DNA from: Pseudomonadota bacterium
GTDB lineage: Bacteria > Pseudomonadota > Gammaproteobacteria > Steroidobacterales > Steroidobacteraceae
Length of the DNA: 44,757 bases
Direction of reading: 5' to 3'
NCBI GenBank assembly: GCA_947453065.1
Contig: CANGFJ010000002.1
Location: 1 to 44,757 of the forward strand
The stretch's first letter is position 1, and every line of letters begins with the position of its first letter. A program made the position numbers and the translations under genes. The notes under the pieces are model-generated. The model did no database searches. It was not told the origin of the DNA and saw only the letters and a program-made list of their open reading frames with translations. Shown here piece after piece: positions 1 to 44,757 of this stretch.

Positions 1-2
1 GC

Positions 3-551
3 ATCGATGCGTTCCGCGACTATCAGTTCACCGAGGCCTGGACCTGGGAGCACCAGGCCCTGCTGCATGCCCGCGCGGTGGCGGGCGATCCGGCCCTGCG
101 CGCGCGCGCCGAGGCACTGCGACTGGACGTGCTGCAGAACGCGGTGCGGCGCGACGACCTCAAGTCCCAGGTCCGCGATATGCGCGAGCGCATGCGACGC
201 GAACTCTCGGGGGCAGGCCCGGGTCGGTTTGACCTGAAGCAGGACCGCGGCGGTATCGCCGACATCGAATTCCTGGCGCAGTACTGGGCGCTGCGCTGGG
301 CCCGGGACTACCCGCCCGTGGTGATGTTCCCCGACACGATCCGCCAGCTCGAATCGGTGGCCTCCGCGGCGCTGGTGCCGCAGGAAACCGTGGACCAGCT
401 GGTGAAGGCCTACCAGGCCTACCGGGTGGTCGGGCACCACCGTTCGCTGGACGGCCTGGACAACCTGCTGGAGGCCGGTGCGTTCACGGCCGAGCGCCAG
501 CAGGTGGCGGCGATCTGGGAAGCTGCGACGCAGGCCGATGCCGGCCTATAA
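3..551 (+). CDS. glnE: Bifunctional glutamine synthetase adenylyltransferase/deadenylase, C-terminal fragment (5' truncated by window edge)
   Basis: Frame 3 reads IDAFRDYQFTEAWTWEHQALLHARAVAG...FDLKQDRGGIADIEFLAQYWALRWA...HHRSLDGLDN; GlnE-type WTWEHQAL and GGIADIEFLAQ motifs. Confidence 0.93.
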   Translation: MDAFRDYQFTEAWTWEHQALLHARAVAGDPALRARAEALRLDVLQNAVRRDDLKSQVRDMRERMRRELSGAGPGRFDLKQDRGGIADIEFLAQYWALRWARDYPPVVMFPDTIRQLESVASAALVPQETVDQLVKAYQAYRVVGHHRSLDGLDNLLEAGAFTAERQQVAAIWEAATQADAGL

Positions 552-561
552 TCCCCGGATC

Positions 562-759
562 ATGTCCAGCACACCCAAACTTAAGCTGCCGGCCAACGCC
601 GCCCAGCACTACGAAGTCGACGCCGCCGACCTGCCGTTGGCCTGCCCGATGCCCGAAATGGCCTTGTGGAACTCGCACCCGCGGGTCTATCTCGCCATCG
701 AAGAGACCGGCTCGGCCAAATGCCCCTACTGCGGGGCCGAGTACACGCTCAAGGGCTGA
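562..759 (+). CDS. Small zinc-finger (CHCC-type) domain protein
   Basis: 65 aa; ACPMPEMALWNSHPRVYLAIEETGSAKCPYCGAEYTLKG matches the zf-CHCC layout; ATG at 562. Confidence 0.8.
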   Translation: MSSTPKLKLPANAAQHYEVDAADLPLACPMPEMALWNSHPRVYLAIEETGSAKCPYCGAEYTLKG

Positions 760-783
760 AGCGCCCGCGTGCCGCGCCGCCCG

Positions 784-1173
784 TCAGTAGGCGGCGTAGG
801 ATTTCTCTTCGACGATGGTCGAGCCCAGCGTCACGTTGAGCCGCTTCTTGATCGCGGCCCGTTCGTCGTTCTCGATGTACACCGCGCGCGCCAGTTCGAT
901 GAACTGCGCGTCGAAGGCCTTGGCGCGTTCCTTGTCGCGGATGCGGTCCTCGATGTCCCACAGCCGCTCGTTCACCGCCAGCAGGGCCGCCTGGTCGGCG
1001 CTGATGTCTGTCGCGGCCCAGGCAGAGGCCTGCCAGCAGCGCGTCAGCACGTCGAGTTCGACGCGCACGTTGGCGACCTTGGTCGCATCGCTGATGCGGC
1101 GGGACTTGATCTGCAGGATGGTGAGCTTGTCGATGAGCTCGCCGGGCGAAACGGGCGCTAGGATTTCGTTCAT
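784..1173 (-). CDS. DUF6165-like protein
   Basis: MNEILAPVSPGELIDKLTILQIKSRRI...; ATGA start/stop overlap with the upstream GT9 gene. Confidence 0.7.
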   Translation of the reverse strand: MNEILAPVSPGELIDKLTILQIKSRRISDATKVANVRVELDVLTRCWQASAWAATDISADQAALLAVNERLWDIEDRIRDKERAKAFDAQFIELARAVYIENDERAAIKKRLNVTLGSTIVEEKSYAAY

Positions 1174-2246
1174 GCGCGCGATCTTAACAGCCCGGCATCG
1201 GCCAGCGACTGCAGGCGCTCCAGCACGTCCTCTACGCGGATCAAGTCCATGACGCCGGGCTGTTCGATCTTGCGGGTCCACGGCAGTTGCGTGGCGGGCT
1301 TGCCGCAGTACGCCTGCGCCGCTGTGTCGTAGCGGTCGACCGACCACTGGCGCGAGAGATAAGGACCGCTGCGCGCCGGGTTGGTCGCGGCATACAGGCC
1401 GATCACCGGCACGCCGGCCAGCGTCCCCATGTGCGCCGGCCCCGAGTCCGGCGACAGCAGCACGGTGGCGCGCTCCAGCAGGGCCAGCATCTGCGGCAGC
1501 GAATCCTTGCCGATCTGGTTGAGTACCGACGTGGTCGCCGCAGCTTCGATGGCCGCGCCCATCTCCCGCTCGATCGGCGCAGGCCCGCCGCACAGGATGA
1601 CCTTCAGGCCCAGCACCTGTTGCGCGTGGTCGATGACCGCCGCGTAGCGCTCGGCGCGCCAGTTGCGCAGGCTGTGGCTGGAGCAGGGGCTGACCACCAG
1701 CGTCGCCTGCCCATCGGGAATCAGGGCACGCGCATAGTCACGCGCGGCCTCCGGCAGGGGCAGGGCATGTTGCAACGGCAGCTGTGGCAGGCCCAGGGCA
1801 TCTGCAAAGCCCTGGAAGCTGTCGAGCACGTGTTCGCGCTGGCGCACCGGCACGCGGTGCGTGGTGAACAGCCACTGCAGTTCGCGCGCCCGTGCCCGGT
1901 CAAACCCGAGCTTCACGCGCGCCCGGATGTGGCGGGCGAGCAGGCTGGCGCGCAGGGCCACCTGCAGGTGCAGCAGCAGGTCATACGACTGGGCGCGCAG
2001 TTGGTGCTTGAGCGCAGCCCGGGCATCGCGGCTGGCGCGCTTGTCGACGATGATAAACTCGACCTCGGGCAGCAGGCTCATGAGCCGCGCCTCGATCTTG
2101 CCGATCACCCAGGTGAAGCGGGCCTGCGGCCAGGCCTGCTGCATCCGGCGCAGCAGCGGCACGACATGGCAGGTGTCGCCGATGGCCGAGAGCCGCAGGA
2201 TGCAGATGCGCTCGGGGGGTGTCTTGAACGGGAAATCAGCGGGCAT
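1170..2246 (-). CDS. Glycosyltransferase family 9 (heptosyltransferase-like)
   Basis: ICILRLSAIGDTCHVVPLLR N-terminus and LLSPDSGPAHMGTLAGVPVIGLYAATNPARSGPY C-terminal motif typical of WaaC/WaaF-like GT9. Confidence 0.88.
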   Translation of the reverse strand: MPADFPFKTPPERICILRLSAIGDTCHVVPLLRRMQQAWPQARFTWVIGKIEARLMSLLPEVEFIIVDKRASRDARAALKHQLRAQSYDLLLHLQVALRASLLARHIRARVKLGFDRARARELQWLFTTHRVPVRQREHVLDSFQGFADALGLPQLPLQHALPLPEAARDYARALIPDGQATLVVSPCSSHSLRNWRAERYAAVIDHAQQVLGLKVILCGGPAPIEREMGAAIEAAATTSVLNQIGKDSLPQMLALLERATVLLSPDSGPAHMGTLAGVPVIGLYAATNPARSGPYLSRQWSVDRYDTAAQAYCGKPATQLPWTRKIEQPGVMDLIRVEDVLERLQSLADAGLLRSRA

Positions 2247-2265
2247 GCGCGAGGGTCTTTAGTCG

Positions 2266-2985
2266 ATGACGGACATCAAGCGCTTTGCCACGAGCGGCGC
2301 GGCCGGCTGTGGCGCGATGCTATACGCGCCCTCCCGTGCCAGCAAATTCGCGGTGCCCTGGTTCGAGCCGCGTTACTGGATGACCCAGGGCGCTGTGGAC
2401 GGCGAGGCACTGGGACGTGGCACGACCTGGATCGTGCGCGAAGGTGAGCGATGCCTGGTGCTGCGTCACTATCGCCGCGGAGGGCTGATCGCACGGCTCT
2501 CGCCCGATCGCTACCTCTGGCGCGGCGAGGCCGCCACGCGGCCGTTCCAGGAGCTGCTGCTCATCGACCTCATGCACACGGCAGGCCTGCCGGTCCCGGC
2601 ACCCATCGCGGCCCGCTATCAGCGGCAAGGCGCCTTCTATCGCGCCGACCTGATCACCGAGTTCCTGCCCGACACCCAGTCGCTCGCGCAGCGGCTGGCG
2701 GCCGGTGAAGTGCCGCTGGAGAGCTGGGCCGCCATCGGCCGTTGCCTGCGGCGCTTACATGATTTTGGTATCTGCCACGCCGATCTCAACGCCCACAACG
2801 TGCTGCTGCGGGGTCCTGCGGAGGTCTTTCTCATCGACTTCGACCGGGGGCGCCAGCGCCGGCCAGGCCTCTGGCGCGACGCCAACCTCGTGCGCTTGCG
2901 CCGCTCGATCGAAAAGGTCGGCGATGCACGGGGGCTGCCACTGGATGAAGCCGCCTGGCACTGCCTGCTGGCGGCTTACGCCTGA
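2266..2985 (+). CDS. kdkA: 3-deoxy-D-manno-octulosonic acid kinase
   Basis: WaaP/KdkA kinase fold: WIVREGERCLVLRHYRRGGLIARLSPDRYLW, ICHADLNAHNVLL, VFLIDFDRG; overlaps waaA start (TGATG). Confidence 0.87.
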   Translation: MTDIKRFATSGAAGCGAMLYAPSRASKFAVPWFEPRYWMTQGAVDGEALGRGTTWIVREGERCLVLRHYRRGGLIARLSPDRYLWRGEAATRPFQELLLIDLMHTAGLPVPAPIAARYQRQGAFYRADLITEFLPDTQSLAQRLAAGEVPLESWAAIGRCLRRLHDFGICHADLNAHNVLLRGPAEVFLIDFDRGRQRRPGLWRDANLVRLRRSIEKVGDARGLPLDEAAWHCLLAAYA

Positions 2986-4319
2986 TGCTGCGTCTTCTCT
3001 ACACCGCGCTGCTGAGGCTGTTGCTGCCGGTGGTGGGGCTCCTGCTGTGGTGGCGGGGTCGGCGTGATCCCGCACTGCGGGTCGACCTGGGCGAACGACT
3101 GGGCCGCGGCCCCGCGCGCAGCGGTCCGCAGCCGATCTGGCTGCATGCGGTGTCGGTGGGCGAGGTGCAGGCCGCGGCCGGCCTCATCGCGCTGCTGCGG
3201 GCCCGCGATCCGCGTCGGCCGGTGCTGCTGACCATGGCAACCGCCACGGGCCGGCAGCGGGCCGAGGCGCTCTACGCCGCTGCGATTGGCGCCACGGGCG
3301 AGGGCGTGGCGCCGCTGGCGCTGCGCTATGCGCCCTTTGACCTGCCGGGTGCCGCCGCGCGATTCCTGGAGACCGAGCGACCCTGTGCCGCGATCTTCCT
3401 GGAGACGGAGCTGTGGCCCAACCTCCTGGCGGCCTGCGCGCGGCGTGGCCTACCGGTCGCCCTGGTCAGCGCGCGCCTGTCGGAGCGGTCGCTGCGCCGA
3501 TACCGCAGTCTCGCGCGGGGCCTCATGCGCCGGACCTTGCGCGGGCTGGCGTGCATTGCGGCCCAGAGCGAAGCGGATGCGGCCCGTTTCATCGCCCTCG
3601 GGGCCGAGGCTGCCCGCGTGGCGGTAGCCGGCAACGTGAAGTTTGATTTCCCGCTACCAGTCGACCTGCCGGCGCGGTCGGCGGCCCTGCGCCAGCGCTG
3701 GCTGGGCGAGCGGCGGGTCTGGGTGGCAGGCAGTACGCATGCGGGCGAGGAGCAGCAGCTGCTGGCGGCGCATCGCCGCCTGTTGTCGGTGTGGCGGGGG
3801 GCGGCCAGCCAGGGGGCCGCGCCCCTGCTGGTGCTGGTGCCCCGACACCCGGAGCGCTTCGCCCAGGTGGCCCAGTGGCTGACGCGCGAAGGCGTGCCGT
3901 TCCTGCGCCGGTCCGATGGCGAGTCCCGACTGGCGGCAGATACGCAGGTGCTGTTGGTCGACACGCTGGGCGAGCTGCTGGCGTTCTATGGCTGTGCCGA
4001 GATCTGCTTTGTGGGCGGCACCCTGGTGCCCATCGGCGGTCACAACCTGCTGGAGCCGGCCGCTCTGGGACTGCCGGTGTTGAGCGGGCCCCATCACTTC
4101 AATTCACCCGATGCAGCCCGGCTGCTGGTCGACTGCGGCGCGCTCGAAATCAGCCACGACGCCGACGGACTGGCCGCTGCGCTGCTGCGGCTGTTCACCG
4201 ACAGCGCCGAGGCTGTACGGCGCGGCGCCGCAGGGCGGGACAGGGTGGTCGCCAACCGGGGCGCTGCCGCCCGAAGTCTGGCGCTGCTGGGGGGCGTGCT
4301 GCCCCCCCTGCTGGACTAG
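2985..4319 (+). CDS. waaA: 3-deoxy-D-manno-octulosonic acid transferase
   Basis: PIWLHAVSVGEVQAA, FLETELWPNLL, SARLSERS, GGTLVPIGGHNLLEPAALGLPVLSGPH motifs. Confidence 0.94.
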   Translation: MLRLLYTALLRLLLPVVGLLLWWRGRRDPALRVDLGERLGRGPARSGPQPIWLHAVSVGEVQAAAGLIALLRARDPRRPVLLTMATATGRQRAEALYAAAIGATGEGVAPLALRYAPFDLPGAAARFLETERPCAAIFLETELWPNLLAACARRGLPVALVSARLSERSLRRYRSLARGLMRRTLRGLACIAAQSEADAARFIALGAEAARVAVAGNVKFDFPLPVDLPARSAALRQRWLGERRVWVAGSTHAGEEQQLLAAHRRLLSVWRGAASQGAAPLLVLVPRHPERFAQVAQWLTREGVPFLRRSDGESRLAADTQVLLVDTLGELLAFYGCAEICFVGGTLVPIGGHNLLEPAALGLPVLSGPHHFNSPDAARLLVDCGALEISHDADGLAAALLRLFTDSAEAVRRGAAGRDRVVANRGAAARSLALLGGVLPPLLD

Positions 4320-4329
4320 CCGACTCGCC

Positions 4330-5745
4330 TTACGGCGAGGGCGGCAGGGGTTCCGGCGCGGGTGCCGGTGCCGCGACCGTCAACCACTTGTTGATCTCTT
4401 CGATCGTCGAGCGGTCGATGTCGCCAGAAGCCAGTCGCAGCTGGATCAGGCTGTTCAAGTAGGTGTAGCGGCTCTGCGAATAGTTCGTCTGCGCCTGGAT
4501 CAGCAGGCGGCGCGAATCCAGCACATCGACCGCGGTACGCGTACCGACTTCATAGCCGGCCTCGGTGGCCTTGAGGGCCGTCTGGCTGGACTCCAGGGCC
4601 TGGCGCAGGGCCTGCACCTGTGAGATGCCGCTGTTGACGCTGAGGTAAGAGTCGCGTGCCAGCCGCTCGGTTTCGCGAGAGCTGCGCTCCAGACGCTCTT
4701 TGGCGGCGATCCAGCTGTACTGGGACTGGCGCACCCGCGACTGGGTGGCGCCGCCGCTGAAGATCGGCACGGTGAACTGGATCGCCAGCGACTTGCCGTA
4801 GGCCTCGGAGGCGCTGTTGGTCGTCGTGGCAGGCGGCAGCAGGCGGGTGCTGTCGCTGTTCGAATAGCTGCGACCGGCCACCAGGTCAACAGTCGGCAAG
4901 TGGCCACTGAAGGACACCTGCACCTGGTCGCGCGCGATATCGGCCGCCAGGCGGCTGGCCAGCAGCGTGGCGTTCTGGTCCATCGACACCTTGACCCAGG
5001 CCTCTTCGCTGGCCGGGGCCGGCGTCAGCAGGGGCATGGTGTCGGCGGGCTTGTTCAGCGCGTTGTATTTCTCACCCACGGTGGCGCGCAGCTGCTCCTC
5101 GGTGTTCGAGAGGGTGCGCTTGGCGACGATGACGGCCGCGGCGGAGCTGTCTCGGGCAGCGCGGGCTTCTTGTACGTCGGTGATGGCGATGAGGCCCACT
5201 TCAAAACGCTTTTCGGCCTGCTCGAGCTGGCGCGAGAACGCATTGCGGGCGGCTTCCTGGGCTTCGACGACATCCTGCGCCGACAGCACGGCGAAGTACT
5301 GCTGGGCCACGCGCTGCGCGAGGGCCTGCCGGGCGACGAGGTAGTTGGCCTCGGCCTGCGCCACCTGGTGGCTGGCTGCCTTCAGGTTGGCCCAGTTGGC
5401 CCAGGAGAAGAGGTTCTGCCGGAGCGTCAGCCGCCAGGCGTCGGTGTTGGCGACGCTGGTACCGCCGGTGGGGGAGGTGGTCGGCTGGTTGCTGCCGAAC
5501 ACAAACTGCTGGAAGCCGGTGCCGTCACTCCAGTCGCGGGTGCGGCTGGCCGTGGCACTGGCCTGCGGCAGCAGGGCCGCTAAGGCCTGTGGTCGGGATT
5601 CCCGGGCTGCCAGACGCGTGGCGTCGGCCTCGCGGATCTGCGGATCGTTGACCAGGGCGCGGTCATAGACGGCGAGCAGGTCTTCGGAATGGGCGGCGCC
5701 CGCAGTGAGGCACAGCAGGGAGAGATACAGCGATCCGCGATTCAT
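4330..5745 (-). CDS. tolC: TolC family outer membrane efflux protein
   Basis: MNRGSLYLSLLCLTAGAAHSEDLLAVYDRALVNDPQIREADATR; TolC repeats, GYEVGTRTAVDVLDSRR; downstream of pcm as in many gammaproteobacteria; start chosen at 5745 rather than 5763. Confidence 0.92.
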   Translation of the reverse strand: MNRGSLYLSLLCLTAGAAHSEDLLAVYDRALVNDPQIREADATRLAARESRPQALAALLPQASATASRTRDWSDGTGFQQFVFGSNQPTTSPTGGTSVANTDAWRLTLRQNLFSWANWANLKAASHQVAQAEANYLVARQALAQRVAQQYFAVLSAQDVVEAQEAARNAFSRQLEQAEKRFEVGLIAITDVQEARAARDSSAAAVIVAKRTLSNTEEQLRATVGEKYNALNKPADTMPLLTPAPASEEAWVKVSMDQNATLLASRLAADIARDQVQVSFSGHLPTVDLVAGRSYSNSDSTRLLPPATTTNSASEAYGKSLAIQFTVPIFSGGATQSRVRQSQYSWIAAKERLERSSRETERLARDSYLSVNSGISQVQALRQALESSQTALKATEAGYEVGTRTAVDVLDSRRLLIQAQTNYSQSRYTYLNSLIQLRLASGDIDRSTIEEINKWLTVAAPAPAPEPLPPSP

Positions 5746-5817
5746 GGTGCACCAGAGAGACATTTGGCTCGGGTTAAGAGCGCGTCAGGGTCCAGCAAGT
5801 TCCCTTGCCGGGAACTT

Positions 5818-6483
5818 TCAGAACCGGAAGTGCTCGATTCGCTGGGCGTTGACCAGCGGATCAATCACGGTTTCAAAGAGGCTGTCCTGCCGGCGTTCGC
5901 CGGAGGCCTCGCAGGTGACAAGACGGGCTTCCATGGCCGCCCCCTCTCCCACGACCACGAAAAGGCGTCCGCCTGGCTTGAGCTGCGCTTCAAAGCGCGA
6001 GTCATAGACGGGCAGGGAGGCCGTGATGACGATGGCGTCATAGCGCGGCGGTCCGGCCAGCAACGTCAGGGCGTCGGCCTGCGTGATCTCGACGCCCGGA
6101 ATGCCGGCCGCCGCAAGGTTGCGGCGTGCCTGCTCGGCCAAGTCGGAGAAAATCTCCACGCTGCTGACTGCCGCGCCCTGCAGGGCCAGACAGGCCGACA
6201 GGAACCCTGAGCCAGTACCCACTTCCAGCACTGATTCCCGGGGCTGTACGTCAAGGGCCTGCAGAATGCGACCGGCCAGCTTCGGCGACAGCATGTGCTG
6301 CCCATGGGACAGCGGAATGCTGGTGTCGGCATACGCCACGTCGCGGTAGGCCGCAGGAACAAAATGCTCACGTGGGAGGCGGCGGAACAGGTTCAGGATG
6401 TCATTGTCCAGCACATCCCAGGCACGGATCTGCTGGGAAACCATCTGTTCTCGGGCGTATTCGGCGGCCTGCGGGCTGGACAT
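5818..6483 (-). CDS. pcm: Protein-L-isoaspartate O-methyltransferase family protein
   Basis: REHFVPAAYRDVAYADTSIPLSHGQHMLSPKLAGRILQALDVQPRESVLEVGTGSGFLSACLA; ATG at 6483 preferred over upstream 6561. Confidence 0.88.
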   Translation of the reverse strand: MSSPQAAEYAREQMVSQQIRAWDVLDNDILNLFRRLPREHFVPAAYRDVAYADTSIPLSHGQHMLSPKLAGRILQALDVQPRESVLEVGTGSGFLSACLALQGAAVSSVEIFSDLAEQARRNLAAAGIPGVEITQADALTLLAGPPRYDAIVITASLPVYDSRFEAQLKPGGRLFVVVGEGAAMEARLVTCEASGERRQDSLFETVIDPLVNAQRIEHFRF

Positions 6484-6660
6484 GTGTGGGTTCCGGACTC
6501 GACTTAATGCGGTGGATGCGGACGGAGCCGGCAAATTACGGTTTTTCGCCGGCTCTGCCAAGACAGGATATCAGGCCATGGGCCGGCTTTCTCCTTCAGC
6601 CTGAGGCAGTTATGTCTAACCGCCCCTGTCGCCGCATGGCGACTGGGCTATTCTCGCCAG

Positions 6661-8880
6661 ATGCCTATTACCGGGGTCCTGAGCCTGATTGCCGCGCTGG
6701 TCGCCGTGCTGATGCTGGCGTTGTACCTGCGGCAGCGCCGTGCGCTACAGGCCGTCTCCGATCTTGCGCAGGAACTGCAGCGTGCGGCCGCTGCTTCCGG
6801 CGGGGCCGGTGGTGATGAGGCGCTCTTTCAGGCAATCGGCGACCGCACGCACGAAATCGTGCTGGTCCATGGCGAATCCATACTCTACGCCAACCCGCAG
6901 TTCGCCGACTTGGTCGGCGTGGGGCGCGAGGCCGTCGTCGGCCGCAGCCTGCAGGACCTGGTCCCCAAGGACCACGCTGACCTGGTCTCGGACAACCTGC
7001 GCAAGCGCCTGGCCGGAGAAGAAGTCCCCCAGCGCTATGAAATTGACCTGATCGGCCTGCAGGGCCAGTTGACCCGACTGGAAATCGCCACCCACCCAGT
7101 CCTGTTCCAGGGGGCGGCGGCGTTGCTGATCACGGGCGTGGAAGTCATTCCGACCCAGGCCGTGCCGGCGCTCAACCTGCAGGGCATGTCTGAAGGCATG
7201 CGTTCCAGGGCCCGCAATGCGCTCGATTCGATGGGCGAGGCGGTCATCACCACCGATTCCGCGGGCCGCATTGATTACGCCAATGCCGCGGCCTGCCGCC
7301 TGATCGGCGTCGACCTGCGCGAGATCAAGGGTTCGACGCTGGGCGCCATCGTCAGCCTGGTGGACGAGACCGACCGCAAGTTGCTGGCCGACCCGGTCGA
7401 GCAGGCGCTCTCCAGTGGCACGGTCATCAACCTGGGACGGCGCGCGGTGCTGCTCTCGCATGTCAGCGGTAGCGAGCGTTCCATCGAGCTGTCGGCGGCG
7501 CCGATCCGCAGCCGCGACAACGCCGCAGAAGAAATCACCGGCACGGTGCTGCTGCTGCACGATGTCACCGAAGTGCGGGGCATCGCCCGCCAGATGTCCT
7601 ACCAGGCCACCCATGACGCGCTCACCGGCCTGGTGAACCGCATTGAATTCGAACTGCGCCTGGGCGAAGCCCTGCAGACCGCGCACCGGGGCGAAGCCAC
7701 GCACGTGCTGTGCTACGTCGACCTTGACCGGTTCAAGGCCGTCAACGACACCAGCGGTCACCTGGCCGGTGACAGCATGCTGCGCGAAGTGGCCAAGCTG
7801 CTGCGCGATGCGGTGCGCGACTCCGATACGGTGGCGCGCCTGGGCGGCGATGAGTTCGCCCTGCTGCTGGTGGGGTGCCCGCTCGAGAAGGCGCGCCAGA
7901 TCGCCCATGACCTGTCACGTGCCATCGCCGAATTCCGCTTCGTCTGGAAAGACCGCATCTATAACGTGGGCGCCAGCTGCGGCCTGGTCGAACTCGCGCG
8001 CGACAGTGGCACGGTAGAAGAGTCGCTCGCGGCAGCCGACTCTGCCTGCTATGTCGCCAAGAAGCAGGGCACCGGGCAAGTGGCGGTCTATTCGGCCCGC
8101 GATGAAGTCGTGGCGCGCCAGAGTGGTGAAATCCAGTGGTTGCAGACGCTGCAGACCGCGATCCGCGACAACCTGTTCCGCTTGTACTGGCAGCCTATCG
8201 TGTCGGCTTTTGGGGTCGATGGCCGCGGTCCGGCGATGGAAGTGCTGGTTCGGCTGGCCGATGAGTCCGGCCGCGAAATGGCCCCGGTGGATTTCCTGCG
8301 TGCGGCCGAGCGGTATCGCCTCATGGTCCTGATCGACCGCTGGGTCGTGCAGACCACACTGACCGCCCTGGGTCGGGGTGCGATCACGCTGGCAGGCGAG
8401 CGCAGCCTGGCCATCAACATCTCCGGTCAGACGCTGGCCGATGGGCAGTTCCTGGAGTTCGTGGTCGACTGTTTCGACCGCACCGGCGTGAATCCGGCGC
8501 AGGTGTGTTTCGAGCTCTCCGAAGCCTCGGTGGTGGCCAATCTGGAGCACGCGCGCCGCTTCGTGGGCGTGCTGCACGGCATGGGCTGCCAGTTCGCGCT
8601 GGATGACTTCGGCAGCAACCTGGGGTCGTTCTCGAACCTCAAGAACCTGCCGATGGACTACCTGAAGATCGACGGCTCGTTCATGCGCAACCTGGCGCGG
8701 GACAGCGTCAACCAGGCGATGGTCGCGGCCATGATCAAGCTGGCTCGTACGCTCAACTTCAAGGTCATTGCCGAGCAGGTCGAAGATGCCTCCGTGGTGG
8801 AAGCCGCGCGCAGCATGGGCATCGATTACCTGCAGGGCTACGCCATTGGCCGTCCGCAGCCGCTGTCACTGGCGGCCTGA
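6661..8880 (+). CDS. Membrane-anchored PAS-PAS-GGDEF-EAL cyclic-di-GMP signalling protein
   Basis: N-terminal TM, PAS segments, RLGGDEFALLL, EVLVR, FELSE, DDFGSNLGS, KIDGSF, AEQVE motifs. Confidence 0.92.
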   Translation: MPITGVLSLIAALVAVLMLALYLRQRRALQAVSDLAQELQRAAAASGGAGGDEALFQAIGDRTHEIVLVHGESILYANPQFADLVGVGREAVVGRSLQDLVPKDHADLVSDNLRKRLAGEEVPQRYEIDLIGLQGQLTRLEIATHPVLFQGAAALLITGVEVIPTQAVPALNLQGMSEGMRSRARNALDSMGEAVITTDSAGRIDYANAAACRLIGVDLREIKGSTLGAIVSLVDETDRKLLADPVEQALSSGTVINLGRRAVLLSHVSGSERSIELSAAPIRSRDNAAEEITGTVLLLHDVTEVRGIARQMSYQATHDALTGLVNRIEFELRLGEALQTAHRGEATHVLCYVDLDRFKAVNDTSGHLAGDSMLREVAKLLRDAVRDSDTVARLGGDEFALLLVGCPLEKARQIAHDLSRAIAEFRFVWKDRIYNVGASCGLVELARDSGTVEESLAAADSACYVAKKQGTGQVAVYSARDEVVARQSGEIQWLQTLQTAIRDNLFRLYWQPIVSAFGVDGRGPAMEVLVRLADESGREMAPVDFLRAAERYRLMVLIDRWVVQTTLTALGRGAITLAGERSLAINISGQTLADGQFLEFVVDCFDRTGVNPAQVCFELSEASVVANLEHARRFVGVLHGMGCQFALDDFGSNLGSFSNLKNLPMDYLKIDGSFMRNLARDSVNQAMVAAMIKLARTLNFKVIAEQVEDASVVEAARSMGIDYLQGYAIGRPQPLSLAA

Positions 8881-8887
8881 GCCGACC

Positions 8888-9952
8888 TCAGGGCCCGGCC
8901 AGCGGCTCGAAGTGGCGGCTGCCCAGGCGCTGCATCCGCTGATCCATCTGCTGTTCCCGCTCCGCGCCTGACGGGTGCGTCGAGAGAAAGCCCCCGTCTG
9001 CCGCCAGCCTGCGGAAGAAATCGCGCATACCCGATGGATCAATGCCGGCCGCGACCAGCCGGTCGAAGCCGCCGGCGTCGGCCTGACGTTCGGCGTCGCG
9101 TGAGAACTTCAGGCTGCCCAGCTGCGTCGCGGCGTCAGCGGCCAGGGTGCCGCCCCATTCGCCGGCGATCAGCGCCCAGGCCGCCCGCCAGCCCCAGTCC
9201 TTGGCCAGTGCCTGCAGGCTGTGCCGTTGTTCCACATGCTCGATCTCGTGGCCCAGGACACCAGCCAGTTCTTCGGGCCGCTGCATGGCCTGGAGCAGGC
9301 CGGTGTTCACGACGACGATGCCGCCGGGCAGGGCAAAGGCGTTGACCGTTGCATCCTCTGCGACGTGGAATTGGTAGCGATGCGGCGAGCCTTGGGTGAG
9401 GCGTTTGCCCAGCGTCCTCACCCGGTCGATCTCCGGGCCTTCGTCGCGCAAGGAGAGCCGGCCACGCAGCGCCTCGAAGGCACTGCGCCCGAAACGGGCC
9501 TCGGTGTCCTCGGGCACAGACTGGATGGCCCAGGCTGCGATGCGGTCTGCGTTGAAGTACAAAACAATCACCGCCAGCAGGGGCGAGAGCCCCAGTATCG
9601 CAAGGCTCGTCCACCCCACGGCGCGCCGCCTGCGCCGCGTCTTGACGGTGGCTTGTAAGGCGGCCATGCCCGACAGGCCTGAGCGTTGCGCAAGGCCCTG
9701 CAGGCGCGTTGCCTCGTCCGGATCCAGGACATGCACGAGCCAGTCGCCGTCAGGGGCATGCCAGGCCAGTTCGATGCCCCCACGTCCGAATCCCACCTCC
9801 CGCAGCCGCAGGGTCGAAGGACTGAGTGTGAGGGGGTGGTCCGCGCCCTGTGGCGTGACCGTCAGCGCATCACCCTGTATCGCCAACACGGCCGGCGTAC
9901 CGGTGACGGCGAGGCCCGGGCCGAAGACGAGTGCGCGGAAGGGTGCGGTCAT
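8888..9952 (-). CDS. M48 family metallopeptidase
   Basis: VLGHEIEHVEQRHS (HExxH), PGGIVVVNTGLLQ, DRQADAGGF-like second motif, central TM. Confidence 0.88.
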   Translation of the reverse strand: MTAPFRALVFGPGLAVTGTPAVLAIQGDALTVTPQGADHPLTLSPSTLRLREVGFGRGGIELAWHAPDGDWLVHVLDPDEATRLQGLAQRSGLSGMAALQATVKTRRRRRAVGWTSLAILGLSPLLAVIVLYFNADRIAAWAIQSVPEDTEARFGRSAFEALRGRLSLRDEGPEIDRVRTLGKRLTQGSPHRYQFHVAEDATVNAFALPGGIVVVNTGLLQAMQRPEELAGVLGHEIEHVEQRHSLQALAKDWGWRAAWALIAGEWGGTLAADAATQLGSLKFSRDAERQADAGGFDRLVAAGIDPSGMRDFFRRLAADGGFLSTHPSGAEREQQMDQRMQRLGSRHFEPLAGP

Positions 9953-9964
9953 GGTGTCCTGCGG

Positions 9965-10768
9965 TCAGTCGTTGTCGCCGTCCAGCAGGCCGCCCAGGCC
10001 GCCGAGCAGCGAACCCTCGCCGACCGAACGTCCGCCGGCCGCCGGGGCAGACTTGATGATGCGGTTGGCCAGCCGGGACAGCGGCAGCGACTGGATCCAG
10101 ACGCGGCCCGGGCCGGTCAGCGTCGCGAAGAACAGGCCTTCGCCGCTGAACAGCGCGCTCTTGAGCTTGCCGACGTACTGGATGTCAAAATCAACCGAAG
10201 GCTGGAAACCCACGACGCAGCCCGTGTCGATGCGCAGGCGCTCGCCGGGCTTCAGATCACGCACGGCGAGCGTACCGCCGGCATGCACGAACGCCAGGCC
10301 ATCGCCTTCGAGCTTCTGCATGATGAACCCTTCGCCGCCGAACAGGCCCGTGCCGATCTTGCGGTTGAAGGCGATGCCCAGTGAGACGCCGCGCGCGGCG
10401 CACAGGAAGCTGTCTTTCTGGCAGATGAGCGTGCCGCCGATGTCGGCCAGCGAGATCGGAACGATGTGGCCGGGGTAGGGTGCCGCGAAGGCCACCCGGC
10501 GCTTGCCGCTGGCCTCGTTGTGGAAAATGGTCGTGAACAGCGACTCACCGGTGAGCAGGCGCTTGCCGGCACCCATGAGCTTGCCCAGCAGCCCGCCCTG
10601 CGCCGACTGCGAAGAGCCATCCCCGAACACGGTGTCCATCTCGATGCCGTCCTGCATCATCATCATGGCGCCGGCTTCGCCCACGGCGGCCTCGCCCGGA
10701 TCCAGTTCCACTTCAACGTACTGAATATCGTCGCCGAAGATCTCGTAGTCGATGACGTCCATGGCCAT
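9965..10768 (-). CDS. TIGR00266/AIM24 family protein
   Basis: [50 protein letters not shown]; start at 10768 (MAMDV) rather than ORF start 10954. Confidence 0.85.
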
Positions 10769-10977
10769 GGTCTTGCACTCGCTCCGTGTGGGGGCAGGGG
10801 ATATGCCCGAACTATAGCCGCTGGCCCCCAGGTACTGCGCTACCCCGCAGCCTGTGGGTGTTGCGGTGCGGTGGGTCGCGAAGAGTGACCTGGGCCCACG
10901 CTGGCGCCCGCAGACGGGAACAGTATCGCCACATGAGCAAGTCGGCACCCCCACAAGACCGCAAAGGAAACCCAGCC

Positions 10978-13131
10978 ATGTCAGGACTAATCGGATCGTT
11001 GTGGGGACGCCTCACCCACCAGGACGCATCGACTTCCATGGAGGAACTGCGGGGCCTTGCTGCCGCCATCCGCCGGTCGCAGGCGGTGATCGAGTTCAGC
11101 CTGGACGGCATCGTCCTGGATGCCAACGAGCATTTTCTCAGCGCGATGGGGTACCGGCTGGACGAAATCCGCGGCAAACACCATAGCCAGTTCGTCGAAC
11201 CGGCCTACCGGGACAGCGAAGCCTACAGCCGCTTCTGGCAGAAGCTCGGCCGGGGCGAGTCGGAAGCCGGGCAGTTCAAGCGGGTCGGCAAGGGCGGCAA
11301 GGAAGTCTGGATCCAGGCCAGTTATAACCCCGTGGTCGATGGCAAGGGCAGGCCGTTCAAAGTGGTGAAGTTCGGCATGGACATCACCCAGCAGCACGAG
11401 CTGGCGAGCAAGTCTGCGCTCTTCAACACCGCGTTGGACAGCGCCACGGCCAACGTCATGGTGGCCGACAACGACCTGAACATCATCTACATGAACGAGG
11501 CGGCGCGGGTCCTGATGACCGCGAACCAGGCCGAGTTCCGCAAGGACCTGCCCAACTTCGATGCCAGCCGCCTGGTCGGTACCAACATCGATGGCTTCCA
11601 CAAGAACCCGGCCCATCAGCGGCAGATGATCGCGGGCCTGACCAAGACCTTTACCTCGAACCTCAAGCTCGGCGGCCGGACGATGCGCATCATCGCCACG
11701 CCGGTCGTGGACGCCCACGGCAAGCGCCAGGGCACCATTGTCGAGTGGGCGGATCGCACGCAGGAAATCGCGCTGGAACAGCAGGCCGAACGCAACGCCG
11801 CCTTCCGCACGGCGCTGGATAACGTCACGACGAACGTGATGATGGCCGACGCCGACCTCAACATCATCTACATGAACGGCGCCGCCACCAGCCTGATGAC
11901 GAGCAACCAGGCCGAGTTCCGCAAGGACCTGCCGAACTTCGATGCCAGCCGCCTTATCGGCACCAACATCGATGGCTTCCACAAGAACCCGGCCCACCAG
12001 CGCGGCATGCTGGCCAAGCTGAGCAGCACCTTTACCTCGCACATGAAGATCGGTGGGCGCTCCATGCGCATCATTGCCAACCCGGTAATCGATGCGCAGG
12101 GCAAGCGGCTCGGGACGGTGGTGGAGTGGGCCGACCGTACGCTGGAGCTGGCGACCGAAGCGGAAGTGCAGGAGATCGTCGCTGCGGTGCTGGACGGCGA
12201 CCTGCAGAGCCGGGTCTCCATCGAAGGCAAGACCGGGTTCTTTGTGAACCTTGCCACGGGCATCAACAACCTCGTCGACAACATGGCCGACGTGATTTCC
12301 AAGGTGAAGGGCGCGGCCAGTGAAGTGCACCGGGGCGCTGACGAGATCAGCCAGGGCAACACCGACCTGTCGCAGCGGACCGAAGAGCAGGCTTCTTCGC
12401 TGGAAGAAACCGCCTCGTCGATGGAGCAGATGACCAGCACGGTCAAGCAGAACGCCGACAACGCCGGCCAGGCCAACCAGCTGGCGATGGCAGCCCGCGA
12501 CCAGGCCGAGAAGGGTGGGCAGGTGGTGGCCAAGGCCGTGACGGCCATGACCGATATCAACCAGGCATCCCGCAAGATTGCCGACATCATCGGCGTGATC
12601 GACGAGATCGCCTTCCAGACCAACCTGCTGGCGCTGAACGCAGCGGTGGAGGCAGCCCGGGCTGGCGAGCAGGGCCGGGGCTTCGCGGTGGTGGCTTCGG
12701 AAGTGCGCAACCTCGCGGGCCGCTCCGCGACAGCCGCCAAGGAGATCAAGGGGCTGATTCAGGACAGCGTGCGCAAGGTCGAGGAGGGGTCGGTGCTCGT
12801 CAACCAGTCCGGTATGACGCTTGAGCAGATCGTCTCGTCGGTCAAGAAGGTCACCGACATCGTGGCCGAGATCGCGGCGGCCAGCCAGGAGCAGTCGGCC
12901 GGCATCGAGCAGGTGAACAAGGCGGTGATGCAGCTCGATGAGCTCACCCAGCAGAACGCGGCGCTGGTTGAGGAGGCTTCGGCGGCGAGTCAGTCCATGG
13001 CAGAGCAGGCCCGGTCCCTCAACGAGACCATGGCCCGCTACACCGTCTCTGGCAGCGAGGCCAGTCCGGTGCAGGAGCGTCGTCCTGCCCCGAGCAGGCC
13101 GCGGATTGTCGGCGGTTCACGCACCCGCTAG
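10978..13131 (+). CDS. Methyl-accepting chemotaxis protein, soluble, with N-terminal PAS plus two tandem PAS-like units
   Basis: [45 protein letters not shown] hairpin signature; no obvious TM; ATG at 10978 preceded by aaaggaaa. Confidence 0.93.
11422..12183 (+). repeat. 381-bp (127-codon) in-frame tandem duplication of a PAS-like unit within the MCP gene
   Basis: Units at 11422 and 11803; [17 protein letters not shown](V/I)[15 protein letters not shown] present in both with a 381-nt offset (11524 vs 11905). Confidence 0.9.
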
Positions 13132-13133
13132 CC

Positions 13134-13170
13134 AAAAAAAGCCCCGGGGAGTCAGTGACTCGCCGGGGCT
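13134..13170 (-). terminator. Intrinsic terminator reading on minus strand (downstream of hppA)
   Basis: A7 at 13134-13140 (U-tract on minus), stem AGCCCCGGGGAGTC / GACTCGCCGGGGCT with one mismatch, 3-nt loop. Confidence 0.85.
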
Positions 13171-13180
13171 ATCTCCACAG

Positions 13181-13211
13181 AGGCCTGCAGGCTCGCGCCT
13201 GCAGGCCTTTT
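13181..13211 (+). terminator. Intrinsic terminator reading on plus strand (downstream of the MCP gene)
   Basis: Perfect 12-bp stem AGGCCTGCAGGC-TCGC-GCCTGCAGGCCT followed by TTT. Confidence 0.82.
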
Positions 13212-13216
13212 GCCGT

Positions 13217-15256
<2,040 letters not shown>

Positions 15257-15354
15257 AAAGACCTCCCCATGATCATCGAGTGATCAGAATTTGTTCTTGG
15301 AACCAGCCGGACTCCCGTGTCCCGGCCTCGGCGTTGGAGCGCTGCCGAATATAG

Positions 15355-16215
15355 TCAGAAAGGCGCGCCGATTGCCAGACGCCAGCCGGACAGATCGCCT
15401 GCGATCCGATACGAAACGCCTAGTGCAGGAAGGGCGATGCCCAGGGCTGTCGGGCGCGGATCCAGGGACATCGAGAAGCCCACTTCTTTCTGGTAGCGAT
15501 CTGCGTCGCGGTGGGTAATGGGGGAGGTGGGGGCCTCGACATACACGTCGAGCAGCAAATAAGGGGCGATGCGCAGGTGCCGGTCACCCAGGTGCGCGGG
15601 TGTCGCGAAATCCCATTGCGCGGCGTTGCGCAGGCGCAGGAACGAGTCTCCGGGTAGCGGACCACGCAAGTCGGCAACGGCCAGGTTCAACTCGTTGAAC
15701 AGCACGTATTCCACCGCGCGGGGCAGCACCGTGCCCTGGCTGTCCGTGCGTGTGCCGGGCCTGCGCCAGGTGCTCCGCACTCCCAGCCCAAACTGCACGG
15801 AATCGGCCGCGTGACCGGAGGCCTTGGTGTAGCCGGCCTTGGCAAAGTGGGTGAGCCACCAGTCCGGTGTCAGCGCATGGTCCTGCTCGATGCCCGGCAC
15901 CAGGCTGACTGATCCGATGCCCTGGGGCAGGTTCAGGTTGATGACATCGCTGCTACGGAAGTCCAGCAGCCCCACTGTGACCGGCAGGGTCAGGCGCCAG
16001 CCTTCGCGCTCGAAGGCGAAGGGCAGGCGGTAGATCTGCAGTGCCCGGCCATTGATCTCGTAGACGCCAGATCCCAGTTCCGACGCGAACGCGTAGCTGG
16101 CAAAGGCCCGGTCTGCGCCGGGCGGCGCAGTCTGTGCCCCGGCCTGGGCACTGCACAGGACGAGGCCCAGGCCCAGTGCCAAAATGGCGCGGGCGGAACC
16201 CGCGCGCTGCTTCAC
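15355..16215 (-). CDS. Uncharacterised secreted / putative outer-membrane beta-barrel protein
   Basis: Signal peptide MKQRAGSARAILALGLGLVLCSAQAGAQ, alternating amphipathic strands, terminal aromatic F; GTG start overlapping the pfp TGA. Confidence 0.65.
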   Translation of the reverse strand: MKQRAGSARAILALGLGLVLCSAQAGAQTAPPGADRAFASYAFASELGSGVYEINGRALQIYRLPFAFEREGWRLTLPVTVGLLDFRSSDVINLNLPQGIGSVSLVPGIEQDHALTPDWWLTHFAKAGYTKASGHAADSVQFGLGVRSTWRRPGTRTDSQGTVLPRAVEYVLFNELNLAVADLRGPLPGDSFLRLRNAAQWDFATPAHLGDRHLRIAPYLLLDVYVEAPTSPITHRDADRYQKEVGFSMSLDPRPTALGIALPALGVSYRIAGDLSGWRLAIGAPF

Positions 16216-17507
16216 ACCGTGAAGCCGGTCTTCAGCTTGCGCCGGACAGACTTGCCTTTGATGCGCACATAGTCGGGCAGGCCATCGACATACGGTGGGT
16301 AGTCCTCACCTGCGATCAGCGGCTCGAGGTAGCGTCGGCAGGCCGCCGTAATGCCAAAGCCATCCGCCGTGATGAAGTTGCGCGGCACGGTCTTCTCGAC
16401 GTTGGCGACCTTGGCCAGGGGCACCGGCTCGATTTTCCAGCGGTAGGGACGCGAGGACTTGCGGATGATGGCCGGCATCACGGCGTTGAGCCCCTGCACG
16501 GCAAACTCCACGGCCGCCTTGCCCACTGCATACGCTTGCTCGACGTCCACCTTCGAGGCGATGTGCCGCGCTGAGCGCTGCAGGTAGTCCGCTACGGCCC
16601 AGTGGTATTTGTAGCCCAGCTCCTCGCGCACCATGTTGGCGACCACCGGACCCACGCCGCCCAGCTGCGCATGGCCGAACGCATCGCGTGTGCCGGCTTC
16701 GGCCAGGAAGCGCCCATCCGGGTACTTGGTGCCTTCCGAGACGATGATGACGCAGTAACCCTGCGTCTCGACACTGTGCTTCACGCGGGCCATGAAGGCC
16801 TGCTTCTCGAACGGGATCTCCGGGAACAGGATGATCTGGGGTGCGTCCCCGGCCTTTTTGCCCGCCAGGCCGCCTGCGGCAGCGATCCAGCCTGCGTGTC
16901 GTCCCATGACCTCGAGCACGAAGATCTTGGTGGAAGTGCGTGCCATCGACGCCACATCCATGGCCGCCTCGCGCGTGGAAACGGCGATGTACTTGGCGAC
17001 CGATCCGAAACCCGGGCAGCAGTCGGTCAGTGGCAGGTCGTTGTCGACGGTCTTGGGGATGCCGACACAGGTGATGGGATAGCCCAATGCCTCGCCGATC
17101 TGGGACACCTTGTGCGCGGTGTCCATGGAGTCGTTGCCACCGTTGTAGAAGAAGTAGCCGATGTTGTGAGCCCTGAAAACCTCGATCAAACGCTCATATT
17201 CGGCCCGGTTCTGTTCCAGGCCCTTGAGCTTGAAGCGTGCGGATCCGAAGGCACCTGCAGGCGTGTGGCGCAATGCGCGGATCGTGGCAGGTGACTCTTG
17301 GCTGACGTCGATGAGGTCTTCCGTGAGTGCGCCGATGATGCCGTGGCGTCCGGCATACACTTTGCCGATCTGGCGACGATATTTGCGTGCCGTCTCGATA
17401 ACGCCAGCCGCTGAAGCGTTGATGACGGCCGTCACGCCGCCCGACTGAGCGTAGAATGCGTTGCGGGGCTGTGCTTTGACGGTAGATTTCTTGACTGGCT
17501 TGGCCAT
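16212..17507 (-). CDS. pfp: 6-phosphofructokinase, pyrophosphate-dependent type
   Basis: FFYNGGNDSMDTAHK (Asp in the GGxDS position) and GIPKTVDNDLPLTDCCPGFGSVAK (Lys in PKTxDND), both PPi-PFK hallmarks. Confidence 0.92.
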   Translation of the reverse strand: MAKPVKKSTVKAQPRNAFYAQSGGVTAVINASAAGVIETARKYRRQIGKVYAGRHGIIGALTEDLIDVSQESPATIRALRHTPAGAFGSARFKLKGLEQNRAEYERLIEVFRAHNIGYFFYNGGNDSMDTAHKVSQIGEALGYPITCVGIPKTVDNDLPLTDCCPGFGSVAKYIAVSTREAAMDVASMARTSTKIFVLEVMGRHAGWIAAAGGLAGKKAGDAPQIILFPEIPFEKQAFMARVKHSVETQGYCVIIVSEGTKYPDGRFLAEAGTRDAFGHAQLGGVGPVVANMVREELGYKYHWAVADYLQRSARHIASKVDVEQAYAVGKAAVEFAVQGLNAVMPAIIRKSSRPYRWKIEPVPLAKVANVEKTVPRNFITADGFGITAACRRYLEPLIAGEDYPPYVDGLPDYVRIKGKSVRRKLKTGFTV

Positions 17508-17620
17508 GCCGCCGCTCCCTTGTATCTGCTGGGTGGTTTGACCCTTCTGCAGGGTATCGGTACTGTGCCAGAAGGCTGCCCTGTGCGGCCATCACGATAT
17601 TCATACGGTGACTTTCGATC

Positions 17621-18607
17621 ATGCGCATTGTTCTTCTCGGAGCCCCGGGCTCTGGCAAAGGCACACAATCCCAGCGCCTCGTGCAGCGCTTCGGCATTCC
17701 GCAGGTGTCTACCGGAGACCTGCTGCGTTCAGCAGTGGCCCGTGGCACGCCGCTTGGCCTCGCGGCCAAGGATGCGATGCAGGCCGGCAAACTCGTCGAC
17801 GACTCCATCGTGCTGGGCATGATCCGTGAGCGCATGGGTGATGCCGATACCGCAGGTGGTTTCATTCTCGACGGCTTTCCGCGCAACCTCGCGCAGGCCG
17901 CTGCGCTCGACAAGCTGCTGGGTCAGGTGGGCAAGCCGCTGACCGCCGTGGTGCTGCTGGATGTGGACTACACCGAGTTGACGCGCCGCATTGCCGGTCG
18001 TCGTAGCTGCCAGCAGTGCGGCAGCGTCTACAACATCTACACGATGCCGCTGGGCGAGCAGCCGCGCTGCCAGCAGTGCAGCGACAAGCCGCTGCTGTTC
18101 CAGCGTCCCGACGACAACGAAGCGACTGTGGTCAATCGCCTGCAGGTCTACGAGCAGCAGACCCGTCCGTTGGTGGAGTACTACCGCAAACAGGGCCTGT
18201 TGCGCGTGATCAACGCGCAGGGCGATATCGATGACATCACGCGCCTGCTGGTCGATGCGCTTGCCGTTACGACGGCCAAGCCAGCCCGCAAGAAGAAGGC
18301 CGTGAAAAAGAAAAAGGCTGTCGCTAAAAAGGCAGCCCGGAAAGTCGCGCGCAAGGCGACAAGCAGGCCGGCGCCGAAGCCGGTCACCAAGACGACAAGG
18401 AAATCTGTGAAGAAGAAAGCTGACAAGAAAGTTGCGAAGAAAAAGGCCGCTAAGAAGGCCGCTCGCAAGGTCGCAACCCCGATCGTGAAGAAGCCTGCCA
18501 AGAAGGCCGCCAAGAAGGTTGCCAAGAAGGCCGCCAAGAAGGCCGCCAAGAAGGCTGGCAAAAAGGTAGCCCGCAAGGCCGCCAAAAAGGTGGCCAAGGG
18601 CCGCTGA
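17621..18607 (+). CDS. adk: Adenylate kinase with zinc-type Cys4 LID and a ~110-aa Lys/Ala-rich C-terminal extension
   Basis: MRIVLLGAPGSGKGTQSQRLVQRFGIPQVSTGDLLRSAV, DGFPRNLAQA; LID CQQC...CQQC; tail from about aa 219 to 328. Confidence 0.95.
   Translation: MRIVLLGAPGSGKGTQSQRLVQRFGIPQVSTGDLLRSAVARGTPLGLAAKDAMQAGKLVDDSIVLGMIRERMGDADTAGGFILDGFPRNLAQAAALDKLLGQVGKPLTAVVLLDVDYTELTRRIAGRRSCQQCGSVYNIYTMPLGEQPRCQQCSDKPLLFQRPDDNEATVVNRLQVYEQQTRPLVEYYRKQGLLRVINAQGDIDDITRLLVDALAVTTAKPARKKKAVKKKKAVAKKAARKVARKATSRPAPKPVTKTTRKSVKKKADKKVAKKKAAKKAARKVATPIVKKPAKKAAKKVAKKAAKKAAKKAGKKVARKAAKKVAKGR
18275..18604 (+). other. Low-complexity coding segment for a histone-H1/AlgP-like KKAAKKVAKK tail of Adk
   Basis: Translates AKPARKKKAVKKKKAVAKKAARK...KKPAKKAAKKVAKKAAKKAAKKAGKKVARKAAKKVAKGR. 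Confidence 0.92.
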
Positions 18608-18615
18608 GTCTCCGT

Positions 18616-19716
18616 CTAGAGAGCGGCCAGCAAGGCCTCGCCGACTGCGGCGCGGCGCCAGCCGCTCAACAGGCTGACCTCCCTCTCCCCGCGCGCGAGC
18701 TGTTCCAGCTCGCGTCGCGTGGCGAGGATCTCCGGGCTCAGTCCCAGCGCCAACGCGGCGTCCTTTGCTACCAGTCCGAGTTTCTTCACGCATTCCGTGA
18801 GGACAGGGTCCGGCCGTGCCCGTCCCGGCAGCGGCGGCAGTGACTGTGGCATGCCGGCTTCCTGCACGACCCGCAGGATGTCAGTACCACTGTTGGCGAT
18901 GAATCCCGGCTCCAGTTCCGTGAGTCCCTGCAGGGCCTGCAGATCGCGGGGCACTCGCATGACGATGGCCCTCAGGCCCGCATCCTCCAGGATCCAGGAC
19001 CGTGGCCGGTTCCGGTCCGACGCCCGCCGTTCGCGCCAGGCGGCCAGTTCGCGCGTGAGGCGCTGACGGTCCTCATCCAGTTCGGTGGTGCCCTTCAGGC
19101 GCTCCCAGGCCTTGGCCGGATCCACAAACAGGTTGTCAGCGGCGATCAGCGGCAGCAGCTCTTCCTCCAGCCAGGCCAGGCGTCCCAGCTTGTCCAGCTG
19201 CTCCAGCAGTGCGTCACGCAACGGTGCCAGGTAGCGCACATCATCGACTGCGTAGGTCAGTTGGGCCGCACTCAGCGGACGGCGCGACCAGTCGGTGCGC
19301 GTGTGCGACTTGTCCAGTTCCACGCCCACCAGCCGTCGCACGAGTTCGCCATAGCCCACCTGTGCCGGCAGGCCGGTGAGACCGGCGGCCACCTGGGTAT
19401 CGAAGACGGGACCCACGGCACCGAACAGGGGCCAGAGGACTTCAAGGTCCTGCCGCGCGGCATGCATGATCTTGATGGGCGTCGCGGCGGACAGGGCCGG
19501 ACGCATCAGCGCCAGGTCGGCGTCGCCCAGGGGGTCGACGCACTCGCAGCGCGTCGGGGTCGAGATCTGCAGCAGGCACAGCTGGGCGCGGTAGGTGCGC
19601 TCCCGCAGGAATTCGGTGTCCAGGCCCACATAGGGGGAAGCGGCCATCTCGGCGGCCAGTTCGCGCAGCCGCGTGGCGTGCTGCGGGGAATGGGTGATCG
19701 GTTCGATCGCGTTCAT
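18616..19716 (-). CDS. rnd: Ribonuclease D
   Basis: YVGLDTEFLRERTYRAQLCLLQIST, HAARQDLEVL, FDTQVAAGL, YAVDDVRYLAPL: DEDD exonuclease motifs and HRDC-like C-terminus. Confidence 0.93.
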   Translation of the reverse strand: MNAIEPITHSPQHATRLRELAAEMAASPYVGLDTEFLRERTYRAQLCLLQISTPTRCECVDPLGDADLALMRPALSAATPIKIMHAARQDLEVLWPLFGAVGPVFDTQVAAGLTGLPAQVGYGELVRRLVGVELDKSHTRTDWSRRPLSAAQLTYAVDDVRYLAPLRDALLEQLDKLGRLAWLEEELLPLIAADNLFVDPAKAWERLKGTTELDEDRQRLTRELAAWRERRASDRNRPRSWILEDAGLRAIVMRVPRDLQALQGLTELEPGFIANSGTDILRVVQEAGMPQSLPPLPGRARPDPVLTECVKKLGLVAKDAALALGLSPEILATRRELEQLARGEREVSLLSGWRRAAVGEALLAAL

Positions 19717-19770
19717 CGTGTGCGGGTCCTGCCTGTGTAGAATCGCTCATCCCTATCTGCGAGAGGCGTC

Positions 19771-20322
19771 GTGAGCGACACCCAACGTCCGGCTTTGCTG
19801 CGTTCCCTGCTGCTGTACATCGAGATCGCCCTGCTGAGGCGTGGTCCCGAGGACGCGCCGGCTTCCGTCGGACACCTGGTGTCGATGGTGTCCGCGTACG
19901 CAGGCATCAGTCTGGTGGTCGCCGGGTTCCTGCCCGACGCCAGCGGCGACCCGTTTGGGTTGCTGGCAGTGAGTATCGCCGTGTCGCTGCTATGGTACTG
20001 GGTCGTGCTGCGCCTTGCTCGCAAGCCCAGTCGCTACCTGCAGACCGCGAGCGCGGTTTTTGGTGTGCAGTTCGTGCTCGCCCCGCTGGGCGGACTGCTG
20101 CAGTGGTTCCTGGCCGGCCAGGTACTCACGCCAGAAGCGATGTCACCGGGCGCCGCGCTGGCCGTTGTGGCGATGGCGGTTTGGACAGTGGCCATCATGG
20201 CCCGCATCGTCCGCTCGGCCACCGAGTGGCCCACGACCTCCTGCGTCGCCCTGGTGCTGGCGCACTCGGCGCTCGAAGCGTTGCTGGTGCTCGCCTTGCT
20301 GCCTGACAAAGCAGCCCCCTGA
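19771..20322 (+). CDS. Hypothetical multi-pass membrane protein
   Basis: 183 aa with about four hydrophobic segments; GTG start; co-directional 9 bp upstream of mpl. Confidence 0.65.
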   Translation: MSDTQRPALLRSLLLYIEIALLRRGPEDAPASVGHLVSMVSAYAGISLVVAGFLPDASGDPFGLLAVSIAVSLLWYWVVLRLARKPSRYLQTASAVFGVQFVLAPLGGLLQWFLAGQVLTPEAMSPGAALAVVAMAVWTVAIMARIVRSATEWPTTSCVALVLAHSALEALLVLALLPDKAAP

Positions 20323-20331
20323 GGCCTCCTC

Positions 20332-21705
20332 ATGCACGTACACATTCTTGGCATCTGCGGCACGTTCATGGGTGGCATTGCGGCCATTGCCCGGGCGGCC
20401 GGCCATCGTGTCACCGGGTCCGACCGCAACGTCTATCCGCCGATGAGCACGCAGCTGGCGCAGCTGGGCATCGAGGTCACCGAAGGCTTCGACGCTGCGC
20501 AGCTGGACCCGGCGCCCGATGTCGTGGTGATCGGCAACGTCATGACTCGCGGGGTGCCGGTTATCGAGGCACTGCTGGACCGTGGCATTCCCTACGCCTC
20601 AGGGCCTGAATGGCTGGCGCGCGAGGTGCTGCACGACCGCTGGGTGCTGGCCGTGGCCGGTACGCACGGCAAGACGAGCACCTCAAGCCTGCTTGCGCAC
20701 ATCCTGGACCATGCGGGGCTTGATCCGGGCTTTCTCATCGGCGGCGTGCCGGGCAATTTCGACGTCAGCGCACGCCTGGGCAGTGCGCCGTTCTTCGTGA
20801 TCGAGGCCGATGAATACGACACGGCGTTCTTCGACAAGCGGGCCAAGTTCGTCCATTACCGGCCGCGCACCGTCATCCTGAACAACCTGGAGTTTGACCA
20901 CGCCGACATCTATCCGGACCTCGAGGCGATCAAACGTCAGTTCCATCACCTGGTGCGCACGGTGCCGGGCAGCGGACGCCTGGTCTGCAATGCGGCCGAT
21001 GCCAACCTGTCTGATGTCCTGCGCAAGGGCTGCTGGACGCCGCGCGAAGGCTTTGCCCGCGAAGGCGGCGAGGGCGCCAACTGGTCCGCGCGCAGCGAGC
21101 CAGGCAGTGACTACAGCCGGTTCGAAGTGCTGCTCGATGGTCAGTCGCAGGGCCAGGTGAGCTGGTCGCAGATCGGCGGTCACAACGTCGATAACGCGCT
21201 GGCGGCCCTGGCTGCCGCGCGCCACGCTGGTGTGCCCGTGGCCCATGGCATCGCCGCGCTCGCCACGTTCAAGGGCGTACGTCGGCGCATGGAGCTGTCG
21301 GGGGAGGCCGCAGGCGTGCGGGTCTACGACGACTTTGCCCATCACCCCACGGCCATTGCCACCACCCTCGATGGCCTGCGCCGCCGCATCGGCACGGCCC
21401 GCCTCGTGGCTGTGCTGGAGCCGCGCTCCAACACCATGAAAATGGGCGTCCACCGCGAGACGCTCGCGCCGTCGCTGGCCGGTGCTGATGCGGTGTTTGT
21501 GTACGCACCGCCCGACCTGGGCTGGGACGCGGGCGAGATCACGCGGCCACTGGGCCAGCGCGCGCAGCTGGCCGCCAGCATCGATGGGCTGGTGCAGACG
21601 CTGGTGCAGACGCTGCGCGCCGGCGACCATGTGCTGGTGATGAGCAATGGCGGTTTCGGCGGTCTGCACCACAAGCTGCTCGATGCACTCCGGGTGCGCG
21701 CATGA
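20332..21705 (+). CDS. mpl: UDP-N-acetylmuramate:L-alanyl-gamma-D-glutamyl-meso-diaminopimelate ligase
   Basis: HVHILGICGTFMGGIAAIARAAGHRVTGSDRNVYPPMSTQL; AGTHGKTSTSSLLAHIL; FIEADEYDTAFFDKRAKFVHY-type motif. Confidence 0.95.
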   Translation: MHVHILGICGTFMGGIAAIARAAGHRVTGSDRNVYPPMSTQLAQLGIEVTEGFDAAQLDPAPDVVVIGNVMTRGVPVIEALLDRGIPYASGPEWLAREVLHDRWVLAVAGTHGKTSTSSLLAHILDHAGLDPGFLIGGVPGNFDVSARLGSAPFFVIEADEYDTAFFDKRAKFVHYRPRTVILNNLEFDHADIYPDLEAIKRQFHHLVRTVPGSGRLVCNAADANLSDVLRKGCWTPREGFAREGGEGANWSARSEPGSDYSRFEVLLDGQSQGQVSWSQIGGHNVDNALAALAAARHAGVPVAHGIAALATFKGVRRRMELSGEAAGVRVYDDFAHHPTAIATTLDGLRRRIGTARLVAVLEPRSNTMKMGVHRETLAPSLAGADAVFVYAPPDLGWDAGEITRPLGQRAQLAASIDGLVQTLVQTLRAGDHVLVMSNGGFGGLHHKLLDALRVRA

Positions 21706-22319
21706 ACGACATCACGCTGGAAGAAGTGCCGCTGTTCCCGCTCAACACCGTGCTGTTCCCGGGTGGGCCGCTGCCCCTGCGTATTTTCGAGACGCGCTAC
21801 ACCGACATGGTGCGTCGTTGCCTGCGGACCGAGTCGCCGTTCGGCGTGCTGTTGATCCGCGAAGGGGTCGAGGCCGGTGGCGCCGCCGCCACCATGCAGC
21901 TGGGCACGCTGGCGCGCATCGTGGATTTCAACCCGATGCCGGATGGGCTGCTGGGCATCATTTGTCGTGGCGAGTCCCGATTTCGCCTGGTCGAGCGCTG
22001 GCGCCAGGCCGACGGCCTGAGTGTGGGCCGCATCCAGCGCCTGCCACCACAGGCTGTCGTTGCCCTGCCCGAGTCCTATCGTCGCCTGTCGGACTTGCTG
22101 CGCAAAGTCCTGCCCGAACTGGGGTCCCTCTACGCCTCGATTGCCGGCGATTACGACGACGCGGGCTGGGTGTCCTGCCGGCTCGCCGAGATCCTGCCGC
22201 TGGAGCAGCAGGAAAAGCAGCAGTTGCTCGAACTGGAGGACCCGATCGAGCGGCTCGATCGCCTGGCCCCCCTCATCGATGCGGCAGAACAGCCCGACGA
22301 GGACGACGCTTCGAACTAG
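21702..22319 (+). CDS. LON peptidase substrate-binding domain-containing protein
   Basis: EVPLFPLNTVLFPGGPLPLRIFETRYTDMVRRCL; overlaps mpl stop (ATGA). Confidence 0.9.
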   Translation: MNDITLEEVPLFPLNTVLFPGGPLPLRIFETRYTDMVRRCLRTESPFGVLLIREGVEAGGAAATMQLGTLARIVDFNPMPDGLLGIICRGESRFRLVERWRQADGLSVGRIQRLPPQAVVALPESYRRLSDLLRKVLPELGSLYASIAGDYDDAGWVSCRLAEILPLEQQEKQQLLELEDPIERLDRLAPLIDAAEQPDEDDASN

Positions 22320-22320
22320 G

Positions 22321-23190
22321 TCAACGCCGCTGCCTGCGGTAATAGGCCAGCAACGGAATGGCTGCCACTGCCGTCCAACCCAGCGTCAGGTAGCCCACGA
22401 AGCCGTCGTGCTGGCTCAGCAGCCAGGACTGCGAGGCGGCCGGGTCCACCCGCGTCAGGCGCAGCACGGCCAGCATGACGGTGACCCACCCGGCATGCAG
22501 GCCGATGCCGGCAGCGATGTTGCCGCGGTAGCTGCGCACGATGGCCAGGAGGGCGCCAACGGCCGCCAGGCTCAGGTAGGCATCGAGGATCGCGCGGGGC
22601 TGCGCGAACTCACCCAGCGAACCGCGCAGCAGGTCCAGCCCGCTCAGCATCGTCACGTCCTCGGGGGCGATGCGGTAGCGCGCAAAAAAGTGCGTGGCGG
22701 CATACAGCAGCGAGGTCGACACGATGGCGATGAACACGCCTGATTCACGCGACACCGCCGAATACATGGCGCCGCGCAGGAAGGTTTCCTCGATAAAGGC
22801 AACGGTCAGTCCACTGCCCAGCGCCACCAGCAGGGCTTTGCCGAGCATACCCAGCGTGACGCCTGCGTTGAGATCGCGCAGGCCCAGCGCCAGCATCAGC
22901 AGCGCCAGCGGCAGCATGAACAGCACGCCCAACACCACGCCCTTGAGCAGGTCGACGACAAACTGGCTGCGCCTTACGCCATAGCCCATGGCCGATCGGT
23001 TGGCCACGCCGAGCCGGCGTGCCACCACATACAGTCCGATGGCCAGACCCAGCATGGCGATGCGGTTGCCGACGCGATGGAAGGGCACCGCGGCGAACAG
23101 GTTGACCAGCTCCCAGGCCGGCCAGGTGGCCACGGCCACCAGTCCCAGGGCGACAGCAAACAGGGCGGCGAAATACATCAGTGCGCGCAT
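22321..23190 (-). CDS. CPBP family intramembrane metalloprotease
   Basis: Multi-TM; AFIEETFLRGAMY (EExxxR) motif; start at 23190 (MRALMYF). Confidence 0.83.
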   Translation of the reverse strand: MRALMYFAALFAVALGLVAVATWPAWELVNLFAAVPFHRVGNRIAMLGLAIGLYVVARRLGVANRSAMGYGVRRSQFVVDLLKGVVLGVLFMLPLALLMLALGLRDLNAGVTLGMLGKALLVALGSGLTVAFIEETFLRGAMYSAVSRESGVFIAIVSTSLLYAATHFFARYRIAPEDVTMLSGLDLLRGSLGEFAQPRAILDAYLSLAAVGALLAIVRSYRGNIAAGIGLHAGWVTVMLAVLRLTRVDPAASQSWLLSQHDGFVGYLTLGWTAVAAIPLLAYYRRQRR

Positions 23191-23231
23191 AGAGTCCTCG
23201 TTGTGGCTTGGCCTGCCGTAAACTCCCGCCC

Positions 23232-24122
23232 ATGAGCCAGAGTCCTGCATCCGTGTCATCGCAACCCATCGTGCTTGCCGCCTGTCCCCTGTGTGGTGGC
23301 AGCCAGGCCCGCGAATTGGCCGTCTATCCCGAGCTGACCTGGGTCCGCTGCGAGTGCAGTCTGATCTACAAGCGCAGCGAGCAACCCGATCCGGCGGCTG
23401 CGGAATTCTACGAGAGTGGCTACTTCGGCGCTGGAGACCAGGGGCGTCGCTACACGCAGCGTACCCGTCGCCGCATCCAGAAGTCCCGCAACCAGATCCT
23501 CGACCTGCTCAATCACGTCGAGCCCGGCCCGCTGCTGGATATCGGCTGTTCAGTGGGCTACACGCTGCGGGCCGCGCGCGAGCTGGGGCTTGCACCCACG
23601 GGGTCGGACCTCAGCCAGTACGCGATCCAGGCCTGTCGCGACCAGGGCTTTCGTGCCGAGCGCGGCGAGCTCAGTCAGCTGCCCTTTGCCGAGGGGGAGT
23701 TCGGGCTGGTGACGATGAAGCATGTGCTGGAACACACGGCCGATCCGCGCGCCGCGGTGCGTGAAGTGCGGCGCGTGCTGCGTCCGGGTGGCGGCGTGTT
23801 CATCGCGATCCCGCATGCCGGGTACCGCAAGGCCGTGGCCGCGCCGCAGGCCAGCCGCTATTACCTGCCGTCTGCGCATGGCCGCGAGCACTTCGTGTAT
23901 TACACCCCGCAGACGCTGACCCGGCTGCTCGAGCAGGAGGGGTTCAGAGTGGTGGCCGTGAATCCGCAGCTGCTGCATCGGCGCGCCAGTCTGCTGCGCA
24001 GGGCCGGTGAGTGCCTGCTGGCACCGCTGCGCGCCGTCGCGCAGCGCCTTGCCGATGGCCTTCAGGTCCGCAAGGAGTTCTGGCTGGTCGCCGTGCGCAC
24101 GGAGACGCCGCCGGTCAGCTGA
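23232..24122 (+). CDS. Class I SAM-dependent methyltransferase with N-terminal zinc-ribbon-like Cys motif
   Basis: ACPLCGGSQARELAVYP; LLDIGCSVGYTLRAARELG; MKHVLEHTADPRAAVREVRRVLRPGG. Confidence 0.88.
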   Translation: MSQSPASVSSQPIVLAACPLCGGSQARELAVYPELTWVRCECSLIYKRSEQPDPAAAEFYESGYFGAGDQGRRYTQRTRRRIQKSRNQILDLLNHVEPGPLLDIGCSVGYTLRAARELGLAPTGSDLSQYAIQACRDQGFRAERGELSQLPFAEGEFGLVTMKHVLEHTADPRAAVREVRRVLRPGGGVFIAIPHAGYRKAVAAPQASRYYLPSAHGREHFVYYTPQTLTRLLEQEGFRVVAVNPQLLHRRASLLRRAGECLLAPLRAVAQRLADGLQVRKEFWLVAVRTETPPVS

Positions 24123-24889
24123 TGGCGCTGGGCTTCTGACAGCCAGGCCACCTGGCTGTCGATCTGCCCCGTGGGCGATAACGTCAGCACCCGGTAGCCC
24201 GGTGGCAGGACGTCCACCTCGAAGTCCCGCGCGCGCGGCAGGAACTGCGCGCAGGTCGACGGCGTGCCCAGGATGCGCACGCCCTGGCGGGTGGTTTCGA
24301 AGGCCTGGTGCACATGGCCGAACACGATGCCGCGCACCTTGGGGTGGCGATCGATGACCTCAAAGAATGCCTCGGCATTGGCCAGCCCCACGGTATCGAG
24401 CCACTCGCTGGCCATCGTGACGGGGTGGTGGTGCAGGGCGATCAGCGCGTGCTCCCCCGGGGCAGTGGCCAGTGCAGCATCGAGCGCAGCCAGCTGGGCC
24501 GGAGACAGCGCCCCCTGTGCCTGCCGCGCGACGCTGCTGTCCAGCAGCACCACACGCCAGCCCAGAAAGTCCGCGTGACCGCCGACCTGGAACGGCGCCC
24601 CCTGCAGGGCCTGCGCGAGCGCCGGGGCGTCATCGTGGTTGCCCGGGATGCACAGCACCGGCTTGCCGAGGCCGCTAAAGGCCTGGCGAAAATGCGCATA
24701 GCCGCCGATTTCGTCCTGCACCAGGTCGCCGGTCGCCAGCACGGCCTGGCAGGTCTGGATCTGCGCGCTGGCAGCGGCCAGGGTCGCCTGCAGGGCGGCC
24801 AGCGTCGGAACCCCGCGTAAGCGCCCGGCAGGGTCGGCGAACAGGTGTGGGTCGGTCAATTGGACGAGCGTGACGAGTGACTGGCTCAC
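24062..24889 (-). CDS. cpdA: 3',5'-cyclic-AMP phosphodiesterase (metallophosphoesterase)
   Basis: QLTDPHLFAD, ATGDLVQD, CIPGNHDD, ALHHHPV, FGHVHQAFE motifs. Confidence 0.85.
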   Translation of the reverse strand: MSQSLVTLVQLTDPHLFADPAGRLRGVPTLAALQATLAAASAQIQTCQAVLATGDLVQDEIGGYAHFRQAFSGLGKPVLCIPGNHDDAPALAQALQGAPFQVGGHADFLGWRVVLLDSSVARQAQGALSPAQLAALDAALATAPGEHALIALHHHPVTMASEWLDTVGLANAEAFFEVIDRHPKVRGIVFGHVHQAFETTRQGVRILGTPSTCAQFLPRARDFEVDVLPPGYRVLTLSPTGQIDSQVAWLSEAQRHQLTGGVSVRTATSQNSLRT

Positions 24890-25081
24890 GGTACTCAGCG
24901 GGTGGCGATAGAAGACCAGTTTACCAATCGCTTGCGGTGGAGACCGTGATGGCCATCCCGCCAGACCCTACACAGTGTCGCTCCCGGGCCAGCCGGGCAC
25001 TTTGATTTGCCGAAGGTGCCGCCGGGGTAGAAAATGGCGGGCTAACTCCCCCTTCTACCTTCGCGCGAGCCGCTTACCCGA

Positions 25082-27082
25082 ATGCCATCTCACCAAGAAC
25101 TTGCCAATGCCATCCGTGCCCTGTCCATGGACGCCGTCCAGCAGGCCAACTCCGGTCACCCGGGTGCTCCCATGGGCATGGCAGACATCGCCGAGGTGCT
25201 CTGGCGCGGCGTGATGCGCCATAACCCCTCCGACCCGACCTGGTGGAACCGCGACCGCTTCGTGCTCTCCAACGGCCACGCGTCGATGCTGCTGTATTCG
25301 GTCCTGCACCTGACAGGCTATCCGCTGTCGCTGGATGACATCCGTGCCTTCCGTCAGCTGGGCTCACACACCGCGGGCCACCCGGAGCGCGACACGCACC
25401 TGGGCATCGAGACCACCACCGGCCCCCTCGGGCAGGGCATTGCCAATGCCGTGGGCATGGCGCTGGCCGAGAAGCTGCTGGCCGCGCAGTTCAACCGTCC
25501 GGGCCTGCCGGTGGTCGACCACCGCACCTATGTGTTCCTGGGTGATGGCTGCCTGATGGAAGGCATCTCTCACGAGGCCTGCTCGCTGGCCGGCACGCTC
25601 AAGCTCGGCAAGCTCGTGGCCTTCTTCGACGACAACGGCATCACGATCGACGGCGACGTGACGGGCTGGTGCACCGATGACACGCCGGCGCGCTTCGAGG
25701 CCTATGGCTGGAAGGTCGTCCGCGCTGTCGATGGCCACAATGCCGCCGCCATCGCCGCGGCCATCCAGGACGCGCAGTCGCAGGACGAGCGCCCGACGCT
25801 GATCTGCTGCAAGACGGTCATCGGTTTCGGTTCGCCCAACCGGGCGGGCAGCAGCAAGGCGCACGGCGAGGCGCTGGGCGCTGCCGAGATCGAGGCCACG
25901 CGCAAGCACATCGGCTGGGCTCATCCGCCGTTCGAGATCCCGGCTGACATCCGTGCAGACTGGGACCAGCGTGCTGCCGGCCAGCAGGCGCAGGACAGCT
26001 GGAATGCGCTGTTCGCACAGTACAGCGCCGCGCACCCCGACCTGGCTGCCGAGCTGGGTCGTCGGTTGCGGGGCGAACTGCCCGCCAACTGGGACGCCGT
26101 GAAGGCCGACCTGGCGCAGCAGGCCGCCGCAGTGGGCGCTGGCCAGGCCACGCGCGTGTCGTCGCAGTTCGCGCTGAATATCATTGGCCCGCACCTGGGC
26201 GAGCTGCTCGGTGGCTCTGCCGACCTTTCGGGTTCCAACAATACCTTCCGCAAGGATTCGCGCGCGGTCACCGCCACGGATGCCAGCGGCAACTACATCA
26301 ACTACGGCGTCCGCGAGTTCGCGATGACCGCGATGATGAACGGCCTGGCACTGCATGGCGGCTTCCGTCCCTACGCGGGCACCTTCCTGGTCTTCTCCGA
26401 TTACGCGCGCAATGCCGTGCGGATGGCCGCGCTGATGAAGCAGGGCGTCATACTGGTCTACACGCACGACTCGATCGGCCTGGGTGAGGACGGCCCGACC
26501 CACCAGCCCATCGAGCACGTGGCCAGCCTGCGCCTCATGCCCAACCTGGCCGTGTGGCGCCCCTGCGATGCGGCCGAGACAGCGGCGTCCTGGGTCGCCA
26601 GCGTCGAGCGGGCCGATGGCCCGTCGGCCTTGGTGCTGACGCGGCAGGCATTGCCGCAGCAGCCGCGCACACCGGCCCAGACGGCCGCGATGGGCCGCGG
26701 TGGCTACACGCTGCTCGACACCGACGGCGTGCCCGAGGCGATCCTCATCGCCACCGGCTCCGAGGTCGCATTGGGCGTCGAGGTGGTGCAGGCCCTGGCG
26801 GCGCTGGGCCGCCGCGTGCGCCTTGTCTCGATGCCCTGCGCCGAGGTCTTCGAGCAGCAGGATGCCGCCTGGCGCGAGTCCGTGCTGCCGGCTGCCGTGA
26901 CGCGCCGGGTCGCCATCGAGGCCGGTGCCACCGGCCTGTGGTGGCGCTATGTCGGCACCCAGGGCCGCGTGCTGGGCATCGACCAGTTCGGTGCCTCCGG
27001 CAAGGCGTCCGACCTGTATCGCCATTTCGGCCTGACGGCCGAAAATCTGCAGCGAACAATCGTAGAATTACTCAATAACTGA
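25082..27082 (+). CDS. tkt: Transketolase
   Basis: [48 protein letters not shown]. Confidence 0.97.
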
Positions 27083-27097
27083 ACCCGAGGACACACC

Positions 27098-28111
27098 ATG
27101 GCGATCAAGGTTGGCATCAATGGTTACGGACGTATCGGCCGCAACATCCTCCGGGCGTTGTATGAGTCGGGTCGCACCCACGACATTCAGATCGTGGCCA
27201 TCAACGACCTGGGCGATGCCAAGACCAATGCGCACCTGACCCGCTACGACACCGCGCATGGCAAGTTCCATGGCACCGTCGTGGTCGATGAAGACTGCAT
27301 GGTCGTCAATGGCGACCGCATCAAGGTGCTGGCCCAGCGCGACCCGTCGAAGCTGCCCTGGGGCGAGCTGGGCGTCGACATTGTGTTCGAGTGCACGGGC
27401 TTCTTTACGAGCAAGGCCAAGGCCTCGGCGCACATTGCCGCCGGCGCCAAGAAGGTGCTGATTTCCGCACCGGGCGGCAGCGATGTCGATGCCACGGTTG
27501 TCTATGGCGTGAACCACGACGTGCTGAAGTCCGAGTTCACGGTGGTCTCGAATGCCTCGTGCACGACCAACTGCCTGGCTCCGCTGGCCAAGGTGCTCAA
27601 CGACAGCGTCGGTCTCAAGCACGGCCTGATGACCACGATCCACGCCTACACCAACGACCAGGTGTTGACGGACGTCTACCACGAGGACCTGCGTCGCGCG
27701 CGCTCGGCCACGATGTCGATGATCCCGACCAAGACGGGCGCCGCCGCCGCCGTGGGCCTGGTGCTGCCGCAGCTCAAGGGCAAGCTCGATGGCTTCGCCA
27801 TCCGCGTGCCGACGATCAACGTGTCCATGGTCGACCTGACGTTCACGGCCAACCGTGCCACCAGCGTCGAAGAGATCAACCAGCTGGTGAAGTCGGCTGC
27901 CGAGGGCGCGCTCAAGGGCGTGCTGGCCTACACCGAGGCGCCGCTGGTCTCCATCGACTACAACCACGACCCGGCCTCCTCGACCTTCGATGCCACGCTG
28001 ACCAAGGTCATCGACGGCTCGATCGTGAAGGTCTGCTCCTGGTACGACAACGAGTGGGGCTTCTCCAACCGCATGCTGGACACCGCGCTGGCCTGGTCGA
28101 AGGCCAAGTAA
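27098..28111 (+). CDS. gap: Type I glyceraldehyde-3-phosphate dehydrogenase
   Basis: [50 protein letters not shown]. Confidence 0.97.
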
Positions 28112-28112
28112 G

Positions 28113-29291
28113 ATGAAAGTCCTGGAGATGACCAAGCTGGATCTCGCGGGCAAGCGGGTGATGATCCGGGAAGACCTCAACGTCCCCATCAAGGACGGTG
28201 AGGTCACCAGCGATGCGCGCATCCGCGCCTCGCTGCCCACCATCCGCCTGGCGCTCGAGAAGGGCGCCCGCGTGATCCTGCTGTCACATCTGGGACGTCC
28301 GGAAGAAGGCCGCTACGACCCGGAGCTGTCACTGGCTCCGGTCGCTGCCCGCCTGTCGGCGCTGCTCGGCAAGAGCGTGCCGTTGGTGAAGGACTGGCTC
28401 GATGGCGTCAGCGTCGAGCCGGGGGCGGTTGTTCTGTGCGAGAACGTCCGCTTCAACAAGGGCGAAAAGAAAGACAACGAAGACCTCTCGCGGCGCATGG
28501 CCGCACTCTGTGATGTCTTCGTCATGGATGCCTTCGGCACGGCGCACCGCGCCGAGGCCAGCACGCATGGGGTGGCCCGCTTTGCCCCCGTGGCCTGCGC
28601 TGGCCCGCTGCTCGTCAGCGAACTCGATGCCCTGGAGCGTGCGCTGCAGAAGCCCCGGCGGCCGCTGGTGGCCATCGTCGCCGGCTCCAAGGTCAGCACA
28701 AAGCTCACCATTCTCGAGGCCCTGCTCGAGAAGGTCGACCGCCTGATCGTGGGCGGCGGCATCGCCAACACCTTTCTCGCGGCCAGCGGCGTCGATGTCG
28801 GCAAGTCGCTGTGCGAGCGCGAGCAGCTTGAAACCTGCCGCCGGTTGATGGCCCGGGCCCATGAGCGCGGGGCCGACATCCCGTTGCCCAGCGACGTGGT
28901 GACGGCCAAGGAGTTCGCCGCGACGGCCCATGCCGACGTGCGCGACATGCACGAGGTCGCACCCGATGACCTCATTCTCGATGTAGGCCCCGACACCTCC
29001 GAACGCTTCGCCAAGATCATCGGCGAAGCCGGTACCGTGCTGTGGAACGGCCCCGTGGGCGTGTTCGAGTTCGACCAGTTCGGCGAGGGCACGCGGGCGG
29101 TGGCCAATGCCATTGCCAGCAGCAAGGCCTTCTCGCTGGCCGGCGGCGGCGATACGCTGGCGGCCATCGAGAAATACGGCGTCGAAGACGGTATTTCCTA
29201 TATATCTACGGGCGGTGGCGCGTTCCTCGAGTTCGTCGAGGGCAAGACGCTGCCCGCAGTCGCGGTGCTCGAAGACCGCGCATCCCATTGA
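28113..29291 (+). CDS. pgk: Phosphoglycerate kinase
   Basis: [58 protein letters not shown]. Confidence 0.97.
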
Positions 29292-29336
29292 ACAACGCGC
29301 CGTAGGCACGACGGCGCCAGGTAGGCAGAAGCAGTC

Positions 29337-30767
29337 ATGTTAAGGCGTACGAAGATTGTCGGCACTCTCGGGCCGGCCACGGATGATCCGGAAGTCCTGC
29401 GCGAAATGATCCGCGCGGGGCTGGACCTGGCACGCATCAACTTCTCCCATGGCGGTCGTGAAGATGCCCGCCGTCGCATGGTCCAGTTGCGCGAGGCCGC
29501 CAAGGACGTCGGGCGTCCGGTCGGCATCTTGGCCGACCTGTCGGGCCCCAAGATCCGCATCGAGAGCTTCGTCGACGGCAAGATCCACCTGGCCGAAGGC
29601 CAGCCGTTCGCGCTCGACACCAGCCTCGACCCGACCGCGGGCAACGAGCGCGAAGTCGGTTGCGCCTACAAGGACCTGCCGCGTGACGTGAAGGCCGGTG
29701 ACACGCTGCTGCTGGCCGATGGCTTCATCATCCTCAACGTCACCTCGGTCATCGGCACGCGCATCGAGTGCGTGACCCGTGTCGGCGGCGAGCTGTCCAA
29801 TCGCAAGGGCCTCAATCGCCAGGGCGGCGGCCTGTCCGCGCCGGCACTCACCGACAAAGATCTCGAAGACATCAAGCTGTCGGCCGAGATGGGCGTTGAC
29901 TACCTGGCAGTGTCCTTTGCGCGCGATGCGGCCGACATCCGTCGTGCCCAGGCCGAACTGCGCAAGTGGCGCGGCACGGCGCACATGGTGGCCAAGATCG
30001 AGCGCCACGAAGCCATCGAAAACCTCAGCCAGATCCTCGCCGCCACCGATGCGGTGATGGTTGCGCGTGGCGACCTGGGCGTGGAGATGGGCTACGCCGA
30101 GCTCACGGGCCTGCAGAAGACGATCATCCAGCAGGCGCTGGCGGCCAATCGCGTGGTCATCACGGCGACGCAGATGATGGAGTCCATGATCCAGAGCCCG
30201 GTGCCGACGCGCGCCGAGGTCAGCGACGTGGCCAATGCCGTGCTCGACGGCACCGATGCGGTGATGCTGTCGGCCGAGACGGCCACCGGCAAGTTCCCCA
30301 TCAAGGCCGTCCAGGCCATGGAAGAAGTCATCCTCGGGGCCGAGAAGTACGAGCTGGGCAATCCGGGTGCAGTGCGCACCGAGGGCGAGTTCTCCAACAC
30401 CGAAGAGGCCATCGCCAAGGCCGTCATGTACACGGCCAACCACATGCGCGTACGCGCCATCGTGGCACTGACCGAGTCGGGGCTGACGCCGCTGTGGATG
30501 TCCCGCATCCGCGTCGACATTCCGATTTATGCCTTCACCCGCCAGGAAGCCACGCGCGGCCGCGTGACGCTCTACCGCGGTGTGCAGCCGGTGCTGTTTG
30601 ATGTCACCCACATCAGCGGCGAGAAAATGTACGAGGCGATTTTCGATCGCCTGATCGAGAGCAAACTCGTGGATGTCGGCGACCAGATCATCCTGACCAA
30701 GGGCGACCTGTCAGGCGTGCAGGGCGGCACCAACACGCTGCAGATCCTGCGGGTCATCCGCCGCTGA
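29337..30767 (+). CDS. pyk: Pyruvate kinase
   Basis: RTKIVGTLGPATDDPEVLREMIRAGLDLARINFSHG; ADLSGPKIRIE; VARGDLGVEMGYAEL; TATQMMESM. Confidence 0.96.
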   Translation: MLRRTKIVGTLGPATDDPEVLREMIRAGLDLARINFSHGGREDARRRMVQLREAAKDVGRPVGILADLSGPKIRIESFVDGKIHLAEGQPFALDTSLDPTAGNEREVGCAYKDLPRDVKAGDTLLLADGFIILNVTSVIGTRIECVTRVGGELSNRKGLNRQGGGLSAPALTDKDLEDIKLSAEMGVDYLAVSFARDAADIRRAQAELRKWRGTAHMVAKIERHEAIENLSQILAATDAVMVARGDLGVEMGYAELTGLQKTIIQQALAANRVVITATQMMESMIQSPVPTRAEVSDVANAVLDGTDAVMLSAETATGKFPIKAVQAMEEVILGAEKYELGNPGAVRTEGEFSNTEEAIAKAVMYTANHMRVRAIVALTESGLTPLWMSRIRVDIPIYAFTRQEATRGRVTLYRGVQPVLFDVTHISGEKMYEAIFDRLIESKLVDVGDQIILTKGDLSGVQGGTNTLQILRVIRR

Positions 30768-30775
30768 GCCGGTAG

Positions 30776-30798
30776 CCGCAGCGGTCCACCCGCTGCGG
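30776..30798. terminator. Candidate bidirectional hairpin between convergent pyk and peroxiredoxin genes
   Basis: Perfect 9-bp stem CCGCAGCGG-TCCAC-CCGCTGCGG; no clear U-tract. Confidence 0.5.
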
Positions 30799-30811
30799 CA
30801 CGCCCGCCGCA

Positions 30812-31417
30812 TCAGCCCTTGGGCTTGGCGGCCTTCAGCTCGGCAATATCGGCGAGCACGGCCTTGGAATGGCCGTCTGGCTTCACCTTTTCGTAGTGCC
30901 GCACGATCTTGCCCTGCGGATCGATCAGGAAGGTGTCGCGGCGCGCGATCACCATCGGGCCAAAGTTGGTCAGCACGCCATATTTGCGGGTGATTTCCTT
31001 GGTGGCATCGGCCAGCAGCGAGAACGGCAGCCCGTGCTTCTCTGAAAAGGCCTTGTGCGATTCCACGTCATCGACGCTGATGCCCAGCACCACGGCGTCG
31101 GCCTTGCGGAAGGCAAAGACGTCATCGCGGAACTCGCAGGCTTCGGTCGTGCAGCCCGGCGTCTGGTCCTTGGGGTAGAAGTACAACACGACCCACTTGC
31201 CGCGCTGCTCGTCCAGGCTGATCCACTTGCCGTTCTGGTCCTGCAGGCGGAACCCCGGGGCGGCGGTGCCGACGGCTGGCGTGGCAGTGGCTTCGGCAGC
31301 CGCCGGGGCAGCGACCGGAGCCGGATCGGCCGCCAGGGCCAGGGCTGAGACGGCAGCCAGCGCTGCGCCGGCCATCAGGTTTCTGAGGTTCAATGTGGAT
31401 GCGGAACGTGAAAGCAT
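30812..31417 (-). CDS. Peroxiredoxin (BCP/PrxQ type) with N-terminal signal-like segment
   Basis: AAPGFRLQDQNGKWISLDEQRGKWVVLYFYPKDQTPGCTTEACEFRDD. Confidence 0.92.
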   Translation of the reverse strand: MLSRSASTLNLRNLMAGAALAAVSALALAADPAPVAAPAAAEATATPAVGTAAPGFRLQDQNGKWISLDEQRGKWVVLYFYPKDQTPGCTTEACEFRDDVFAFRKADAVVLGISVDDVESHKAFSEKHGLPFSLLADATKEITRKYGVLTNFGPMVIARRDTFLIDPQGKIVRHYEKVKPDGHSKAVLADIAELKAAKPKG

Positions 31418-31477
31418 GGTATCCCCCTGACTGGGTACGGTTTGCCCAGCATCTGACTTGATCTTAACGGCAACAGT

Positions 31478-32710
31478 TTGGATACGTCACCACCACGTTC
31501 AGTTCCCGGCCTTGTGCTGACAGGTGGCGGCGCGCGCGCCGCCTACCAGGTGGGCGTGCTCAAGGCCATTGCCGAGCTGCTGCCAAACCGGCCCAACCCG
31601 TTCCGGGTGATCGTGGGCACGTCAGCGGGTGCGGTAGCGGCGGCCGTCATTGCCGGGCGGGCTCGGCGCTGGCACAAGGCTGTCGCAGAGATCGAACGGG
31701 TCTGGGCCGGCTTCCACGTTGACCAGGTGTTCGAGGTCGGCGGCTGGAAGATGCTGTCGGCAGGGTTGCGCTGGCTGGGCTCGCTGGTGACCGCCGGCCT
31801 GCTGGTGGCGCCGCCCAAGTCGCTGTTCAACAACCGTCCGCTGCGGGAGCTGCTGGCCCGCAGCGTGTCCTGGCACGGCCTGAAGCGTGGCGTGCAGCGC
31901 GGGGACCTCGATGCGCTGGCGCTCTGCGCCACCAGTTATTCCAGCGCCCTGTCGGTGGCTTTTTTCAGCAGCCATCCGGGCCGCCAGGAATGGACCCGTC
32001 GCGGCCACATCGGACGCCAGGCCGACCTGCACCTCAATCACCTGATGGCGAGCCTGGCGGTGCCCTTCCTGTTCGCGCCGGAGCCAATCGGTACGGAGTT
32101 TCATGGCGACGGTGCCATGCGCCAGCTGGCCCCGCTGAGCCCGGCGGCCCATCTGGGCGCCACGCGCCTGCTGATCATCGGCGTGCGCGCCCCGGAGGAT
32201 GCCTCGGCCCATCAGCCGCCGGCGACCCGTCTGCCAGCGCCAGGACCGGGCCAGCTGCTGGGTTATGCGCTGGATAACCTGTTCATGGACCAGGTGTACG
32301 CCGACCAGGAACAGATGGAACGGGTCAACCAGTTGCTGCGCTGTGACCCGCAGAGCATGCCGGGTGCGCAGGAGATCGAAACACTGCTCATCACGCCCAG
32401 CGAAGACCCCCGCGATATCGCGGCCAGGCACATCGGCAGCCTGCCGCGCAGCCTGCGGGCGCTGCTGCGGGTGACGGGTGCGCGGGATGTGCACGGGTCG
32501 CGGCTGGCCAGCTACCTGATGTTCGAATCGACCTACACGCAGGAGCTCATTGCCCTGGGTTATCGCGATGCGATGCAGCGGTCGGGGGAGATCGTGGCGT
32601 TCCTGGACCGGCGCCGCGCCGATCGCTCAGGTCAGGAAGAGGGTGCCCAGGCCCAGCAGCGTCGCAAAACCGATGCAGTCGGTGAAGGTCGTGAGGATCA
32701 CGCCGGCTGA
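31478..32710 (+). CDS. Patatin-like phospholipase family protein
   Basis: GLVLTGGGARAAYQVGVLKAI; IVGTSAGAVAAA (GxSxG); FHGDGAMRQL (DGA); apparent TTG start. Confidence 0.88.
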   Translation: MDTSPPRSVPGLVLTGGGARAAYQVGVLKAIAELLPNRPNPFRVIVGTSAGAVAAAVIAGRARRWHKAVAEIERVWAGFHVDQVFEVGGWKMLSAGLRWLGSLVTAGLLVAPPKSLFNNRPLRELLARSVSWHGLKRGVQRGDLDALALCATSYSSALSVAFFSSHPGRQEWTRRGHIGRQADLHLNHLMASLAVPFLFAPEPIGTEFHGDGAMRQLAPLSPAAHLGATRLLIIGVRAPEDASAHQPPATRLPAPGPGQLLGYALDNLFMDQVYADQEQMERVNQLLRCDPQSMPGAQEIETLLITPSEDPRDIAARHIGSLPRSLRALLRVTGARDVHGSRLASYLMFESTYTQELIALGYRDAMQRSGEIVAFLDRRRADRSGQEEGAQAQQRRKTDAVGEGREDHAG

Positions 32711-33985
32711 CAGGGCCGGATCGATATTCAGCCGCCGCAGGCTCAGGGGCACGATGACGCCGACGGCGGCCGCGGCGAACAGGTTGACCAGCATGGCCGC
32801 GCCGATGATCGCAGCGATTTTCCAGGTGCCCAGCCACAGGAGCGTGGCCACGCCCACGACGGCTGCCATGAGCAGGCCGTTGAGAACCCCGACGCCGATT
32901 TCCCGGAACAGCAGCCAGCGCGTGTCGCGCCACTGCACCTGCCCCAGCGCGATGCCGCGGATGATCAGGGTGACGGTCTGCGTGCCGGCAATGCCACCCA
33001 TGCTGGCCACGATGGGCATGAGCACGGCGAGCGCAGCGACCTTGGCGATGGTGCCTTCGAATTCGCTCACCACATAGGAGGCCAGGAAGGCCGTGGCCAG
33101 GTTGATGCCCAGCCAGAGTGAGCGGCGGCGCGTGGACGGCACGACGCCGGCGAAGACGTCTTCTTCGTCGCGCAGACCGGCACCGGCCATGACTTCGTGG
33201 GCCGCCTCTTCGGTGATGACGTCGACGACGTCGTCGATGGTAATGCGCCCCAGCAGCAGGCCGGCGTCATCGACAACGGCCGTGGAGACCAGGTCGCGGG
33301 CCTTGAACAGTTGCGCGACTTCGCTCGCTGGCATGTCCGGCGCAATGCGGGGGGCCTCGGTGTCGAGGCTCAATCCCACCAGTCGGTCCGGGTCATCGGT
33401 GAGCAGGCGGACCAGAGTCACCGTGCCCAGGAAGCGGTCCTGGCGGTCGACCACAAACAGCCGGTCGGTGCGTTCGGGCAATTCGCCGCGCATGCGCAGG
33501 TAACGCTGCACCACTTCCAGCGACACGTCAGCGCGCACGCTCACGGTGTCGGTGTTCATCAGGCTGCCGGCGGTGTCTTCGGGCCAGGACAGCATGCGCG
33601 TCAGGCGCTCGCGGTCCTGCTGGTCCATATTGCGCAGCAGTTGTTGCGTGACCGTCTCGGGCAGGCTGTCGATGAGGTCGGCGAGGTCGTCGACCTCCAT
33701 GCCTTCGGCAGCGGCAGCCAGCTCTTCGGGATCCATGTCCCGGATCAGCTCGTCGCGCACGTCCTCGCTGAGTTCGACCAGGACGTCGCCGTCGAGCTCA
33801 GGGTCGGTGAGTTCCCAGACAATCTCGCGCCGCGCCGGAGGCAGGGACTCCAGTAGCTGCGCCACCTCTGCCGGGTGCAGTGTGCTGATGAGGCGCTGGG
33901 CAGACCGGATGGCGCCATCATCCAGTGCCTCGCGCAGGGCGGCGAGGCGGCCTGCTTTTTCGGGTCTGTGGGATTGGGCGCTCAT
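32627..33985 (-). CDS. mgtE: Magnesium transporter MgtE
   Basis: N-domain LHPAEVAQLLESLPPARRE, tandem CBS, C-terminal TM domain with GGIAGTQTVTLIIRGIALGQV. Confidence 0.95.
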   Translation of the reverse strand: MSAQSHRPEKAGRLAALREALDDGAIRSAQRLISTLHPAEVAQLLESLPPARREIVWELTDPELDGDVLVELSEDVRDELIRDMDPEELAAAAEGMEVDDLADLIDSLPETVTQQLLRNMDQQDRERLTRMLSWPEDTAGSLMNTDTVSVRADVSLEVVQRYLRMRGELPERTDRLFVVDRQDRFLGTVTLVRLLTDDPDRLVGLSLDTEAPRIAPDMPASEVAQLFKARDLVSTAVVDDAGLLLGRITIDDVVDVITEEAAHEVMAGAGLRDEEDVFAGVVPSTRRRSLWLGINLATAFLASYVVSEFEGTIAKVAALAVLMPIVASMGGIAGTQTVTLIIRGIALGQVQWRDTRWLLFREIGVGVLNGLLMAAVVGVATLLWLGTWKIAAIIGAAMLVNLFAAAAVGVIVPLSLRRLNIDPALSAGVILTTFTDCIGFATLLGLGTLFLT

Positions 33986-34035
33986 GCGCGCGGAGTGTAG
34001 CCGCAGGGCATGAAGCGCTGGTGAAAGAGTTGCGC

Positions 34036-35634
34036 TCAGAGCCCCGGATAGTTGGGTCCGGAGCCACCCTCGGGTGTCGTCCAGGTGATCTGTGCGTAGG
34101 GGTCTTTGATGTCGCAGGCCTTGCAGTGCACGCAGTTGGCCGCGTTGATCTGCAGCCGCTTGGCACCCGCGCCGTCATCGACCATCTCGTAGACGTTCGC
34201 CGGGCAGAAACGCGTGCACGGGTTGCCGTACTCGGTGGCGCAGCGTGTTGCGCAGATCGACGTGTCGGCCACCTTCAGGTGCGCCGGCTGCGCCTCGTCG
34301 TGCGAGGTGGAGGCCAGGAACACCGAGGCCAGACGATCGCGCGGCGCCAGGCTGCGCTCGACCCAGCCGCGATCCGGCGAGGCGTAGTCATCGAGCTTGT
34401 GGAGCGCGGTGTTGCTGCTGTTCTTCAGCGTCCACGGCAGGCGACCGCCGGTGAGCGTCTCGAAAGCCCCGTTGACCAGGCCGGCCCACAGGCCGCCCTT
34501 GAAGCCGGGCTTGATGTTGCGCACCTTGCGCAGTTCCTGCCCGCCAGGGGAAGCACGCCAGCGCGCATCGAACCCTGCGGCAACGCCGGTGTCGGCGATG
34601 TGTTCGGCTGCCAGCATGCCGCTGCGGATGGCCTGGTGGATACCCTTGATCTTGGGGAAGTTGAGTGTGCCGCCGGCATCACCGACGAGCAGCGCGCCGG
34701 GCATGTCCAGTTGTGGCAGCGACTGCCAACCACCCGCTGCGATGGTGCGCGCCCCGGCGGCGATGACTTCGCCGCCGTCCAGCAGCGCGCGCATCGAGGG
34801 GTGGTGCTTGAACTGCTGGAAGGCCTCGAACGGGCTGAAACGCGGGTCTTTGTAATCCAGGCCAGCCACGAACCCGACGTACACGCGGTTGTCATTCAGG
34901 TGATAGACAAAACTGCCGCCATAGGTCGCGGTGTCCAGCGGCCAGCCCATCGAATGCTGGATGAGCCCGGGCTCCACGCGGCCCTCGGGCAGTTGCCAGA
35001 GTTCCTTCATGCCCAGCGCATAGGTCTGGGGCGAACAGTCTTTGTCGAGGTCGAAACGTGCGATCAGCGTCTTGGTCAGGCTGCCGCGGCAGCCCTCGGC
35101 AAGCACCGTGATGCCGGCGCGGATTTCCGGCCCCGGCGCGTAATCCGGACCGGGCTGCCCGTTTTTGCCCAGGCCCATGTCACCAATCTGCACGCCGGCC
35201 ACGGCACCGGCCTCGGTGTAAAGCATGGCGGCACCCGCAAAGCCGGCGAAGACATCTACGCCGAGCGCTTCGGCAGCCTGTGCCAACTGCGGCGTGAGCA
35301 AGCCCAGCGAAACGATGACGTTGCCCGCGTTGTGCTGCTGCGGCGGGACCGGCAGTCGCACCTGGCCCTTGCGGGTGAGCAGGCGCAGCTCGTCACGGGT
35401 GGCCGGCACGCAGACGGCCGGCGGCGCATCGCGCCAGCCGGGCAGCAAGGTGTCGAGGGGGCCGGGTTCCATGACGGCGCCGGAGAGGGCGTGACTGCCG
35501 ATGGCGGCCGCTTTCTCGAGGACGCAGACGTTCAGGTCCGACTTGAGCTGCTTGAGGCGGATCGCGCAGGCCAGGCCGGCTGGGCCGCCACCGACGATCA
35601 GCACGTCGTATTCCATCACGTCACGGTCAGTCAT
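34036..35634 (-). CDS. Electron transfer flavoprotein-ubiquinone oxidoreductase
   Basis: MEYDVLIVGGGPAGLACAIRLKQL; GSHALSGAVMEP; C-terminal CPANVYEMV...NCVHCKACDIKDPYAQITWTTPEGG 4Fe-4S domain. Confidence 0.95.
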   Translation of the reverse strand: MTDRDVMEYDVLIVGGGPAGLACAIRLKQLKSDLNVCVLEKAAAIGSHALSGAVMEPGPLDTLLPGWRDAPPAVCVPATRDELRLLTRKGQVRLPVPPQQHNAGNVIVSLGLLTPQLAQAAEALGVDVFAGFAGAAMLYTEAGAVAGVQIGDMGLGKNGQPGPDYAPGPEIRAGITVLAEGCRGSLTKTLIARFDLDKDCSPQTYALGMKELWQLPEGRVEPGLIQHSMGWPLDTATYGGSFVYHLNDNRVYVGFVAGLDYKDPRFSPFEAFQQFKHHPSMRALLDGGEVIAAGARTIAAGGWQSLPQLDMPGALLVGDAGGTLNFPKIKGIHQAIRSGMLAAEHIADTGVAAGFDARWRASPGGQELRKVRNIKPGFKGGLWAGLVNGAFETLTGGRLPWTLKNSSNTALHKLDDYASPDRGWVERSLAPRDRLASVFLASTSHDEAQPAHLKVADTSICATRCATEYGNPCTRFCPANVYEMVDDGAGAKRLQINAANCVHCKACDIKDPYAQITWTTPEGGSGPNYPGL

Positions 35635-35701
35635 CGAGCCTCACAGGGAAACGCCGGGTGGTGGCTAGGATACCGCAGCGACGCCGGGCACCAGAGGCGG
35701 G

Positions 35702-36454
35702 TCAGGGCGCGAGGTCGGGCTCGTCCAGTCGTTCCAGGATCAGCGCCCGGGCGCGTGTTTTGAGTTCTACCACGGCAGCCTCCGGCGTCGCCGCCGTGGG
35801 CTTGATGGCCGGGAGCACCTCGACTTCGATCACACCGGGATGCGGCCACCAGCGGTGGGACGGCATGGCCTGGCGCGTGCCGCGGATCACCACGGGCACG
35901 ACGGGGTAGCCGCTGCGTGCCGCGGCCACGAAAGCACCCGAATGGAACCGCAGCAGGCCGGGTTGCGTCTCGAAAGTGCCTTCCGGGAAAAACGCCAGCG
36001 AGGCGCCGCTGGACGACGTGCGCAGCACGCGCCGTGCGTCCCTGGCGCTGCGATGGCCTTTGCCGCGGTCGACGAACTCCGCGCCGATCCGGCGCAACAG
36101 CAGGCCGGCCAGGGGCACGTTGTTCATTTCCCGCTTGATCACAAAGGCAAAGCGCGCAGGCAGGGCGGCCTTCATCACTACCCCGTCCAGATAGCTGGCG
36201 TGGTTGGCCACGACCACGCAGGGCTCCTGCGGCAGGCGTTCGGCATGCTGCAGGCGCAGCCGCAGGCCGGCCAGATACAGGAAGCTGCGCGCAGTGGCTC
36301 GCACGATGTGCCGCCGCGCCTGCAGCGAGCCCAGCGGCAGGATCAGCAGTAGCGCCAGCAATCCCAGCGTGAGGAACAAGGTCACCACATAGACCGCGTA
36401 GGGCGCGGCCAGCAACAGCGGCAGGACGGCAGTTCGGGGGGCGGGACTGGGCAC
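35702..36454 (-). CDS. plsC: Lysophospholipid acyltransferase family protein (1-acyl-sn-glycerol-3-phosphate acyltransferase-like)
   Basis: VVVANHASYLDGVV (HxxxxD), FFPEGTFE, VPVVIRGTRQAMP. Confidence 0.85.
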   Translation of the reverse strand: MPSPAPRTAVLPLLLAAPYAVYVVTLFLTLGLLALLLILPLGSLQARRHIVRATARSFLYLAGLRLRLQHAERLPQEPCVVVANHASYLDGVVMKAALPARFAFVIKREMNNVPLAGLLLRRIGAEFVDRGKGHRSARDARRVLRTSSSGASLAFFPEGTFETQPGLLRFHSGAFVAAARSGYPVVPVVIRGTRQAMPSHRWWPHPGVIEVEVLPAIKPTAATPEAAVVELKTRARALILERLDEPDLAP

Positions 36455-36564
36455 GGTGGGAGGGGCGTCCGGGCGGATAATGTGAACAAACTCTCTTTAT
36501 GTTAACGCGATGGCCCGGCTGTGAAGGTCGTCACGCTGCGCCGCTGCGGTCCTGACCATACTGC

Positions 36565-37533
36565 GTGAAGTCCGAGACAGCCAGCCGAGAACAGCCTGTG
36601 ACCTATAACGCCCAAGCAGTTGTGTTGACCCCGCCGATGGCCGAGGTCATTGATCCGGCCGTTAACCGTTTCCTCGATGCGGTGTGGATGGAGCGTGGGC
36701 TGTCCGTCAACACACTGGCTGCCTACCGGGCAGACCTGGTGGCCCTGTCGCGCTGGCTGGCCGGCACGGGCGTGGACATTCAGCAGACCACGCGAGCCGA
36801 TCTGCTGGGTTTCATCGCCTGGCGGGTGGAGGCTGGTGCACGGCCCCGTTCGACGGCCCGGCAGCTGTCCTCTTTCCGGCGCTTCTACCGCCACCTGATC
36901 CGCGAAGGCGTGGTGAGCGAAGACCCGACCGCGCAGATTGCCATGCCCAAGATCGGCCGTTCGCTCCCCAAGTCACTGTCTGAAGAAGAAGTCGAAGCGC
37001 TGCTCAATGCCCCGACCGTGGGTGACCCGCTGGGCAGCCGTGATCGCGCCATGCTCGAGATGCTGTATGCCACGGGTTTGCGCGTGTCGGAGCTGGTGAG
37101 CCTCAAGTACAGCCAGCTCAATCTCAATCAAGGCGTGATCCGCATCGTCGGCAAGGGCGACCGCGAGCGGTTGATTCCGCTGGGCGAGGAGGCCGTGCGC
37201 TGGCTCAAGGACTTCCTGGGCAGTGGCCGCAACGAGATCCTGCTCGAGCGCACCACCGACTACCTGTTTCCGACCCGCCGCGGCGACCGCATGACCCGCC
37301 AGGCCTTCTGGCACATCATCAAACGCTACGCCCAGAAGTCGAGCATCGACAAAGAACTCTCGCCCCACACGCTGCGGCACGCGTTTGCCACGCACCTGCT
37401 GAACCACGGGGCCGACCTGCGCGTCGTGCAGATGCTGCTGGGCCACAGCGACCTGTCGACCACCCAGATCTACACGCACGTGGCCCGTGAGCGCATGAAG
37501 GAACTGCACTCCCAGCACCACCCGCGTGGCTGA
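36565..37533 (+). CDS. xerD: Site-specific tyrosine recombinase XerD
   Basis: FLDAVWMERGLSVNTLAAYRADL; LYATGLRVSELVSL; HTLRHAFATHLLNHGADLRVVQMLLGHSDLSTTQIYTHV; adjacent to dsbC; start is GTG 36565 or ATG 36637. Confidence 0.94.
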   Translation: MKSETASREQPVTYNAQAVVLTPPMAEVIDPAVNRFLDAVWMERGLSVNTLAAYRADLVALSRWLAGTGVDIQQTTRADLLGFIAWRVEAGARPRSTARQLSSFRRFYRHLIREGVVSEDPTAQIAMPKIGRSLPKSLSEEEVEALLNAPTVGDPLGSRDRAMLEMLYATGLRVSELVSLKYSQLNLNQGVIRIVGKGDRERLIPLGEEAVRWLKDFLGSGRNEILLERTTDYLFPTRRGDRMTRQAFWHIIKRYAQKSSIDKELSPHTLRHAFATHLLNHGADLRVVQMLLGHSDLSTTQIYTHVARERMKELHSQHHPRG

Positions 37534-37550
37534 CTGCTAGACTGGCGGGC

Positions 37551-38285
37551 ATGAAAATCCTCGCTGTCCTTCTCCTGGCGGCGTGGCTGCCGCTCCAGGC
37601 GGTTGCCCAGGCCCCCGCTCCCGCCAAGGCCGACCCGCGCGTCGAACTGGCCGCCAAGATTCCTGGCGCCAAGCCCGACGACCTGCGCCCCACGCCGCTG
37701 CCCGGCATTTACGAACTCACGCATGGCGCCGACATTTCCTATGTCTCCGCCGATGCAAAATACATCTTCAGTGGTGAGCTCTACCGCGTCGCCGAGGGTG
37801 GGGACTTCCCCAACCTGACCGAGGTGCGCCGCCGCGAACTGCGCGCCAAGCTCGTGGCCGACATGCCGGAATCCGACATGATCGTCTTCGCCCCCAAAGA
37901 GACCAAGTACACGATCACCGTCTTTACGGATGTCGATTGCGCCTGGTGCCGCAGGCTGCACAGCGAGATGGCGGAGTACAACAAGCTGGGTGTGCGGGTT
38001 CGTTACATGGCCTGGCCGCGATCGGGGCCCGCCACGGAAGCCTGGACCAAGGCCATCGGCGTCTGGTGCGCGGCCAACAAACCAGAGGCGCTGACCCGCG
38101 CCAAGCGGGGCGAAGCCGTGAAGCCGGCCTCCTGCGCGCAGAACCCCGTGCAGAAACAGTGGGATCTGGGGCGTCAACTGGGCGTGCGAGGCACACCGGG
38201 CCTGATTCTGGCCGATGGAGAGCTCGTGCCCGGCTACCTACCGCCGGCAGAGTTGGTCAAGCACCTGCAGGCCTCGGCCAAGTAA
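37551..38285 (+). CDS. dsbC: Thiol:disulfide interchange protein DsbC
   Basis: Signal peptide; ITVFTDVDCAWCRRLHSEM (CxxC redox site); VRGTPGLILADGELVPGYLPPAEL. Confidence 0.92.
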   Translation: MKILAVLLLAAWLPLQAVAQAPAPAKADPRVELAAKIPGAKPDDLRPTPLPGIYELTHGADISYVSADAKYIFSGELYRVAEGGDFPNLTEVRRRELRAKLVADMPESDMIVFAPKETKYTITVFTDVDCAWCRRLHSEMAEYNKLGVRVRYMAWPRSGPATEAWTKAIGVWCAANKPEALTRAKRGEAVKPASCAQNPVQKQWDLGRQLGVRGTPGLILADGELVPGYLPPAELVKHLQASAK

Positions 38286-38290
38286 ACCGC

Positions 38291-38313
38291 CGCGCCGCCT
38301 GTGGGGCGGCGCG
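38291..38313. terminator. Candidate bidirectional hairpin between convergent dsbC and fdxA
   Basis: Perfect 9-bp stem CGCGCCGCC-TGTGG-GGCGGCGCG; no U-tract. Confidence 0.5.
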
Positions 38314-38328
38314 ACCGGGAGCGCGGTG

Positions 38329-38652
38329 TCAGCGCTCCAGCAGCTTCAGCTTGTCGGGCTTGCCCTGCCAGTCTTTCGCGTCGGCCGGCGCGGGCTTCTT
38401 CTCGGTGATCACCGGCCACTCTTTGGCCAGCTCTGCGTTGAGCTTCAGGAAGCCTTCCTGGCCCTTGGGCACTTCTTCTTCGCTGAAGATCGCCTCGGCC
38501 GGGCATTCCGGCTCGCACAACGTGCAGTCAATGCACTCGTCCGGGTCGATCACCAGGAAATTGGGGCCCTCGTGGAAGCAGTCCACGGGGCAGACCTCCA
38601 CGCAGTCCATGAATTTGCACTTGATGCAGCTTTCGGTGACGACGAACGCCAT
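38329..38652 (-). CDS. fdxA: 7Fe ferredoxin FdxA
   Basis: [62 protein letters not shown]. Confidence 0.96.
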
Positions 38653-38678
38653 GCGGAACCCTCGAATTCGATAGCCGC

Positions 38679-39230
38679 CTATTCTGCCACGCGTCGGGTC
38701 AATTCGGTCAGGTGGTGGCCATCACGACCGGCGGCCCGGTCTTCCAGGTAGCGCTCCAGCGCGTAGCGGGTCGACGGGAAGGCAATATCCGCCCAGGGAA
38801 TGTCGGCGGGGTCGACCAGGGCCGTCTCCAGGCTTTCCGGGCCGGCCGCATGGATCGGCTCGGGCAGTTCGGCCCGGAAGAACACATGCACCTGGTGGGC
38901 GCTGGTGATGTTGACCAGCGCCAGCAGCGACCCGATGCGCACGTCGGCCAGCGCCTCTTCCTGGCATTCGCGCGCCGCACCGTGTTCCAGTGTCTCGCCG
39001 TTCTCCAGAAACCCAGCCGGAATCGTCCAATAGCCCAGACGCGGCTCGATGGCACGCCGGCAGATCAGGATCCGGCCGTTGTGCTCCGGCACGCAGCCCA
39101 CGACGATCCGCGGGTTCTGGTAGTGGACGATGCCGCAGGCGTCGCAGATGACGCGGGGCAGGTGGTCACCCTCGGGAATACGGGTGACGGTACGGGTGCC
39201 GCAGTGGCTGCAGAAGGCAAGGCTGCTCAT
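38679..39230 (-). CDS. NUDIX hydrolase with N-terminal zinc ribbon
   Basis: FCSHCGT...[28 protein letters not shown] Nudix box. Confidence 0.9.
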
Positions 39231-39355
39231 GGGCGCAGCCTATCAGTTCCCTGATCCGTATCAGGAAAACCCTGACAGGAACTCCCCAATGGTGGCCTTT
39301 GGCCAGATCTCTAGGATTGCATCCAGAACGGATCTTTCACGGAGCGCATTGCACC

Positions 39356-39625
39356 ATGGTCAGCATCGACACCAGCGGAATCGACGAACTCATCGAAGCA
39401 CGCCCAATGGAATTCGAGTGCCACAGCTGTCACGAGACCAACAGCCGGGCGCTGGGGTGGATGCGCAAGCGTCACGAGACGCACTGCGACAGCTGCGGCG
39501 AGTTGATCGTGCTGGGCACGGCAGACCTGCGCGCCCAGATGCGCAACACCGAGCGGTTGCTGCGCGCTTTGAGCGAGCAGCTGACCCAGCAGCTGAGCCA
39601 CAGCCGGGCCAACTGGGCCAGGTAA
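39356..39625 (+). CDS. Small hypothetical zinc-ribbon protein
   Basis: 89 aa; ECHSCHETN...HCDSCGEL paired CxxC, helical C-terminus; ATG at 39356. Confidence 0.6.
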   Translation: MVSIDTSGIDELIEARPMEFECHSCHETNSRALGWMRKRHETHCDSCGELIVLGTADLRAQMRNTERLLRALSEQLTQQLSHSRANWAR

Positions 39626-39707
39626 ATCCGGTGCGAGGAGGCCGTGTCGGCTGTTGCGACACGGCGCACGTTTAAGTGCTCCAGACAATAGGCATACTCA
39701 GCAGGTA

Positions 39708-41876
39708 ATGCCTGTTTCTAATGAAAATCCTGCAAAATCAGACGCCTCAACGGTTAGGTACACCCACCTCTTCCGGGCGCTTGAGCCGGGCCTGCTGGGC
39801 GTGGTCCTCGCTGCGCCTGATCTGCGCCGTCGTGGTGAATGGGGCCAGGCCCCTGCCGCGATCGATGCGGCCCTGCGGGCCACAGGCTGGCTGGCCGCCG
39901 GCAGTGAGCCCCCCGCGCCACAGACTCCTCCGTTTGGCCCCGACCAGGGATTGCTGCTGATTCCGCTGGTGTCGGATTCGGGGCGGCTGCTGGGCGGGTT
40001 GGCGCTGCTGCTTCCCTCTGCTGCCCCGGAAGCCCTGACTGCGCTGCGCGAGCGGCTCTCACCGGCGGTCGAGTGCCTGCGGCAGGAGATTTCGACGGTC
40101 GATGCCGCGGCGCGCGCCACAGAGCTGCAACTCCTGCGTACCGCGAGCCAGCTGGAAACCGATTACGAAGAGGGTGCCTCGCTGGCGCAGGTACTGGACG
40201 CCAGCCTGCAACGCGCTGGCGCCGAGATGGTGCTGCTGCTGGTGCCTGCTCTGGGCCTAAAGGTGGAACACAAACGCGCGGCGGCGTTCTCGCCCAGTGT
40301 GGCCGCCGAGCGCGAGGGCTTGGTGGCCAGGCTGACGGCCCAGGCCGCCACGCTGCGCCGGCCGCTGGTCATCAATGGGCCTGGTCCGCGCGCCGACCGC
40401 GCCGCCGGCTGCCGCATGTTGCTGGTGCCGCTGCGCTGTTGCCAGGGCCGTGTCCGGGCAGTGGTGGCGTACCTGAGTCCGATAGACGCTGCCCCCTTCG
40501 GTGCCCAGCAGACGCTGGTGCTGCAGGCGGGCGGATCGGCGATCGTCCGTCGGCTGGAGGCCGACCTGGACCGCCGGACCGGGCTGCTCAACCGCAAGGG
40601 CCTGGAAGACATCATGCAGCGCGTGAAGCGGGGCATGGGCTGTCTGCTGCTCATCGACATCGACCGATTGCACGCGATCAACGAGGTGCAGGGGTTTCAT
40701 GTCGGGGACGATCTGCTGGGGCAGGTTGGCGACTTGCTCAAAGCGCCCCTGCTGCCCCAGGGTGCCCATGCGGCGCGGCTGTTCGGCGGCTGCTATGCCG
40801 TGCTGGTGGCTGGCATCGAGGCGCAGGCCGGCGCAGACCTGGCGGTGCAGATCCAGGATGCCGTGGGCGCCCTCAAGATCGGCAAGTCCGGCGGTCGTGA
40901 TGCGGTCAAGGTCAGCTGCGGCGTGGCCGAGATCAAGAATTTCGGCGAGCCCCTGGCCAAGGCGTTCGTCGCCGCCGAGGTGGTGCTGAAGCTGGCCAAG
41001 GAGCGCGGGCGCTCGCGCGTGGAAGTCCACGTTTCAGAGAATTCCAGCATCATTCGCCGCCACGACGAAGTGTTCGCTGCGGCGGACCTGCGCGAGGCGC
41101 TGCGAACGCGGCAGGTGATGCTGTTCGCCCAGAAAATCGTCTCGCTGAAAGATCGCCAGGCACCGGTGGGGTTCGAGCTGCTGATGCGGATGCGCGACCC
41201 GCAGACCGGGGAAATCAAGCCCCCGAAGGAATTTATCGCGGCCGCCCAGCGCTATCAGCTGTTGCCGGCGCTGGACCGCTATGTGGCGGATCTGGCGTTC
41301 GAGATGCTGGCGCCCTACCGCGACCTGCTCGGGCGCCAGCGCATCAGCGTGTCGATCAACGTCTCAGGGCAGTCCGTGGGCGCTCCGGCGTTCATCGACA
41401 ATTTCATTAGCCAGCTGCGTGCCTCGAAACTGCCGCCTTCGGTGATCACGGTCGAGATCACCGAGCAGGCTGCCGTGACCAACCTCGCGCAGGCCGCCGA
41501 CATGATGCGGCGCCTGCGGGATGCGGGCTGCGGCATCGCGCTGGATGATTTCGGCACGGGGGCCAATTCGCTGGCCTATCTGCGCACGCTGCCGATCACG
41601 CGCATCAAGATCGACGGCAGCTTCGTGCGGGACATGCTCACCAACGCGCGCTCCGATGCAGCGGTGCGCGGCATTGCGCAGCTGGCGCTGGGGTTCCGGC
41701 TGGATACCGTGGCGGAAATGATCGAGAGCAAGGAAGTGGCCGACGCGCTGCGCGCCATGGGCATCGACAAGGGGCAGGGCTATTTCTTTGGCAAGCCCGA
41801 GCCGCTGGAAGACGCCCTTGCGGCGCTCAAGAAGCGCGACAAGTCCGATATCTCGGAGTTCCTGCAGTTCACCTGA
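39708..41876 (+). CDS. GAF-like / degenerate GGDEF / EAL domain protein
   Basis: RRTGLLNRKGLEDIM, LFGGCYAVLVA (GGDEF lost), GFELLMRMRD, VEITEQAAV, LDDFGTGANSLAYL, KIDGSFVRDM, AEMIE. Confidence 0.9.
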   Translation: MPVSNENPAKSDASTVRYTHLFRALEPGLLGVVLAAPDLRRRGEWGQAPAAIDAALRATGWLAAGSEPPAPQTPPFGPDQGLLLIPLVSDSGRLLGGLALLLPSAAPEALTALRERLSPAVECLRQEISTVDAAARATELQLLRTASQLETDYEEGASLAQVLDASLQRAGAEMVLLLVPALGLKVEHKRAAAFSPSVAAEREGLVARLTAQAATLRRPLVINGPGPRADRAAGCRMLLVPLRCCQGRVRAVVAYLSPIDAAPFGAQQTLVLQAGGSAIVRRLEADLDRRTGLLNRKGLEDIMQRVKRGMGCLLLIDIDRLHAINEVQGFHVGDDLLGQVGDLLKAPLLPQGAHAARLFGGCYAVLVAGIEAQAGADLAVQIQDAVGALKIGKSGGRDAVKVSCGVAEIKNFGEPLAKAFVAAEVVLKLAKERGRSRVEVHVSENSSIIRRHDEVFAAADLREALRTRQVMLFAQKIVSLKDRQAPVGFELLMRMRDPQTGEIKPPKEFIAAAQRYQLLPALDRYVADLAFEMLAPYRDLLGRQRISVSINVSGQSVGAPAFIDNFISQLRASKLPPSVITVEITEQAAVTNLAQAADMMRRLRDAGCGIALDDFGTGANSLAYLRTLPITRIKIDGSFVRDMLTNARSDAAVRGIAQLALGFRLDTVAEMIESKEVADALRAMGIDKGQGYFFGKPEPLEDALAALKKRDKSDISEFLQFT

Positions 41877-41887
41877 GGTGAAGGGCG

Positions 41888-41974
41888 TGGTGCCGGTGGT
41901 CGGAATCGAACCGACACATGGTTACCCATGGCAGATTTTGAGTCTGCTGCGTCTACCAGTTCCGCCACACCGGC
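41888..41974 (-). tRNA. tRNA-Leu (anticodon CAA)
   Basis: Reverse complement GCCGGUGUGGCGGAACUGGUAGACGCAGCAGACUCAAAAUCUGCCAUGGGUAACCAUGUGUCGGUUCGAUUCCGACCACCGGCACCA folds with acceptor, long variable arm, T-arm, encoded CCA; loop CUCAAAA. Confidence 0.96.
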
Positions 41975-42048
41975 GCGGACGCGAATGGTAAGCAATTTTT
42001 TGCCTTCAGGGTGCGACCTTTTTCAACGCTGGCGCATCTTAGTGTTCA

Positions 42049-42618
42049 GTGAGCCGCCTTTCCGACATCCAGATTGATGCCCAGACCCTGGCGCAGGCTG
42101 CCCGGGGGGAGGCCGCTGCGCAGTCAGCGGTCTACCAGGCGCTCTCGCCGGCCGTCTTCGCGCTGACCCGTCGGCTGGTGGCGGACCGCGCGGCCGCCGA
42201 AGACCTCTTCCAGGACAGCCTGATGGCGGTGTTCCAGAATCTGCCGCAGTTCCGCGGCGAGGCGCCATTTGGTGCCTGGGTCCGCCGCATCGTCACCACC
42301 CGCTGTTTCATGTATCTGCGCTCGCCGTGGCAGCGCGTCCGCGGGGTGTTGCCGGATTTCAGCAGCGAAACCGACCTGGTCACCCAGATGGACCTGTCGC
42401 GCGCGCTCGCCCGTCTGCCGCCGCTGACGCGGGCGGTGGTCTGGCTGCATGACGTCGAGGGCCTGACACACGAAGAAATCGCCCAGGGCTTTGGTCGCAG
42501 TGTCAGTTTTTCCAAATCGCAGCTGGCGCGGGCACATCGTGTGCTGCGCGGGCTGCTGGGCGTTCCCGAGGACACCGTATGCCAGAGTCTGGCTCCCACC
42601 TTGAGGTCCGTGACATGA
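42049..42618 (+). CDS. RNA polymerase sigma factor, ECF (sigma-70 family)
   Basis: VYQALSPAVFALTRRLVADRAAAEDLFQDSLMAVFQNLPQFRGEAPFGAWVRRI; LTHEEIAQGFGRSVSFSKSQLARAHRVLR; apparent GTG start. Confidence 0.9.
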   Translation: MSRLSDIQIDAQTLAQAARGEAAAQSAVYQALSPAVFALTRRLVADRAAAEDLFQDSLMAVFQNLPQFRGEAPFGAWVRRIVTTRCFMYLRSPWQRVRGVLPDFSSETDLVTQMDLSRALARLPPLTRAVVWLHDVEGLTHEEIAQGFGRSVSFSKSQLARAHRVLRGLLGVPEDTVCQSLAPTLRSVT

Positions 42619-43067
42619 CGGACCTGTCCTCCTCCCTGCGCCAGTTGGCCGCCGGGGACGCCGTGCTGCCACCGCCGTATGACTTCGCCGAGTTCCGGCG
42701 CCGGGGCCCGCTGCGGGGCCTTGGCCTGCTAAGGCTGACAGCAGTGGCCGCGACCCTGGGCGCCGTGCTGCTGGGCACGGCCCTGTGGCGCTACGTTGAT
42801 GTCGGGCCGGCTGCGTTACCGGCTGTTATACCGGTGACGATGACAGGTCCGGCGGTATCAGACGGGGCGCCGGCGCTGGTGCGGGCTGGGCACTGGGCCG
42901 CCCGCACCGAGATCGAAGAACGCATTGCGGTGCTGGACGCGATGCTGAGCGAGAGCCGCGTGAGTGGCGGGCAGGCAGATCGCCTGCGCGCCCTGGAGCA
43001 GGGGCGATCGACGCTGGTCGATGCCCTGCAGCGCGTGGCCTATGCGCACCAGTTGGTCGAACCCTGA
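42615..43067 (+). CDS. Single-TM hypothetical protein, candidate anti-sigma factor
   Basis: ATGA overlap with the sigma gene; one TM LGLLRLTAVAATLGAVLLGTALW with ~45-aa N-terminal domain and charged C-terminal helix. Confidence 0.6.
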   Translation: MTDLSSSLRQLAAGDAVLPPPYDFAEFRRRGPLRGLGLLRLTAVAATLGAVLLGTALWRYVDVGPAALPAVIPVTMTGPAVSDGAPALVRAGHWAARTEIEERIAVLDAMLSESRVSGGQADRLRALEQGRSTLVDALQRVAYAHQLVEP

Positions 43068-43092
43068 AACCCCCTGCGAGGAGTCTGTTGCC

Positions 43093-44073
43093 ATGAAACA
43101 AATATCACTGTGGGTGCTGGCCGTCCTGGCCACTGCCGGGTCCGGGTCGCTGCTGGCGCAGGCGCCACCGCCGCCGCCCAATGCCGAGGTGGAACAGCAG
43201 CTGGCTGCGGCCCGCGACCGCCTCGACGCCGCAGCCCGCGAGGTCGCCGAGCTCTCGTCCCGGCTGGGTGACAGCGTGGGCCGTCGAGGCGGCCCTGCTG
43301 CCTTCCTGATGATGACGCCCCGAGCCATCCTGGGTGTGCAGATCGAACCCCGGGCAGGCGTGGCGGGCGCGCCGGTCGTTGCGGTCAGCCCGGGTGGCGC
43401 GGCGGCGGCGGCAGGCATTGAAGCCGGCGATGTGATTACCGGCATCGACAGCACAGACCTGGCCAAAGCGGCACAGCCGGCGCGCGCGCTGGTCGAGCGC
43501 ATGCGGGAGCTCAAGCCAGATACCAAGGTGAAGCTGCGCGTTACGCGGGCCGGCAAGAGCCGCGAATTCGAACTCCTGCCGCGCGTGACACCGCCGATGA
43601 ACCGCATGGTCGACATCACCACGGCTGCGGGCGGCGACCGCGATCCGCGCGTTATCAAGCGCTTCATCCTGCGGCGCGGACCCGGCGGCGGTGAAGGGGG
43701 CGGGCCAGACGACCCGCACGGGCCGATGGGGCGCCAGGGGCCGCCGCCTGCTATGGGCATGGGCATGGGCATAGGCATGGGCGAGCTGCGGCATCTGGCC
43801 GGGCTGGAGCTGGCCACCCTGTCGCCACGTCTGGGCGGCTATTTCGGCGCCAAGGCCGGCGTGCTGGTGGTGCGGGCCGGCAATCCGGTCTTCCAGCTCG
43901 AGGATGGCGATGTCATCACCGCGGTCGATGGGCGCGAGCCGACCTCGGCGGCCCATGTGACCCGCATCCTGCGGTCCTACCAGCCCGGCGAGAAGCTCAC
44001 GATCAAGGTGCTGCGCGACCGCAAGCCGTTGCAGCTGGACGTGGTGATTGCCGTGGGGCAGGGCGCTCCCTAA
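43093..44073 (+). CDS. Secreted/periplasmic protein with two PDZ-like domains
   Basis: Signal peptide MKQISLWVLAVLATAGSGSLLAQA; PGGAAAAAGIEAGDVITGIDS and AGNPVFQLEDGDVITAVDGREP PDZ motifs. Confidence 0.82.
   Translation: MKQISLWVLAVLATAGSGSLLAQAPPPPPNAEVEQQLAAARDRLDAAAREVAELSSRLGDSVGRRGGPAAFLMMTPRAILGVQIEPRAGVAGAPVVAVSPGGAAAAAGIEAGDVITGIDSTDLAKAAQPARALVERMRELKPDTKVKLRVTRAGKSREFELLPRVTPPMNRMVDITTAAGGDRDPRVIKRFILRRGPGGGEGGGPDDPHGPMGRQGPPPAMGMGMGIGMGELRHLAGLELATLSPRLGGYFGAKAGVLVVRAGNPVFQLEDGDVITAVDGREPTSAAHVTRILRSYQPGEKLTIKVLRDRKPLQLDVVIAVGQGAP
43753..43782 (+). repeat. Hexanucleotide repeat (ATGGGC)x5 (one unit ATAGGC) encoding MGMGMGIGMG
   Basis: Read directly: atgggcatgggcatgggcataggcatgggc. 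Confidence 0.95.
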
Positions 44074-44085
44074 CATGCGCGGCCC

Positions 44086-44757
44086 ATGCGCCGCACCGAC
44101 TTCACCTTTGACCTGCCACCGGAGCTGATCGCCCAGGCTCCGCTGGCAGAGCGATCTGCCAGCCGTCTGCTGGCCGTCGATGGCGCCACCGGTGCCATCG
44201 ACGATCGCTTGTTCACCGACCTTCCAGGCCTGCTGCAGGCCGGCGACCTGCTGGTGTTCAACGACACCCGCGTGGTCGCAGCGCGCATTTTCGGCAGCAA
44301 GCCCTCCGGCGGCCGCGTGGAGCTCTTCCTGGAGCGGCCGATCGCCGAGCGGCGCGCGCTGGCACAGATGCGGGCCAGCAAGGCAATCCGCCCCGGACTG
44401 GAAGTGATGACGGCTGGCGGCGTGGTCCGCGTGGTCGAGCGTCACGCTGACCTCTGGGAAGTCGAAACCCCCACCGAGGTACTGGCGTTCTTTGACGCGC
44501 ACGGCCAGATGCCCCTGCCGCCGTACATTGCCCGCGAGGCCGGCGAGCTGGACCGCGAGCGCTACCAGAGCCTGTTTGCGCGCGTGCCGGGCGCGGTGGC
44601 GGCGCCGACCGCCAGCCTGCACTTCGATGCGCCGTTGCTGGCGCGCATTGCCGACCGGGGCGTGCTGACTGCGCGCGTCACCTTGCAGGTGGGCGCGGGC
44701 ACCTTTCAGCCGCTACGCGTCGACGACCTGGCCCAGCACGTCATGCATGCCGAGCGC
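44086..44757 (+). CDS. queA: S-adenosylmethionine:tRNA ribosyltransferase-isomerase (3' truncated by window edge)
   Basis: MRRTDFTFDLPPELIAQAPLAERSASRLLAVDGATG...FTDLPGLLQAGDLLVFNDTRVVAAR; not in the ORF track because it is open at the window end. Confidence 0.93.
   Translation, partial: MRRTDFTFDLPPELIAQAPLAERSASRLLAVDGATGAIDDRLFTDLPGLLQAGDLLVFNDTRVVAARIFGSKPSGGRVELFLERPIAERRALAQMRASKAIRPGLEVMTAGGVVRVVERHADLWEVETPTEVLAFFDAHGQMPLPPYIAREAGELDRERYQSLFARVPGAVAAPTASLHFDAPLLARIADRGVLTARVTLQVGAGTFQPLRVDDLAQHVMHAER

Follow-up and report, generated by a model that had tools for sequence, protein, structure and literature searches.

A proteobacterial adenylate kinase of the zinc-lid type that continues in frame into a histone H1-like tail

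The usual view of adenylate kinase (Adk), which returns AMP to the ADP/ATP pool by the reaction 2 ADP <-> ATP + AMP, is that the enzyme diffuses freely and holds adenylates close to equilibrium. Basic C-terminal tails are a known module of other bacterial proteins, such as AlgP, PhaF, HupB, and TopA. The KAAK/PAKK tail of HupB is indispensable for nucleoid association (PMC5676037), and the lysine repeats of Streptomyces TopA stabilize the enzyme-DNA complex (PMC7398561). The KPAA repeats of AlgP and PhaF are among the tails that bind DNA or hold proteins there; AlgP is found on polyphosphate (polyP) granules, or on the nucleoid in the absence of polyP kinases, and its tail, similar in composition to the one described here, is needed for granule spacing, while the AlgP-like tail of PhaF is thought to bind DNA and not PHA (PMC9239181). 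In Escherichia coli, polyP binds lysine-rich disordered regions, and such binders are translation related (PMC12345225). No paper describing a tail of this kind on an Adk came up in a literature search, which covered subscription papers thinly. The placement on Adk has, however, a precedent in a curated database, the NCBIfam adenylate kinase model NF010381 (PRK13808; 335 positions), whose cut-off was passed by two genomes of another Pseudomonadota family (f44), with proteins (L060 and L061) that carry a K/A-rich tail of ca. 90 residues in frame on a short-lid Adk. Therefore, the novelty that an earlier note on this DNA had attached to the tail-plus-Adk architecture is limited.

The window studied here is the whole stretch of 44,757 nucleotides that was analyzed. 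Within it, adk is a single open frame on the forward strand (17621 to 18607) that starts with ATG, encodes 328 amino acids, and has no stop or frameshift between core and tail. Residues 1 to 215 (17621 to 18265, forward strand) make up the Adk core, with the P-loop GAPGSGKGT and the NMP and LID domains. Pfam ADK (PF00406) matched residues 5 to 192 (E value of 4e-52; 176.8 bits versus a cut-off of 26.8), ADK_lid (PF05191) residues 127 to 164, and TIGR01351 residues 2 to 213, the last with 236.5 bits, over its curated cut-off of 168. In an alignment of 11 homologues, K13 of the P-loop and the catalytic arginines R36, R88, R123, R162, and R173 were invariant. By its four lid cysteines (C130, C133, C150, and C153; 18008 to 18079, forward strand), which aligned with those of 1zin and 5g3y, this is a complete Adk of the zinc-lid type, with predicted zinc binding, and zinc-lid Adks such as these two were also its nearest solved structures. 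The case is one of a zinc-type lid in a proteobacterial Adk for which Bacillus-type structures are the closest solved. The predicted core was confident (pLDDT around 90) and matched Adk structures with an E value of 3e-25. Only one Adk was found in its own genome, which is 92% complete. The open frame and the family matches confirm the proposal that an Adk runs in frame into a K/A-rich tail; the sizes first given for the two parts (ca. 218 and ca. 110 residues) are corrected slightly here to a core ending near residue 215 and a tail of about 112.

The tail (residues 217 to 328; 18269 to 18604, forward strand) is 46% K+R and 27% A, with one acidic residue (1% D+E) and a net charge of +51. Being long, C-terminal, dominated by K and A, and poor in acidic and hydrophobic residues, it is a histone H1-like tail, and its composition bears out the resemblance to AlgP and H1 tails pointed out before. 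It is nevertheless without the regular KPAA repeats of AlgP proper, having KKAA- or KKVA-like units and 5% proline. When the tails of 31 tailed homologues were pooled, they contained 42% K+R and 2.6% D+E, whereas each of these figures was 13% in the Adk cores of the same proteins, a difference strong enough to show that this composition is not due to chance. The AlphaFold2 model of the tail, of low to moderate confidence, consisted of separate helices between disordered stretches. A search of its own genome with the tail returned only Adk, plus a very weak match to a SET-domain (lysine methyltransferase-like) protein. This protein (L059:991-1713; G000:C74:3157-3867) has a very similar K/A tail at its end and occurs widely in family f1, there with K/R-rich tails. 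It might methylate K/A tails, its own or that of Adk. As a partner of the Adk tail it was rejected, since it is found throughout f1 regardless of the Adk tail and is absent from those genomes of families f5, f9, and f16 that have a tailed Adk.

Within the same genus, the Adk core is extended by a tail of 94 to 112 residues in G001, G002, G004, G006, and G008 as well as in the window (six of the seven orthologues examined), while in G003 the frame ends directly after the core. One genus thus offers natural tail-less (G003) and tailed (G001, G002, and G006) members for direct comparison. Beyond it, tails were found in scattered genera of its own family and in families f4, f5, f9, and f16 of the order; in the order-wide sample, at least 10 of the 40 matched genomes of family f1 had one, and none of the members read in the large families f7 and f10 did. 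Given that five other species of the genus and at least four other families have in-frame tails in independent assemblies, an assembly or frameshift artefact is ruled out, and the stop or frameshift before the tail that the earlier note had named as grounds for abandoning the fusion was not seen in the open frame.

On an Adk tree of 98 cores (96 from the order plus 2 outgroup sequences), 31 were tailed, with tail lengths of 58 to 315 residues (the tails of L090, L128, L131, and L132 are cut by contig ends and that of L141 by the limit of the stretch read, so that their lengths are partial). Tails have been gained or lost repeatedly among these relatives: tail state must have changed at least 11 times on this tree, and well-supported branches make 5 of these changes unavoidable, the exact number being soft in a quick tree with some long branches that does not distinguish gains from losses. 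The window Adk scored 211.8 bits with NF010381, below the curated cut-off of 426, and branches far away from the short-lid Adks; hence, the two kinds of tail are probably independent acquisitions, and the tail probably arose more than once. Across tailed homologues, length and residue order drift while charge and composition stay, as expected of a nonspecific binder. In family f9, the Adks L093 and L096 have tails of ca. 300 residues, largely near-perfect ASKKKA repeats behind a linker.

Part of the window tail is an imperfect 12-base tandem array (18488 to 18598, forward strand; unit AAGAAGGCCGCC, coding for KKAA; 9.2 copies), which scored 117 to 138 in Tandem Repeats Finder at periods of 12, 24, and 36. 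This decayed array suggests a mode of tail growth. Along with the near-perfect repeat runs in L093 and L096 and the patchy tail distribution, it also fits a tail that would be a by-product of slippage in 12-base repeats (KKAA units), of little function and tolerated at the C terminus. The codons argue otherwise. In close pairs compared codon by codon, the tail omega lay between roughly 0 and 0.27, in most cases near 0.1, a range biased downward because the alignment of repeats favors identical residues. In the near-gapless pairs L060/L061 and L004/L005, we counted 7 nonsynonymous versus 28 synonymous single-base codon differences, where the neutral expectation is 2.66:1 (P = 1e-10), and in all pairs, changes involving an acidic residue numbered 2 versus 11.8 expected (P = 3e-4). 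Judged by the 28 silent versus 7 amino acid changes, the protein sequence of the tail is under purifying selection. Since the synonymous excess holds in near-gapless pairs too, acidic residues are avoided, and the same composition has been reached on unrelated short-lid Adks, we regard slippage as an improbable explanation.

The genes around adk had been taken as a hint that a link of the tail to PPi or polyP was worth testing. The divergent neighbor is pfp, for a PPi-dependent phosphofructokinase (16212 to 17507, reverse strand; NF010675, E value of 4e-196), hppA encodes a membrane-bound pyrophosphatase (13217 to 15256, reverse strand; PF03030, E value of 2.7e-269), and the convergent neighbor is rnd, for RNase D (18616 to 19716, reverse strand; TIGR01388, over cut-off), with the tail filling the gap between adk and rnd. 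In relatives, pfp adjoins adk with or without a tail, hppA is kept in both cases, and f1 relatives share the order hppA-pfp-adk-rnd-mpl whether or not their Adk has a tail; beyond f1, this order is kept in part. Because of this identical synteny, a tie between tail and PPi genes was rejected, these genes say nothing specific about the tail, and the hint is not supported. Many relatives with the same neighborhood have no tail, which is therefore dispensable in general. The presence of hppA and pfp beside adk (13217 to 17507) in most relatives compared amounts to a PPi/adenylate cluster that is conserved irrespective of the tail. Two neighboring proteins (15355 to 16215 and 19771 to 20322) gave no match in Pfam. 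In the loci that were compared, the former occurred only in the genus and the latter more widely in family f1.

Leaving gene order aside, the tail might anchor Adk on polyP granules, where a PPK2-type reaction (AMP + polyP -> ADP) followed by that of Adk (2 ADP -> ATP + AMP) would supply ATP locally. The behavior of AlgP and the polyP binding of lysine-rich regions in E. coli are in line with this, PPK1 and two genes for PPK2 are present in its own genome, and PAP plus Adk regenerate ATP from polyP in vitro in Acinetobacter johnsonii (Resnick and Zehnder 2000, as given in a passage of PMC8776046). However, neither PPK1 nor PPK2 was detected in the tailed genomes G011 and G029 (99 and 96% complete, although such assemblies can miss genes), which favors a target present in every cell, and PPK1 was rejected as a correlate of the tail, being equally common with it (21/23 genomes) and without it (25/27). 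Anchoring on polyP thus appears unlikely. PHA granules, which the homologous PhaF tail helps organize, were rejected as a target on gene content, and we give them hardly any probability: PhaC_N was missing from its own genome and from the majority of tailed genus members, PhaC was no commoner with a tail (10/23 genomes) than without one (13/27), and the PhaF tail itself seems to be a DNA binder. Given G011 and G029 without polyP kinases and its own genome without PhaC, neither kind of granule is a required target.

Ribosomes or RNA are another candidate, as basic disordered tails bind rRNA, and the tail would then put Adk where tRNA charging and translation free AMP. The translation-related binders of E. 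coli agree with this, and the neighbor rnd encodes an RNA enzyme, but rnd is also there without a tail, and the sequence holds nothing that separates RNA from DNA binding. We consider this rather unlikely as the main role.

The reading we prefer, with a probability of roughly one-half, is that of an ordinary Adk, the only one detected in its genome, with a nonspecific polyanion-binding tail of the H1/AlgP type that most likely serves as a nucleoid tether. The core would carry out its usual reaction, and the tail, disordered or becoming helical upon binding, would keep some of the cell's Adk on abundant polyanions, with nucleoid DNA and bound RNA as the most likely ones, so that AMP freed there by RNA decay, NAD-dependent ligation, and tRNA charging would be recycled locally. 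DNA ranks first among the putative targets because it is present in every tailed genome, polyP second because of the two genomes without the kinases searched for, and ribosomes would come third. Against a nucleoid tether, known DNA-holding tails are mostly on DNA-acting or granule proteins, and Adk is neither; the same composition is also predicted by ribosome or polyP binding. Thus, of the idea that the tail might tether Adk to a polyanion, the tether stands as the best and a plausible inference by analogy, while the hint of a PPi/polyP role from adjacent genes does not. The 11 or more tail changes, the clear selection, and the tails on distantly related Adks suggest that the position of Adk in the bacterial cell matters. 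More tentatively, bacteria may have repeatedly localized this housekeeping enzyme via a polyanion-binding tail, the adenylate charge being set at the surface of nucleoid, ribosome, or polyP and not evenly in the cytosol.

Compared with known systems, the window Adk shares its core fold, catalytic arginines, and four lid cysteines with canonical zinc-lid Adks (1zin and 5g3y), which, however, have no tail. The Adks of NF010381 are likewise a core with an in-frame K/A-rich C-terminal tail, but they are short-lid enzymes from a different Pseudomonadota family on a distant branch. AlgP and PhaF of Pseudomonas, with known DNA and granule association (PMC9239181), have a similarly long, K/A-rich C-terminal tail, disordered as that of the window Adk may also be, although there it is made of regular proline-rich KPAA repeats on nonenzymatic domains, whereas the window tail sits on an enzyme. 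Finally, actinobacterial TopA and HupB resemble the window Adk in having an H1-like lysine-rich tail C-terminal to a folded domain (PMC7398561, PMC5676037), but their cores act on DNA, while that of Adk does not.
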